Assembly: GCF_902459525.1 (NCBI RefSeq)
Contig: NZ_LR699166.1
Location: 3,546,501 to 3,610,500, forward strand
Source: Sideroxydans sp. CL21
GTDB taxonomy: Bacteria > Pseudomonadota > Gammaproteobacteria > Burkholderiales > Gallionellaceae
Reading direction: 5' to 3'
DNA: 64,000 bases
In this document: piece after piece, positions 1 through 64,000 of the stretch
Layout of the letters: each line of letters begins with the position of its first letter
Numbering within the stretch: position 1 is the stretch's first letter
Translations under genes and position numbers: made by a program
The notes under the pieces: generated by a model
Seen by the model: only the letters and a program-made list of their open reading frames with translations
Told to the model about the DNA's origin: nothing
The model's database searches: none

Positions 1-544
1 AATTGTTGAACGCGGCGGGTACGCGACCCGAACCGGCAGTGTCGGTACCCAGACTGAAGCTGGCCAGCCCCAGCGCAACGGCTACTGCCGAACCCGAGCT
101 GGAACCGCCGGAAATATAGTCCGCGTCATACGCGTTGCGGCATGCGCCGTGCGGCGAACGTGTACCGTTCAGCCCGGTAGCGAATTGATCCAGGTTGGTT
201 TTTCCGACGGGGATCGCACCCGCTTCGATCAGGCGTTGCACCACCGTCGCATGACGTTGCGGCTGATAGGCAAATTCAGGACAGCCTGCCGTAGTCGGCG
301 CACCCGCCAGATCGATGTTGTCCTTGATGGCGAACGGAATGCCGTACAAAGGCAGCGTAACAGGATCCTTGTTTTGCAGGGCCGACACGTAGTCACTGAT
401 TTCCGCCAACGACAAGCGGTGGATCCAGACGTGGTGCGGGTCGTCGCCGATGCGCGCCAGAATATCCTGCATGACGGCCAGCGGATGCAGCTCGCCTGCA
501 AGATAGCGTTTACGGAGTGCATTTATGCTCAGATCGTTTTTCAT
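1..544 (-). CDS. atzF: Allophanate hydrolase, N-terminal part (cut by window edge)
   Basis: The first 181 codons of an amidase-signature enzyme are visible, starting at the ATG at 544 and open to the left edge. The translation has the catalytic-lysine region ([20 protein letters not shown]) and the serine-rich signature [14 protein letters not shown], which supply the Ser-Ser-Lys triad. Allophanate hydrolase splits allophanate to ammonia and CO2 in the cytoplasm. It starts 7 nt after the carboxylase stop, so it is very probably the last visible gene of the guanidine operon. Amidase membership is certain; the allophanate assignment rests on the neighbours and N-terminal style, because the C-terminal domain is off the window. 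Confidence 0.85.
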
Positions 545-551
545 CGTTCCC

Positions 552-3500
552 TCACTCATCGCTGTGGATTACCAGCAGGTCTTGCCCGGCGGAGACTTGT
601 CCGCCCGCACGGCAATTCAATTGAAGGATCTCGCCGTCACAGGGAGCGAGCACCGCGATCTCCATCTTCATCGACTCGATGACCACCAGCGTATCGCCCG
701 CCCTGACCTTGCTGCCAACCTCGACAGACATGGCCCACACGTTGCCCGCGACATGGGCTGTCACGGCACGGCTACCCGGCGGCAGGTCAAGTTCACTGTC
801 CGTTCCGGCATCTGCCACCGTGCTGTCCGTGGCGTACTCCGCCTGACCGTTGGCTTTCCACATCTCGCGCTCTGTGGCGAACGCGGCACGCTGCGTGTTG
901 CGGAATGCACTGATCTCCCTGTCGTTGGTATGCAGGTACTGGTTGTATTCCTTCAGACTGAAGGTGGTCTCCTCGGTTTTGAGCTGGAAACGTCCGGCCA
1001 CGAAGTCCTCGCGCATCTTGAGCAACTCCTGCTCCGACACCGGATAAAAGCGAATCTGGTCGAAGAAGCGCAGCAACCATGGTTTTCCTTGCTCGAAGTC
1101 AGCCGTCTGTTTGTAACGGTTCCACATCTGAACGGTGCGTCCGACAAACTGGTAACCGCCGGGACCTTCCATGCCGTAGACACACATATAGGCACCGCCG
1201 ATGCCGACAGCGTTCTCCGGAGTCCAGGTACGTGCAGGGTTATATTTGGTCGTGACCAGGCGGTGCCGCGGATCGAGCGGCGTGGCCACCGGCGCACCAA
1301 GATAGACATCCCCAAGACCCAGCACCAGATAGCTCGCGTCGAACACGATACGTTTTACCTGTTCGATGTCGGCAATGCCGTTGATGCGGCGGATGAACTC
1401 GATGTTGCTCGGACACCAGGGCGCATCCTTGCGTACCGACTGCATATATTTCTCGATCGCCAGTTTTGTCGAAGGGTCGTCCCACGACAACGGAAGATGC
1501 ACGATGCGTGTTGGCACCTCCATGTCTGAAATGGGTGGCAGCTGCTTCTCTGCTTTGATGAGTTTCTTTACCAATTCGCCGCGCGACATCACGCGACTGT
1601 CGAAATGGATCTGCAACGAGCGGATACCGGGAGTCAGATCGAGGACGCCTTGCAGCTTTCCCTCGCTCATCGCCTGCTGCACCCATTGCATCAGCGCGTG
1701 TACCCGGAATCGCAGATTGATATCGAGCACCAGCGGCCCATACTCGATGAGCAGGTTGCGGTCGCCGGACTGGCGATAAACCACCTGTACCTGCTCACCC
1801 TTGGCCGGAATACTGTGAATGACGGGGCTGCCCATCTTTTTGGCGGCTGGAAACTCGCGTGGCGCCCTCGGCAAGCTCAGCCCTGCGATGGTCTCGTCTT
1901 GCAGCTGTTCGAGGTGATTCGCCTGCTCCAGGGTCATCCAGCGGAAGCGCACCGTATCCCCCGGCCGCAGTTGACCCATCTTCCATAGTTCGCCATGGAC
2001 GATGGTCACCGGACACACGAAACCGCCGAGGCTGGGACCGTCCGGGCCGAGGATCACCGGCATATCGCCGGTGAAGTCCACCGCGCCGATGGCATAGGCG
2101 TTATCGTGGATGTTGGACGGATGCAGCCCGGCCTCGCCGCCGTCCTGCCGAGCCCATTCCGGCTTGGGGCCGATCAGGCGCACACCGGTGCGGCTGGAGT
2201 TGTAATGCACTTCCCATTCGGTGGCAAAAAAAGTCTGGATGTCGGATGGTGTAAAAAAATCCGGCGCGCCATGCGGACCGTACAACACGCCAATCTCCCA
2301 CTGATTGCCATACGCAGGGATCAGATTTGTCGGCAGTGCGCGATGTGTCCGGGGAGGAGGTTCAACGCCGAGGTGCAACACATCGCCGGTGCGCAACGTG
2401 CGCCCGCCATGGCCGCCGAACTGGCCCAGCGTGAAAGTGGATTTGCTGCCAAGATAATCCGGTACATCGAAGCCGCCGCCCACAGCCAGATAAGTCCTGC
2501 AACCGCCGCCTTGCACCGCGCCCAGCCGCAACACACTACCCGCCTTGATCACATGGCTGCGCCAGAATTTCAACGGTTTGCCATCCAGTTCGGCTTTCAT
2601 CGCCGCGCCAGTCAGCGCGATGACCGTGTCGCGATTGAATTTCAGCGTCGGGCCGGAAACGGTCAGTTCCAATCCTGCCGCATCGCCTGCGTTGCCCAAC
2701 AGTTGGTTGCCCAACCGGAATGCAAGCGCATCCATCGGCCCCGACGGCGGCACACCGATGTTCCAGTAACCGAGACGGCCCGGGTAGTCCTGAAGCGTGC
2801 TTTGCACGCCTGATTCCAGCACGTCGATGGTGTTCGGTTTGTAATGGAAGCCGTTCAGGTAGCGCGTGGTCTGCCGACCCTCGGCGAACACGCGGTCAGC
2901 CACGATTTGGCGCAGATATTCCAGATTGGTCTCAATACCGTCCACCCGCGTATCGGCCAGCGCATCGCGCATCTTCTCCAGCGCCGCTTCCCGGTTCATC
3001 GCCTTGACGATGATCTTGGCGATCATCGGATCGTAGTACGGCGGAATGTCGCTACCGCGCTCCACCCAGGTTTCATTGCGCGCATCGGCAGAGAACTCGA
3101 CCCCGGTCAGCACACCGCTGGAAGGCTGGAAATTCTTGTTCGGATCCTCCGCATACAGACGTACCTGGATCGAAGCGCCTTTGGGTTTGATCAGTACCGA
3201 ACCCAGATCAGGGAGTTCGCCAGCCGCTTGCAACACCATCCATTCGACCAGATCGACCCCGGTCACTTCTTCCGTGACACCGTGTTCTACTTGCAAACGC
3301 GTATTCACTTCGAGGAAATAGAATTCGCCGTTATGGGCGTCGAACACGAATTCCACCGTTCCGGCCGATTGGTACTGCACGGCTTCGCCCAACCGCACAG
3401 CGGTTTCCAGCAGATGCTTTCTGACTTCCGGTGTCAAATTCGGCGCGGGTGTCTCTTCGATTACTTTTTGATTGCGGCGCTGCACCGAGCAGTCGCGCTC

Positions 3501-4172
3501 ACCCAGCGCGATCACCTGCCCCCTGCCGTCACCGAACAACTGCACTTCAATATGACGCGCGTGTTCGACATACTTCTCCAGATAGATGCCGGCATCTTTG
3601 AAGTTTGCGCGCGCCAGACGTTCCACCGACTGGAACGCCTCGTTCAGTTCGTCCGCACTCCAGCATAGACGCATGCCGATGCCGCCACCGCCCGCCGTGC
3701 TCTTGATCATCACCGGATAGCCGATGCGCGAGGCCTCGGCATGCGCGTGACCGGCATCACCCAACAGTCCGCTGCCCGGCAGCAGCGGCACACCGTTCTG
3801 TTCTGCGATTTCGCGTGCGGTATGCTTGAGTCCAAAGCGGCGCATCTGGTCCGGTGTGGGACCGATGAATACCACCCCCGCTTCGGCACACTGTTCGGCG
3901 AATGCGGCGTTCTCGGATAGAAAACCATAACCGGGATGAATGGCCTGGGCACCTGTGCTCCGGGCGACTTCCAGAATGCGCTCGCCGCGCAAATAACTCT
4001 CGGCAGCAGCGGGCCCGCCGATGCAAACAGCCTCGTCTGCCATCTGCACATGCAATGAACGGGCATCGGCTTCCGAATAGACTGCGACCGATCGGATACC
4101 CATCCGTTTCAGCGTTCGGATGATGCGGCAGGCAATTGCGCCGCGATTTGCGATCAACACTTTATTGAACAT
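552..4172 (-). CDS. Guanidine (urea-type) carboxylase, biotin-dependent
   Basis: A 1206-residue multidomain enzyme of the urea carboxylase family. An N-terminal biotin carboxylase/ATP-grasp module (about 1-450, [17 protein letters not shown]) is followed by an allophanate-hydrolase-subunit-2/KipA-like carboxyltransferase domain (about 455-770), a KipI-like domain (about 800-1080) and a C-terminal biotinyl domain with the biotinylated lysine in [11 protein letters not shown]. The ATG at 4172 follows an AGGTGA Shine-Dalgarno. Members lying beside two DUF1989 proteins and behind a ykkC riboswitch carboxylate guanidine rather than urea, using ATP and bicarbonate. That substrate assignment is taken from context. 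The generic database name would be urea carboxylase. Confidence 0.93.
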
Positions 4173-4210
4173 AGCTCACCTGAACAGCAGGTCGTCCTGC
4201 ATCGTTATTA

Positions 4211-4232
4211 GGTATCCGGTCGTCCGGATACC
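4211..4232. repeat. Perfect 9-bp hairpin in the cgdB-carboxylase gap
   Basis: GGTATCCGG, a TCGT loop, then CCGGATACC: a perfect stem between the second deiminase gene and the carboxylase gene, just outside the inverted-repeat element at 4240-4380. It has no T-tract, so it is not an obvious terminator. In the transcript it might act as an RNA-processing or stabilising structure; that is only a guess. Confidence 0.6.
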
Positions 4233-4239
4233 GACTAAT

Positions 4240-4380
4240 GGACACTTCTAAAAATCCAAATTTCGTCGCAATACTGTGTTACTCACAAAAAATTACTCCT
4301 TACATATCATGCATATGCTGCGTCGCAATTTTTTGTTCGCGCCTTGTCTTGCTTAGAACTTTTAATTTTTAGAAGCGCCC
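4240..4380. mobile_element. MITE-like element with 16-bp terminal inverted repeats
   Basis: The left end GGACACTTCTAAAAAT (4240-4255) is matched in inverted orientation by ATTTTTAGAAGCGCCC (4365-4380), 14 of 16 positions and a perfect 11-bp core. The 141-bp element carries no ORF and is AT-rich compared with its neighbours. CGTCGCAAT occurs twice inside in direct orientation (4264-4272 and 4321-4329). No convincing target duplication is visible; the flanks share only a short A/T stretch. It sits inside the guanidine operon and makes an unusually long gap for this otherwise tight cluster. The source transposon is not identified. Confidence 0.55.
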
Positions 4381-4389
4381 AAATGTTTA

Positions 4390-5040
4390 TCAATGCCCTG
4401 TCTCGTCCCAGATCAACAGCCGCACCGGCGTCGGGTTATAGGCGTTGCAGGGATTATTCAACTGCGGACAATTCGAGATCAGCACGTACACATCCATCTC
4501 CGCGCGCATCTCGACGTATTTCCCTGGCGCAGAGATGCCGTCGGCGAATGTCAGTTCACCCTGCGGGGTCACCGGCACATTCATGAAAAAATTCACGTTG
4601 GCAGTCAGATCGCGCTTGTCCATGCCGCAGTCGCAATGACCGAGGGCGTGCAAAAAACTGTCGCGGCAACTGTGCATGTATTTCTTGTCAATGGCATAGC
4701 GCACAGCGTTGCTTTCCGCCGCACAGGCACCGCCGAGCGTATCGTGCCTGCCGCAGGTATCGGCGACGATGGTCATCAGTACGTTGCCTTCGGTGGACAA
4801 CAGGCGTGTGCCGGCAGTCAGATACAGGTTGCCTTGCTCGCGTATGGTATCCACCGCGCTATAACGCTCTTCCGGGTTGTGCGCGTTGTAGAACAGCGTA
4901 TCCACTGCCTGATTGCCTTCCAGGTCAAGAATGCGGAATACCTGCCCGCGTTTCACTTTATGCAGCCAGGATTCACCCGCCGGCAGGACGCAGTCGAAAC
5001 TTGCTTGCTGCGCTGCCAATTTGCTTTCGACGATAGCCAT
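4390..5040 (-). CDS. cgdB: Carboxyguanidine deiminase subunit (UAAP2, DUF1989)
   Basis: A 216-residue DUF1989 protein, long annotated as urea carboxylase-associated protein 2. The family motif appears as [15 protein letters not shown], with further conserved [10 protein letters not shown] and [14 protein letters not shown] segments. The ATG at 5040 ([12 protein letters not shown]) is chosen because it is preceded by AGGAGAAAAC and avoids overlap with the upstream gene. With its partner it forms the deiminase that converts carboxyguanidine to allophanate and ammonia. It follows the first subunit by 14 nt. The subunit letters A and B are assigned by order only. Confidence 0.85.
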
Positions 5041-5054
5041 GTTTTCTCCTGCCC

Positions 5055-5783
5055 TTAGCCAAACAGTAATTCGGTGTTGTAGAAACCGCGCACATTCTCC
5101 GGTCGGAAATTGCGGCAGTAATCGTCTTCCTTTGCAGTACCGCAGTTCCATGCCTGCAGCAACACCGGTTTCGGGGCGTATTTCAAATCGGGATCCAGGG
5201 GATGCTGACTCGCCGACATGACGACCAGCACATTCATGTCGAAGCGCAAGTCAACAAAATTCCCCGCCCTGGAATTGCGGGGCTCGTAATGCAAGTTTCC
5301 GGCATTGTCCACACTTGCCTTGCTGAAGAAATTCACGTTGGGCACGATGTCACGTTTCCCCAAACCCCACTTGCCGAGTTCAATCAGAAAGCTGTCGCGC
5401 GCATTACGGTGCATGGCGTTGCGATACTGCTGGTAATCGGCTTTGCCGTATTTCTTCTCCACCAGCGCCGCGTTGCTTATGCCGCAGATTGTGTCGTGCC
5501 AGCCGCAAGTGTCTTCGATGATGGATGCCAGCACGCGCCCCATGTCCGAATAGCACACGAAGCCTTTGGTGAGATGCGCGGTGTGTTGCGCCTTCAGCGT
5601 ATCGGCCATGTTGTAGCGTTCCAGCTTCTCTTCCCGGTTGTAGAACAGCGCGGACAGATTCGCCCCGCCTTCCACATCGGTGATGCGCAATGCGGTTCCG
5701 CGCTTCATCAAGAACGACCAGTGGCCCCCGCCGGGAATGGTTTCTTCCCACAGCATGTTTTGTTTGGATATTTGCTTGGTCAT
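5055..5783 (-). CDS. cgdA: Carboxyguanidine deiminase subunit (UAAP1, DUF1989)
   Basis: A 242-residue DUF1989 protein, the urea carboxylase-associated protein 1 type. It has [26 protein letters not shown] and [17 protein letters not shown], and ends with the family tail [15 protein letters not shown]. It is the first gene after the riboswitch and heads the operon cgdA-cgdB-carboxylase-atzF. Together with cgdB it should deiminate carboxyguanidine. In many genomes a nitrate/taurine-type ABC transporter lies between riboswitch and deiminase genes; none is present here. Confidence 0.87.
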
Positions 5784-5893
5784 GGCGTCTCGCTTTTTGC
5801 TGTATCACTACTGATGCTGACAGAATGTTCCGCACAGATTGAGCGAGTCGATCGACCGGTAGGATGCTGTTGAAATGACATTGCACGACTCCT

Positions 5894-5949
5894 GAAATAA
5901 AAATAGCCCGGGAGGGTGCCAATGAAACTTGGTCACATCCTCCCGGGCT
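5894..5949 (-). terminator. Intrinsic terminator of the guanidine-I riboswitch
   Basis: On the minus strand AGCCCGGGAGG (5949-5939) pairs perfectly with CCTCCCGGGCT (5915-5905). The inner arms GTGACCAAG and TTGGCAC can extend the stem, and it is followed by a T-rich tract (ATTTTTATTT). The 5' arm is also the last conserved segment of the aptamer, so guanidine binding should sequester it and allow read-through into cgdA. This is the standard transcription-control layout for this riboswitch class. Confidence 0.85.
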
Positions 5950-6050
5950 TTTATCCCTCCGTGGAGCCTTGTCATCAACAAGACCGAGAACTCTCGGACC
6001 AGACACCATCGACTTCAATAGACGGTCGGAACCCTAGTTCTTCTATAAGT
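5936..6050 (-). promoter_or_regulatory. Guanidine-I riboswitch aptamer (ykkC)
   Basis: On the minus strand the conserved segments occur in order: CTAGGGTTCCG, then CTGGTCCGAGAG, then CCACGGAGGGATAAAAGCCC. These are hallmark strings of the ykkC/guanidine-I aptamer. The aptamer ends directly in the terminator hairpin upstream of the deiminase genes. The ligand (guanidinium) is known from the class. The outer limits given are approximate. Confidence 0.93.
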
Positions 6051-6087
6051 GGCCGACCTGCAAGACCGGCACCCTTGATTAAATTGT

Positions 6088-6104
6088 AGCAGCAATCATG
6101 CCAC
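6088..6104 (-). promoter_or_regulatory. Sigma-54 promoter of the guanidine operon
   Basis: Minus-strand GTGGCATGATTGCTGCT has the GG and GC dinucleotides exactly 10 nt apart, matching the TGGCACG-N4-TTGC consensus well. Transcription would start near 6077, just before the riboswitch aptamer. Two other nitrogen loci in this window carry promoters of the same design (51370-51386 and 54399-54415), which raises confidence. Confidence 0.68.
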
Positions 6105-6167
6105 TGTACTGAAATGCCATTCAGCCGGAGTAACAAGCTGTGGGGAATATTGCATCTTCGCCATGAG

Positions 6168-6184
6168 TGCACTTGTATTGTGCA
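6168..6184. promoter_or_regulatory. NtrC-type enhancer palindrome
   Basis: TGCACTTGTATTGTGCA fits the NtrC dyad (TGCACC-N5-GGTGCA) in its TGCA half-sites and spacing. It lies about 75 bp upstream of the putative sigma-54 promoter, a typical enhancer distance. The regulator itself is not in the window. Confidence 0.55.
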
Positions 6185-6253
6185 AGCACGCACCAAAATT
6201 GAGCGCTAAAGACGATGGGGCGTGACGGCGCTACTGGTCGATTCGAGCTCGGG

Positions 6254-7078
6254 CTAATCCACTACCGGCAACCGGATCGTGTACTGCCCCGATTTTTCGT
6301 CCTTCACCAGCATCACCAGTTTGTGCTTCTGTGCATCCTCCATCAGTTCACGGAACGAGCGATAACCATAGAAAGATTCGTTGAAGCCTGGCCTGCGTCG
6401 TTGCATGGTGGTCTTGACCATCGAACCCCAGATCTTTTCGTCCGAGCCGCGTTCCGAGATCAGACCCTCGACCGTTTCAACCAAAAATTCCATCGCTTCC
6501 TGCTTCTTGTCTTCTTCGCCCTTTGCTTCGGCCGGTTTTACTGTTCCTGTTTTTGCCTTGGCGGGGGCCTTCTTGGCGGCCTGCTTTTTCTTCGCTTCCT
6601 GCACCCGCACCAAGTCGTCGTAGAAGATGAATTCATCACAATTAGCGCTCAACAAATCGGAAGTGGAATCCTTCACGCCGATGCCGATCACGTATTTGTT
6701 GTTCTCGCGCAGCTTGGAGACCAGCGGCGAAAAATCCGAATCGCCACTGATGATGACGAAGGTGTCGACGTGGGCCTTGGTGTAGCAGAGATCGAGCGCA
6801 TCGACGACCATGCGGATATCGGCGGAGTTCTTGCCCGATTGGCGCACGTGCGGAATCTCGATCAGTTCGAACGCGGCTTCGTGCATGGTGGCTTTGAATT
6901 CCTTGTAGCGATCCCAGTCACAATACGCTTTCTTGACCACGATGCTGCCCTTGAGCAGCAGGCGTTCCAGCACTTTCTTGATGTCGAACTGCGCGTACTT
7001 GGCGTCGCGCACGCCCAGCGCCACGTTCTCGAAATCGCAGAACAAAGCCATGTTGGTAATTTCGGGTTGGTTTGCCAT
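6254..7078 (-). CDS. NYN (LabA/DUF88-type) domain protein with C-terminal OST-HTH
   Basis: A 274-residue protein starting at ATG 7078 (MANQPEITNMALFCDFENVA), with AGGAG upstream. The NYN/PIN-like nuclease domain spans about 10-160: acidic residues in FCDFENVALG, then SADIRMVVDALDLCY and IISGDSDFSPLVSKLREN. A lysine/alanine-rich linker (KKKQAAKKAPAKAKTG) leads to a C-terminal OST-HTH/LOTUS-like RNA-binding region (EKIWGSMVKTTMQRRRPGFNE). The family is thought to act as metal-dependent RNases; the target RNA is unknown. Its promoter must read away from the guanidine operon leader, which follows it on the same strand. Confidence 0.8.
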   Translation of the reverse strand: MANQPEITNMALFCDFENVALGVRDAKYAQFDIKKVLERLLLKGSIVVKKAYCDWDRYKEFKATMHEAAFELIEIPHVRQSGKNSADIRMVVDALDLCYTKAHVDTFVIISGDSDFSPLVSKLRENNKYVIGIGVKDSTSDLLSANCDEFIFYDDLVRVQEAKKKQAAKKAPAKAKTGTVKPAEAKGEEDKKQEAMEFLVETVEGLISERGSDEKIWGSMVKTTMQRRRPGFNESFYGYRSFRELMEDAQKHKLVMLVKDEKSGQYTIRLPVVD

Positions 7079-7105
7079 TGTTGCCTTCTCCTGTAAACAA
7101 TTTTG

Positions 7106-7198
7106 CCGTTCGTGCTGAGCTTGTCGAAGCACAAGAATCCATTCACATTTCGACAAGGCCTTTAGTCCTGAGCGCAGTCGAAGGGTCAATGCGAACGG
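7106..7198. repeat. REP-like imperfect palindrome
   Basis: CCGTTCGTGCTGAGCTTGTC (7106-7125) and its complement-like counterpart around TTCGACAAGGCC and GCGAACGG (7149-7198) form an imperfect dyad upstream of the NYN gene. CCTTCGACA-CTCAGGAC-type strings are dispersed widely in betaproteobacteria, and a related string occurs at about 39385-39416. Confidence 0.6.
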
Positions 7199-7230
7199 AT
7201 TCTTGAATCACGCATGCCGGCTCAATAAAC

Positions 7231-8643
7231 TCAAACCACTTTCCCGGGATTCATCAGCCCTTGCGGATCCAGGGTGCTCTTGATGCTGCGCATGAGCTCC
7301 AGCTCCAGTGCGCTCTTGTAGTGGGTGACCTCTTCGCGTTTGAGCTGGCCAAGGCCATGCTCGGCGGCGATGCTGCCCTGCAGCTTCGCCACGAATTCAT
7401 ACACGATGTGGTGCACTTCCTTCTCATGTTGTGCGAGGAACATCTTGTTCTGCACAGCGTCCGGCATGGAGGTGTTGTAGTGGATGTTGCCGTCGCCCAT
7501 ATGGCCGAAGGCGACAATGCGGACACCGGGAAACGCCTTGCGCAGTGCGGCACTGGCTTGTTCGATGAATTCCGCCACGCGGCTGATCGGCACCGAGATA
7601 TCGTGCTTGATGCTGAGACCTTCCCTCTTTTGCGCCTCGGCGATGTTCTTGCGCAGCTTCCACCAGCGCTCGGCGTCATCCTTGTTGGTGGTTACCTCGA
7701 ACTCGACGATGCCGCTGCCGTACGAATTCAGCGCATAGCGCAGGGCTGCATCCAGCGGCGCAGGCAGCACATCGGCCAGGCGTGTGATGACGAGCCATTC
7801 ATGCTTGATGGCGAACGGTTCATGGGTCTCGGGAATATTTTTGAACACCAGGTCCAGGCACGAGCGCGAGATGAACTCGAAGGCGTCGATCGTGTCGCCG
7901 CAGTTGGCACGCAGGTGTGCCAGCAACTCCACCGCTGCTGCCGGGTCGCGCACCGCGATGCAGGCGGTCGCCACCGACTTCGGACGCGGAAAGAGCTTCA
8001 GCACCGCGGCGGTGATGATGCCGAGCGTGCCTTCCGCACCAATGAATAACTGCTTGAGGTCATAACCGGTATTGTCCTTGCGCAGGCTGCGCAGGCCGTC
8101 CCAGATGCGTCCGTCCGGCAGCACCACTTCCAGCCCCAGCACGAGATTGCGCGCCGTGCCATAGCGCAGCACGTTGATGCCGCCCGCATTGGTGGACAGA
8201 TTGCCGCCGATCTCGCAGTGCGGCGCGACCGCAGTCAGCCCGAGCGGGAACAGCCTGTCCGCCGCTTCCGGCGCCGCATACAGTGACTCCAGCTTGCAGC
8301 CTGCTTCCACGGTCATGGTGTAGTTGGTGGGATCGATGGCGCGGACGCGGTTCATGCGCGAGAGGTTGATGACGATCTGCGGTATCGGCCCCGCCAGCGG
8401 TACCGAGCCGCCGCACAAACTGGTGTTGCCGCCCTGCGGCACGATGGAAATTTTGTTCGCGGCGCACAGCTTCACGACGTCGCTGACCTGCTGCGTGTCG
8501 GAAGGAAACACCACTGCCAGCGCTTCGTTCGCATAGCGACCGCGCCAGTCCTTGCCGTAAGGCGCGGCGTCCACGCCGGTCAATACGCCGTCGCGGCCGG
8601 TAATGGCGACCAGGGATTCCAGTACTTGTGGTTCTATCGTCAT
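7231..8643 (-). CDS. FAD-linked 2-hydroxyacid dehydrogenase (GlcD/D-2-hydroxyglutarate dehydrogenase type)
   Basis: A 470-residue oxidoreductase of the vanillyl-alcohol-oxidase fold. The FAD-binding half carries PQGGNTSLCGGSVP, GGNLSTNAGGINVLRYGTAR and GAEGTLGIITAAVLKLFPRP. The C-terminal cap has GHMGDGNIHYNTSMPD, with metal-site histidines, and AAEHGLGQLKREEV. Such enzymes oxidise D-lactate, glycolate or D-2-hydroxyglutarate and pass electrons to a quinone or flavoprotein. No glcE/glcF partners are adjacent, so a stand-alone D-2-hydroxyglutarate or D-lactate dehydrogenase is more likely than glycolate oxidase. The ATG at 8643 is used; the ribosome site (GAGAAAA) is weak. Confidence 0.85.
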   Translation of the reverse strand: MTIEPQVLESLVAITGRDGVLTGVDAAPYGKDWRGRYANEALAVVFPSDTQQVSDVVKLCAANKISIVPQGGNTSLCGGSVPLAGPIPQIVINLSRMNRVRAIDPTNYTMTVEAGCKLESLYAAPEAADRLFPLGLTAVAPHCEIGGNLSTNAGGINVLRYGTARNLVLGLEVVLPDGRIWDGLRSLRKDNTGYDLKQLFIGAEGTLGIITAAVLKLFPRPKSVATACIAVRDPAAAVELLAHLRANCGDTIDAFEFISRSCLDLVFKNIPETHEPFAIKHEWLVITRLADVLPAPLDAALRYALNSYGSGIVEFEVTTNKDDAERWWKLRKNIAEAQKREGLSIKHDISVPISRVAEFIEQASAALRKAFPGVRIVAFGHMGDGNIHYNTSMPDAVQNKMFLAQHEKEVHHIVYEFVAKLQGSIAAEHGLGQLKREEVTHYKSALELELMRSIKSTLDPQGLMNPGKVV

Positions 8644-8882
8644 CGTTTTCTCTGTTCAAGCGAGATCGCCATTGTAGCCCTGTGCTGTGTCAGCGTGGAG
8701 GCGGGAATGCTTTGCTTGCCTTGCCGTCAGCCCAAGAGGGACGGATGTTTTCAGGCATGCAAGCCGTCAGGCCAGAAGGGACGGCACTCTTCAGGCATTT
8801 TAGCTGTGGATCACCTATCGACGGGTGTTGCGGGAATGCTTTTGCATGGATGAAAGATGCCCATCATTCAGAGCGATGAGTC

Positions 8883-8915
8883 TTGTAGGGTGCAATAAGC
8901 GCAGCGCTATTACCG
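8883..8915. repeat. Dispersed repeat copy (GTAGGGTGCAATAAGCG)
   Basis: TTGTAGGGTGCAATAAGCG (8883-8901) recurs exactly, inverted, at 61377-61395. Here it marks the 3' end of the lower-GC hypothetical gene. The intergenic stretch 8644-8920 otherwise holds only a short imperfect direct repeat (GGGACGG...TTCAGGCAT, twice within 8727-8800). Confidence 0.6.
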
Positions 8916-8920
8916 TGTGG

Positions 8921-9829
8921 CTAGTCGTTAGTCGCAACATTACTCGACTCATCGAGACGGATGGCGCACTCGACAACGAACATGATGCAAAACCCAATGT
9001 AGTCATGATCAATTTCCTTGTGAGCTATCTTCTGAATTACATAGTTACCGCCCATCATCCGCATTACGATTGGAAGGCGTGACCGGAACTTGACATACTT
9101 CTTGTAGTTGATTCCGAGAGAAAGAATACGAACGGCATTTTGAAGTTCTTCAATTGACTTCTTTGCGGCATCGACAAAATCCCCCACGCGGTCAAGCCCA
9201 TTACCCCGAAGTCCAATTTGACTAGCGGACATGAAATCCATACTTGATCCAAACGAGAATGCCCGGCGAGAAATTCCACTTGTCACCTCCAATGTATATG
9301 AGTCAACCAACTTTTCGTAGGCTAGCGCTATTTCATGTGTTGATTCTTCATACGCATTCCTTGTGGCAAAGTCCGTCGCTTTTTTGAGATGCAACTTAAC
9401 CTCATTGTTTGAGACGTACTCGATTAAAGAAAGCTCCGAGAACTCTAGGCCAAACACCAGTAGAGATGCCTCTGTGAAGAATTCAGTCACGGAAGCGCGA
9501 AATGATTCGATATCTAGCCTTGATGGAAGCGTACCGGAATGCTTGAGCGATACTCTTGCCTTGTTAAGGCGCCGCATACTCTCCTTTTGCGGAAGCTCGA
9601 CTCCGGCGAGCTTTGGACTCAAAATATCCCAGTAATCAAGGAAGCTGGGTTGCCCCTTCCCTGCATTTAGATGCTCAGATGAAATCTGCAAGAAGAATTC
9701 GATTGAATCGTGAAACGTTAAAAGAGATGCGGCGGCCTGAATTTCGGGAAGCCGAGATTGATCGATTGCCAGCGTGTAAAGATATTTGGCAAAAGAGAGG
9801 CGCTGAAGCATCGAGTGATGAAGTGTCAT
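8921..9829 (-). CDS. Hypothetical protein, lower-GC island gene
   Basis: No family recognised. The frame is open to a TTG at 9934, but the first ATG is at 9829 (MTLHHSMLQRLSFAKYLYTL), giving 302 residues; neither has a clear ribosome site. The protein looks soluble and mainly helical, with FHDSIEFFLQISSEHLN, LLVFGLEFSELSLIEYVSNN and a basic patch KKYVKFRSRLPIVMRMMGG near the C-terminus. Base composition is clearly more AT-rich than the flanking oxidoreductase and priA genes, and a dispersed repeat sits at its 3' end, so horizontal acquisition is likely. The pattern of early residues resembles cytosolic components of accessory systems, but no function can be given. Confidence 0.6.
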   Translation of the reverse strand: MTLHHSMLQRLSFAKYLYTLAIDQSRLPEIQAAASLLTFHDSIEFFLQISSEHLNAGKGQPSFLDYWDILSPKLAGVELPQKESMRRLNKARVSLKHSGTLPSRLDIESFRASVTEFFTEASLLVFGLEFSELSLIEYVSNNEVKLHLKKATDFATRNAYEESTHEIALAYEKLVDSYTLEVTSGISRRAFSFGSSMDFMSASQIGLRGNGLDRVGDFVDAAKKSIEELQNAVRILSLGINYKKYVKFRSRLPIVMRMMGGNYVIQKIAHKEIDHDYIGFCIMFVVECAIRLDESSNVATND

Positions 9830-9858
9830 AACGGCTAACGTAAAGTAGGCGGCAAAAT

Positions 9859-9893
9859 CGCCGTATATTCTGGAGTAGTCCGCCGTATATTCT
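9859..9893. repeat. 13-bp direct repeat before the hypothetical gene
   Basis: CGCCGTATATTCT occurs at 9859-9871 and again at 9881-9893. It lies in the 5' region of the hypothetical gene, where a good AAGGAG site precedes an out-of-frame 22-codon ORF starting at ATG 9903. That ORF stops 6 nt before ATG 9829, so it could be a leader peptide or the trace of a frameshift. Confidence 0.45.
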
Positions 9894-9989
9894 GTGTCTG
9901 CATTCCCATCTCCTTGATCTTTTAAACCCCACAAACGATAACACGGCGTTTGGCCATGTAAAAGCGGCGTGCCCTACGCTGTCTAACCC

Positions 9990-12164
<2,175 letters not shown>

Positions 12165-12375
12165 TTTATGGATAGATTCTCTGGTGAATTCTGTGAAGTT
12201 TAGCTAATCCGCTTGAGCCGATTGGAGATTTTTTCTTATGCACATAAGCTGTGGATAACTGTGTGGGCAACTACCCGATAAACAGGCTAACTCCTAATTG
12301 TATATACGGTTTTTTTCTGTCGCCCAAAATCTATCCAGGGATATAGCCTTTTAATAAACAATTACTTATATAGCA

Positions 12376-12411
12376 AACAAAAAAGCCACGGAAAAATAGA
12401 TCCGTGGCCTT
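12376..12411 (-). terminator. Intrinsic terminator after hemE
   Basis: Minus-strand GCCACGGA (12408-12401), an 8-nt loop and TCCGTGGC (12392-12385) are followed by TTTTTTGTTT. It lies about 50 bp past the hemE stop and separates it from priA. Confidence 0.8.
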
Positions 12412-12459
12412 CAGATATAAATCAAGCTGTTTATAAGGTTTAAAGACTGGGCTTGATTC

Positions 12460-13524
12460 TTAATGATATTTTTTGCTTAGCTCATGTACTGCCTGCACCA
12501 GCGCGGCGGCATTCTCCGGGTTGGTGTATTGCGAAATCCCGTGCCCCAGGTTGAACACATGACCGCCGCCGTATCCGTAGCTGGTCAGGATTTTTTCCAC
12601 TTCGTCACGTATCACTTCCGGCGTCGCAAACAGGACGTTGGGATCGAGGTTGCCCTGCAGGGCGACCTTGTGGCCAACCTTCTGCCGCGCGATGCCGATG
12701 TCCATGGTCCAGTCCAGTCCGACCGCATCGCAACCGATGTCGGCGATGCTCTCAATCCACAGGCCGCCGCCCTTGGTGAACACGATGCTGGGAACCTTCA
12801 CGCCGTCATGCTCGCGCTTCAGCCCCTGCACGATGCGCTGCATATAAGGCAGCGAGAATTGGTGATAAGCCGCGTGCGACAACGCACCGCCCCAGGAATC
12901 GAAGATCATCACGGCTTGCGCGCCCGCTTCGATCTGCGCATTCAGATATGCGGTCACGGCATCCGCAGTCACGCTGAGGATGTGGTGCATGAGCTTCGGC
13001 TCCTTGTACATCAGGGTCTTCACCTTGGTGTATTCGCTGCTGCTGGCGCCTTCTACCATGTAGCAGGCAAGCGTCCACGGGCTGCCGGTAAAACCGATCA
13101 GCGGCACGCTTCCATCCAGCGCCTTGCGGATCTGCGACACGGCGTCGGTCACATACTTCAAATCGGTTCCGATGTCCGGCACGCGCAGTGCCTTGATCGC
13201 GGCCTCGGTATTCAATGGGCGCTCGAACTTGGGGCCTTCGCCTTCGGAGAAATACAGACCCAGACCCATTGCGTCCGGTACGGTGAGGATGTCTGAAAAC
13301 AGGATGGCTGCATCCAGCGGAAAACGCTCCAGCGGCTGCAAAGTCACTTCCGTGGCCAGGTCCGGGCTCTTGCACAGATTGAGGAAACTGCCCGCGCGTT
13401 TGCGCGTGGCGCAATACTCCGGCAGGTAACGCCCGGCCTGACGCATCATCCACAACGGGGTGTAGTCGGTCGGCTGGCGCAACAGGGCGCGCAGGAAAGT
13501 GTCGTTCTTTACTTTGAAGTTCAT
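12460..13524 (-). CDS. hemE: Uroporphyrinogen decarboxylase
   Basis: 354 residues, the usual family length. It decarboxylates the four acetate side chains of uroporphyrinogen III to give coproporphyrinogen III in haem synthesis. Visible signatures are [19 protein letters not shown] near the N-terminus, the catalytic aspartate in [18 protein letters not shown], and [16 protein letters not shown]. It starts 14 nt after the gltD stop, so the two are probably cotranscribed from the gltBD side. Confidence 0.97.
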
Positions 13525-13537
13525 TTTTTATCTTTTC

Positions 13538-15000
13538 TTATCGGGGCAAAACGCTACTGCCCATCAGGAACTCATCCACTGCACGCGCCGCCTGACGACC
13601 TTCGCGGATGGCCCACACCACCAGCGATTGGCCGCGGCGCATGTCACCCGCCGCAAATACTTTTTTCACGTTGGTCTGGTAGCAGCCTGCACCGTCGGTC
13701 GACGCTTTCGCATTGCCCCGTGCGTCCTTTTCCACGCCGAATGCATCCAGCACCTGCGCCAACGGATTGGTGAAGCCCATCGCCAGCAACACGAGGTCGG
13801 CCTTGAGCTCGAATTCGCTGCCGGGAACCTCGAGCATCTTGCCGTCTTTGAACTCGACGCGCACCGCCTTGATCGCCTTGAGCACACCGTTCTCGCCGAT
13901 GAATTCCTTGGTCGAGATCGCCCAGTCACGCTCGCAGCCTTCTTCATGCGAGCTGGACGAGCGCAGCTTGAGCGGCCAGTTCGGCCAAGTCATCGGCTTG
14001 TTTTCCTGATCCGGCGCGCGCGGCATCACTTCGATCTGTGTGACCGATGCAGCGCCGTGACGGTTGGAGGTGCCGACACAGTCGGAACCGGTATCGCCGC
14101 CGCCGATCACGACAACGTGTTTGCCGGATGCACTGATGTTATTTTTGGGTCCGCCCGCATATTCCTTGTTTTGCGGAACGAGGATTTCCATCGCGTAGTG
14201 CACGCCCTGCAATCCACGCCCCGGAACCGGCAGATCGCGCGGTTGCTCCGAGCCCCCGGCCAGGATCACTGCGTCGAATTCCTTCTGCAGTTGTTTCGGG
14301 CTGATCGTTTTCGTTGCGTCGTTGGCAATGCCTTTGCCCGGTGCGTCCGTGCCGATAAACGTATTGGTCTGGAACTTCACGCCTTCGGCGGCCAGTTGTG
14401 CCATGCGCCAATCGATCAGGCGCTTGTCCAGCTTGAAGTCGGGGATGCCATAACGCAGCAGGCCGCCGATGCGGCTGTTCTTTTCGAACACGGTGACTGC
14501 ATGGCCTGCACGTGCCAGTTGCTGCGCGGCCGCCAGTCCCGCGGGGCCGGAACCGACCACGGCAACTTTCTTGCCGGTTTTTTTCTTCGCCGGTTGCGGC
14601 ACGACCCAGCCATTTTCGCCACCCTTGTCGATGATGGCGTGCTCGATGGATTTGATGCCGACCGCGTCATTGTTGATGTTTAGCGTGCACGCCGCTTCGC
14701 ACGGGGCGGGGCAGATGCGGCCTGTCACTTCGGGAAAGTTGTTGGTGGAGTGCAAGACCTCCAGCGCTTCCCTCCAGTTGCCGCGGTACACCAGGTCGTT
14801 CCAGTCGGGGATGATATTGTTGACCGGACAACCGTTGTTGCAGAACGGGATGCCGCAATCCATGCAGCGCGCGCCCTGCTGCTTGGCTTCGGCATCGGTG
14901 AGATGTGCGACAAACTCGTGATAGGTTTTTACTCTTTGTTCAACCGGCGCGTAACCTTCGCTGACGCGCTGAAATTCCATGAACCCGGTTGGCTTGCCCA

Positions 15001-15001
<1 letters not shown>
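13538..15001 (-). CDS. gltD: Glutamate synthase (NADPH) small subunit
   Basis: 487 residues. The N-terminal cysteine cluster [20 protein letters not shown] binds iron-sulfur clusters. Two Rossmann motifs follow: [22 protein letters not shown] for FAD and [15 protein letters not shown] for NADPH. The subunit passes electrons from NADPH to the large subunit for glutamine-dependent glutamate synthesis. Its ATG overlaps the gltB stop by one base (TAATG), implying translational coupling. Confidence 0.97.
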
Positions 15002-19656
<4,655 letters not shown>

Positions 19657-19687
19657 CTTGCTCCTCACCTCGATCATCCAACAAAAT

Positions 19688-19703
19688 GGCGGCACGTGCC
19701 GCC
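19688..19703. repeat. Perfect 16-bp GC palindrome upstream of gltB
   Basis: GGCGGCACGTGCCGCC is self-complementary and lies about 30 bp before the likely gltB start. It can fold into a 6-bp hairpin with an ACGT loop, followed by ATTTTG on the minus strand and by a TTTTTT run 9 nt away on the plus strand. It could be a regulator-binding dyad or a weak terminator/attenuator; the sequence alone does not decide. Confidence 0.5.
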
Positions 19704-19769
19704 TTCCAATTTTTTATGCGAAAGGGCGGGAATGCTACCTTAAACCGGGGGTGGAGGGCAACCGGCTGA

Positions 19770-20894
19770 TCAGATCTCTTCTATGGCAAAAATACGCCGA
19801 TGCTCGCGGATGGCGTAACGATCGGTCATTCCGGCAATGTAGTCCGCCACGGCACGGGAGCGCTCGGATTCGGCCGCCGGGTTGAATTGGTGCGGCAATA
19901 GTCGCGGATCTTCATAAAACACATTGAACAGGTCACCTATGATGCGGCGTGCCTTGGCTGTCATGCGCATGACCTTGTAGTGTCGGTATAAATGGGTGCG
20001 CAAGAAGGCTTTCAACTCGCGGTTGAGTTCGTGCATTTCTGCGCTAAAAGCCACGATCGGCGGGGCAGCACGCACATCTTCCACATTCTGCGGTGCATAC
20101 TTCCGGATGTTTTGTTCTGTCTGTGCGATGAGGTCGGTAACCAATGTGTTGATCATGCGGCGTACCGTTTCATGCACCACACGGCGCTCGGCGAGATCCG
20201 GATAGCTTGCACGCACTTCTTCCAGATGCCGCGCAAAGAGCCGCACCGAAGACAGCTGTTCGAGCGTGACCAAACCGGACCGCAGGCCGTCATCGACATC
20301 GTGGTTGTTATAGGCAATCTCGTCGGCCAGATTGGCGATCTGAGCTTCCAGCGAGGGCCGGAGGTTTTTGAGGAAGCGTTCGCCCACTTCGCCCAGTTGT
20401 GTGGCGTGCTCCGGGGAACAGTGTTTGAGGATGCCTTCGCGCGTCTCGAAGCACAAGTTCAGGCCGTCAAAGGCCGCGTAGCGTTCTTCCAGCACATCCA
20501 CCACGCGCAAGGATTGCAGGTTGTGCTCGAAGCCGCCATGATCTTTCATGCAGGCATTCAGCGCGTCTTGGCCGGCGTGACCGAATGGCGTGTGCCCAAG
20601 GTCATGAGCCAGCGACACTGCTTCAACCAGGTCTTCATTCAGCCTCAATCGCCGCGCTATGGAGCGGGCGATCTGCGCGACTTCGATACTATGGGTAAGA
20701 CGGGTGCGAAACAGGTCGCCTTCGTGATTCACAAAGACTTGCGTCTTGTATTCGAGCCGGCGGAACGCTCCGGAATGGATGATGCGGTCGCGATCACGCT
20801 GAAATTCGCTACGCCCCTGCGGCGCTGGCTCGGCATACTTTCTGCCATGCGCGCTGATGCTGACCGCATAAGGAGCGAGTTGAAGATCAGGCAC
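19770..20894 (-). CDS. dgt: dGTPase-like HD-domain triphosphohydrolase
   Basis: 374 residues of the bacterial dGTPase-like family. Metal-binding HD motifs are [15 protein letters not shown] and [20 protein letters not shown], followed by [19 protein letters not shown]. It hydrolyses dNTPs, typically dGTP, to deoxynucleoside and triphosphate. The start overlaps the end of aroKB by 8 bp, and the position after aroB is conserved in betaproteobacteria. Confidence 0.93.
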
Positions 20895-22533
20895 TGCAAG
20901 CCTCCAGTGTTTGCTCTAATAGCGGCTGCGGTACGTCGCTCGTGATCACGGCGTTTCCCAGCGTCTTCAGCAAGATGAAGCGTATCTTGCCGTCCTCCAC
21001 TTTTTTATCCAATCCCATCAGTTGCAGATATTTCTCGGCACCCAGCCTTGGGCCGACTACGGGCAACCCAGCGCGTTCAAACAGTCTGCGTACGCGCAGC
21101 ACGTCCTCAGAATGCAACCATTCAAGACGCTGCGACAAATCTGCTGCCATGACCGTTCCCGCTGCCACACCTTCTCCGTGCAACCACACGCCATAGCCCA
21201 TGCCGTTTTCGATGGCGTGGCCAAAGGTATGCCCAAGGTTAAGTAGCGCTCGCTCGCCGCTTTCGCGTTCGTCTGCGCCGACTACTTCAGCCTTGTTACG
21301 GCAACTGCGTTCAATGGCATACTGCAACGCGCCTGTATCTCTCGCCAGCAGTTTCTCCATGTTGGCTTCAAGCCATTCCAGGAATGGCAGATCGCGTATC
21401 AACCCATACTTGATGACTTCGGCGATTCCGGCGCGCAGTTCTTTGTCCGGCAAGGTATTGAGTGTTGTTGTGTCCGCCAGTACCATGCCAGGCTGGTAGA
21501 ACGCTCCGATCATGTTCTTGCCCAGTGGATGATTGATGCCGGTTTTCCCGCCAACCGAGGAATCCACTTGCGACAGCAATGTGGTGGGTATCTGAATGAA
21601 CGGAACGCCGCGCAAATAGGTTGCTGCAGCATAACCGGTGATGTCGCCGATGACTCCGCCGCCCAAAGCGATGAGAGGTGTACTGCGCTCACTGCGCGCC
21701 GAGAGCAGTGCGTCATAGATAATATTCAGGGAATCGCCGTTTTTATATTGTTCCCCGTCCGGCAGGATGATGGATTGCACTTGCACGCCGTTCGAGCCCA
21801 ATTTTTCGCTCAGGCCATGCAGATACAGTGGCGCAACAGTAGTGTTGCTTACGATAACTGCACGCTTATGCGGAATATGGGGCAGCAGTATTTCAACGTT
21901 ATTCAGCAGTCCGCTTCCGATATGGATGGGATAGCTGCGTTCCGCCAGCCCTACGTGCAAGGTTTCCATCGCCGTTTCATTTCCTGTCATTTGACTGAAG
22001 TCTTCCAATTTATGCTGGAGCCTCTCCAGCAATATCTGCACGCTTTGCTTGCCGGTATGGATGATCACATCGGCAGTTTCCATATAGAGCGGATCGCGCA
22101 GATCGTGCAGCTCTTGCAACTTGGCGCGTGGATTGCCTGTCTGCAATAATGGGCGATTGTGATCGTGACGGGTACGTTGCCACAGATCATGAACACTGCT
22201 CTTCAAGTACACCACAACACCGTTCCGTTTCATCATTGGACGATTGTTCGCGCTGAGTATCGCCCCTCCTCCGGTCGCCAGCACGATGTTGTCCAGTTTG
22301 AGCAATTCCTGAATTACACAACCTTCACGTATACGAAACCCCGTTTCTCCTTCGACATCAAAGATGTGTGGAATAGTGACACCGGTGCGCCGCTGTATCT
22401 CTTCGTCGCTGTCGATGAATGTCTTGCCAAGCTGTTTGGCAAGCAGCTTGCCCACGGTGGTTTTGCCGGAGCCCATCATTCCCACCAGAATGATATTTCC
22501 CGACAATCGCTTGTTTTGTATCGTGTTGCCCAT
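20887..22533 (-). CDS. aroKB: Fused shikimate kinase / 3-dehydroquinate synthase
   Basis: One uninterrupted 548-residue frame encodes two shikimate-pathway enzymes. Residues about 1-175 are shikimate kinase: P-loop [32 protein letters not shown] and the lid-region arginines in [11 protein letters not shown]. Residues about 187-548 are 3-dehydroquinate synthase: [43 protein letters not shown] and [13 protein letters not shown]. The linker [20 protein letters not shown] holds Met179 and Met187, which could serve as internal starts for a separate AroB, with only a weak AGGA ahead. In most relatives aroK and aroB are separate adjacent genes. It belongs to the pil-aro-dgt cluster. Confidence 0.95.
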
Positions 22534-22580
22534 TGCGTGATTGTATCGGAAACTTGGCGGTCCCAGCTTTGGCCAAAAAG

Positions 22581-22607
22581 AAAAAGCCCGGCATCGCCGG
22601 GCTTTTC
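22581..22607 (-). terminator. Terminator after pilQ (bidirectional shape)
   Basis: GCCCGGC-ATC-GCCGGGC (22586-22602) is flanked by A-runs on the left and TTTTC on the right, so on the minus strand the hairpin is followed by TTTTTCTTTTT. It lies between the pilQ stop and the aroKB start and probably ends the pilMNOPQ transcript, at least partly. Confidence 0.82.
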
Positions 22608-22624
22608 AACAAACAAAACCACCT

Positions 22625-24688
22625 TTAATTTATACCCAAGGTATCTTTCACAATTTTTGGCGTGATAAACACCAACAATTCCTTTTTGGTTTTTATCAAG
22701 TTGTCGTTCTTAAAGAGCCATCCCAACACCGGTATATCCCCCAAAAACGGAATCTGTTGTTTCGAATCTGTGTCGTCTTGAGTGTATATTCCGCCGATGA
22801 CCACCGTACCCCCATTATCCACCACCGCCTGGGTTTCCACTTTATTGGTATTGATACTGGGCACGCCGGAATAGATGCTGCCCACCGTATCGTTGTGCAC
22901 GACCACCTTCATCGCTATGCGATCATCGGGAGTAATCTGCGGAGTCACTGTCAGGCCCAACACTGCATTCGCGAATGCGATGCTGGTTGCACCAAAGCCG
23001 GTTGCCAATTGATACGGAATTTGGACTCCGGACTCAATGGTCGCTGCGGTCTTGTCTGACGTCAGCACACGCGGACTGGCGATATTTTTGGTATATCCAT
23101 CAAGCTCAGAGGCTGTCAATTCCAACGTCAGCACCTTGGTGGCAGATGCGTTGAACAAGCTGAGTGTCATGCCGCCCATGCCGGAGCCCGCGCCAGGCAT
23201 ATTGTTTACGGTAGCAAGCGCCGCCCTGTTTCCCGCTGGTCCTGCGAATCCCGGGGGAACTGTCGATCCCGGACCTGCATAGCTTAAGCGCCCGCCCAAG
23301 GTTCGGTTAACGGAATCGCCAGCTGCAACGAAACGCGCTTCAATCATCACTTGGCGCACAGAAACATCGAGTTGCTTGATCAGATTGCGCACCTCTTCCA
23401 GACGAGATGGAACGTCCTGTACAAATAGCGTATTCGTGCGCAAATCCGAAACTGCCGAGCCGCGTTTCGAAAGCAAGCCTGAATCCTTGTTCTTTAGCAG
23501 TATCACCATATCGGCGGCTTTGGCATAGCTAAGCTGGAAACTTTCAGTTCGTGTCACTTCAAGTTCACCGATTTCCTGACGGGCCGTAAGATCAATCTTT
23601 TCTTTGGCGGCGATTTCTTCGCGGGGCGCTACCTGGATTACATTGCCGTTCTTGCGCATGTCCAATCCTTTGCTCTGCAATATGATGTCCAGTGCCTGAT
23701 CCCAGGGAACATCTTTCAGGCGTAACGTCAGATTGCCTGAAACAGTGTCGCTGATAACCATGTTCAAGCCGGTAAAATCGGCAATTACGCTCAACGCTTC
23801 GCGCGTTGAGATATTCTGGAAATTCAGTGTAAGCTTTTCGCCCGCATAGCCGGTTTGGTTCCCCTTGACCAATTTATTCGGGTCTTCCGCAACCGCTTTG
23901 ACTTCAATGAAAAACTTGTTATCGGTCTGATAGGCCGAGTATTCCCACTGACCCTTGGGTTCTATTGCCAAACGCACGTTCTCGCCTTGGGTAAACGTAT
24001 CTATCGTTTGGACCGGTGTTCCGAAGTCAGTTACATCCAGCTTGCGCAGCAAATTGCTTGGCAGACTCGTACCCTGAAAATCCACCAGCAGCAAACGGCC
24101 TTGTTGCTTTATATCGATGCCGACATCCATATCCGAAAGGTCGATCTGCAGCTTACCTTCACCATTTTTGCCACGGCGAAAATCTATGTCACGCAAACTG
24201 TGTTGTTGCGCTCCAGGCTTCACTTCAGCAAAGTGCGACGTAACTGCATCGCCCCCTGCAACTCCCCTGCGTTGCAGAGTTATCAGAAGATTGTTTCCAT
24301 CCACACGCGATTCATAACTTAACATTTGGGACAAATTCACAACCAGGCGTGTGCGGTTACCGGCCTGGACGATATTAGCGCTCCGCAGATCACCTTCACC
24401 GAATTCCTGGGTCGATTTACCCAGCCCGTTCTCCGTATTGGGAAAATCGAAGGCAATACGTGGCGGGGTGTTGATAGCAAACGTAGTAGGTTGGCCGGTT
24501 GGTGCATTTTTCAGACCCACTGTGATCACCACCTTGCCGCCCAATTCGTTGGTCGCACTGATAGTCTGGATGCTATTCAATCCATCTGTATTCGCTGGTT
24601 CTTGCGCCTGAGCAACGGGCACACCGAAAAGCAGAGCGACTGTCACTATTCGGATGACGCCCAGAACCGGATTACTGAATTGTTTCAT
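22625..24688 (-). CDS. pilQ: Type IV pilus secretin PilQ
   Basis: 687 residues with a signal peptide (MKQFSNPVLGVIRIVTVALLFGVPVAQA). Two AMIN-type periplasmic regions are followed by the STN/N0-N1 domains (LNFQNISTREALSVIADFTGLN) and the secretin core (VPSRLEEVRNLIKQLDVSVRQVMIEARFV, SASPRVLT-type region, GGIYTQDDTDSKQQIPFLGDIP). It forms the outer-membrane pore through which the pilus passes. The ATG at 24688 is favoured because AGGAG lies 8 nt upstream; the GTG at 24697 is too close to it. Confidence 0.95.
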   Translation of the reverse strand: MKQFSNPVLGVIRIVTVALLFGVPVAQAQEPANTDGLNSIQTISATNELGGKVVITVGLKNAPTGQPTTFAINTPPRIAFDFPNTENGLGKSTQEFGEGDLRSANIVQAGNRTRLVVNLSQMLSYESRVDGNNLLITLQRRGVAGGDAVTSHFAEVKPGAQQHSLRDIDFRRGKNGEGKLQIDLSDMDVGIDIKQQGRLLLVDFQGTSLPSNLLRKLDVTDFGTPVQTIDTFTQGENVRLAIEPKGQWEYSAYQTDNKFFIEVKAVAEDPNKLVKGNQTGYAGEKLTLNFQNISTREALSVIADFTGLNMVISDTVSGNLTLRLKDVPWDQALDIILQSKGLDMRKNGNVIQVAPREEIAAKEKIDLTARQEIGELEVTRTESFQLSYAKAADMVILLKNKDSGLLSKRGSAVSDLRTNTLFVQDVPSRLEEVRNLIKQLDVSVRQVMIEARFVAAGDSVNRTLGGRLSYAGPGSTVPPGFAGPAGNRAALATVNNMPGAGSGMGGMTLSLFNASATKVLTLELTASELDGYTKNIASPRVLTSDKTAATIESGVQIPYQLATGFGATSIAFANAVLGLTVTPQITPDDRIAMKVVVHNDTVGSIYSGVPSINTNKVETQAVVDNGGTVVIGGIYTQDDTDSKQQIPFLGDIPVLGWLFKNDNLIKTKKELLVFITPKIVKDTLGIN

Positions 24689-24703
24689 CGTCTTCACTCC
24701 TAT

Positions 24704-25216
24704 TCACTCAACCAACTGTAGGCTACTTTCACGTTCGGACCAGTCGCCAACGCTGTCTTGAACCATTTCCTTGATTTTGACTTCCGTTTCCGTCACCGAA
24801 GTGACCTGTCCGAAATTCAAACCGATGTAATTTCCAGCCTTGATGCGATAGATTTTGCCCTCGGTAGAGCGAATCACTGCTTGCCCTACTCCTTTTTGTG
24901 ACAGGAAGCCAACCATCTTCAGGCTTTCCAGAGGAAAGTCTTCCAATTCTTCTTTGGGACGATTCAGATTAGGTTGATTCTGTCCACCGTGACCGGCGTT
25001 TCTTGCATCCGGTTTACGCGGTTTGAAAGGGTCCGGCAGATTAGAGTCATTATCATATGTAAACGACTCATACGGTTTGATATCGGGAGGGGGTTCAACT
25101 TTGCCACGCATGTCCGCACCTGCGTTCTTGACGAAATCGCGCAGATCCTGGAATTCTTCGCCGCCGCAACCAACCAGCAATAGTGATGCTAAAAATATTA
25201 AATGAGCAGACCTCAT
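24704..25216 (-). CDS. pilP: Type IV pilus inner-membrane lipoprotein PilP
   Basis: 170 residues. A lipoprotein signal with lipobox LLVGC (Cys17), a proline-rich disordered stretch, then the PilP beta-domain (LEDFPLESLKMVGFLSQKGVGQAVIRST, KIYRIKAGNYIGLNFGQV). PilP bridges the PilN/PilO inner-membrane pair to PilQ. It overlaps pilO by 4 bp and lies 15 nt before pilQ. Confidence 0.95.
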   Translation of the reverse strand: MRSAHLIFLASLLLVGCGGEEFQDLRDFVKNAGADMRGKVEPPPDIKPYESFTYDNDSNLPDPFKPRKPDARNAGHGGQNQPNLNRPKEELEDFPLESLKMVGFLSQKGVGQAVIRSTEGKIYRIKAGNYIGLNFGQVTSVTETEVKIKEMVQDSVGDWSERESSLQLVE

Positions 25217-25842
25217 TTTTTGGCTCCAGCAGCCTTGGCTGCATGCTTTTGCGCTGCCAGTTCGTCTTCATCCAGATAACGGAAAGTCTTCGCTGTTGCA
25301 TCCATGGTCAAAACTCCGCCCGTTCCTGGAGCCACGCTGATATCGTTCAACGTCACAATACGCGGCAGCTGCGAAATATCACTTGCAAATTTACCCAGAT
25401 CGTCATAGTTGCCCGTTACCTTGAGGGTAATCGGCTGTTCGGTAAACACACCGGTCGCGGCTTCCTGCCCCGGCCTGAACAAGTCAAACTGCAATCCGCG
25501 TCCCAAACCTGCCTGATTGATGTCGGTCAGCAACGCGTCCATCTCTGATTTACTCGGCAATTGTTTAAGTAGTGCACCAAAAGACTGTTGCGTATCGATC
25601 AATTGTTTCTTGATGATGTCGAGATTAATGGCTTCACGCTTCTTCGCAAGAAACGTATCCCGCAGTTTGTCTTCTTCCTGGCGTGCCGACTTCAAATTAT
25701 TCCATTCGTCTTGCCAATCAAATACCGCACCTGCTGCCACGACCACCATGAATAGCGCTGCAAAAGCAGCAATCTTGATGAGCCACGGCCAGCTTCCCGG
25801 GGTCTTGGGGTCGATGTTCTTCAGTTCTTCAATAAAATTCAT
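25213..25842 (-). CDS. pilO: Type IV pilus alignment protein PilO
   Basis: 209 residues: a short cytoplasmic N-terminus, one membrane helix (IAAFAALFMVVVAAGAVF), a coiled coil (EWNNLKSARQEEDKLRDTFLAKK) and a ferredoxin-like periplasmic domain (ITLKVTGNYDDLGKFASDISQLPRIVTLND). It pairs with PilN in the alignment subcomplex. AAGGAAA precedes the ATG. Confidence 0.94.
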   Translation of the reverse strand: MNFIEELKNIDPKTPGSWPWLIKIAAFAALFMVVVAAGAVFDWQDEWNNLKSARQEEDKLRDTFLAKKREAINLDIIKKQLIDTQQSFGALLKQLPSKSEMDALLTDINQAGLGRGLQFDLFRPGQEAATGVFTEQPITLKVTGNYDDLGKFASDISQLPRIVTLNDISVAPGTGGVLTMDATAKTFRYLDEDELAAQKHAAKAAGAKK

Positions 25843-25847
25843 TTTCC

Positions 25848-26435
25848 TTAACCTTTCGCGCCTGGCTTCACAGGTGCGGGTGTAGCCGGCGCCGCCTGCT
25901 TGGTCAGGTTAAAGTTGAGGGAAAACTCGCTCAAGCGTGCTCCGCCAACGGTCGATGCATGAACCTCAATCAACATTGGCGTATCCAGCCATGGTGAATC
26001 TTCGATCGAGCGCATCAATGTCGAAACTCGCGCACTCGACTGGGCGTAGCCGACGATGGCGATTTTGTATCCGGTCTGTTTGAGGCTTTTCAGATATACC
26101 CCGTCCGGCAAAATCCGTAACATCTGATCGAGTAAATGAACGACATCCGACCGGGTACTTTGCAGATTCTCTACTACCGTTTTGCGCGCAAGCAAAGCCT
26201 GGGTTTGTTCGCGCAGTTTTTTGATCTCGGCAATCTGCTTATCAAGTATCGCAATATTTTGATTCAGGAAAGTGTTGCGCCGTTCCTGATAGGAAATCTG
26301 TGTACTGATAGCGACATGGACAAAACCGACCAGTACTGCACCCAGTATCAGCGAGATAACGCTAAACACAATGAACTGCATCTGACGGGCTTTGCGCTTT
26401 TCCGCACGGTGCGGTAACAGGTTTACACGTATCAT
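25848..26435 (-). CDS. pilN: Type IV pilus alignment protein PilN
   Basis: 195 residues from ATG 26435. The N-terminal motif IRVNLLPHRAEKRK binds PilM in this family; then come one membrane helix (FIVFSVISLILGAVLVGFVHVAI), a coiled coil and a periplasmic domain. The start overlaps the pilM stop as ATGA, which supports it over the upstream in-frame codons. Confidence 0.94.
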   Translation of the reverse strand: MIRVNLLPHRAEKRKARQMQFIVFSVISLILGAVLVGFVHVAISTQISYQERRNTFLNQNIAILDKQIAEIKKLREQTQALLARKTVVENLQSTRSDVVHLLDQMLRILPDGVYLKSLKQTGYKIAIVGYAQSSARVSTLMRSIEDSPWLDTPMLIEVHASTVGGARLSEFSLNFNLTKQAAPATPAPVKPGAKG

Positions 26436-27550
26436 GAGGGATCGAACCTCCGCATAGCCAAACCGCACGCGATCATCAATGCAGGTGCGTCCATCTGCAA
26501 CTGCCGGGGCTTGATCCGGCTGGACAACGTCATCAATTCAAACGGATTGGCCACCAGCGTACTGACCTGTGTACGTGTCGCCACCGCTTCATCCAAACCC
26601 GGAAGCGCAGCACAGCCGCCTGCCAATACGACATAGTTCACTTCGTTATATTGCGTCGAGGTAAAGAAAAACTGCAACGCCCGCGACACTTCCATCGCGA
26701 TATTTTCGCGGAAGGGCGACAGCACGTCGCTTTCATAATTTTCCGGCAATCCGCCATTGCGCTTGGCAGACTCCGCCTCTTCGGCAGATAACCCAAAAAC
26801 GCTTTGAATCTGCTGGGTGAGTTGTGCTCCGCCCACCTGCTGATCGCGCATATAGACCGACTGACCATTGCGCAACACATTCACGTTCATCACGTAGGCG
26901 CCGATGTCAACCAGCGCGACGCATTGATCCGCCGCCCCGCCCGGCAACTGGGAACGTATCATCTCGAAAGCCGCTTCTGCAGCATACGGCTCCACATCCA
27001 CTACGATCGCTTTCAAACCTGCCGTCTGCGCTGCAGCAACACGGTCTTCGACGTTCGCCTTGCGTGATGCTGCCAACAGCACTTCAACTTCATCGGGATT
27101 GTTCGGCGCTGAACCGATCACTTGAAAGTCCAGATTGACTTCTTCCAGCGCAAAAGGGATGTATTGGTTCGCTTCGCTCTCAACCTGATATTCCAGATCG
27201 TCCTCACGCAAACCGGCAGGCAACAATATTTTCTTGCTGATCACTGCCGCCGCGGGCAACGCAAGACTGACGTTCTTGATACGAGAGCCCAAACGCTTCC
27301 AGGCTCGCTTAACCGTATCGGAAACAGCATCCAGATTATTGATGTTACCGTCGCTCACTGCATCGACCGGGAGCATCTCGATGGCATAACGCTCTACTAC
27401 ATACCCATTCTTTTTAGGTGCCTGACTCAGCTCCACCATCTTGACCGAGGACGAACTGATGTCCACCCCGATCAAGGGTGGTGTGGAGGTACTCAGAAAG
27501 TCTAATGGGATATCAAAATTTCCTTTGATCATAGACTGGTTAGCGCTCAT
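26432..27550 (-). CDS. pilM: Type IV pilus actin-like assembly protein PilM
   Basis: 372 residues of the FtsA/actin-like fold: phosphate-binding region LIGVDISSSSVKMVELSQ, VALVDIGAYVMNVNVLRNG and VVLAGGCAALPGLDEAVATRT. It is cytoplasmic and recruits PilN. First gene of the pilMNOPQ operon, divergent from mrcA as in many gammaproteobacteria and betaproteobacteria. Confidence 0.95.
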   Translation of the reverse strand: MSANQSMIKGNFDIPLDFLSTSTPPLIGVDISSSSVKMVELSQAPKKNGYVVERYAIEMLPVDAVSDGNINNLDAVSDTVKRAWKRLGSRIKNVSLALPAAAVISKKILLPAGLREDDLEYQVESEANQYIPFALEEVNLDFQVIGSAPNNPDEVEVLLAASRKANVEDRVAAAQTAGLKAIVVDVEPYAAEAAFEMIRSQLPGGAADQCVALVDIGAYVMNVNVLRNGQSVYMRDQQVGGAQLTQQIQSVFGLSAEEAESAKRNGGLPENYESDVLSPFRENIAMEVSRALQFFFTSTQYNEVNYVVLAGGCAALPGLDEAVATRTQVSTLVANPFELMTLSSRIKPRQLQMDAPALMIACGLAMRRFDPS

Positions 27551-27569
27551 CCGTACTAAAGTGGTTTAA

Positions 27570-27598
27570 ATCCTAGCAATAACTCCAGCAAGTGTAAA
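27570..27598 (-). promoter_or_regulatory. Sigma-70-type promoter of pilMNOPQ
   Basis: Minus-strand TTTACA (27598-27593), a 17-bp spacer and TAGGAT (27575-27570) match the -35/-10 consensus well. The start point would be near 27563, a very short leader before the pilM ATG at 27550. Confidence 0.6.
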
Positions 27599-27635
27599 GT
27601 TTTTTTTATGAACTCGATTTCCGAGCCTAAAAAGA

Positions 27636-27641
27636 TATAAT
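27636..27641 (+). promoter_or_regulatory. -10 element for mrcA
   Basis: A perfect TATAAT lies 30 bp before the mrcA ATG in the divergent intergenic region. No good -35 hexamer is seen at the right distance, so the promoter is incomplete as read. Confidence 0.4.
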
Positions 27642-27670
27642 CGCCTGATAGTTAACTCGAACTCTCGCTC

Positions 27671-29977
27671 ATGACTTCTCGTTGGTGGTTTTATCCTGCC
27701 TTGGCCGTACTCATCCTGCCGCTGCTACCGATCTTGCTCCTTGTCTTTGCATCAATAGTCACCTACCCGACATTGCCCTCTCTTGAAACATTGACCGACT
27801 ATCGACCCAAGATGCCACTGAGGGTTTTTAGCGCGGAAGGAACGCTGATCGGCGAATTCGGCGAAGAACGCCGCGAACTGGTCAAGATCGAGGATGTGCC
27901 CGAGTTGATGAAAAAAGCCATTCTCGCGGCAGAAGATGACCGTTTCTATGAGCACGGCGGAGTGGATTACATTGGTGTACTCCGTGCTGCCTATTCCAAT
28001 TTCACTTCAGGCGGAGTCAGGCAAGGAGCCAGCACGATCACCATGCAAGTCGCGCGAAATTTCTTTCTTTCCAAGGAAAAGACGCTTTCGCGCAAATTCA
28101 ATGAAATGCTGCTTTCCTTCAAGATCGAACACAATCTGAGCAAAGACGAGATTCTGCAGCTTTACATCAATCACATTTATCTCGGACAACGTTCCTACGG
28201 CTTCGCTTCAGCCGCGCAAGTCTACTACTCGAAATCGCTAAACCAGCTCTCCCTGGCTGAAATGGCAATGCTGGCCGGCTTGCCCAAGGCGCCCGCCACG
28301 TTCAATCCCGTGGTAAACCCGGAACGTGCAAGGTTGCGCCAAATGTACGTTCTGCGACGCATGCACGACCTGGGCTATATCAACAATGCACAGTTCGACC
28401 TGGCCCAGAAAGAACCGATCGTAACCAGACAGTCAAACCGCAGACAGGAGTTCGCGGTCAATGCCAGCTATGTGGCTGAAATGGTAAGGCAGGAGATGTA
28501 CGACCGCTATCAGGATGATGCGTACACGCAGGGCTACAGCGTCTACACCACCATTCGCGCGCAAGACCAGGCTATCGCCTATGCATCGCTGCGCAAGGGC
28601 GTGATGGAATACGACCATCGCCACGGCTATCGCGGACCGGAAGGCTATGTTGATCTGAAGAAAAACAGTACTGATGAACTCCTTGAAGACGCACTGGAAG
28701 ATGTCCCAGACAGCGATGACTTGATCCCCGCTGTGGTTCTTTCCATCAGTTCCAAAGGCATCAAGGCTCACTGCAAGCGCGGGCAGGTCGTGGAAATCAA
28801 CGGAGATGGACTTCGTTTCGCACAACAAACCCTGGGTGAAAAACTTGCGCTGAACCACCGTATCCGTGCCGGATCGCTGATCCGGGTTTTCAAGAACGAA
28901 AAGGACTCCTGGGAGATCACCCAACTGCCACAGGTCGAGTCCGCCTTCGTTTCAGCGAATCCGCGCGACGGAGCGATATTCGCACTGGTAGGCGGATTCG
29001 ATTTCTATCGCAACCAGTTCAACCATGTCACCCAGGCATGGCGACAACCCGGCTCCAGTTTTAAACCGTTTATATATTCCGCCGCTTTGGAGAAGGGATT
29101 CACGCCTGCTTCCGTGATCAACGATGCGCCGCTGGTCATCGACCTTTCGCAGACGGGTGAAGAGCTGTGGCAGCCAAAAAACTATGAAGGCGGATTCGAC
29201 GGTCCGATGCGCCTGCGCCAAGGTCTTGTCCGCTCCAAAAACCTGGTTTCCATCCGCATTCTGCAGGCGATCGGAGTCGAATATGCACAAGACTACGTCA
29301 CCAAATTCGGCTTCGACAAGGACAAGATCAAACCTTTTCTGACCATGGCGCTGGGAGCTGGTTCTGTCACCCCCCTGCAACTGATGGGTGGCTATTCCGT
29401 CTTTGCCAATGGCGGCTACCGCATCATGCCCTATTTTATTCAGCGCATCGAAGACGGCCAGGGCAAGCTTGTTGGACAGGCGGCTCCCGTCGTTGCCGGA
29501 GAAGGGGCTGAACAGGTCATCGATGTGCGCAACGCGTTCACCATGGTCAACATGATGCAGGACGTGGTGAAACACGGCACCGCCATACGTGCCATGGAAC
29601 TGGGCAGGCAAGACCTTGCGGGCAAGACCGGCACCACCAGCGACTCGATGGACGCCTGGTTTGCCGGCTTCCATCCCACTCTTGTCGCCGTTACATGGAT
29701 AGGCTATGACAATCCGCAAAGTCTGGGCGAAAAAGAGACCGGCGGCGGTGCCGCTCTACCGATCTGGATGGGTTACATGGACAAGCTGCTGAAGGGCGTG
29801 CCCGAGGTCGAATACACAGTCCCGGAACATATAGTAACCGCACGCATCAACGATAACGGACTGCGCGATCCCAACGGCACCCATATCGAGTACTTCTATG
29901 AAGAAAATGTCCCGCCGGAACAGGGTGAGACTGTACCGGAAGGAAGCAAAGCAGAGACGAGCGGTCAACTCTTCTAA
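27671..29977 (+). CDS. mrcA: Penicillin-binding protein 1A (transglycosylase/transpeptidase)
   Basis: 768 residues. An N-terminal membrane anchor (ALAVLILPLLPILLLVFASIV) precedes a GT51 glycosyltransferase domain with AILAAEDDRFYEHGGVD and RQGASTITMQVARNFFL. A transpeptidase domain follows with the active serine in PGSSFKPFIYSAALE, then SKN-equivalent RSKNLVS and KTGTTSDSMDAWFAG. It polymerises and cross-links peptidoglycan on the outer face of the inner membrane. Typical class A length, including the OB-like insertion of PBP1A. Confidence 0.97.
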   Translation: MTSRWWFYPALAVLILPLLPILLLVFASIVTYPTLPSLETLTDYRPKMPLRVFSAEGTLIGEFGEERRELVKIEDVPELMKKAILAAEDDRFYEHGGVDYIGVLRAAYSNFTSGGVRQGASTITMQVARNFFLSKEKTLSRKFNEMLLSFKIEHNLSKDEILQLYINHIYLGQRSYGFASAAQVYYSKSLNQLSLAEMAMLAGLPKAPATFNPVVNPERARLRQMYVLRRMHDLGYINNAQFDLAQKEPIVTRQSNRRQEFAVNASYVAEMVRQEMYDRYQDDAYTQGYSVYTTIRAQDQAIAYASLRKGVMEYDHRHGYRGPEGYVDLKKNSTDELLEDALEDVPDSDDLIPAVVLSISSKGIKAHCKRGQVVEINGDGLRFAQQTLGEKLALNHRIRAGSLIRVFKNEKDSWEITQLPQVESAFVSANPRDGAIFALVGGFDFYRNQFNHVTQAWRQPGSSFKPFIYSAALEKGFTPASVINDAPLVIDLSQTGEELWQPKNYEGGFDGPMRLRQGLVRSKNLVSIRILQAIGVEYAQDYVTKFGFDKDKIKPFLTMALGAGSVTPLQLMGGYSVFANGGYRIMPYFIQRIEDGQGKLVGQAAPVVAGEGAEQVIDVRNAFTMVNMMQDVVKHGTAIRAMELGRQDLAGKTGTTSDSMDAWFAGFHPTLVAVTWIGYDNPQSLGEKETGGGAALPIWMGYMDKLLKGVPEVEYTVPEHIVTARINDNGLRDPNGTHIEYFYEENVPPEQGETVPEGSKAETSGQLF

Positions 29978-29989
29978 CAACTATAGACG

Positions 29990-30595
29990 ATGAGCAAACC
30001 CAGTATTCAGCGCCGCGACTTGATGCGCGAACAACTCGCACAGCAGGCTGCCAAATTGATGGCCGAGGACGGCATCACCGATCATGCCCTGGCCAAGCGC
30101 AAGGCAGCCCGTCAACTGGGCGCATCCGATACCCAACACTTGCCCAGCAACCAGGAAGTGGATGACGCCCTGCACAGCTATCGTTTCCTCTACCAGCACG
30201 ACAGCCACCCTGACATCCTGTATCAGCTGCGTGAAGAGGCCCTCGCCGCCATGCACTTGCTGGCCGATTTCAATCCCTACCTTGTTGGTTCTGTATTGAG
30301 CGGCACGGCAGATGAAAATTCCGACATCAACCTCATGCTCTTCAGCGACGACGCGAAGGCTGTGCTGCTGTTCCTGCTCAAACATAACCTCGATTTTGAG
30401 GACGGGGAATGGAAAGTACGGGTGGGAGGGCATGAAGAAAACGTGCCGAGTTACACCCTGACCGGAGAATCCGGCGCGCAGACGCACATCATTGTCTTGC
30501 CCGAGAATGCACGCCACAGCGGTAGCCGTCACCCCGAGACGCACGCCAATATTGCGGCAGTGGAAACATTGTTAGCGGATTCGGCAAACAACTAG
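29990..30595 (+). CDS. Conserved hypothetical, nucleotidyltransferase-like motif
   Basis: 201 residues, starting 12 nt after mrcA. The N-terminal half is helical (KLMAEDGITDHALAKRKAARQ, NQEVDDALHSYRFLYQ). The centre reads FNPYLVGSVLSGTADENSDI, which resembles the G-S-x(n)-D-x-D nucleotidyltransferase fold signature and continues NLMLFSDDAKAVLLFLLKHN; catalytic activity is unproven. Related proteins lie beside mrcA or other cell-wall genes in betaproteobacteria. Name kept generic. Confidence 0.7.
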   Translation: MSKPSIQRRDLMREQLAQQAAKLMAEDGITDHALAKRKAARQLGASDTQHLPSNQEVDDALHSYRFLYQHDSHPDILYQLREEALAAMHLLADFNPYLVGSVLSGTADENSDINLMLFSDDAKAVLLFLLKHNLDFEDGEWKVRVGGHEENVPSYTLTGESGAQTHIIVLPENARHSGSRHPETHANIAAVETLLADSANN

Positions 30596-30653
30596 CCCCG
30601 AGACCGTACCCTGCACAGGGGCCTCTGCGAAACCGTAATCAATCTTTTCGGTA
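30596..30653. other. Short convergent gap
   Basis: A short GCCCC...GGGGC dyad (about 30595-30623) lies between the convergent hypothetical gene and ptsI. It has no T-tract and is only a weak terminator candidate. Confidence 0.3.
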
Positions 30654-32381
30654 TCAGGCGGAATTCAGCCGATCAAGCAGGTCGCGTATCTTCATCGGGT
30701 CATCGGCACGCATGATCTTCTGCACGAGCGGTGCCATCTCCGGCAGGCTGGTAGTGAGCACGCGCTGTTTGGTGCCCAGCAATTGGGCCGGGTGCATGGA
30801 GAATTGGCGCAAGCCCAAGCCAAGCAGCAATCGTGTGTATGCCAGCTCACCCGCCATTTCGCCGCATACCGAGATCGGTACCCCCGCCTTGTTCGCGCTA
30901 CCGATGACGTGTGCCAGTAACTGCAGCACTGCGGGATGCAATGGATCGTACAAATGCGCCACTTCATCATCCGTGCGGTCGATCGCCAGCGTGTACTGGA
31001 TCAGGTCATTGGTACCGATAGAGAGGAAATCCAGCTTCTTGATGAAAATATTGAGTGCCAGCGCTGCGGCGGGTATCTCGATCATGCCGCCAATCTGCAC
31101 TTTCGGATCATAGGCGACGCCTTCATTCGCCAGACTTTGTTTTGCGCCTTCGATAAATTGCAGAGTCTGATTGATCTCCGAGACACCCGACAACATCGGC
31201 ACCAGAATCTTCAAATTCCCGTAAGCCGAAGCGCGCAACAATGCCCGTAACTGCGCCCGAAACAGTTGCGGCTCGGCCAGGCATAACCGGATGGCGCGCA
31301 AACCGAGCGCCGGATTGCTGGCAACGCGCACCGCACCCTTGATCTGCTTGTCCGCGCCGAGATCGAAAGTACGAATGGTAACGGGCAGGCCTTCCATGCC
31401 CTCTACCACTTCACGGTAGGCGTTGAATTGCTCTTCCTCGTCAGGCAAATTGTCGCGGTTGAGGAACAGGAACTCGCTGCGGAACAGGCCGATGCCGGTG
31501 GCACCGTTCTCTTTCACCTCCATCAGGTCATTCGGCATCTCGATGTTGGCGTGCAGTTCGATGTGCGTGCCATCCAGCGTATCGGCATGCGCGGTCTTCA
31601 GCCGCTTCAGCTTCTGCCGTTCCAGTTCCCATTGGCTCTTGCGCAATCTGTAATCGGCCAGCAGATGCTTGTCCGGATCGACAATAACCACGCCCTGCTC
31701 GCCGTCGACGATGAGCATGTCGTGGTCCTTGATCAGTTCGCGCGCGTGGTGCAGGCCGACCACACACGGCGTGTTCAGGCTGCGTGCCACGATGGATGTG
31801 TGCGAGGTCGCTCCGCCCAGATCGGTGAGAATGCCGAAGAACTGGTGCGGCTTGAGCTGGATCAAATCGGCGGGGCTGACGTCATGTGCGACAAGGATCA
31901 TTTCCACATCGTGCTTGGTGGTGGGCGGCACATGCCCGGATTCCCCGTTCAGCGCTTTCAATACGCGCTCAACCACCTGCACGACATCGGTCTTGCGCTC
32001 TCGCAGATAAGTATCCTCGAAGGCTTCGAACTGCGTGACCAATTCGTCCATTTGCATTTTCAGCGCCCACTCGGCATTGCAGTGTTCGCGCAAGACCATC
32101 TGGCGTGCTGCCTGACTGATATGCTCGTCGCCAAGGATCATCAGATGAATGTCCAGAAACGCATCGAACTCGGCCGCCGCCTGTTGCGGACGGTAGCTGC
32201 GCAAATCGGTCAGTTCCGTGCGTGTGGCTTCCAGCGCAGCATCCAAGCGCGCGACTTCTTCATCGACCAGATGTTTGGGCAACACGTAGTGCGCCACTTC
32301 AAGCGAAGTGTGCGACACCAGATGCGCATGGCCGATGGCGATGCCGCCGGAGACTGGAAGGCCGTGCAGCGTGAAGCTCAT
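30654..32381 (-). CDS. ptsI: PTS enzyme I (phosphoenolpyruvate-protein phosphotransferase)
   Basis: 575 residues. The phosphohistidine is in GGATSHTSIVARSLNTPCVVG; the PEP-binding C-terminal barrel shows GIGLFRSEFLFLNRDNLPDEEEQF, and IGTNDLIQYTLAIDRTD with CGEMAGE. It takes phosphate from PEP and hands it to HPr. No sugar permease (EIIBC) is nearby, so the chain EI-HPr-EIIA probably has a regulatory role, as in many betaproteobacteria. It overlaps ptsH by 4 bp. Confidence 0.96.
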   Translation of the reverse strand: MSFTLHGLPVSGGIAIGHAHLVSHTSLEVAHYVLPKHLVDEEVARLDAALEATRTELTDLRSYRPQQAAAEFDAFLDIHLMILGDEHISQAARQMVLREHCNAEWALKMQMDELVTQFEAFEDTYLRERKTDVVQVVERVLKALNGESGHVPPTTKHDVEMILVAHDVSPADLIQLKPHQFFGILTDLGGATSHTSIVARSLNTPCVVGLHHARELIKDHDMLIVDGEQGVVIVDPDKHLLADYRLRKSQWELERQKLKRLKTAHADTLDGTHIELHANIEMPNDLMEVKENGATGIGLFRSEFLFLNRDNLPDEEEQFNAYREVVEGMEGLPVTIRTFDLGADKQIKGAVRVASNPALGLRAIRLCLAEPQLFRAQLRALLRASAYGNLKILVPMLSGVSEINQTLQFIEGAKQSLANEGVAYDPKVQIGGMIEIPAAALALNIFIKKLDFLSIGTNDLIQYTLAIDRTDDEVAHLYDPLHPAVLQLLAHVIGSANKAGVPISVCGEMAGELAYTRLLLGLGLRQFSMHPAQLLGTKQRVLTTSLPEMAPLVQKIMRADDPMKIRDLLDRLNSA

Positions 32382-32647
32382 TCACCTTCTCCGAAGTAGT
32401 CGTTTATCAACGCAAGGAGTGCTGTCATCGCTTCCTGCTCCTTTTCTCCCGTTGTTTCGATATTGATACTCGAACCTTTTGCCGCCGCCAACATCATCAC
32501 GCCCATGATGCTTTTGGCATTCACGCGGCGCCCATTGCGGGTCAACCATACTTCGCAGGGAAATTGCGAAGCAAGTTGGGTGAGTTTTGCGGAAGCCCGG
32601 GCATGCAGCCCCAGCTTGTTAATAATTAGCGCATCTTGTTGCAACAT
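32378..32647 (-). CDS. ptsH: Phosphocarrier protein HPr
   Basis: 89 residues from ATG 32647 (MLQQDALIINKLGLHARAS). His15 in GLHARASAKL is the enzyme-I phosphorylation site; the region NAKSIMGVMMLAAAKGSSI carries the regulatory serine (Ser46-like) recognised by HPr kinase. The start overlaps the EIIA gene by 29 bp. Confidence 0.95.
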   Translation of the reverse strand: MLQQDALIINKLGLHARASAKLTQLASQFPCEVWLTRNGRRVNAKSIMGVMMLAAAKGSSINIETTGEKEQEAMTALLALINDYFGEGE

Positions 32648-33041
32648 TGCCGCCTTCCGAATCAATAGAAACAATACATTCCCTGCCGCCATCCAGGGCA
32701 CGTTGCACCTGCTCGTCCAGCGACTTGTTGCAATTGCATGCCACGCGCAAAAGCATCGGCAGGTTCACGCCTGCCACGCCTTCGATGCGGCCTGGCTGGC
32801 ACAACCGCCGCGCGATATTGCAAGGTGTGGCGCCGTAAACGTCCGATAGCAGCAATACTCCCTGTCCATCATCGAGTTCGGCGATCAGCGCACGCGCCTC
32901 TTCTTCCTTGAGTGCCGGATCGTCCTGTGCCAGAACAGACAAGGCTTTGACATGCGCGGGCGCACTACCCATGACGTGACGTACACAATCGATCAGGCTT
33001 TCGCCCAGACCGTTATGCGTAATAAGCAGGATACCGACCAA
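32619..33041 (-). CDS. PTS EIIA component, mannose type
   Basis: 140 residues, with a TTG start at 33041. The active histidine is in GILLITHNGLGESLI; LLLSDVYGATPCNIARRL and GVNLPMLLRVAC are typical of the EIIA-Man fold. In betaproteobacteria this protein sits with ptsH and ptsI in a permease-less PTS thought to sense the PEP supply. No better start is visible; the codon directly follows a TGA in another frame. Confidence 0.88.
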   Translation of the reverse strand: MVGILLITHNGLGESLIDCVRHVMGSAPAHVKALSVLAQDDPALKEEEARALIAELDDGQGVLLLSDVYGATPCNIARRLCQPGRIEGVAGVNLPMLLRVACNCNKSLDEQVQRALDGGRECIVSIDSEGGNVATRCANY

Positions 33042-33240
33042 TCAATACACTCCTATCAAATGTGCCAGAAGCGCGCCGACTACCAGCAATACATCCACCC
33101 GTAGCGCAACAGCCAGCGCAGTGTGACGGCTGTCTCTGCGCGCTTCCGTTCTCCTAATCCACGATCGCGCGTATCTTTTTTGGCGCATGCTGCCCGGTCG
33201 TGCGCCGGATATTTTGTTGCAACGGATCGTTGGCGTTCAT
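33042..33240 (-). pseudogene. Small membrane-protein remnant between apbE and EIIA
   Basis: An ATG at 33240 overlaps the apbE stop (ATGA) and opens a 28-codon frame (MNANDPLQQNIRRTTGQHAP...) ending at TAG 33154. In the +1 frame an open stretch, from ATG 33188 to TGA 33042, encodes 48 residues ending in a membrane-helix-like segment, ALAVALRVDVLLVVGALLAH. The coupled start and the hydrophobic tail in a neighbouring frame suggest one small membrane protein of about 65 residues broken by a frameshift. A genuine 48-residue ORF, or no gene, is also possible. Confidence 0.35.
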
Positions 33241-34343
33241 TGCACAACCTCCCGCAGCGTGGATTCATCCGTGAATTTTAGCCGTTTCTGCATCGCAGCG
33301 GTAAGATGCACGACGCCCCGGGCGTCGATCAGCAACGCCTCTTCCAGCTGCATTTTCCGCGCATAGCCCAGCCATCCCTGAACTCCTGAAACGAACAATG
33401 GCTTGGATGAAGCGTCGGACAGCAATCCGGCATGCTCGCCGTGCGTGAGAATGGTGACCGCTTCCACACCTTGCACCGGGTGTCCGTTGCGCGGATCGAT
33501 CAGATGGCAATAGCGCTTGCCGTCCAATTCGAAATAGCGCTGATAGTCGCCCGAAGTACCGATGGCCTCGCCATCATGCAGTTCCAGCGTGGCAAGCGGA
33601 CCGGGTTTGCGCGGATGCTGGATGCCGACGCGCCATGCGCGCGAGCCATGCGTACCCAGCGCCATGACATTGCCGCCGATGTTGATGAGCGCATTGTGTA
33701 TGCCCTGCTGTTTCAGAATGGCGGCAGCACGATCCAGCGCGTAACCCTTGGCGTAGCCGCCGAGATCGATCTTCACGTATTTGTTCTTGCTGGAAATGAC
33801 TTCCCCTTCATTTCCCTCTTCCGACTTCCCCCCGAAAGGAGGAAGAACAACTGCTCTCTTCCCCGTCGGTGGCGAAGGGGAAAAAGCCAGGTCGCTCATC
33901 TGCGGATTCGCTTTTACCAGCGCAGCGATTTTCTTTTCATCCGGCAGCACCGCCTTGAAGTCGTCCGCCTGAAATCCCCACGCCTGAATCAGTCCGCCGA
34001 TGGCCGGATTGAATAATCCGTCGGACTGGGCGGATACTCGCGCCGCATCCTTCAGCATCATCGCCAGCTCCGGAGAGACTTGCCTGCTTTTGCCTTGCGC
34101 AATGGCTGCATTCAGGTCACTCAACTCGGAGGGCTTCCATGCATGCAACATGTCGTGCAAACGCTGAAATTCCTGCATCACCAGAACAACCGCCTGTCGT
34201 GCTTTCGCATCGCTCTCGCCGTAGATGGTGACATCCACCTGCGTGCCGAAAACATAAGCCTGCTCCTGGTAGAGCGGCTCTTTGCCGCAAGCGACAAGCT
34301 GCAGTACCAGCAGCAATAGAGCGAGACGTGAAAGAAACTTCAT
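33237..34343 (-). CDS. apbE: FAD:protein FMN transferase (ApbE), lipoprotein
   Basis: 368 residues from ATG 34343, with a lipoprotein signal (lipobox LQLVAC, Cys19). It attaches FMN to threonine in target flavoproteins in the periplasm. ApbE features are FGTQVDVTIYGE, LSDLNAAIAQGK, SDGLFNPAIGGLIQAWGF, VKIDLGGYAKGYALDRAA and GTSGDYQRYFELDGKRYCHLIDPRNGHP. Unusual: about 30 extra residues (about 154-184, SPSPPTGKRAVVLPPFGGK...) before VKIDLGG are encoded by a palindromic repeat inserted in frame. The start overlaps the gshA stop (ATGA). Confidence 0.92.
   Translation of the reverse strand: MKFLSRLALLLLVLQLVACGKEPLYQEQAYVFGTQVDVTIYGESDAKARQAVVLVMQEFQRLHDMLHAWKPSELSDLNAAIAQGKSRQVSPELAMMLKDAARVSAQSDGLFNPAIGGLIQAWGFQADDFKAVLPDEKKIAALVKANPQMSDLAFSPSPPTGKRAVVLPPFGGKSEEGNEGEVISSKNKYVKIDLGGYAKGYALDRAAAILKQQGIHNALINIGGNVMALGTHGSRAWRVGIQHPRKPGPLATLELHDGEAIGTSGDYQRYFELDGKRYCHLIDPRNGHPVQGVEAVTILTHGEHAGLLSDASSKPLFVSGVQGWLGYARKMQLEEALLIDARGVVHLTAAMQKRLKFTDESTLREVVQ
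33801..33882. repeat. Palindromic repeat inserted within the apbE coding region
   Basis: TTCCCCTTC (33801-33809) and GAAGGGGAA (33874-33882) are perfect inverted ends of an 82-bp element with further internal dyads (CTTCC...GGAAG). It is translated in frame as a Pro/Gly/Lys-rich loop. CCCCTTC/GAAGGGG palindromes are a common dispersed bacterial repeat type. Confidence 0.65.
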
Positions 34344-35614
34344 TGCTGCATTTCTGCCAATTCTACCGCCGCGGCGAGCATTGCCAATCTTCCCACCACC
34401 CCGTAGGCATAGAAACGGTTGGGCGTGTCGTCCGGCGCGCAATCCGGATTGGGAAAGGCGCAGCAGGATTCGAAGGCCAAGGGAGAGAAACTCATGCCCG
34501 GCGCATTCAGGTTCTCGTCCACGCCACGGCTGGTGTGCACGCGGTAAAAGCCGCCGACCACAAAGTGGTCGATCATGTAAATCACGGGTTCGGCCACCGC
34601 GCCATTGATGTCTTCGAAGGTGTAGACGCCTTCCTGTATCAGCACGTCGGAGACCTGCATCCCTTCTTTAATCACTGCCATCTTGTTGCGCTGCTTGCGG
34701 TTAAGGTCGCGCACTTCGCTCGCGTCCTTTACCGTCATGATGCCCATGCCGTAAGTGCCCGCGTCGGCCTTGACAATCACGAAGGGATCTTCTTTCACAC
34801 CATACTCGGCGTATTTGGCGCGGATTTGCTGCAGCACAGTATCGACCTGCGCAGCGAGACATTCCTCGCCGGTGCGCGCATGGAAGTCAACCTCGCCGCA
34901 CACGGCAAAATAGGGGTTGATGAGCCAGGAATCGATGTCCAGCAGTTTGGCGAATTCATCGGCGACCTTGTCGTAAGCAGCGAAATGCTTCGACTTGCGC
35001 CGCGTCATCCAGCCTGCTTCCAGCGGTGGCATCACGTTCTGCTCAAGATTCTTCAGAATATCCGGCACGCCCGCCGAAAGATCGTTGTTCAGCAATACCA
35101 CGCAGGGATCGAAACCGTCCGTCATGCCCAGGCGGTTGCCTTTGCGCTGGATCGGCTCCAGTGTGAGCGTCCCGCCGTTGGGCAGCTGCATTGGCGTCGG
35201 CTGGGTGATCTCCGGCAACAGGCTGCCGACGCGAACTTTCAACCCGGCCTGGCGCAATATCTGCGTCAGTTGCGTCACATTCTGCAGATAGAACTGATTG
35301 CGGGTGTGATTTTCCGGAATGACCAACACCCCGCGCGCTTCCGGGCAGATTTTTTCGATCGCACTCTGCGCGGCGTGCACACACAAAGGCCAGAAATCCG
35401 GGTTCAGGTTGTTGAAACCGCCCGGGAACAGGTTGGTATCGACCGGGGCAAGCTTGAATCCGCTGTTGCGCAGATCGACCGACGTGTAGAACGGGATCGT
35501 ATGTTCCAGCCATTGCGTGCGGAACCAGCGCTCTATGGCGGGCTGTTCACTCAGGAAGCGTCGCTCCAGATCGAGCAACGGGCCTTTCAATGCGGTGGTG
35601 AGGTGCGGGACCAT
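34340..35614 (-). CDS. gshA: Glutamate-cysteine ligase, ferrooxidans type
   Basis: 424 residues from ATG 35614 (MVPHLTTALKGPLLDLERRF), with AGGT 7 nt upstream. It belongs to the GshA family first defined from Acidithiobacillus, unrelated in length to the E. coli enzyme. Conserved blocks include SVDLRNSGFKLAPVDTNLFPGGFNNL, VLVIPENHTRNQFYL, VIVKADAGTYGMGIMTVKDA and YMIDHFVVGGFYRVH. It makes gamma-glutamylcysteine, the first step to glutathione. In relatives gshB usually follows before EIIA; here apbE does. Confidence 0.92.
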   Translation of the reverse strand: MVPHLTTALKGPLLDLERRFLSEQPAIERWFRTQWLEHTIPFYTSVDLRNSGFKLAPVDTNLFPGGFNNLNPDFWPLCVHAAQSAIEKICPEARGVLVIPENHTRNQFYLQNVTQLTQILRQAGLKVRVGSLLPEITQPTPMQLPNGGTLTLEPIQRKGNRLGMTDGFDPCVVLLNNDLSAGVPDILKNLEQNVMPPLEAGWMTRRKSKHFAAYDKVADEFAKLLDIDSWLINPYFAVCGEVDFHARTGEECLAAQVDTVLQQIRAKYAEYGVKEDPFVIVKADAGTYGMGIMTVKDASEVRDLNRKQRNKMAVIKEGMQVSDVLIQEGVYTFEDINGAVAEPVIYMIDHFVVGGFYRVHTSRGVDENLNAPGMSFSPLAFESCCAFPNPDCAPDDTPNRFYAYGVVGRLAMLAAAVELAEMQQ

Positions 35615-35641
35615 GTGTCTACCTGCGAAAACAAGGCTCAC

Positions 35642-35813
35642 ATTCTAGCCGATTGGCATCACCTCATGCGCAAGCAAGCAGGAGGCTAGCCTTCAAGGGA
35701 GTGCGGGATTCGCCGACGCCGCCGGGTAATTGCCTGAAGATGCCCGTCGTTACTCGCCCACAGGCCGGTTACCTTGCAAGAATAGGGCGTCGTTGTGGAA
35801 GAACACTGTCTGA
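35642..35813. other. Gap upstream of gshA
   Basis: 172 bp between the small hydrolase gene and gshA. No ORF, RNA gene or strong hairpin is recognised; it should contain the gshA-pts promoter, but no clear hexamer pair is visible. Confidence 0.3.
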
Positions 35814-36344
35814 TCAACCCCGGAGCTGTTCGAGCAATGCGTAGCCTTCTCTCCAGTCGCCAAGCCCGCTGCTTGCATTGATATGGCCGCGATTGCCGAT
35901 ATGCACAACACGGCTGCCCCAGGCTTGAGCCAGACGCTCTGCGTGTTCAGCAGAACCATACGGGTCGTCTCTGCTAATCACAACGGTGCTGCGGAGCGAA
36001 AGCGGCTGAGTTGGCGTTAGGGAATATCCCGTCACATCCGGAGGACAGTTCGGCCCGTTCGGATCGGGCACCGCCACCAGCAAAGCTCCTGCCGCAGGTG
36101 AATGAGGACCGGCCGCCCAATGCGCGATGGTCAGACAGCCGAGGCTGTGCGCCACCAGGATAACCCGGGGTCCGGCTTGTTTCACGGCGGCTTCCAGCGT
36201 TGCAACCCACTCTTCGCAAACCGGCTTGTCCCAGTCGCGTTGTTGTACGCGCACGAAGTCAGGGTGCGCATTCTCCCAGAGGGATTGCCAGTGCTGTGGC
36301 CCGGAGTCGCCGATGCCGGGCAGGATGAGGACGGGTGTAGACAT
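35814..36344 (-). CDS. RBBP9/YdeN-type serine hydrolase
   Basis: 176 residues from ATG 36344 (MSTPVLILPGIGDSGPQHWQ). An alpha/beta hydrolase with the nucleophile in VAHSLGCL, an acidic residue in SRDDPYGSAEHAERLA and the histidine in GNRGHINASSGLGDWREG, the hallmark of the RBBP9/YdeN family. Substrate unknown. It starts just after the upstream hypothetical gene stop and is probably cotranscribed with it. Confidence 0.87.
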   Translation of the reverse strand: MSTPVLILPGIGDSGPQHWQSLWENAHPDFVRVQQRDWDKPVCEEWVATLEAAVKQAGPRVILVAHSLGCLTIAHWAAGPHSPAAGALLVAVPDPNGPNCPPDVTGYSLTPTQPLSLRSTVVISRDDPYGSAEHAERLAQAWGSRVVHIGNRGHINASSGLGDWREGYALLEQLRG

Positions 36345-36361
36345 ATAAGATTCGTATCCTG

Positions 36362-37066
36362 TCAATCGGGCAATCTATTTCGCAACTCGTCTCGATCGAA
36401 CCACCAGCTGTTACCCACGATCGCGTCCACTGCCTGGGACAAACGTGGCAGAAACACCTGCGGATCGCGCAGCTCCAGCCTGTCCAGCCACCGGTTCATC
36501 GCCTCCTGATCCTGCACATTGCCATGGCGCTTGGCCACCATCGCGATGAGGTTGTCGACGAGAAAGCACTGGCTTTCATGCTGGTCATCGTCGGCGCGCA
36601 GATCAACCACATAACGCGCCGCGATTGCGGCCAAGGCACCGACATCCGAAACATCGGGCGTCTCCTCCACCAGATGGATCAGCATCGCAATCGTCAGTTC
36701 CGGATCGACCGGAAAGGTAATGGCCAGCCATATACCCATCCCTAGCGCGGCCATGGAATCGTCCTGCCCGGCCTGAAACAGCACATCGCACGCCTCCACC
36801 GCGTCCTGCCAGGATTCCTGTTGCAGGGAAATCCGGAATGCCTCGCGCGCAATGTCCCACGCCTCCTTCTTGCGCTCCAACGCATTCAGCAGTTCGGCGA
36901 TGTCCATTTGCAGCCGTGCGCGCTGCAGCGAAGTTGTGTCTGACAGTGCGCTTAGCTCTTGGAGCTTTTCGGCGAGATGCTGCTTCAGCTCGGCTTGCTC
37001 TGCGGCTGATAGACCATCATTGGCGTGTTTGATTAACGGGGTGATGGCGGGGATGTTTTCGTTCAT
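36362..37066 (-). CDS. Hypothetical helical protein
   Basis: 234 residues, family not recognised. It is almost entirely helical with heptad-like stretches (AEQAELKQHLAEKLQELSAL, LQRARLQMDIAELLNALERKKEAWDIAREAF), suggesting a TPR-like or coiled-coil scaffold. It has no signal peptide or membrane segment. Base composition matches the core genome, and it is followed at once by the RBBP9-type hydrolase. Confidence 0.65.
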   Translation of the reverse strand: MNENIPAITPLIKHANDGLSAAEQAELKQHLAEKLQELSALSDTTSLQRARLQMDIAELLNALERKKEAWDIAREAFRISLQQESWQDAVEACDVLFQAGQDDSMAALGMGIWLAITFPVDPELTIAMLIHLVEETPDVSDVGALAAIAARYVVDLRADDDQHESQCFLVDNLIAMVAKRHGNVQDQEAMNRWLDRLELRDPQVFLPRLSQAVDAIVGNSWWFDRDELRNRLPD

Positions 37067-37240
37067 TCGATTGCGGGTAACGGATTTCAGGAAGGCTGTA
37101 GTTTAAACCAAGTAATCTTTCGAACCTGACCTGCTCAATTCACTGTTGGCGTTGAGGTTGACCGAATGGTTGGCAATCAGCACGTTGAGTTAAGCGCAGA
37201 GATAGCCCCTTTAATTTAGTACTTTGATTCCGCTTTAGTC

Positions 37241-37924
37241 TCAATCTGTCACACCTACGAATATGCTCTTGTACAAAACAGTAGTAATGAGTTTTCTTTC
37301 TTCCTCACTTAGAACATGACGTAAGCGAAATGATTTATCGATATTTTCAAAACGAGAGTTTAGTGCCAGCACTGACTGACCTTTTGGAGTCAATTTGCAG
37401 ACAAAACTTCTTTGATTTTGTGTTATTGGGACAGATGTTGAGACCAAATCTGAACTTACTAGATTTCGCAGCAATTCAACGGTAGGTTCTTGCGCAAATA
37501 AATCGACGCCATATGAGCCAATATCAATATAAGACGATGTAGTTCTGCGAGCCACGTTTGCGACGTGATTTTCTTCGCGCCCGTAGTGAGCAGCCTGCAT
37601 ATTTGGCAAGTCTACTTGATTCTTAAATCGTACATTCTTTAGCAACGTCAAGTGCAGTTTACTCAATCCTATCGTACCAATTAGCTCATCCCAACTATGT
37701 CGCGTCATCAATTGCTTGATTGCCGCGTCCGTATCGGGAAGAAGGTTGGTTACTGTGCTTATAAACTGTGCTTCTTCTTGGTTTTTATTTTTTTCGGTAT
37801 CTTGTTCTTTAGCTTTCCTTTCTTCACCCAGTTGCTTTTGTTGTCGCTCCATACGGGAACTCAGCAGGCCCATCACGATGAAGGCGCCAAAGAGGCATGT
37901 CATTATGATGCCTGGGACTGTCAC
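37241..37924 (-). CDS. Hypothetical membrane-anchored protein, low GC
   Basis: 227 residues from a GTG at 37924 with a near-perfect AGGAGGT 4 nt upstream. One N-terminal membrane helix (VPGIIMTCLFGAFIVMGLLS) precedes a charged coiled coil rich in Lys/Glu (QKQLGEERKAKEQDTEKNKN) and a soluble domain of about 150 residues with no recognised motif. The AT-rich composition and position at the head of a degenerate patch suggest acquired DNA. The gap 37067-37240 upstream of its end holds nothing identifiable. Confidence 0.6.
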   Translation of the reverse strand: MTVPGIIMTCLFGAFIVMGLLSSRMERQQKQLGEERKAKEQDTEKNKNQEEAQFISTVTNLLPDTDAAIKQLMTRHSWDELIGTIGLSKLHLTLLKNVRFKNQVDLPNMQAAHYGREENHVANVARRTTSSYIDIGSYGVDLFAQEPTVELLRNLVSSDLVSTSVPITQNQRSFVCKLTPKGQSVLALNSRFENIDKSFRLRHVLSEEERKLITTVLYKSIFVGVTD

Positions 37925-38080
37925 GCTTACCTCCTATGCGTATATTTATGGTTCATGTAGACAACTGCACCACCACTATACGGTGCTGTCGAAATGAAAT
38001 TTCCATTCCTATAAAGCTAAACTTTGTGCACCATATCTCATCGCAAAACAGAACTTGATAAAGACACCTTATAGTTGTTC

Positions 38081-38772
38081 TCATTTGCGTAAGAGTCTTT
38101 GCACTGTACCTACTCTCTCTATTGTTGGCAGCCAAAGCCTAACATCTTTAATGAAATCCTCTAGGAAACCGGATTCAATTTCTATTCCATCACCAAGAAA
38201 GTGGATGTCGGATATTCTCAACCCAGGCATTGCCACAATATTGTTACGCAGTTCTTCTCCATGCTCGTAAGAATCCAATAGGCCAGCGGCATGAACGATA
38301 CAATTTCTTGCGTATATCAAGTATTCAAGGAACTGAATTTTCGATTCTAAGCCCAATTTCGTTTTGTCATTAAACACGGTCAGTATATATACCGCCTCAT
38401 TCTGTTTTTTCCGCTTTTTTGACTGCTCTGGAAAATCAAAGGTTGCGCGCTTCTTTAATGCCAATAGCACCCATTCAATTGTTGTAATTAACGCGATTAA
38501 AGCCGCGTAGCGGACTCTTGTGTCAGGCTTACTTCAAATCTGTACTCCACACCTTCCAGCATATGATCTCGATACTGGACCTCAGATTGTGGGTCATCGA
38601 ATCCCACGTCATCACATTCTTTCTGAGCACGCTGAAGCTCCCGATGTTTTTGCCAGCCAATGTTGCTCTGCGAAAACTCGAGAAAGTCTTCCACATCTCC
38701 GAGCATCGAAAGTGTATCGAGACCAAAAAAGGTCTGATCAAGAAGCGAATCTAGGTCGAGCGTAGTCCCCAT
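38081..38772 (-). pseudogene. Frameshifted hypothetical gene
   Basis: Two adjacent minus-strand frames look like one broken gene. The 5' part (38772-38497, 91 codons, MGTTLDLDSLLDQTFFGLD) ends FEVSLTQESATRL-stop. A -1 shift near 38508 continues as AALIALITTIEWVLLALKK, a hydrophobic helix, into the 129-codon 3' part (FLEYLIYARNCIVHAAGLLDSYEHG... to 38081). The join gives about 225 residues with one central membrane-like helix. The 3' piece alone lacks a convincing start. No family recognised. A sequencing error would give the same picture. Confidence 0.6.
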
Positions 38773-38813
38773 GAAGTTTTAAATCCAACTAAGCGGCGAC
38801 ACGGCTAAACGGA

Positions 38814-39134
38814 CTAAATGGGAACAGACCACGTTTTATTTTCCCCAATCTCCTCATGTACCCACAGCGGATCAAGATCAGCCCCATTCGGCCAAGTGAG
38901 CGCACCTAGCTCGATGCTGACTTGCTGAAACAACTGAGCATCTTTGAGTGCGGCGAAAATACCTGCATTCGCACTATTCACCAGTGCCGACATATCGACG
39001 ATACCGCTCGTGCCGTCGTTGCAGGTGATTGAAAGCCGATAGCCCTGTTGCACATTGACTGTACGCACACGCCAAGGTGCGGCTGCGATTACTCCAGCGG
39101 GGCGATGTTCTTGGGTAACTGTTTCGATTTGCAT
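38814..39134 (-). CDS. DUF2442 domain protein
   Basis: 106 residues from ATG 39134 (MQIETVTQEHRPAGVIAAAP). The family pattern is seen in VNVQQGYRLSITCNDGTSGIVDM and LGALTWPNGADLDPLWVHEE. DUF2442 proteins are small and commonly encoded directly after a DUF4160 gene, as here with a 46-bp overlap; the pair is often listed as a toxin-antitoxin-like module, without firm function. Confidence 0.85.
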   Translation of the reverse strand: MQIETVTQEHRPAGVIAAAPWRVRTVNVQQGYRLSITCNDGTSGIVDMSALVNSANAGIFAALKDAQLFQQVSIELGALTWPNGADLDPLWVHEEIGENKTWSVPI

Positions 39135-39348
39135 AGGTTCCAGTCCTCCATCAATTCGGTGCGATGTTGTGCTGCCCATTCGAGTACGAGTGCCTGAGCA
39201 CGTCTCGGCAGGTTACCTCTGATGATTTCCAATGTGCGAATGTCGATCAAGGCTTCGTACTCGCCATACATGGCGTGAAAGTGGGCGGTGCATGCTCACG
39301 CCAGAACATCTGGATGATGATTCCGAAGAACTGGCTGATGGTTGGCAT
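39089..39348 (-). pseudogene. DUF4160 gene with a one-base frameshift
   Basis: A perfect AGGAGGT lies upstream of ATG 39348 and the frame reads MPTISQFFGIIIQMFWREHAPP, the classic DUF4160 start. The expected continuation HFHAMYGEYEALIDIRTLEII lies in the next frame: CACCGCCCACTTTCACGCC (about 39276-39294) lacks one C relative to the codons needed. The downstream frame then runs cleanly to 39089. Either the gene is dead or the assembly has one missing base. Confidence 0.78.
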
Positions 39349-39384
39349 GTATTACCTCCTTGTTGCCAGTTTACCAGCAACCCC

Positions 39385-39538
39385 ATCCTTCGACAGACTC
39401 AGGACAGGCTGACCTTCGGTCAGGCCGGTGTCCAGTTGGTTGAGATAGGGGTTCGCAGTTTTGTAGGTGGGCAATTATGCCCACGAGGTAGATGCGTTGA
39501 GGTGGATTTACCGCGTGGGCACAAAAACATGCCTACCC
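39385..39538. repeat. Cluster of palindromic repeats
   Basis: CCTTCGACAGACTCAGGACA (from about 39390) is a relative of the 7106-7198 repeat. TGGGCAATTATGCCCA (39468-39483) is a perfect hairpin, and CGTGGGCA...TGCCTACC (39513-39538) forms the other arm of a larger dyad with GTAGGTGGGCA (39463-39473). This non-coding stretch of about 150 bp separates DUF4160 from the attC-like site. Confidence 0.6.
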
Positions 39539-39553
39539 GGCTTCCATTTTTAA

Positions 39554-39624
39554 GCCCTGACGTTAAGTTGAGGGGCTGACGCGGGCTGCTTCGCGGCAGT
39601 CCCGCTAGAACGTTAGGTTAGGGC
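39554..39624 (-). other. attC-like integron recombination site
   Basis: On the minus strand, directly after the GrlR-like gene, GCCCTAAC and GTCAGGGC form 8-bp outer arms with one mismatch, 71 nt apart. Inside are GCGGGACTGC and GCAGCCCGC arms (39605-39596 and 39589-39581) with one unpaired base, as in the extrahelical base of attC sites, around a small loop. The arrangement, length and GCCCTAAC ends fit a short chromosomal-type attC. No integrase gene is in the window. Confidence 0.55.
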
Positions 39625-39632
39625 TATGGCAA

Positions 39633-39968
39633 CTACGGAAGCTCAGCACGGCGAACAGCCTTGATTGTGATTTTGCGCGCTGGATCTTCAACTACATGGC
39701 CGGACAAAACCATTTCATTTTGCGCAGGCGTTCCGGTAACTTTCATATTGAAGTTGTCCAACCCGACAACCGAGGACATACCCTGAACATCGGCATATTT
39801 TTTTACGTTTATCTCGGCGTGAATGACACCGTTTTCAACTTTGAAACTACCGACATAAATCATGGCGCTGTCACCACCAAAAACTCGACCTGTTTCAAAA
39901 ACAACAACGCCGTTACCTTGCATACCAAAACTAGATTTAAACTCAACTGACCAAAGTGCTTCTAACAT
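39633..39968 (-). CDS. GrlR-like small regulatory protein
   Basis: 111 residues from ATG 39968 with GAGGT upstream. MLEALWSVEFKSSFGMQGNG and VVVFETGRVFGGDSAMIYVG resemble the GrlR family, small beta-barrel lipocalin-like regulators; the rest is KVENGVIHAEINVKKYADV and NFNMKVTGTPAQNEMVLSG. No virulence locus is nearby, so the target is unknown. It sits immediately before an attC-like site in the orientation of a single integron cassette. AT-richer than the core genes. Confidence 0.68.
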   Translation of the reverse strand: MLEALWSVEFKSSFGMQGNGVVVFETGRVFGGDSAMIYVGSFKVENGVIHAEINVKKYADVQGMSSVVGLDNFNMKVTGTPAQNEMVLSGHVVEDPARKITIKAVRRAELP

Positions 39969-39980
39969 GATTAACCTCAA

Positions 39981-40354
39981 TTTAGTAATTTACAAAGTGA
40001 TGCTGATACTTGGCGACCATTATGGATAAGAGCCCTAACGTAAAGCGGTGTATAACTCTACCCATATCGCAATCAATCTGTTGATTTCTTGGAAGAACCA
40101 AGCGAATAGCCAAATAGTGGCTCTGATAACACACCTGTCATTGCATTTCCAACCTAACTACTCACTCAGTGATGAATTCGAGACATCTTTGAACTAGCTA
40201 TGTCACCCGAATTACCGTTCGAAGTCAATCGCCGCTCTTCGGGTGCCATGCCGCCATCGCGTCCGAAATAGCACTTACAGACCACCATGAAGCCTAAGGT
40301 CAGCTCGCCTCCCGTCAGTGGTAGAATGCGCGCCTTCGAAAATAAGGCAGTCCC
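39981..40354. other. Intergenic region upstream of ybiT
   Basis: 374 bp without a supported gene. GCCCTAACGTAAAG at about 40031-40044 is the inverted counterpart of the cassette end at 39617-39624 and may mark the other cassette boundary. The rest holds no ORF, RNA gene or strong hairpin recognised; the ybiT promoter should lie near 40300-40350. Confidence 0.4.
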
Positions 40355-41950
40355 ATGTTATCTACAGCAAATATCACCATGCAGTTCGGCGCCAAGCCGT
40401 TGTTTGAAAACGTCTCGGTCAAATTCGGCGACGGCAACCGCTACGGCTTGATCGGCGCCAACGGTTGCGGCAAGTCCACGTTCATGAAGATCCTCGGTGG
40501 CGATTTGGAACAATCTTCCGGCGAAGTCATGCTGGACAAGACCGAGCGCTTGGGCAAGTTGCGCCAGGACCAGTTCGCGTATGAAGACAATCGCGTACTG
40601 GATGTGGTGATGATGGGGCACGACGAAATGTGGGAGGCGATGGCCGAGCGCGATGCGATTTATGCCAATCCCGATGCAAGTGAAGAAGATTACATGCGTG
40701 CCGCAGATCTGGAAGCGACCTTTGCCGAGTATGACGGCTATACCGCCGAAGCACGGGCGGGTGAGTTGCTGCTGGGTCTGGGCATCGCCATCGAGTTGCA
40801 TCAGGGCAACATGAGCGCGGTGGCGCCGGGCTTCAAGCTGCGCGTGCTGCTGGCACAGGCTCTGTTCTCCAATCCGGACATCCTGCTGCTGGACGAGCCA
40901 ACCAACAACCTGGACATCAATACGATCCGCTGGCTGGAAGACATCCTGAATGCGCGCAATTCGACGATGGTGATCATCTCCCACGACCGCCATTTTTTGA
41001 ACAGCGTGTGCACGCACATGGCCGACCTCGACTACGGCAAGATTACCGTGTACCCGGGCAACTACAACGATTACATGCTGGCTTCCACACAGGCGCGCGA
41101 GCAGCAGTCGTCGGACAACGCCAAGGCCAAGGAAAAGGTTGCCGAGCTGAAAGCCTTCGTGGCTCGCTTCTCGGCCAATGCTTCCAAAGCCAAGCAGGCC
41201 ACGTCGCGCGCGCGCCAGATCGACAAGATCAAGATCGAGGACATCAAGCCTTCCAGCCGCCAGTACCCATTCATACGCTTCGATTACGACGAGCGTGACA
41301 AGCTGCACCGCGTTGCCGTGGAAGTAGAGAAGATGGCCAAGGGCTACGACCGCATGCTGTTCTCCAACGTCAATTTCCGCATCGACGCGGGCGAAAAGGT
41401 TGCCATCATCGGCCCCAACGGTATTGGTAAAACCACACTATTGCGCTGCCTAGCAGGCGAGCTTGCACCCGATACCGGCAGCATCAAGTGGGCGGAGAAA
41501 GCCAAACTCGGCTATTACGCGCAGGACCATGCCGCCGACTTTGCCCAGGACAAAGAAATGATGGAATGGATGACCGATTGGCGCGGCCCGACCGACGACG
41601 ACCAGGTGGTGCGCGGCACGCTGGGTCGTTTGCTGTTCTCCGGCGACGACGTGAAGAAGCGCGTGAAGGTGCTGTCCGGCGGCGAAAAGGGCCGCATGTT
41701 GTTCGGCAAGCTGATGCTGGCAAAATCCAACGTGCTGCTGATGGACGAGCCGACCAACCACATGGACATGGAAGCCATCGAGTCGCTCAACACGGCACTC
41801 GACCTGTTCAAGGGCACGCTGATCTTCGTGAGCCATGACCGCGAGTTCGTGAGTTCGTTGGCAACGCGCATCATTGAGATCTCGGCCAAGGGCGTGAACG
41901 ACTATCACGGCACGTATGAAGAATTCCTGCGTGACCAGATGGCGGAATAA
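40355..41950 (+). CDS. ybiT: ABC-F ATPase, YbiT type
   Basis: 531 residues, close to E. coli YbiT in length and across the whole sequence ([20 protein letters not shown]). Two ABC ATPase domains: Walker [11 protein letters not shown] and [10 protein letters not shown], Walker [11 protein letters not shown] and [10 protein letters not shown]. The first signature is degenerate ([15 protein letters not shown]), as in YbiT, and the second is [15 protein letters not shown]. The P-site tRNA-interaction linker lies between them (about 240-310). ABC-F proteins act on the ribosome rather than in membranes. Confidence 0.95.
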
Positions 41951-41958
41951 TAATACGG

Positions 41959-42081
41959 CGTCATTCCGGCGGAGGCCGGAATCCAGCCAATTTATTGGCC
42001 TCGCGTAGCGGGACTGCATTTGATTTTGTCCGCTATGCGGATATGTTTTACTGCTGGATTCCGGCCTCCGCCGGAATGACG
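41959..42081. repeat. Element with perfect 29-bp inverted repeats
   Basis: The arms at 41959-41987 and 42053-42081 are perfect inverted repeats (outer ends CGTCATTCC...GGAATGACG), each itself containing the dyad ATTCCGGC...GCCGGAAT. A further inner dyad pairs GCGTAGCGG with CCGCTATGC. The 123-bp element fills nearly the whole ybiT-murI gap. It resembles ATTCC-N-GGAAT dispersed repeats of betaproteobacteria and could also act as a transcript-end structure. Confidence 0.8.
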
Positions 42082-42092
42082 GGAGTTTAGGT

Positions 42093-42896
42093 GTGACTAT
42101 CTCTACTGGTGCGATCGGCGTTTTCGATTCGGGTGTGGGCGGGCTATCCGTCCTGCAACACATACGCCAGACGCTCCCGCATGAACGCCTGATTTACGTC
42201 GCCGATTCCGGTCACGTTCCTTATGGCGACAAATCTACGGACTACATCGAGCAGCGCTCGCACACCCTCACCCGTTTTCTGATCGGGCAGGGTGCGGATG
42301 CCGTCGTCATCGCCTGTAATACCGCCACGGCTGCAGCTGTGGCGAGCCTGCGCAGCGAGTTTTCACTGCCCATCGTCGGCATGGAACCCGCAGTCAAACC
42401 TGCCGTCGCGGCCACCCGTAGCGGCGTTGTCGGCGTACTCGCCACCATCGGCACCTTGGAAAGCGCGCGCTTCGCCGCACTGCTGGAACGCTATGGCGAA
42501 GAAGTGGAGATCGTCACTCAGGGCTGCCCGGGTTTGGTCGAGCAAGTTGAACTGGGTGAACTGAACAGCGCGCGAACTCTTGAATTGGTCAAACGCTACA
42601 CCATTCCGTTACTTGAGCGCGGGGCGGATACGTTAATACTGGGCTGCACTCATTACCCTTTCCTGGCTCCGCTGATTCGCGATGCAGTCGGCGCCAACAT
42701 TACCCTGGTCGATACCGGTGCTGCCGTTGCCCTGCAGCTGCGTCGGCGCATTCAGACCGAATTGCCCGCGCGCGCTCACGGCGACGGAAGTACGCGTTTT
42801 TTCACCAGCGGCGATGCCGGGCAAGCTTCACGCATCATGTCTGCGTTGTGGAAGAGCGATGTTGTCGCGGCGCGCTTACCGCTTGAGTTTTTATAA
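42093..42896 (+). CDS. murI: Glutamate racemase
   Basis: 267 residues from a GTG at 42093, just beyond the inverted-repeat element. N-terminal GVFDSGVGGLSVLQHIRQ and the two catalytic cysteines in VVIACNTATAAA (about residue 74) and LILGCTHYPFL (about 184) define the enzyme, which makes D-glutamate for peptidoglycan. A few codons may be lost or gained depending on the start. Confidence 0.95.
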   Translation: MTISTGAIGVFDSGVGGLSVLQHIRQTLPHERLIYVADSGHVPYGDKSTDYIEQRSHTLTRFLIGQGADAVVIACNTATAAAVASLRSEFSLPIVGMEPAVKPAVAATRSGVVGVLATIGTLESARFAALLERYGEEVEIVTQGCPGLVEQVELGELNSARTLELVKRYTIPLLERGADTLILGCTHYPFLAPLIRDAVGANITLVDTGAAVALQLRRRIQTELPARAHGDGSTRFFTSGDAGQASRIMSALWKSDVVAARLPLEFL

Positions 42897-43034
42897 CCTG
42901 CCCACGGAATCTTGGTTGCGGAATTTGTCGATTCGCTGGTTTATTGGCTGGCATTTCTATGGGCATGACAGACAAAACCGGCATAAACTGTAATTCTTAA
43001 AACCTGTTTCAACCATCGCCTATCGGAGGAAAGC

Positions 43035-43592
43035 ATGAAGAAATTAGCCTTGGTAATTCTTATCTGCTTGTGCGGCACCGCGTTTGCCCAAAGTTCCAAC
43101 CTGAAGCCGGGGCTGTGGGAAATGAAACAGATCAGCATGACGGTAGACGGGCGTGACATGAGCGCCCAGATGGCCGCGGCCCAAGCCCAAATGGAGCAAG
43201 CTTTGGCCAAAATGTCGCCCGAGGAACGCAAGCAGATGCAAGCCATGATGAATCAAGTCTCCGGCGGGACGGCGACGCAACCCAGTGCGCAGCGCATCTG
43301 CATCAGTCCGGCCATGGCAAGCAAAGACAGCCCTGTTTTGGAAAGCGGTTGCGAACCGGTCAAATTGAATCGAAGCGGCAACAAAACCAGTTTTGATATC
43401 AATTGCACCAAAAATGGAAGAACCCTGGTTGGCAAGGGAGTCAGCACGTACAGCAACGATACGGTGACAACCCATACGGACATGACTACCACCGATGCGC
43501 GGGGACAATCCACAATGCAGATGGATTTGCAGATGAAATATCTGGGCGCCGACTGCCAAGGCATCAAGCCAGCCGACCAGTTGGCAAGGTAG
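43035..43592 (+). CDS. DUF3617 domain exported protein
   Basis: 185 residues with a signal peptide (MKKLALVILICLCGTAFAQ) and GGAGG upstream. SNLKPGLWEMKQISMTVDG is the family opening; a Met/Gln/Ala-rich helical stretch follows (MAAAQAQMEQALAKMSPEER), then paired cysteines (RICISPAMA, SGCEPVKLN, DINCTKNG) and a C-terminal beta region. Periplasmic; function not known. An 11-nt-spaced run with the next gene is unlikely to be an operon, since 63 bp intervene. Confidence 0.85.
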   Translation: MKKLALVILICLCGTAFAQSSNLKPGLWEMKQISMTVDGRDMSAQMAAAQAQMEQALAKMSPEERKQMQAMMNQVSGGTATQPSAQRICISPAMASKDSPVLESGCEPVKLNRSGNKTSFDINCTKNGRTLVGKGVSTYSNDTVTTHTDMTTTDARGQSTMQMDLQMKYLGADCQGIKPADQLAR

Positions 43593-43655
43593 ATTCAGGT
43601 ACTCACTACTGTCTTGCCCCGCGTCTGATATTAGACACAAAATGTGACACATCCA

Positions 43656-44420
43656 ATGAGATTCTCGCTTATATTCATTCTGGCAGCGATGCTTGCGCCT
43701 CCGATTGCGCTTGCCGAACAGCGCCCTGTTGAGATTCATGATCAGCTGGCTACAACTCCCGAATCCGGAAAAATGGTTGCCCTGACGCTGGATGCCTGCT
43801 CCGGAAAATACGACAGCGACCTCATCGAATTCCTGATCAAGAACAAAATCCCGGCCACGATCTTTGCCACAAAACGATGGCTTGATCGAAACCCCCACGG
43901 CCTTTCCGTCATCAAGTCGCACCTTGACCTGTTCGATGTAGAAAATCATGGCGAGAAACACATCCCTGCCGTCATAGGTGCGGGAAGAGAGATATATGGA
44001 ATTCCCGGCGAGCCTGATGTCGTCCATCTTCGGCGCGAAGTTGTGGAAGGCGCACGCGCCGTACAAAAAGCGACCGGCGTTGCGCCGCATTGGTACAGAG
44101 ATGCCACTGCGGAATACGATGAGCAGTCCGTCAAGGAAATAGACAGGCTGGGTTACAAGATCGCAGGGTTTTCCGTGAATGCTGACCATGGAGCCACGTC
44201 CAGCAAAATCACTATCGAGAAAAGACTACGGCGTGTAAAAACCGGTGACGTGATCATCGCGCACATGAACAAGCCAGATTCAGATTCGGCGGAAGGTCTT
44301 GCTGCCGGATTGGCGTATTTGCTCAAATCGGGATTTGTTTTTGTCCGCCTGGATCAGGTAGACCTGAAGGAATTACCGGAAAAACCTGAAAGAAAACTTA
44401 ACGAAAAGCCGGGACGCTGA
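43656..44420 (+). CDS. Exported polysaccharide deacetylase-like protein
   Basis: 254 residues from ATG 43656 with a signal peptide (MRFSLIFILAAMLAPPIALA). A NodB-type fold with altered motifs: the usual TFDDG is VALTLDACSGKYDSD, the metal histidines are in VENHGEKHIPAV, and further conserved blocks are PHWYRDATAEYDE, YKIAGFSVNADHGA and GDVIIAHMNKP. The metal triad Asp-His-His appears intact. The substrate is unknown; this variant group is widespread in proteobacteria. The in-frame GTG at 43644 is a less likely start. Confidence 0.83.
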   Translation: MRFSLIFILAAMLAPPIALAEQRPVEIHDQLATTPESGKMVALTLDACSGKYDSDLIEFLIKNKIPATIFATKRWLDRNPHGLSVIKSHLDLFDVENHGEKHIPAVIGAGREIYGIPGEPDVVHLRREVVEGARAVQKATGVAPHWYRDATAEYDEQSVKEIDRLGYKIAGFSVNADHGATSSKITIEKRLRRVKTGDVIIAHMNKPDSDSAEGLAAGLAYLLKSGFVFVRLDQVDLKELPEKPERKLNEKPGR

Positions 44421-44465
44421 CCGGTCCGGCCTCAGTATTTTTGCAACATTGATTCCCGGCAACAA

Positions 44466-44738
44466 CTATGGTTTTACCTGACCCACTTCTTTCAGCAGTT
44501 GTGTCAGATCGTTCGGGGTTTGCGCAACCGGTCGCGGTCCTTCGATTTTTTCCTGCGCCCAGTCCACCACATCTCCCGCCCCCCATGACACCAGCGAAGC
44601 CATCACAAAAACGAGTAAGCCGCGTGTTATGCCTTTGGGCACTCCTTGCTCATTGAGGTAGCGGTGGATATACCAGGCAACGACGAAGAAAACGATAGTG
44701 GATATGACCAGGTTCCACATTGAAGGAAGTTCGAGCAT
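44466..44738 (-). CDS. Small predicted membrane protein
   Basis: 90 residues from ATG 44738 (MLELPSMWNLVISTIVFFVV). Two membrane helices are visible (LVISTIVFFVVAWYIHRYL and TRGLLVFVMASLVSWGAGDVV), followed by a polar tail. No family function is known. The reading frame stays open further upstream to 44894, but that would overlap purU on the opposite strand and lacks a ribosome site. Confidence 0.68.
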   Translation of the reverse strand: MLELPSMWNLVISTIVFFVVAWYIHRYLNEQGVPKGITRGLLVFVMASLVSWGAGDVVDWAQEKIEGPRPVAQTPNDLTQLLKEVGQVKP

Positions 44739-44883
44739 ATTGGTTTTCTCTCGCTGAAATGTTGGCTCGCTTTCCAGTGTAGCTGCAGTCCATAGAACCT
44801 CAAAGGCCTCATCTGTACAACATGCGACAAGTTTGATGGAGTTATCCGTTAAAATCTCCGGACAACAAATAGGGAATATCCGA

Positions 44884-45738
44884 ATGTCTTCCACCCGGCA
44901 CTACACCTTGACCATCTCCTGCCCTGACCGTGCGGGCATTATTGCTGCAGTAAGCGGCTTCATCGCCCAGCATGGCGGCTTCATCGTCGAGGCGAGTTAT
45001 CACACCGAACAGGACGCGCAGCGGTTCTTCATGCGGCAGGAGATACGTGCCGATTCCCTGCCGTTTGATGCAGACGAATTCCGTCGCCGTTTCACTTCGC
45101 TGGCGCGGGACTTCGGTATGGACTGGCAGCTTTCCGATTCTGCCTTGAAAAAGCGCCTGGTCCTCCTGGTCAGCAAGCAGGACCATTGCCTGGATGATCT
45201 GCTGCACCGTTGGCGCAGCGGCGAGTTACAGGTGGACATTCCCTGCGTGATCTCCAATCACGAGGACTTGCGCAGTTTCGTTGAATGGCACGGCATCCCT
45301 TTCATTTTTGTGGATATGCAGGACAAGACCGCCGCTTTCGATAAGATTGCGAATCTATTCGAGCAATACCGCGGCGACAGCATGGTGCTGGCGCGCTTCA
45401 TGCAGATACTGCCGCCGATGTTGTGCCAGCGCTTCAGCGGTCGCATCATCAACATCCATCACAGTTTTCTGCCGTCCTTCGTCGGCGCCAAACCCTATCA
45501 CCAGGCCTATCAGCGCGGCGTCAAACTCATCGGCGCGACCTGCCATTACGTCACCGATGAACTGGATGCCGGTCCTATCATCGAACAGGACACGGTGCGG
45601 ATTGACCATGGGGACACGGTGGATGATCTGGTGCGCTATGGGCGCGACATCGAGAAGACAGTATTATCGCGGGGCCTGCGTTACCATGTGGAAGACCGCG
45701 TGCTGGTGTGCGGCAACAAGACCATCGTGTTCCGTTAA
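44884..45738 (+). CDS. purU: Formyltetrahydrofolate deformylase
   Basis: 284 residues from ATG 44884 (MSSTRHYTLTISCPDRAGII). An N-terminal ACT domain (about 1-80) is followed by the formyltransferase-fold catalytic domain with PCVISNHEDL, NIHHSFLPSFVGAKPYHQAY and GATCHYVTDELDAGPIIEQD. It releases formate from 10-formyl-THF, supplying formate and balancing one-carbon units. AGGGAA lies ahead of the start. Confidence 0.95.
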   Translation: MSSTRHYTLTISCPDRAGIIAAVSGFIAQHGGFIVEASYHTEQDAQRFFMRQEIRADSLPFDADEFRRRFTSLARDFGMDWQLSDSALKKRLVLLVSKQDHCLDDLLHRWRSGELQVDIPCVISNHEDLRSFVEWHGIPFIFVDMQDKTAAFDKIANLFEQYRGDSMVLARFMQILPPMLCQRFSGRIINIHHSFLPSFVGAKPYHQAYQRGVKLIGATCHYVTDELDAGPIIEQDTVRIDHGDTVDDLVRYGRDIEKTVLSRGLRYHVEDRVLVCGNKTIVFR

Positions 45739-45784
45739 TGAATGCAGGATTCCCCCGCTAACCTTTGAACAGGAGATACAACAC

Positions 45785-46321
45785 ATGAAAAGAACTTTGG
45801 GTTTTATTTTTTCGGCATTGCTTGCCTGCAACGCCATGGCGTTCGATCTGTCCAGCCCGGATGTGAAGATGGGCCATCCGATGGGCGAGGAACAGGAATA
45901 CAAGGGATTCGGCTGCAAGGGCGGCAATCTTTCGCCCGAATTGAACTGGAAGGGTGCCCCGGCCGGCACGCTCAGTTATGCAGTGACTGTTTATGACCCC
46001 GATGCGCCCACGGGCAGCGGTTGGTGGCATTGGGTGGTGTATGACATCCCGGCATCGGCGACGGGATTGCCCGGCGGAGCGGTGGTCAAGGCAGCCTTGC
46101 CCGCCGGTGCAAAGCAGGGACGCAACGATTACGGCGATCGCAATTTTGGCGGCGCCTGTCCGCCGGCTGGCGACAAGCCGCATCATTACATTTTCACGGT
46201 CTACGCTCTCAAGGTTGCAAAACTTGACGTGCCTGAAGATGCCAGTCCCGCACTGATCGGTTTCATGTTGCACGCGAACAGAATTGGCTTGGCCAAGCTG
46301 ACTGCAACCTACTCCCGATAA
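45785..46321 (+). CDS. YbhB/YbcL family PEBP protein, exported
   Basis: 178 residues from ATG 45785 with AGGAGA upstream and a signal peptide (MKRTLGFIFSALLACNAMA). Phosphatidylethanolamine-binding fold: GGNLSPELNWKGAPAGTLSYAVTVYDPDAP, WWHWVVYDIP and DKPHHYIFTVYALKVAKL. The family binds anionic ligands; no precise role is known. Confidence 0.93.
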   Translation: MKRTLGFIFSALLACNAMAFDLSSPDVKMGHPMGEEQEYKGFGCKGGNLSPELNWKGAPAGTLSYAVTVYDPDAPTGSGWWHWVVYDIPASATGLPGGAVVKAALPAGAKQGRNDYGDRNFGGACPPAGDKPHHYIFTVYALKVAKLDVPEDASPALIGFMLHANRIGLAKLTATYSR

Positions 46322-46339
46322 CAGCAAGCTACATCAAAA

Positions 46340-46368
46340 CAGGGCATCTGCGGATGCCCTGTTTTTTT
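46340..46368 (+). terminator. Intrinsic terminator after the PEBP gene
   Basis: CAGGGCATC-TGCG-GATGCCCTG followed by seven T's, 18 bp past the stop. A strong rho-independent terminator. Confidence 0.92.
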
Positions 46369-46372
46369 GTCC

Positions 46373-46541
46373 CCAATTTTCCAATTGCTTCAGTCATGAA
46401 ATTTGGTGCACACACTCATGACGTGCACTGTTATTGGGCAAGCAATTCTGAATGACGCCGATAAACATCGATTAAGACTGGCAGACATCATGGCCCAAAG
46501 CTTGCTTTTAGTAACAGGTCCTCATTCCGGATTAATGCATC
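46373..46541 (+). other. Leader region of the chemotaxis receptor gene
   Basis: 169 bp between the terminator and the receptor start. GGTGCAC (about 46404) and GTGCACT (about 46425) form a loose dyad, but no sigma-54 GG-N10-GC element or sigma-70 pair is convincing here. No ORF is supported. Confidence 0.3.
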
Positions 46542-48701
46542 ATGTTGAAAAGCGAACAAATGGAATTATTGTCTTCCGAGAAACACTGGTTGCCCTGGTT
46601 CGGCAAGACCGGAAAATTCGCGATGCGCTGGGCCACCCTGATCAATCGTCGGCGTTATCCGATTCTGGAGCAGACCTTTGAAGGGATCGCCGCTACACGC
46701 ATTCAGACCCTGACAGGCTGGGCTAACCACCAATGGGTACTGCTGGAAGGTATGGCCGCCGAGGTAGTGCGCGAACTGCCGGAGCCTACCGTTACTCTGA
46801 TGAAGAACCTGGTTGCAAGATCAGCGGATTTTTCCGAGATTTTCGTCATCGATTGCGATGGTCGCGTTATTGCGTCCAGTTACCCTGTGCGAGTCGGCGC
46901 CGCTTTCCAGTTTCCCAATGTACTGCAGACTGCGAAAGCCCAGCGTTTCCTGCATGGGCCTTATATCGATCAGACGACCCAGTCCATCGGGCCTTCCAGT
47001 TCGAAATTCCACGATGCGGTGACGTTGATGTTTTATCTTCCGCTCAAGGCAGAAGGCAAAGTCGTCGGCTGCCTGTGCGGGCGGGTACCGAACGATGTGC
47101 TGGGAGATCTTATCCAGCGCGAGGCGGGCCACATTTTCGTCGATTCAGGGGACAACTACCTGTTCATGGTTAAGTCGGTTTTCGACCCCGCTATTCAGCC
47201 GGGTACCGCACTTTCTCGCTCACGGTTTGAAGATAGCACGTTCAGTCTGGGAGAAAACCTCAAGCAGGGCGTGCATACCGATTTTGGCGTCGTCAAAATC
47301 AGGAATCACACCGAATTCGAAATAGTCTTTAACGACCCGGCTACCGGAAAATTACATCCCGGAGTCAGGGAAACTATCGCTCGCGGAGCGAACCTGTTCG
47401 TCAAATATCCAGGTTATTCCGACTACCGGCATATTCCTGTGATCGGCAAAGGCGTTACTTTTCAGATGCCCGGTTCACCCGATACCTGGGGCATGATGTG
47501 CGAAGCGGACCTGGAAGAAGCGAATCGCTTTCGATCTGTCAATTTTCTCATGATGAGCACCAATCTGATGTTGGTATTCACGACCTGGCTGCTTACATTC
47601 GTGGTCGGGCGGATGCTGGAGCTGGATATTGCGTGGACTGCGCTGCTCAATCTTTCCCTGCTGGGAATTGGTGTCTTGCTGTTTTACCACTTTGGCCTGA
47701 AGCCGATGACGGAACGATTGCGCCTCATGGCACGCATGATCCGTATCCTGGCCGAGGGCGGCGGGAACCTCTCTCAACGCCTGGAACGCAATCAAACAAC
47801 GATCGATGAACCGGCGATCATGTCGCAGTGGATCAACAGTTTTATCGATACGCTCGATGGCACCGTCAGTCGCGTCATTCATGCCACCGGAGAGATGGAT
47901 CAGAACCACGAAAGCATGATGAGTCGCAATCAGGAAGCAACCGTGGCAGCTCATCAGGTTCTCGCTGCGGTACAGGAGATCCTGCTGTCGTTGCGGCGGC
48001 AAATGGGAGATATAGATACGGCGATGCAAACCACGGCCGAGATACGTGCTGCCATGCAACTTGCCGTTGACAATGCCCGGCAACAATTCAAGCTGGTGCA
48101 GCAGCGAACACAGGGCATACGCTCTTCTATCGAGCAGTCTTCGCAAACCATCAAGCGCCTCAGCAACAGCACCGAGGAGATAGGAAAGATCGTGATGGTG
48201 ATCAACGCCATCGCAGATCAAACCAACCTGCTGGCCCTGAATGCGGCGATTGAAGCTGCCCGTGCCGGAGAAGCAGGGCGCGGATTTTCCGTCGTTGCCG
48301 ATGAGGTGCGCAAGCTGGCTGAACGCACCACAACTGCAACCAAGGAGATAGGCCAAATGATCGGCACCGTGCAGGGTCAGGCGCGTGACGCTGTGCACAT
48401 CATGGAAAATGGTTCCATCGGAATGGAAGAGGGATTGCGCCTGGCGGAAGCGGCTGCTTCCGATAACACCGGCATGACTGAAATTGTGGAACGCATGTTC
48501 AGTCTGATCCAGAGTATTGCCGATAGCTCACATCGTTATGGTAACGATGTGCAGGGCGTCGCCAAAGTCACGGAATCGATGCGCGGGGCGCTGGACCAGC
48601 TGAATTTCAGCGTTGCGAGGGCAAGACAGACTTCTCTGAGGCTTCAGCATCTTTCAAGTCAATTCCAGGTAACGCAATTGCAAGCGCGTCCCGTCCTTTG
48701 A
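46542..48701 (+). CDS. Methyl-accepting chemotaxis protein with N-terminal cache-like domain
   Basis: 719 residues. About 60-330 is a cache/PDC-like sensor ([40 protein letters not shown]). Two membrane helices follow ([21 protein letters not shown] and [20 protein letters not shown]), then a HAMP-like segment ([18 protein letters not shown]) and the signalling domain with its hairpin [20 protein letters not shown]. Unusual: no membrane helix precedes the sensor, so with this start it would be cytoplasmic or the helices re-entrant. The start codon is uncertain; ATG 46560 is an alternative. Confidence 0.88.
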
Positions 48702-48718
48702 AACACAATCTTTCATTA

Positions 48719-50881
48719 ATGCCGACCAAATTCGACACTGGATCGAGTGTTTCCGCGAGTCCGTCTGCCCATATGTATATCAATTCCAGCCTGCAGGCCA
48801 AGCTCGAAAACAGCGAGCGCATGCTAAAGGCTCTCCTCAACAATCTGGATGGCATGGTGTATTGCTGCCTTTATGATGACGAGTGGACGATGGTGTTTGT
48901 CGGGGATGGTTGCAAGCAGCTGACTGGCTACGATGCTCTGTCGTTAGTGTCGAACCAGGACATCTGTTTCAAGGCGATCACATTTCCTGAAGACCGGGAT
49001 CGCGTGCGCAAAGTGATAGAGGATGCCATTTCTTCAGGTCAGCATTTTTCAGTCGAGTATCGCATCATTCACATTGACGGCGGAATCAAATGGGTACTTG
49101 AACGCGGCTGCCCGCTTTATAACGATTCGGGTGAAGTCGAGGCGATCGAAGGCTTCATGCAGGACATCACTCAACGCCGGGAAAGCGAAATAGCTGCCCG
49201 CAAAGCAGAGGAACGCTATCGTTCCATCTTTGAAAATGCTCTGGAAGGTATTTACCAGACGTCTCCAGACGGTCACTACCTCAATTTCAATCCCGCTCTG
49301 GCCAGGATCTACGGTTACGATTCGGATGTAGATCTGATTCACGGCATCACCGATATCAAAAAGCAGCTGTACGTCGATCCCTTCAAGCGCGATGAATTTA
49401 TCAGGCTGATGACGGCCCACGGCCACGTAAAAAATTTTGAAGCCCTGGTCCACCGCAAAAACGGCGATATTATCTGGATCTCCGAGAATGCGCGTGAGGT
49501 AAGGGATCAGGATGGCAAGCTGATATTCTACGAAGGCACGGTCGAGGACATCACCGAGCGCAAGAGCTACCAGCAGCAGATCGAATACCAGGCAACCCAT
49601 GATGCCCTGACCGGCTTGCCCAACCGCACTTTGCTCGCGGATCGCCTGCAGCAATATATCGGCATGGCAGAGCGCTATTCAAGCAAAGTGGCCGTAGCCT
49701 TTATCGATCTGGACCAATTCAAACTGATCAACGACAGCATGGGGCATCACGCCGGGGACGAATTGCTCAAGATCATGGCGACGCGCCTCTCCGGCTGCGT
49801 GCGCGATTCCGACACCGTGGTCCGTTTGGGTGGCGACGAGTTTGTGCTGTTGCTGACCGGTCTGCACAAGATTGAGGATGTTTCGGAGAGCATGCAGCGA
49901 GTTCTATCGTCGGTAGCCGACCCATGCCTGATCGAAGGCCGGGAATTCGTTGTTTCCTGCAGCATCGGCATCAGCATCTATCCCGACGATGCGCGGGATA
50001 CCACGACCCTGCTCAAATATGCCGATTCGGCCATGTACAAATCAAAGCAGTCGGGCAGGAACACTTTCCAGTTCTATACCGACGAACTCAATCGGCGGCT
50101 GATGGAACGTCTGGACATGGAATATCGATTGCGCCAGGCGCTGGATAACAATGAGTTTCTTCTGCATTACCAGCCCAAGCTGTCATTTGCCAGCGGTGAC
50201 ATCTGCGGTGCTGAGGCGTTGATACGTTGGCAACCCGTCGGCGAAAGTATGATCTCTCCGGCGAGTTTCATACCAATTGCGGAAGAAACCGGGCTCATCG
50301 AAGACATCGGGCAATGGGTCTTGCGTACTGCCTGCAGCCGGGCCGTCGAGCTGAATGCGCGTTTGGGTCGTGAACTGCCGATCGCCGTTAACGTATCGCC
50401 GCGCCAATTCCGCCATTCAGGTCTTGTCGGTGTAGTGCAATCGATACTGAAAGAGAGCGGCCTGAACCCTGCATGTCTGGAACTGGAGATCACCGAAAGC
50501 AGTCTGGTGCATGACACAGGCAGCTTTATCAAAACACTGCATGAGCTGAAGGCACTTGGCGTGAAACTGGCGATCGATGATTTCGGTACCGGCTACTCCA
50601 GCATGGCGTACCTGAAAGATTTTCCGGTCGACCGGCTCAAGATCGATCAGGTATTCGTGAGCCGCCTGGAGGCGGAGCCCAGCAATATTGCCATCCTTAA
50701 GGCAATTGTCGCACTCGGACATAGCCTGGGCATGAAGGTCATCGCCGAAGGTGTGGAAACAGCCTATCAACAGGCATTCCTGCTTGGCATAGGATGCGAC
50801 GAGCTGCAGGGCTATTTTTTCAGCAAACCCCTTTCCACGGCAGCGTTTGATACATTCCTGATCGTCGGACCATCCCGATAA
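48719..50881 (+). CDS. PAS-PAS-GGDEF-EAL cyclic-di-GMP protein
   Basis: 720 residues from ATG 48719; a TTG at 48698 that overlaps the receptor stop is possible. Two PAS/PAC sensor domains (about 30-150 with YDDEWTMVFVGDGCKQLTGY, and 165-290 with FENALEGIYQTSPDGHYLNF) lead to a GGDEF domain with an intact site RLGGDEFVLL and an EAL domain with GAEALIRWQP, NVSPRQF, EITESSLV, AIDDFGTGYSS and KVIAEGVET. Both diguanylate cyclase and phosphodiesterase sites look intact, so it could make and break c-di-GMP. No membrane segment. Encoded directly after the receptor, so the two are probably cotranscribed. Confidence 0.93.
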   Translation: MPTKFDTGSSVSASPSAHMYINSSLQAKLENSERMLKALLNNLDGMVYCCLYDDEWTMVFVGDGCKQLTGYDALSLVSNQDICFKAITFPEDRDRVRKVIEDAISSGQHFSVEYRIIHIDGGIKWVLERGCPLYNDSGEVEAIEGFMQDITQRRESEIAARKAEERYRSIFENALEGIYQTSPDGHYLNFNPALARIYGYDSDVDLIHGITDIKKQLYVDPFKRDEFIRLMTAHGHVKNFEALVHRKNGDIIWISENAREVRDQDGKLIFYEGTVEDITERKSYQQQIEYQATHDALTGLPNRTLLADRLQQYIGMAERYSSKVAVAFIDLDQFKLINDSMGHHAGDELLKIMATRLSGCVRDSDTVVRLGGDEFVLLLTGLHKIEDVSESMQRVLSSVADPCLIEGREFVVSCSIGISIYPDDARDTTTLLKYADSAMYKSKQSGRNTFQFYTDELNRRLMERLDMEYRLRQALDNNEFLLHYQPKLSFASGDICGAEALIRWQPVGESMISPASFIPIAEETGLIEDIGQWVLRTACSRAVELNARLGRELPIAVNVSPRQFRHSGLVGVVQSILKESGLNPACLELEITESSLVHDTGSFIKTLHELKALGVKLAIDDFGTGYSSMAYLKDFPVDRLKIDQVFVSRLEAEPSNIAILKAIVALGHSLGMKVIAEGVETAYQQAFLLGIGCDELQGYFFSKPLSTAAFDTFLIVGPSR

Positions 50882-50982
50882 TCAGCGCAGGGCCTTCGCT
50901 TACCTTGCTTCTGGTCATTGCCATGGCTTGCTGCTCAATTCAGTGAATTGTGGATGTACATCCAACACTACCGAACGTATTT

Positions 50983-51321
50983 TCACAGGGCTTCCGGGCC
51001 GGTCTCACCGGTACGGATACGGACAGCTTGTTCGAGCGCGGGAACGAATATCTTGCCGTCGCCTATCCTGCCTGTTTTAGCCGCCTTTCTGATGGCTTCT
51101 GTCACACTTTCTTGCTGGTCATCTTTGACAGCCACTTCGAGCTTGAGCTTGGGCACGAAATCCAGAATATATTCTGCGCCCCGGTGCAGCTCGGTGTGCC
51201 CTTTTTGCCGGCCATGTCCCTTGATCTCGGTGACTGTGATGCCTTGCACGTCGATGATGGACAGAGCATCGCGTACTGCGTCCAGCTTGTAAGGCTTGAT
51301 GATTGCGGTGACGATTTTCAT
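50983..51321 (-). CDS. PII signalling protein (second copy)
   Basis: 112 residues of the GlnB/GlnK family ([20 protein letters not shown]). The T-loop reads [19 protein letters not shown]: the uridylylated Tyr51 is kept, but the usual Tyr46 is His. [27 protein letters not shown] is the ATP/2-oxoglutarate site. It has its own sigma-54 promoter and lies after amtB on the same strand, behind a terminator-like hairpin. It could regulate AmtB or another target; glnB and glnK cannot be distinguished from sequence alone. Confidence 0.93.
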   Translation of the reverse strand: MKIVTAIIKPYKLDAVRDALSIIDVQGITVTEIKGHGRQKGHTELHRGAEYILDFVPKLKLEVAVKDDQQESVTEAIRKAAKTGRIGDGKIFVPALEQAVRIRTGETGPEAL

Positions 51322-51369
51322 GATTTTTCCAGTTCCCGGCTTAAACGAATGTATTCATGCCAAGTAATG

Positions 51370-51386
51370 AGCAGGTACTGTGCCAG
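51370..51386 (-). promoter_or_regulatory. Sigma-54 promoter of the second PII gene
   Basis: Minus-strand CTGGCACAGTACCTGCT has GG and GC separated by 10 nt and a TGGCAC -24 box. The start point would be about 36 bp upstream of the PII ATG at 51321. Confidence 0.72.
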
Positions 51387-51448
51387 CATATACAATCAGG
51401 CCGCTATTGGGTTGGCTGGATGGTCCGCATTAATCTTGAACAGATTTC

Positions 51449-51464
51449 GCACCGGCTTCATGCG
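51449..51464. promoter_or_regulatory. Possible NtrC half-dyad
   Basis: GCACCGGCTTCATGCG fits the GCACC-N5-xxTGC pattern with one good and one weaker half-site, about 65 bp upstream of the sigma-54 element. A second loose copy (GGTGGTGCG) lies near 51497-51505. Confidence 0.35.
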
Positions 51465-51573
51465 CATTTGCTATTGCATCGCTCTCAGGTGGTGCGTGTG
51501 CTTTTTTCCTGACCACATCCATCTTTCGCTTGATATCTTTCCTGCTTGCGCAAAATCGTCATGCGCAAGTACC

Positions 51574-51607
51574 AATGAAAAGGGCATCCGAAGATGCCCT
51601 TTTCATT
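51574..51607 (-). terminator. Terminator-like hairpin after amtB
   Basis: A perfect 15-bp stem with a CGAA loop: AATGAAAAGGGCATC (51574-51588) and GATGCCCTTTTCATT (51593-51607). The T-run lies inside the 3' arm. It is 17 bp past the amtB stop and separates it from the second PII gene. Confidence 0.75.
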
Positions 51608-51623
51608 ACTTGCTAAATGTTAC

Positions 51624-53129
51624 TTAGAGGTTGTAGGAATTCTCGCCATGATCGGCCAGATCCAGACCTTCTTCCTGTGCATCGTCAGATGCGCGGATAC
51701 CGATCGTGTGCTTCAGGATCAACAGGATCACGAAGGCTACGAAACCGGACCAGGCCAGCGAGGTACCGACGGCCCACAGTTGCGAAACGACCTGTGCCGA
51801 AGCATCGAAATCGGCAACCTTGTTGGCAACATAGTCGTATACGCCAGTACCGCCCAGAGCCGGGTTGACGAATATGCCGGTACCGATGGCACCGATGATA
51901 CCGCCGACGCAGTGCACGCCGAATGCATCAAGTGCATCGTCATACTTCAGTTTCGCCTTGATTACCGTTACCGCGAAGAAGCAGATTACTGCTGCGACTG
52001 CACAGATGGCCATTGCACCGCCCACGCCGACATAGCCTGCTGCAGGTGTGATCGCTACCAGGCCAGCCACGATACCGGAGCAGATGCCCAGCAAGCTAGG
52101 CTTGCCTTTGACGATCCACTCAACGAGCGTCCAGACAACACCGGCAACCGCAGTTCCAAACAAGGTGTTGAAGAAGGCCAGACCCGCTGCACCGGTGGCT
52201 TCCAATGCCGAACCTGCATTGAAACCGAACCATCCCATCCACAGCAGACCAGTACCGATTGCTGTCATCATCAGGCTGTGCGGAGGCATTGGAATCTTGC
52301 CGTAACCCTTGCGTGGGCCAAGCATCAGAGCCGCAACCAGTGCTGCGATACCGGCATTGATGTGAACCACGGTGCCACCGGCAAAGTCGATTGCGCCTTT
52401 CTGGAACAACCACCCGGCATGGCTATTGGCGAGATCGGCTGCCTTGGCGTCGGTATAAGCATCAGGACCATCCCAGTACCAAACCATGTGCGAAATCGGC
52501 AGGTAGGCGAAGATGAACCACAGAACGCTGAATATGATCATCGACGAGAACTTGAAGCGTTCTGCAAAACCGCCGCTGATCAGGGCGACCGTGATTGCAG
52601 CGAAAGTCAGCTGGAACATGCAGTACACGAAGTCGGGCAGGTATTGACCCTTGCTGAATGTGGCTGCCACGGCCGTGGTCGGATCATCGCCAGACATGAA
52701 GAACTTGTCGAGCGAACCGATGAACGGAGCAAGTGAGCTACCTTCATGCCCGGCAGTAAAGGCCGCGCTGTAGCCAAAGATCACCCACAGTACCGATATC
52801 ACGCAGAAAATCGCGAAGCTTTGCATGACTGTGGACAGGGCATTCTTCCTGCGTACCATACCGGAATAGAACAGTGCCAATCCGGGAACGGTCATCAGCA
52901 GCACGAACGCTGTGGAGGTCATCATCCAGGCCACGTCGCCTTTGTTGCAGTCAAAACCCTTGTCGCCGCATTTCGGAGTGGCGGCAGCAGCGGGTGCTGC
53001 TGCTGCCGCTGCCGGAGCTGCGGTAGCCGTTGCTGCAGCGGATGCCGGGGCAGCCTCGTCAGCATAGGCCGCGCCTGTCAGGCCGCACAACATGGCCAGC
53101 AGGGCGAAAAGCGCAAATAATTTTTTCAT
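51624..53129 (-). CDS. amtB: Ammonium transporter
   Basis: 501 residues. A signal peptide (MKKLFALFALLAMLCGLTGAAYA), an Ala-rich linker and eleven membrane helices of the Amt fold. Conserved blocks include FVLLMTVPGLALFYSGMVRRKN, DFAGGTVVHINAGIAALVAAL with one pore histidine, LLWMGWFGFNAGSAL and DALDAFGVHCVGGIIGAIGTG with the second pore histidine. It carries ammonium across the inner membrane and is blocked by its PII partner, encoded 11 nt upstream. The linker is longer than in E. coli AmtB. Confidence 0.96.
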   Translation of the reverse strand: MKKLFALFALLAMLCGLTGAAYADEAAPASAAATATAAPAAAAAAPAAAATPKCGDKGFDCNKGDVAWMMTSTAFVLLMTVPGLALFYSGMVRRKNALSTVMQSFAIFCVISVLWVIFGYSAAFTAGHEGSSLAPFIGSLDKFFMSGDDPTTAVAATFSKGQYLPDFVYCMFQLTFAAITVALISGGFAERFKFSSMIIFSVLWFIFAYLPISHMVWYWDGPDAYTDAKAADLANSHAGWLFQKGAIDFAGGTVVHINAGIAALVAALMLGPRKGYGKIPMPPHSLMMTAIGTGLLWMGWFGFNAGSALEATGAAGLAFFNTLFGTAVAGVVWTLVEWIVKGKPSLLGICSGIVAGLVAITPAAGYVGVGGAMAICAVAAVICFFAVTVIKAKLKYDDALDAFGVHCVGGIIGAIGTGIFVNPALGGTGVYDYVANKVADFDASAQVVSQLWAVGTSLAWSGFVAFVILLILKHTIGIRASDDAQEEGLDLADHGENSYNL

Positions 53130-53140
53130 CTCATCGCTCC

Positions 53141-53536
<396 letters not shown>

Positions 53537-53544
53537 TTACTTAA

Positions 53545-54342
53545 TTAGAACGTACGGCTCAGCGCCAATACTGCGACGCCTTTGCCCAACTTGTTGGTCG
53601 TTCCATAAACCGTGCTGTTGTATGCCGCGGTGGCATTTGTATTGCTGTAGGTCAGGCTAGCCGCATAACCATTCGTCAAATCCTTAGAAAGGCTGATGTT
53701 GTAGTCCGAATATGTAGGTGAAAAGCCGCCCAAAACATTGGCAACATAAGCGTTATATTTGGCAGATGATCCACTATAGCTTTGCTTGCCATAGTGAGCC
53801 GCCAGAGTGTAGGTCGTATCCGGGATAGGATAGGTTCCTGTTATATCTATATAGTTCGTGCCACTTGCGTCCGGCACGCCAAAAGTATCTCCAAGGCTGT
53901 AGGAATACTTCACGTAGAAATACGAATAGGTCAACTTGCCGTAGATTTCGTTGGTATCACCCTTGGTTGCACCTGGTGCGTAGGTACCTGGGTAGTTATA
54001 GCGCAGAAAGCCTACGTCATAACCCAATGCGCCTGCGGTGGACCTGTAACCACCGTAAGTATCCAGTTCCAAACCTGCATTTGCGGCAGCTCCACCGTCA
54101 CTCAACCAGCTGATGCTTGAACCCCATGTACCGATGTACAGACCATTGGCATTTGCATAGTCAAAACCGCCCTGGATGGCCGGCTTGCCACCAGTTTGCG
54201 AAATACCGCGATACAGGTAGTTGGTCGTCAGTGCCACGTTGGTAGAAAATGGCGATGCCGGTGCAGCCGGAGCATCATCAGCCATTGCGCTCACAGAGAA
54301 AGCAGAGACCAAGGCAGCAACTAGCAGTTTGTTCTTAAGCAT
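53545..54342 (-). CDS. TorF family putative outer-membrane porin
   Basis: 265 residues from ATG 54342 with AAAGGAAAC upstream. A signal peptide (MLKNKLLVAALVSAFSVSAMA) is followed by FSTNVALTTNYLYRGISQTG, the hallmark of this beta-barrel family, and alternating amphipathic strands to a C-terminal aromatic residue (ALSRTF). Rich in Gly, Tyr, Ser and Thr. First gene of the sigma-54-controlled unit porin-glnK-amtB, suggesting outer-membrane passage of nitrogen compounds; the cargo is unproven. Confidence 0.88.
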   Translation of the reverse strand: MLKNKLLVAALVSAFSVSAMADDAPAAPASPFSTNVALTTNYLYRGISQTGGKPAIQGGFDYANANGLYIGTWGSSISWLSDGGAAANAGLELDTYGGYRSTAGALGYDVGFLRYNYPGTYAPGATKGDTNEIYGKLTYSYFYVKYSYSLGDTFGVPDASGTNYIDITGTYPIPDTTYTLAAHYGKQSYSGSSAKYNAYVANVLGGFSPTYSDYNISLSKDLTNGYAASLTYSNTNATAAYNSTVYGTTNKLGKGVAVLALSRTF

Positions 54343-54398
54343 GGTGTTTCCTTTCGTTATTAAATTAAGTGGGATGAAAGTATCCACGCCTACCTCTC

Positions 54399-54415
54399 AG
54401 CAGAAACTGTGCCAA
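54399..54415 (-). promoter_or_regulatory. Sigma-54 promoter of porin-glnK-amtB
   Basis: Minus-strand TTGGCACAGTTTCTGCT: a TGGCAC -24 box, then GC 10 nt after GG. The start point would be near 54388, giving a leader of about 45 nt before the porin ATG. Confidence 0.78.
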
Positions 54416-54478
54416 CCATGGAATACCGCGCCGATACTCGGTTTGTGACAGGATTGTAATTATTTTGGAAAGTACGGC

Positions 54479-54494
54479 GCACCAAGTCCATGCA
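54479..54494. promoter_or_regulatory. NtrC-type site, proximal
   Basis: GCACCAAGTCCATGCA: one consensus half-site and one close half-site of the GCACC-N5-GGTGC dyad, about 70 bp upstream of the sigma-54 promoter. Confidence 0.5.
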
Positions 54495-54506
54495 CGAAAA
54501 CAGTGC

Positions 54507-54527
54507 GGCGCACCCGAGCGGTGCGCC
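54507..54527. promoter_or_regulatory. NtrC-type site, distal
   Basis: GGCGCACCCGAGCGGTGCGCC is a perfect dyad holding GCACC-N5-GGTGC, the NtrC core. It is centred about 33 bp from the proximal site (roughly three helical turns), as expected for tandem enhancer sites. Confidence 0.65.
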
Positions 54528-54573
54528 AACTATTTGATACACTAGCGCCCTAGTCAATTAAGGGTTATTCGTT

Positions 54574-54786
54574 ATGCTGAACGCAAAATTTTTTGAAGAA
54601 ATGTCCTCCAAATTGAGCGAAGCCGTTGCCAACAGCCCCGCCAAGGATTTCGAGAAGAATGCTCGGGCTTTGCTGGCGCAGGGGTTCTCCAAGCTCGATC
54701 TGGTCACGCGCGAGGAATTTGAAGTGCTGGCGCAGCGTCTGGAGAAACTCGAAGCTCGCCTGGCCGCACTGGAAGCGCAACGCTAA
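54574..54786 (+). CDS. ubiK: UbiK family accessory factor (BMFP/YqiC)
   Basis: 70 residues. An N-terminal amphipathic helix region (MLNAKFFEEMSSKLSEAV) is followed by a C-terminal coiled coil (REEFEVLAQRLEKLEARLAALEAQ), the trimeric organisation known for this family. It supports ubiquinone synthesis in gammaproteobacteria. It ends 3 nt before comM, so the two are probably cotranscribed. Confidence 0.9.
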   Translation: MLNAKFFEEMSSKLSEAVANSPAKDFEKNARALLAQGFSKLDLVTREEFEVLAQRLEKLEARLAALEAQR

Positions 54787-54789
54787 CAA

Positions 54790-56280
54790 ATGGGGCTGGC
54801 TGTTTTATACAGTCGCGGTCTGGCGGGGATGGACGCCGCGCTGGTCACCGTTGAGGTGCACCTTGCAAACGGATTGCCCAATTTCACTATCGTCGGCCTG
54901 CCCGAGACCGAGGTGAAGGAAAGCAAGGACCGCGTCCGCGCGGCATTGCAGAATTGCCAGTTTGAGTTTCCCGCACGGCGTATCACCGTCAACCTTGCCC
55001 CTGCCGATCTGCCAAAAGAGAGCGGACGTTTCGATCTGCCTATCGCGCTGGGCATTCTGGCTGCGTCCGGCCAGATACCTTCCGACAAACTTGCCGAATA
55101 TGAGTATGCGGGCGAACTGGCGCTGACCGGCGAGTTGCGCGCCATACGCGGCGCCCTGGCGATGACCTACCGCGCCGCGAACAGTGGACGCGCATTTATC
55201 CTGCCCGCCATTAATGCACCCGAGGCTGCACTGGTTGAAGATGCTGTTGTCTATCCCGCTCAATCGCTGCTGCAGGTGGCTGCCCATCTTGCGGGACGCG
55301 ATGCCTTGACCCGCCATGTACCCGATACGCAAGCCGCCGTTCTTCACTACCCCGACATGCGCGATGTCAAAGGTCAGGCGCAATGCAAGCGCGCACTGGA
55401 AATCGCCGCGGCAGGCGGGCACAGCGTGCTGATGTCTGGCCCGCCCGGAACGGGCAAGAGCATGCTGGCCGCTCGCTTCCCCGGCCTCCTGCCGCAAATG
55501 ACGCAGCAGGAAGCATTGGAAAGTGCCGCCATGCAATCCCTGGGCGGTATGTTCGAAGTGGAAAACTGGAAACGCAGGCCTTACCGTTCGCCCCATCATA
55601 CGGCCTCGGCCGTTGCAATGGTCGGCGGCGGCAGCAATCCGCGTCCCGGTGAAATCTCGGTCGCCATGCATGGCGTTTTATTCCTGGATGAACTGCCGGA
55701 ATTCGACCGGGGTGTACTGGAAGTGCTGCGGGAACCCCTGGAAAGCGGACGCATCACCATCTCGCGAGCGGCACGCCGGGCAGATTTCCGTGCCCAATTC
55801 CAACTGGTTGCCGCGATGAACCCGTGTCCCTGCGGTTATCTCGGGCACTACAATGGCAAGTGCCGCTGCACACCGGACCAGATTTCGCGCTATCGCGGCA
55901 AGATATCCGGTCCTTTGCTGGATCGCATCGACATCCAGATTGAAGTGCCCGCCGTGCCGCAGGAGGATTTGCTCAAACAGGCTGACGGCGAACACAGTGC
56001 GCCGATACAGGCCAGGGCAGAAGACGCGCGGCAGCGGCAGCTTGTGCGCCAAGACAAACCCAACGCGCTGCTTTCCGTCGCCGAAATAGATACATGGTGC
56101 GCGCCCGATACGAAGGGAGAGACACTGCTGCGCCAAGCCATCACTCGTCTGGATCTTTCAGCCCGCGCTTATCACCGGATACTCAAGGTAGCGCGCACTA
56201 TCGCCGACCTTGCCGACAGCGAAAACATACTGGCGGTTCATATCGCCGAAGCAGTGCAATATCGGCGCATGAGCTTTTAG
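54790..56280 (+). CDS. comM: YifB/ComM family Mg-chelatase-like AAA+ ATPase
   Basis: 496 residues. An N-terminal Lon-protease-like fold (LAGMDAALVTVEVHLANGLP, KESKDRVRAAL) precedes the AAA+ domain with Walker A SGPPGTGKSMLAARFPG (about residue 216), Walker B GVLFLDELPEFDRGVLEVLR and the cysteine-rich MNPCPCGYLGHYNGKCRC. ComM is a branch-migration helicase that widens recombination joints during natural transformation. The type IV pilus genes here would supply the matching uptake machinery. Confidence 0.95.
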   Translation: MGLAVLYSRGLAGMDAALVTVEVHLANGLPNFTIVGLPETEVKESKDRVRAALQNCQFEFPARRITVNLAPADLPKESGRFDLPIALGILAASGQIPSDKLAEYEYAGELALTGELRAIRGALAMTYRAANSGRAFILPAINAPEAALVEDAVVYPAQSLLQVAAHLAGRDALTRHVPDTQAAVLHYPDMRDVKGQAQCKRALEIAAAGGHSVLMSGPPGTGKSMLAARFPGLLPQMTQQEALESAAMQSLGGMFEVENWKRRPYRSPHHTASAVAMVGGGSNPRPGEISVAMHGVLFLDELPEFDRGVLEVLREPLESGRITISRAARRADFRAQFQLVAAMNPCPCGYLGHYNGKCRCTPDQISRYRGKISGPLLDRIDIQIEVPAVPQEDLLKQADGEHSAPIQARAEDARQRQLVRQDKPNALLSVAEIDTWCAPDTKGETLLRQAITRLDLSARAYHRILKVARTIADLADSENILAVHIAEAVQYRRMSF

Positions 56281-56291
56281 TCCTCCGCCCG

Positions 56292-56747
56292 TCATCCGAA
56301 CAGGCGCGCAAATATTCCCTTGTTTTGTTTCTGGAAATCAGGTTGCGCCTGCAGATGCTGCTTTGCCAGCTCAGCATAGTCGGTATCGTCGTGCTTGAGG
56401 TGGTCCAACAACCAATTGGTCAAATAGCTTTCCAGTTCCCCTGAAATATCCTCGCCTTCAGCGAATCTTGTTTGAAAGTTGGCCAGACGCTTGGCAAACT
56501 GAACATGCAGTCTCTGGTGGGCTTTGATATACGGGTACCCCACTTCTTGCTGTATCTTTTCTTCAAAGTTGAAGTGATGGATCGTGTGATCAATCAGTGC
56601 ATTGATCAAGTTACCGATCTCCATGTTCGAGTGAACCCTGGAATTTATGTCATCCAGTTGATTGAGGTATTCGACAATCTTGCGATGTTGCTGATCGATA
56701 ACTTCGATACCAACGTTGAACTGTTCCGTCCATATCAATTTACCCAT
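56292..56747 (-). CDS. Bacteriohemerythrin
   Basis: 151 residues, a four-helix diiron oxygen-binding protein. Iron ligands are seen in IDQQHRKIVEYLNQL, HTIHHFNFEEKI, AHQRLHVQF and LLDHLKHDDTDYAE. It binds O2 in the cytoplasm, for storage, sensing or delivery. Convergent with comM, 11 bp apart. Stand-alone hemerythrins are common in microaerophilic betaproteobacteria. Confidence 0.93.
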   Translation of the reverse strand: MGKLIWTEQFNVGIEVIDQQHRKIVEYLNQLDDINSRVHSNMEIGNLINALIDHTIHHFNFEEKIQQEVGYPYIKAHQRLHVQFAKRLANFQTRFAEGEDISGELESYLTNWLLDHLKHDDTDYAELAKQHLQAQPDFQKQNKGIFARLFG

Positions 56748-56906
56748 TGACGCTCCTAAACGTAATTACATACCGTATATCTCATCCAAAAATTATTGCC
56801 GGAAAGGCGCACAATAACCTTACCAATGGTATTGATTATTCAGAACCGGATCAAGCCACGCTCTTCAGCATGCTAAAATCCGCGTCCTTTTATCGACTTA
56901 CGCACC
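56748..56906 (+). other. metH leader region
   Basis: 159 bp between the hemerythrin start and metH. It was checked for a cobalamin or SAM riboswitch: no B12-box string or other recognisable aptamer is visible. No ORF or RNA gene is supported. Confidence 0.4.
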
Positions 56907-59900
56907 ATGAACCACGCTTCGCACCCTATCGAAAAACTCCTGCAGCAACGCATCCTGATCCTGGACGGTGCGATGGGAACCATGATCCAGCGCTACAAGC
57001 TGACCGAGGCGCACTACCGCGGCACGGAACTCTTCGCTGACTACAAGGGTGAGCGCAAGACCTTCGCCGACCATCCGATCGATGTAAAAGGCTGCAACGA
57101 CCTGCTGCTGCTGACCCAGCCGCACATCATCGGCGGCATCCATCGAGAATATCTGGAAGCGGGTGCAGACATCCTCGAGACCAGCACTTTCAACTCCACT
57201 TCAATCTCGATGGCGGACTACGAGTTGCAGCATCTTGTGTATGAACTAAACGTGGCGGGAGCCAAACTGGCGCGCGGGTTGTGCGACGAATTTTCCACAC
57301 CGGAAAAGCCGCGCTTCGTCGCAGGCGTGCTCGGCCCAACCGGTCGCACCGCCTCCATCTCGCCGGATGTGAACGACCCCGGTGCGCGCAACGTCACTTT
57401 CGACGAACTGGTAGAGAGCTATGCCGAAGCGATACGCGGCCTGCTCGATGGGGGTGCGGACATGCTAATGGTCGAGACCATCTTTGACACGCTGAATGCC
57501 AAGGCCGCGCTGTTCGCAATCGAACGCCATTTCGAGCAACACAATATGAGCGTGCCGATCATGATCTCCGGCACGATCACCGATGCCTCCGGACGCACGC
57601 TTTCCGGCCAGACCACTGAAGCCTTCTGCAATTCCTTGCTGCATGCCCGCCCGCTTTCCATCGGCCTCAACTGCGCGCTGGGTGCGGAACTGATGCGGCC
57701 CTATGTGGAAGAGATGTCGCGCGTGGCGAGTTGCTACGTGAGCGCACACCCCAACGCGGGCCTGCCCAATCCATTGTCCGAGACCGGCTATGACGAAGCG
57801 CCGGAGACGACTGCCAGACTAGTGAAAGAGTTTGCCACCAGCGGCTTCCTCAATATCGCGGGCGGCTGTTGCGGCACGTCGCCTGCGCACATCAAGGCCA
57901 TTGCCGAAGCGTTGAAGGATGTGCCGCCGCGCAAGCTACCGGACATCGAGAAGAAGTGCCGCTTGTCCGGGCTGGAACCGTTCAACATCGGCGACGATTC
58001 GCTGTTCGTCAACGTGGGCGAGCGCGCCAACGTCACCGGTTCCGCCAAATTCAAGCGCCTGATCCTCGAAGGCAAATATGACGAGGCGTTGGAAGTCGCC
58101 AAGCAGCAGGTCGAAACCGGCGCGCAGGTGATCGACGTCAACATGGACGAGGCGATGCTGGACGGCGAAGCCGCGATGGTGAAATTTCTCAACCTGATCG
58201 CGTCCGAGCCGGACATTTCCAAAGTGCCGCTGATGATCGACTCCTCCAAGTGGAGCATCATCGAGGCGGGGCTGAAGTGCGTGCAGGGCAAGTCCATCGT
58301 CAATTCCATCTCGCTCAAGGAAGGCGAGGAAAATTTCGTCAAGCACGCCACGCTGGTGCGCCGCTATGGCGCCGCCGCCGTCGTGATGGCATTCGACGAG
58401 CAGGGCCAGGCCGATACCTATAAACGCAAGACCGAGATCTGCAAACGGAGCTACGACATCCTGGTGAACAAGGTCGGCTTCCCGCCCGAAGACATCATCT
58501 TCGACCCGAACATCTTCGCCATTGCGACCGGCATCGAAGAACACAACAATTACGCGGTGGATTTCATCGAGGCAACGGCCTGGATCAGGAAGAACCTGCC
58601 CTACGCCAAGATCTCCGGCGGTGTGTCGAACGTGTCGTTCAGCTTCCGCGGCAACGATCCGGTGCGCGAAGCCATTCATACCGTATTCCTGTATCACGCG
58701 ATCAAGGCGGGCATGGGCATGGGCATCGTCAACGCCGGACAGCTCGGCGTGTACGAAGAGATTCCCAAAGATTTGCGCAACGCGGTTGAAGACGTTGTAC
58801 TCAACCGCAATCCAGAAGCGGGCGAGAAGCTGGTCAAGCTGGCCGAGTCGGTCAAAGGCGGCGGCAAGGAACAAGTCGAAGATATCGAGTGGCGCAAGGG
58901 TACGGTGCAGGAACGCCTGACGCACGCGCTGGTGCGCGGCATCACTACCTATATCGTCGAGGACACCGAAGAAGCGCGCCTGCTGGCCAAATTCCCGGTC
59001 GAGGTGATCGAAGGCCCGCTGATGACCGGCATGAACGTGGTCGGCGACCTGTTCGGCGCAGGCAAGATGTTCCTGCCGCAAGTGGTGAAATCGGCACGCG
59101 TGATGAAGCAGGCCGTGGCGCACCTTATCCCCTACATCGAGGCGGAAAAACTGCGTTCCGGCGACACCAGCACCAAAGGCAAGATCGTGATGGCTACCGT
59201 GAAGGGCGATGTGCACGACATCGGCAAGAACATCGTCACCGTGGTGTTGCAGTGCAACAACTTCGAAGTGGTGAACATGGGCGTGATGGTGCCGTGCCAG
59301 CAGATCCTCGACACCGCGCGCGAACACAACGCCGACGTCATCGGCCTCTCCGGCCTGATTACCCCTTCGCTGGAAGAGATGGCGCATGTGGCGAAGGAGA
59401 TGGAACGCCAGGGCTTCAAGATACCGCTGCTGATCGGCGGCGCGACCACTTCGCGCGTGCATACTGCCGTGAAGATCGAGCCGAATTACCCGAGCGGCCC
59501 CACCGTGTATGTCAACGATGCCTCGCGTGCGGTGGGCGTGTGCAGCAATCTGCTGAGCAGTACTTTGCGCGACAGTTATGTGGCGGAAATCAAGGCTGAC
59601 TATGAAGCGGCACGGGCACAGCACGAAGGCAAAAAAGGCAAAGCCAGTTACGTCACGCTGGGAGAAGCACGGGCGCACGGCGTAAAGACGGACTGGAAGA
59701 AGTACGCACCGCCCAAACCCAAGTTGCTTGGCGTACAAAAGCTGGAAGGCTATCCATTGGAGATACTCGTAGAGTTTATTGACTGGACGCCGTTCTTCCA
59801 GGCATGGGAACTTGCCGGACGCTATCCGAAGATCTTGCAGGACGAGCTGGTTGGCGAAGAGGCACGCAAGCTGTTCGCCGACGCGCAAGCGATGCTGAAG

Positions 59901-60626
59901 AGGATCGTCGAGGAGAAATGGCTCACCGCCAATGCGGTGTTCGGCCTGTTCCCGGCCAATGCTGTAAATAGCGACGACGTCGAGATCTACACCGACGAAA
60001 CGCGCAAGAAAGTGGCCATGACCTGGCACAATCTGCGCCAACAGACCAAGAAGCCGGACGACATCCCGAACTACTGCCTGGCCGATTACATCGCGCCGAA
60101 AGAAAGCAAGGTCAAGGATTACATCGGCGCCTTCGCCGTCACCACCGGTATCGGCATCGATGCGCGCGTGGCCGAGTTCGAAAAGCAGAACGACGACTAC
60201 AATGCGATCATGCTGAAATCCCTCGCAGATCGCCTTGCAGAGGCGTTTGCAGAGCATCTGCATTTACGTGTGCGCCGCGAGTTCTGGGGCTATGCGTCAG
60301 ATGAAGGCTTGAGCAACGAAGACATCATCGCCGAAAAATATCGCGGCATCCGTCCTGCGCCCGGCTATCCGGCATGCCCCGAGCACACCGAGAAGGGACC
60401 CTTGTTCGATCTGCTGCAGGCACCGCAGAACGCGGGCATCACCATCACCGAAAGCTTTGCGATGCTGCCCACCGCTGCCGTGAGTGGCTTCTATTTTTCG
60501 CACCCGCAGGCCCAATACTTTGCCACCGGCAAGATAGACAAGGATCAGGTGGCAGATTACGCGCAACGCAAGGGCTGGACGGTGGATGAGGCGGAACGCT
60601 GGCTCGCACCGGTACTGAGTTACTAG
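56907..60626 (+). CDS. metH: Cobalamin-dependent methionine synthase
   Basis: 1239 residues with all four modules. The homocysteine-binding domain (about 1-345) has zinc cysteines in GLNCALGAE (about 253) and [10 protein letters not shown] (about 320). The methyltetrahydrofolate domain follows (about 365-620, [25 protein letters not shown]). The B12 domain (about 650-890) has the cobalt-ligand histidine in [11 protein letters not shown] (about 770). The C-terminal part is the reactivation domain ([35 protein letters not shown]). It transfers methyl from 5-methyl-THF to homocysteine. Full-length, single gene. Confidence 0.97.
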
Positions 60627-60635
60627 CGGAAAGCC

Positions 60636-61280
60636 ATGTACGTTCCCCAGCATTTTGACGAGCCGAGGGTCGAGGTCATGCACGAATTGATGCGTGAGCG
60701 GCCTCTCGCGACGGTGGTCACGATGTCCTCGCAGGGACTCAATGCAAACCACATCCCGTTGTATCTCTCTACGGAGCCCGCTCCCTTTGGCACATTGCGC
60801 GGTCATGTGGCCCGTGCGAATCCGATGTGGCGCGATCTGCAAGCCGGCCTTGAAACGCTGGTCATATTTCACGGTCCGGATGCGTACATCTCACCTTCCT
60901 GGTACGCAACCAAGCAGGAGTCCGGCAAAGTCGTTCCGACCTGGAACTATGCCGTTGTCCATGCGTATGGCACTTTGCAGGTGATAGACGATGCATCCTG
61001 GGTGCGCAGCCAGCTTGAAGTGCTAACGGCTCATAATGAACGGCGTTTCACCGAGCCATGGGCAGTCTCGGATGCACCTCGGGATTTCACCGAGAAGTTG
61101 ATCGCGGCTGTTATTGGCGTCGAGATCGTTATTTCCAGTCTGTCCGGAAAATGGAAGGTCAGTCAGAATCAGCCCCCGCAAAATCAGGCCGGGGTCATTG
61201 ACGGACTTGATAAAGTACAGTGCCCGGATTCGGTTTCAATGGCATCACTGGTCAAGGCGAATGCAAATATGCCGACTTAA
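60636..61280 (+). CDS. PaiB-like FMN-binding protein
   Basis: 214 residues starting 9 nt after metH. The FMN-binding split-barrel family named after Bacillus PaiB: MYVPQHFDEPRVEVMHELMR, ATVVTMSSQGLNANHIPLYL, GRARANPM-equivalent HVARANPMWRDL, YISPSWYATKQESGKVVPTW and LSGKWKVSQNQP. Often annotated as a transcriptional regulator or protease synthase; the real activity in proteobacteria is unknown. Proximity to metH suggests cotranscription only. Confidence 0.85.
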   Translation: MYVPQHFDEPRVEVMHELMRERPLATVVTMSSQGLNANHIPLYLSTEPAPFGTLRGHVARANPMWRDLQAGLETLVIFHGPDAYISPSWYATKQESGKVVPTWNYAVVHAYGTLQVIDDASWVRSQLEVLTAHNERRFTEPWAVSDAPRDFTEKLIAAVIGVEIVISSLSGKWKVSQNQPPQNQAGVIDGLDKVQCPDSVSMASLVKANANMPT

Positions 61281-61309
61281 CGAAACAATCGAGGCACCCG
61301 GGTTACTGC

Positions 61310-61397
61310 AACGCGTAGAGTGCAATAACAAACGGGCATTGCCCCGGATGTCACAAATCAATGGTGCAATACGTTACGCTTATTGCACCCTACAATA
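61310..61397. repeat. Dispersed GTGCAAT palindrome
   Basis: GGTGCAATA (61363-61371) and TATTGCACC (61381-61389) form a perfect 9-bp hairpin, with a further partial copy (GAGTGCAATAACAAACGGGC) at about 61319. CGCTTATTGCACCCTACAA (61377-61395) is an exact inverted copy of the string at 8883-8901. Confidence 0.72.
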
Positions 61398-61421
61398 ACC
61401 AACCACTAAGGAACACGCACC

Positions 61422-62108
61422 ATGACCACCCTCATCAAAACCGACACCACACTGGGCGAAGGCGCAGAAGCGCAAGCCGGACAAACCGTGATCGTGCATT
61501 ACACCGGCTGGCTCTTCGACGAGAGCGCACCCGGGAACAAGGGCACGAAATTCGACAGCTCACTCGATCGTAACGATCCGTTCGACTTCCCGCTGGGTGG
61601 TGGCCGAGTCATCAAGGGTTGGGATGAGGGCGTGCAAGGCATGAAGGAAGGTGGACAGCGAACACTGGTCATTCCTCCGGAGATGGGCTATGGCCCGCGC
61701 GGCGCAGGCGGCGTGATTCCGCCGAATGCGACGCTGGTGTTCGACGTGAAGCTGCTTAAGGTGATCAGGACCGATATTGTCGACACCAAACTCGGCGAAG
61801 GCGAGGAAGCCAATGAAGGTCAGCACGTCACCGTGCACTACACCGGCTGGCTGTTCGACAAGAACGCACCGGAGAACAAGGGCACCAAGTTCGACAGTTC
61901 GCGCGACCGCGATGAGCCGTTCGACTTCCCTCTCGGGGCGGGCCAAGTCATCCAGGGTTGGGACATGGGCGTGCAAGGCATGAAGGTGGGCGGTCAGCGC
62001 ACGCTGGTGATCCCGCCGGAAATGGGCTACGGCAAGCGCGGCGCGGGTGGCGTGATCCCCCCGAATGCGACGCTGGTGTTTGAGGTGGAGTTGCTTGAAA
62101 TTAACTAG
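61422..62108 (+). CDS. Tandem FKBP-type peptidyl-prolyl isomerase (two domains)
   Basis: 228 residues built of two near-identical FKBP domains, about 1-110 and 115-228. Each shows [16 protein letters not shown], a GWD segment, [15 protein letters not shown] and [15 protein letters not shown], so both active sites look complete. No signal peptide: cytoplasmic. Single-domain FKBPs of about 110 residues are the norm; the doubling, plus a third copy next door, points to recent local duplication. Confidence 0.93.
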
Positions 62109-62165
62109 AGTTGGCCAGGGTCAGGCACATTGTGCCAACCCTGCAAAATCCGGAGGAGACATTAA

Positions 62166-62618
62166 ATGAATCACTTTAGCTTTTTACCACTGGCCCTGTT
62201 GTTGGCAATCGGCACTATTTCAACCAGCGCCTGCTCTGAGCAGGTCTCACCAGCCGCAGGAACTAATAAAGTGACCGAACTCATCAAAACCGACGTCAAA
62301 TTGGGCAAAGGCGCAGAAGCCAAGGCAGGACAGCAGGTAACCGTGCATTACACGGGCTGGCTGTACGACGAAGCTGCTCCCGGGCATAAAGGCACCAAGT
62401 TCGACAGTTCGCGCGATCGCAACGATCCTTTTGTATTTCAGCTCGGGGCGGGTCAGGTCATCAAGGGCTGGGATGTGGGCGTTGAAGGGATGAAAGTGGG
62501 TGGACAACGCACGTTGATCATTCCCGCGAACATGGGTTATGGCGCACGAGGTGCGGGCGGTGTGATTCCGCCGAACGCGACGCTGGTGTTCGATGTCGAG
62601 TTGCTTGGCGTCCACTAG
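62166..62618 (+). CDS. FKBP-type isomerase, probable lipoprotein
   Basis: 150 residues. A signal peptide with lipobox-like ISTSAC (Cys near 20) precedes one FKBP domain ([60 protein letters not shown]). It is closely similar to the two domains of the upstream protein but exported, so it should act in the periplasm on secreted proteins. GGAGGAG precedes the ATG. Confidence 0.93.
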
Positions 62619-62648
62619 AAGACACACCCCCTTCCTGAGGGCAGCAGC

Positions 62649-63134
62649 ATGCACAAGATAATGGAATTTATCTTGCCGGTCGTTTTCGCTTCCGCCGAGG
62701 CGATATTCTGGGTTTTGCTGATCACTGTTCTGGTTATCTTCGGCAAAGGCAAGCTGTTGCCGTCCGAAAAGCGGCTCGTTATCGAACGCAAGGGGCAATA
62801 CCGCATGGTACTGGCGCCGGGCCTTAATCTTGCCCAGCCATTCATAGAGGCCATCGCCAGGCAAGTTTCACTTGGGGAGGCCTGCGAGGATGGCGCGTTG
62901 TTGTGCTTTGAAGTGCGCGACAAACATGTCGCCACACGCAAGCGGCCCTCTTATCTGCTGCAGATAAACCAATACGACGGCCTGTTGCACTTCGAGGCCA
63001 GGCCTGTCGAACAACCCGTGCGCACGGCTGGCTCTTCCGGCGCTCACGACATGGCCGGGCAGGTCGAGAAGGCCGTCCATGCCATCGGATCTGCATGGGG
63101 AATCGGTCTGCAAAAAATTGACCACGCCATGTAG
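62649..63134 (+). CDS. Short membrane protein with SPFH-like start
   Basis: 161 residues; no exact family recognised. One N-terminal membrane helix (ILPVVFASAEAIFWVLLITVLVIF) is followed by KRLVIERKGQYRMVLAPGLN and LAQPFIEAIARQVS, which resembles the opening of stomatin/prohibitin (SPFH) proteins. It then runs only about 90 more residues, far shorter than a full SPFH protein. It could be a truncated SPFH member or an independent small family. Core-like GC content. Confidence 0.6.
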   Translation: MHKIMEFILPVVFASAEAIFWVLLITVLVIFGKGKLLPSEKRLVIERKGQYRMVLAPGLNLAQPFIEAIARQVSLGEACEDGALLCFEVRDKHVATRKRPSYLLQINQYDGLLHFEARPVEQPVRTAGSSGAHDMAGQVEKAVHAIGSAWGIGLQKIDHAM

Positions 63135-63172
63135 CTGGTGCAGCCAACCAGATCCCTTTACCATTCGCCTCT

Positions 63173-63406
63173 ATGTTTTACCTCGAACTCTTCGCCGCGC
63201 TGGACCGCCACAAGATTGCCGGAACTACGATCAAGGTCGTTATGAAGCAACCTTTCAACCCCGGCGACCGCACGTACCATGTGAGCGACGAACGATTACG
63301 CGCATTCAAGGCGCTTACACCGGAGCAGCGCCTGGGCTGGGTTGAGGAATTGGCGAATTTCCTGCGCTTGGCCAAAGCCGGCAAACAGAAATCCTCAAGA
63401 GGTTAA
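63173..63406 (+). CDS. Small hypothetical protein
   Basis: 77 residues (MFYLELFAALDRHKIAGTTI), rich in charged residues, ending RLAKAGKQKSSRG. No family recognised. AAGGG-like purines lie upstream only weakly. It ends 2 nt before the truncated DUF486 gene, so they were probably once cotranscribed. Confidence 0.5.
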   Translation: MFYLELFAALDRHKIAGTTIKVVMKQPFNPGDRTYHVSDERLRAFKALTPEQRLGWVEELANFLRLAKAGKQKSSRG

Positions 63407-63408
63407 CG

Positions 63409-63528
63409 ATGAACCTGATCTCCAACCCGCTGCTGGTGACGGCACTGATGCTCGCGGTGTCCAACTTGTTCATGACCTTCCCCCGTTATATGGAGCGCAA
63501 CACTTGCCGAGTATCCCAAAACGGCTAG
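63409..63528 (+). pseudogene. Truncated DUF486 (DMT-type) membrane protein gene
   Basis: AGAGG precedes ATG 63409 and the first 24 residues, MNLISNPLLVTALMLAVSNL then FMTF, match the opening of DUF486 proteins, which continue AWYGHLKN and run to about 110 residues. Here the frame goes on as PRYMERNTCRVSQNG and stops at 63528. Sequence composition changes to AT-rich at about 63510, so the gene was probably cut by an insertion or deletion at that point. Confidence 0.65.
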
Positions 63529-63563
63529 GTTACGCCGCTTTACGCTAATCAAGTGTCTATGAG

Positions 63564-63600
63564 ACTTGACGGAAACAAATACTAGCATCTTCCGTCAAGT
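63564..63600. repeat. Perfect 11-bp inverted repeat
   Basis: ACTTGACGGAA (63564-63574) and TTCCGTCAAGT (63590-63600) with a 15-nt loop, just inside the AT-rich segment and downstream of the minus-strand ORF at the right edge. No T-tract; possibly a transcript-end structure or the end of a mobile segment. Confidence 0.55.
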
Positions 63601-63703
63601 ACATCAAAACCTCATCTGCATCAATAACCAGGTCAATTTTTCGCAGTCATTGCCCAGAGAGGACTGCTTAGTTTAGTTGCGCACGAAATATGCGAGTAAG
63701 GTG

Positions 63704-64000
63704 CTATGGCGTCTGGCTTATGACAAGATGATTCTTGGTATGCGCATTAATCACCATTTCGATGTTGAACAAGATTGGATTGAAGCCGCTGAAATTAATC
63801 TTGTCTGCGTGCACTCGTACAACCTTCTGCGCAAACACGTGCTTTCCATAGTGCGCATCTGAATCGAAATCATCCTTGAGACTGAATGTTTTTTTGCCAA
63901 CGATTGTTGATTTGATTGCATCGTCAAAAAAATCCTCAATCACTGACTCTTTTTCCCCAGATTTCAGTGGTGTAGCAACTAAATATAGGTTGCCTGTGAT
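63704..64000 (-). CDS. C-terminal part of a protein running off the right edge (reverse-transcriptase-like tail)
   Basis: At least 98 codons open to the edge and ending at 63704. The tail reads NLYLVATPLKSGEKESVIED, FFDDAIKSTIVGKKTFSLKD, DAHYGKHVFAQKVVRVHADK and INFSGFNPILFNIEMVIN. An acidic IEDFF motif, then H-Y-G-K-x-x-F-A and INF-G-F-P-L-x-x-I is, from memory, a tail common in bacterial retron/defence-type reverse-transcriptase proteins and other phage-defence proteins. The catalytic part is outside the window, so the identity is tentative. AT-rich, unlike the core genome. Confidence 0.45.
   Translation of the reverse strand: MTGNLYLVATPLKSGEKESVIEDFFDDAIKSTIVGKKTFSLKDDFDSDAHYGKHVFAQKVVRVHADKINFSGFNPILFNIEMVINAHTKNHLVISQTP

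Follow-up and report, generated by a model that had tools for sequence, protein, structure and literature searches.

The guanidine-assimilation operon of Sideroxydans sp. CL21 is, with high probability, controlled at several steps: NtrC and the sigma-54 RNA polymerase would govern initiation, a Guanidine-I riboswitch the termination of the nascent transcript, and an internal Guanidine-II riboswitch translation. The same reading holds, as judged from sequence, that the NtrC/sigma-54 step would be common to the majority of Guanidine-I assimilation loci in the sample from the phylum Pseudomonadota. Control by NtrC, sigma-54 and Guanidine-I together is strongly supported by position-specific conservation and by the published RNA-seq data on an ntrC mutant of Burkholderia cenocepacia, for what looks like the homologous locus. 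For Sideroxydans itself, we infer NtrC binding, the transcription start, the antitermination by guanidine and the control of translation by Guanidine-II.

The guanidine operon and its promoter region

The window is the whole stretch of DNA that was analysed, 64 kb in length (positions 3546501-3610500 of a 3.77-Mb single contig). The operon lies at its left end and is read leftward:

6168-6184, minus strand: NtrC-type palindrome TGCAC-N7-GTGCA (TGCACTTGTATTGTGCA, perfect)
6103-6088, minus strand: predicted sigma-54 (-24/-12) promoter (TGGCATGATTGCTGCT, GG-N10-GC)
6048-5938, minus strand: Guanidine-I aptamer (RF00442, 88.7 bits against a cut-off of 63)
5949-5905 (hairpin) and 5904-5894 (T-rich tail), minus strand: predicted intrinsic terminator (from the fold and the shared arm)
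5780-5881, minus strand: 33-codon leader ORF (preceded by AGGAG; TGA stop overlapping the start of UAAP1 as ATGA)
5055-5783, minus strand: UAAP1, carboxyguanidine deiminase subunit family (TIGR03425, PF09347)
4390-5151, minus strand: UAAP2, second carboxyguanidine deiminase subunit family (TIGR03424, PF09347)
4236-4392: ~150-bp interspersed repeat that has inverted terminal sequence and separates UAAP2 from Guanidine-II
4231-4187, minus strand: Guanidine-II riboswitch (RF01068, 36.1 bits against a cut-off of 32)
552-4172, minus strand: guanidine-type carboxylase (TIGR02712, 1947 bits)
1-559, minus strand: start of an allophanate hydrolase gene, which continues past the window (L016:15276-17060, 594 aa)

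An earlier note on this DNA had described a palindrome, a sigma-54 promoter and a guanidine-I aptamer ending in an intrinsic terminator, all within 300 bp upstream of a gene named cgdA. The elements themselves were found as described. The palindrome is the single copy without mismatches in a scan of the 64-kb window and is separated by 64 bp from the sigma-54 site. For scoring, the sigma-54 consensus was taken to be the GG-N10-GC core plus the TGGCAC and TTGCW blocks; the motif definitions and weights for the sigma-54 and NtrC scans are general-consensus ones and not those of a curated matrix. On this scale, TGGCATGATTGCTGCT has the core and scores 14.5 of 16.5, with two deviations in the blocks (TGGCAC has T in place of C, and TTGCW has C in place of T). 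The aptamer follows after 39 nt, and transcription would start near 6078, about 12 nt past the GC of the sigma-54 site. Two details of the note are corrected here: the palindrome is 384 bp 5' of the UAAP1 start (and 286 bp 5' of the leader ORF start at 5881), and the first large gene is UAAP1; for UAAP1 and UAAP2 the names cgdA and cgdB are left unassigned. Both proteins needed for such a promoter are encoded in the host genome, according to profile searches: NtrC with 704.6 bits (cut-off 558.6), and RpoN at G000:C1:438239-439645 with 456.6 bits, above its cut-off.

The comparison with the Rfam model that the note had proposed identified the aptamer as a full-length match (model positions 1-107 of 107) and as the one Guanidine-I riboswitch found by the RF00442 search of the host genome. 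The terminator consists of an 11-bp perfect arm (AGCCCGGGAGG/CCTCCCGGGCT) followed by ATTTTTATT, and the 3' end of the aptamer itself serves as the 5' arm of this hairpin, AGCCCGGGAGG. In isolation, the terminator hairpin has a folding energy of -32.6 kcal/mol and the aptamer one of -31.0; the full leader, at its minimum energy (-61.1), folds with the terminator included. This is as expected of the ON switch that the available text of a review describes for the Guanidine-I class (PMC12186494). The terminator at 5949-5894 would thus be the expression platform of an ON switch, and the predicted structure is compatible with guanidine binding preventing the terminator, given that the arm overlaps the aptamer end. 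A simple terminator scan missed the 5949-5905 hairpin; its one hit was a short stem within the aptamer, at 5997-5984.

Downstream of the terminator, the leader ORF may couple translation of UAAP1 to the leader; it has the same length and overlap in two relatives (L003 and L034), and in a third (L008) it has 34 codons and extends a few bases into UAAP1. The family match of UAAP2 starts at residue 52, so that the true start of this gene is probably downstream of 5151. UAAP1 and UAAP2 belong to the family that we take to be COG3665. The interspersed repeat has 16 matches in the genome, counting itself and partial ones.

The Guanidine-II riboswitch ends 14 nt before the start of the carboxylase. 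The earlier note had proposed a three-layer control; its NtrC, sigma-54 and Guanidine-I elements stand, and its count omitted this internal riboswitch, which brings the control elements to at least four. In the carboxylase, Asp699 aligns with Asn1330 of the urea enzyme of Kluyveromyces lactis (5i8i). According to the text available from two published sources, Asp or Asn at that position distinguishes guanidine from urea carboxylases (PMC12186494, PMC11410670), and the substrate is therefore most likely guanidine, on the strength of this residue. Beyond the window, the allophanate hydrolase gene is followed by ABC transporter genes. The region 3' of this gene (L016:6631-13239) contains, besides the ABC transporter, genes for a TorF-family porin, a creatininase-like protein, a type III glutamine synthetase and a NikR-like regulator.

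Other NtrC/sigma-54 composites in the window

A composite was defined as a sigma-54 site scoring at least 14.5 that has, 30-160 nt upstream, a palindrome with no more than one mismatch. The 40 block-shuffled windows contained 0.05 of these on average, and the 64-kb window contained three. Besides that of the guanidine operon, these are:

54491-54507 (palindrome, 1 mismatch) and 54414-54399 (sigma-54 site), minus strand: ahead of a porin-glnK-amtB cluster
46424-46440 (palindrome, 1 mismatch) and 46491-46506 (sigma-54 site), plus strand: ahead of a methyl-accepting chemotaxis receptor gene

The note had counted both as similar promoters at nitrogen genes. This description suits the porin-glnK-amtB cluster; the chemotaxis gene is not itself a nitrogen gene. 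The arrangement at 46424-50881, in which the composite is followed by the chemotaxis receptor and then by a GGDEF/EAL gene, suggests a possible nitrogen-controlled taxis. A TorF porin gene is also the first of the glnK-amtB cluster (53545-54387).

Sigma-54 sites at Guanidine-I loci of relatives

The promoter arrangement was compared across 170 Guanidine-I loci from 120 genomes of Pseudomonadota, a set that pools overlapping genome sets and in which relatives of the window's organism are oversampled. Four candidates below the RF00442 cut-off were dropped (G160:C565, G152:C60, G877:C1:836539 and G980) and two others below it were kept (G240 and G1050). The promoter pattern proposed in the note proved to be conserved: a strict sigma-54 pattern (TGGCA-N7-TGC) was present within 300 nt upstream at 112 of the 170 loci; on the opposite strand the count was 6 of 170, and after dinucleotide shuffling 2.35 of 170. 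Within 100 nt of the aptamer, the pattern was present at 110/169 loci, against 2/169 reversed. On the same strand, matches were rare farther out (0/167 at 300-600 nt, 3/165 at 600-900 nt and 1/165 at 900-1200 nt). The reverse-strand control was not clean at 300-600 nt, with 10/167 strict matches, to which divergent riboswitch pairs may contribute. Such divergent Guanidine-I pairs were seen, by position, in G257, G211, G098, G287, G318, G739, G486 and G467.

With a graded score of at least 13.5 within 200 nt, 146 of the 170 loci had a site, and 49 of the 57 family labels included at least one such locus; control positions gave 4/167, 10/167 and 10/165, against 144/167 at the real position. Where the first recognised gene encodes an ABC transporter part or UAAP1/UAAP2, the site was found at 135 of 145 loci. 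It was also found at four of the five loci whose first gene is of the arginase family (one member checked by Pfam) and probably encodes a guanidine hydrolase.

The site was lacking at 24 of the 170 loci. In one family (f16) it was present at none of 11 loci, yet all 10 genomes of this family have RpoN. Ten loci of this family (L012, L018, L027, L029, L033, L036, L041, L042, L107 and L118) have a downstream gene for an APC-type permease of ~480 aa, and none has the site, against 135/145 of the ABC/UAAP-led loci; this contrast is not phylogenetically independent, since all 10 loci come from one family, and one of the 10 permeases was assigned by Pfam and the others were grouped with it by BLAST. 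It is possible that the permease-type Guanidine-I loci form a class without nitrogen control. The lack of RpoN accounts only partly for the lack of promoters: in a profile search of 80 of the 120 genomes, it fits three genomes of family f263 (no RpoN in G1007, a fragment of 39 bits in G1094, and 275.1 bits against a cut-off of 277.35 in G1135) and fails for the 10 genomes of f16. In one further genome (G739), sigma-54 sites are present and RpoN was not detected by this search.

NtrC palindromes, terminators and Guanidine-II riboswitches in relatives

Palindromes with at most two mismatches are most frequent 50-99 nt 5' of the sigma-54 site. In that interval there are 88 matches, or 12.05 per 1000 positions, ~20-fold above the background, which is about 0.5 per 1000 beyond 300 nt and 0.1-1 per 1000 beyond 250 nt. 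Such a palindrome lies within 250 nt at 100 of the 146 sigma-54-positive loci, as opposed to 15/144 for a distant stretch, 75/730 for letter-shuffled copies and 5/24 for loci without the sigma-54 site. When no more than one mismatch is allowed, the corresponding counts are 40/146 and 0/144 (distant stretch). A second set consisted of titled genomes with the sigma-54 and Guanidine-I pattern (at least 119 stretches, of which 80 were examined), with Sideroxydans and Gallionella among the titles. Among the matches listed, the palindrome, which was absent from the search pattern, was present in 50 of 78 stretches and in 8 of 70 control stretches, in titled records that may overlap the set of 120 genomes. 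In Raoultella terrigena (L221), the sigma-54 site is present and the best palindrome has three mismatches.

A strict test recognised a terminator that shares the aptamer end at 56 of the 170 loci (4 in the control), and a relaxed test did so at 95 (28 in the control). These counts rule out a universal terminator; attenuation cannot be claimed for all relatives, and other modes of output are likely in many of them. A search of 80 of the 120 genomes gave 51 Guanidine-II matches, 36 of which are 1.5-6.2 kb downstream of a Guanidine-I riboswitch on the same strand. The first recognised gene after Guanidine-II, read for 30 of the 51, encodes a carboxylase in 22 cases, a deiminase-family protein in three and another protein in five.

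Published expression data from Burkholderia cenocepacia

In B. cenocepacia H111, RNA-seq after a shift to 0.3 mM NH4Cl revealed that the genes I35_7283-7286 are down in an ntrC mutant, with a log2 change of -6.0 for the carboxylase and zero reads for two genes (PMC5491218). The matching cluster thus requires NtrC at low ammonium. In a B. cenocepacia strain other than H111 (locus L176), the counterpart of these genes, recognised by gene order and annotation, encodes a carboxylase with the guanidine-type Asp, and the interval between the substrate-binding-protein gene and UAAP1 (L176:8216-8904) contains two divergent Guanidine-I riboswitches, both with a sigma-54 site of their own. The authors of the H111 study interpreted the cluster as urea genes, and the word guanidine is absent from the text as available (PMC5491218). 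Our comparison suggests that this NtrC-controlled 'urea' locus of Burkholderia is a guanidine locus. In the wild type, I35_7283-7286 were transcribed at 0.3 mM NH4Cl, which means that nitrogen shortage gave a measurable transcript in a study whose available text never mentions guanidine. This speaks against guanidine being strictly required, and the claim of the earlier note that expression would require both nitrogen limitation and guanidine is not supported.

Proposed mechanism and alternative explanations

The following sequence of events is proposed for Sideroxydans. Under nitrogen shortage, phosphorylated NtrC would bind at 6168-6184 and activate the sigma-54 RNA polymerase at 6088-6103, and transcription would start ~30 nt ahead of the Guanidine-I aptamer. 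Without guanidine, the nascent RNA would fold into the terminator (5949-5894), and most transcripts would stop there. With guanidine, the aptamer would retain its 3' strand, so that the terminator is blocked and UAAP1-UAAP2 are transcribed, as the structure and the known behaviour of the Guanidine-I class lead one to expect. The transcript would then run on to Guanidine-II, which, from the known mode of this class, would gate translation of the carboxylase, the ATP-using step under this second riboswitch. Nitrogen status would set the number of initiations, and guanidine would set completion and translation.

The sigma-54 promoter could be real and respond to another enhancer-binding protein, for instance one sensing carbon or amines, instead of NtrC. 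The host genome has seven further matches to the NtrC model, all restricted to the central domain and below the cut-off, and at 46 of the 146 sigma-54-positive loci the best palindrome has three or four mismatches. This explanation retains a slim probability in view of the perfect palindrome 64 bp upstream of the promoter, the same composite ahead of porin-glnK-amtB, the sharp peak of palindromes 50-99 nt upstream across loci, and the NtrC requirement of the matching B. cenocepacia genes. Even less credence can be given to an operon transcribed mainly from a sigma-70 promoter and controlled by guanidine alone, in which the sigma-54 and palindrome matches would be functionless. Many Guanidine-I riboswitches elsewhere function in hosts that have no sigma-54, and the f16 loci lack the site altogether; however, a scan for sigma-70-like promoters found none on the minus strand of 5780-6260, the strand- and position-specific conservation of the sigma-54 site is far above its controls, and, when the region is aligned with its counterparts in three relatives, TGGCA and CTGCT are invariant and the DNA farther upstream is variable.

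It could also be that nitrogen control is dominant and that the riboswitches merely fine-tune it, guanidine being dispensable for substantial expression under nitrogen starvation. The B. cenocepacia genes, expressed at low ammonium in a paper whose available text does not mention guanidine, speak for this explanation; the strong terminator (-32.6 kcal/mol) speaks against it. The same is true of the gca operon of Vreelandella boliviensis, for which, on ammonium, most of the operon proteins were undetected and the others were ~three orders of magnitude lower (PMC12508155). Nitrogen status also changes in this guanidine-versus-ammonium test, which therefore cannot separate the two signals. Dominant nitrogen control is, on balance, unlikely, with a chance large enough to be kept in mind. 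The combined reading, in which NtrC/sigma-54 initiation is joined to both riboswitches, remains preferred.

Implications

More broadly, the data lean towards the view that guanidine assimilation in most Pseudomonadota with Guanidine-I belongs to the NtrC/sigma-54 regulon, its transcripts being proof-read by the Guanidine-I terminator and by Guanidine-II. If this is true, the riboswitch checks for substrate once nitrogen starvation has produced a transcript, and induction values in print for guanidine versus ammonium mix both signals. In addition, if the promoters are under nitrogen control, tests in rich or ammonium medium, or with guanidine versus ammonium as sole nitrogen source, would misjudge the role of the riboswitch. 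The arrangement would represent a natural two-input design, in which a starvation promoter is combined with a metabolite-sensing RNA. The data also point to the assimilation operons, which have sigma-54 sites, being a group apart from the permease-type loci, which do not.

Each of the parts is known. In the open-licence literature, no report was found of sigma-54 or NtrC coupled to guanidine riboswitches, and this coupling appears to be both undescribed and widespread in the sample. In a review, guanidine riboswitches are presented as sensors acting on their own; its text as available mentions neither NtrC nor sigma factors (PMC12186494).

Comparison with known systems

Several systems described by others share part of this organization. 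The V. boliviensis gca operon likewise has a Guanidine-I riboswitch in its leader and a Guanidine-II riboswitch before the carboxylase gene, so that the pairing of the two classes is not new; NtrC and rpoN are absent from the main text of that paper, in which 'sigma' occurs solely as the name of a supplier (PMC12508155). Sigma-54 promoters at COG3665 genes are also already in print, with a prediction for 102 such genes annotated as 'urea carboxylase'; in the part of this source that was available, the regulon entry does not mention guanidine, and a riboswitch appears only in the title of a reference (PMC12316311). A search of phages gave two records, each with an annotated urea-carboxylase-associated gene. 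In Alcanivorax, dRNA-seq placed a Guanidine-I riboswitch ahead of a transporter gene, and the available text does not state the promoter type (PMC9788540). Comammox Nitrospira, which belongs to another phylum and has a permease-type locus, was described as using guanidine and ammonium simultaneously, and its authors inferred riboswitch-type on/off control (PMC11410670). This co-use indicates that nitrogen gating is no general property of guanidine use.

The closest logic to that of the guanidine operon, by functional analogy, would be found in the nasF leader of Klebsiella. Initiation at the nasF operon is under general nitrogen control by NtrC and sigma-54. In the leader of this nitrogen-assimilation operon, a pathway-specific signal relieves a terminator, and nitrate is read by a protein, the ANTAR regulator NasR (PMC3369931), whereas in the guanidine operon it is an RNA that would read guanidine. 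Unlike nasF, the guanidine operon has a second riboswitch inside the operon.
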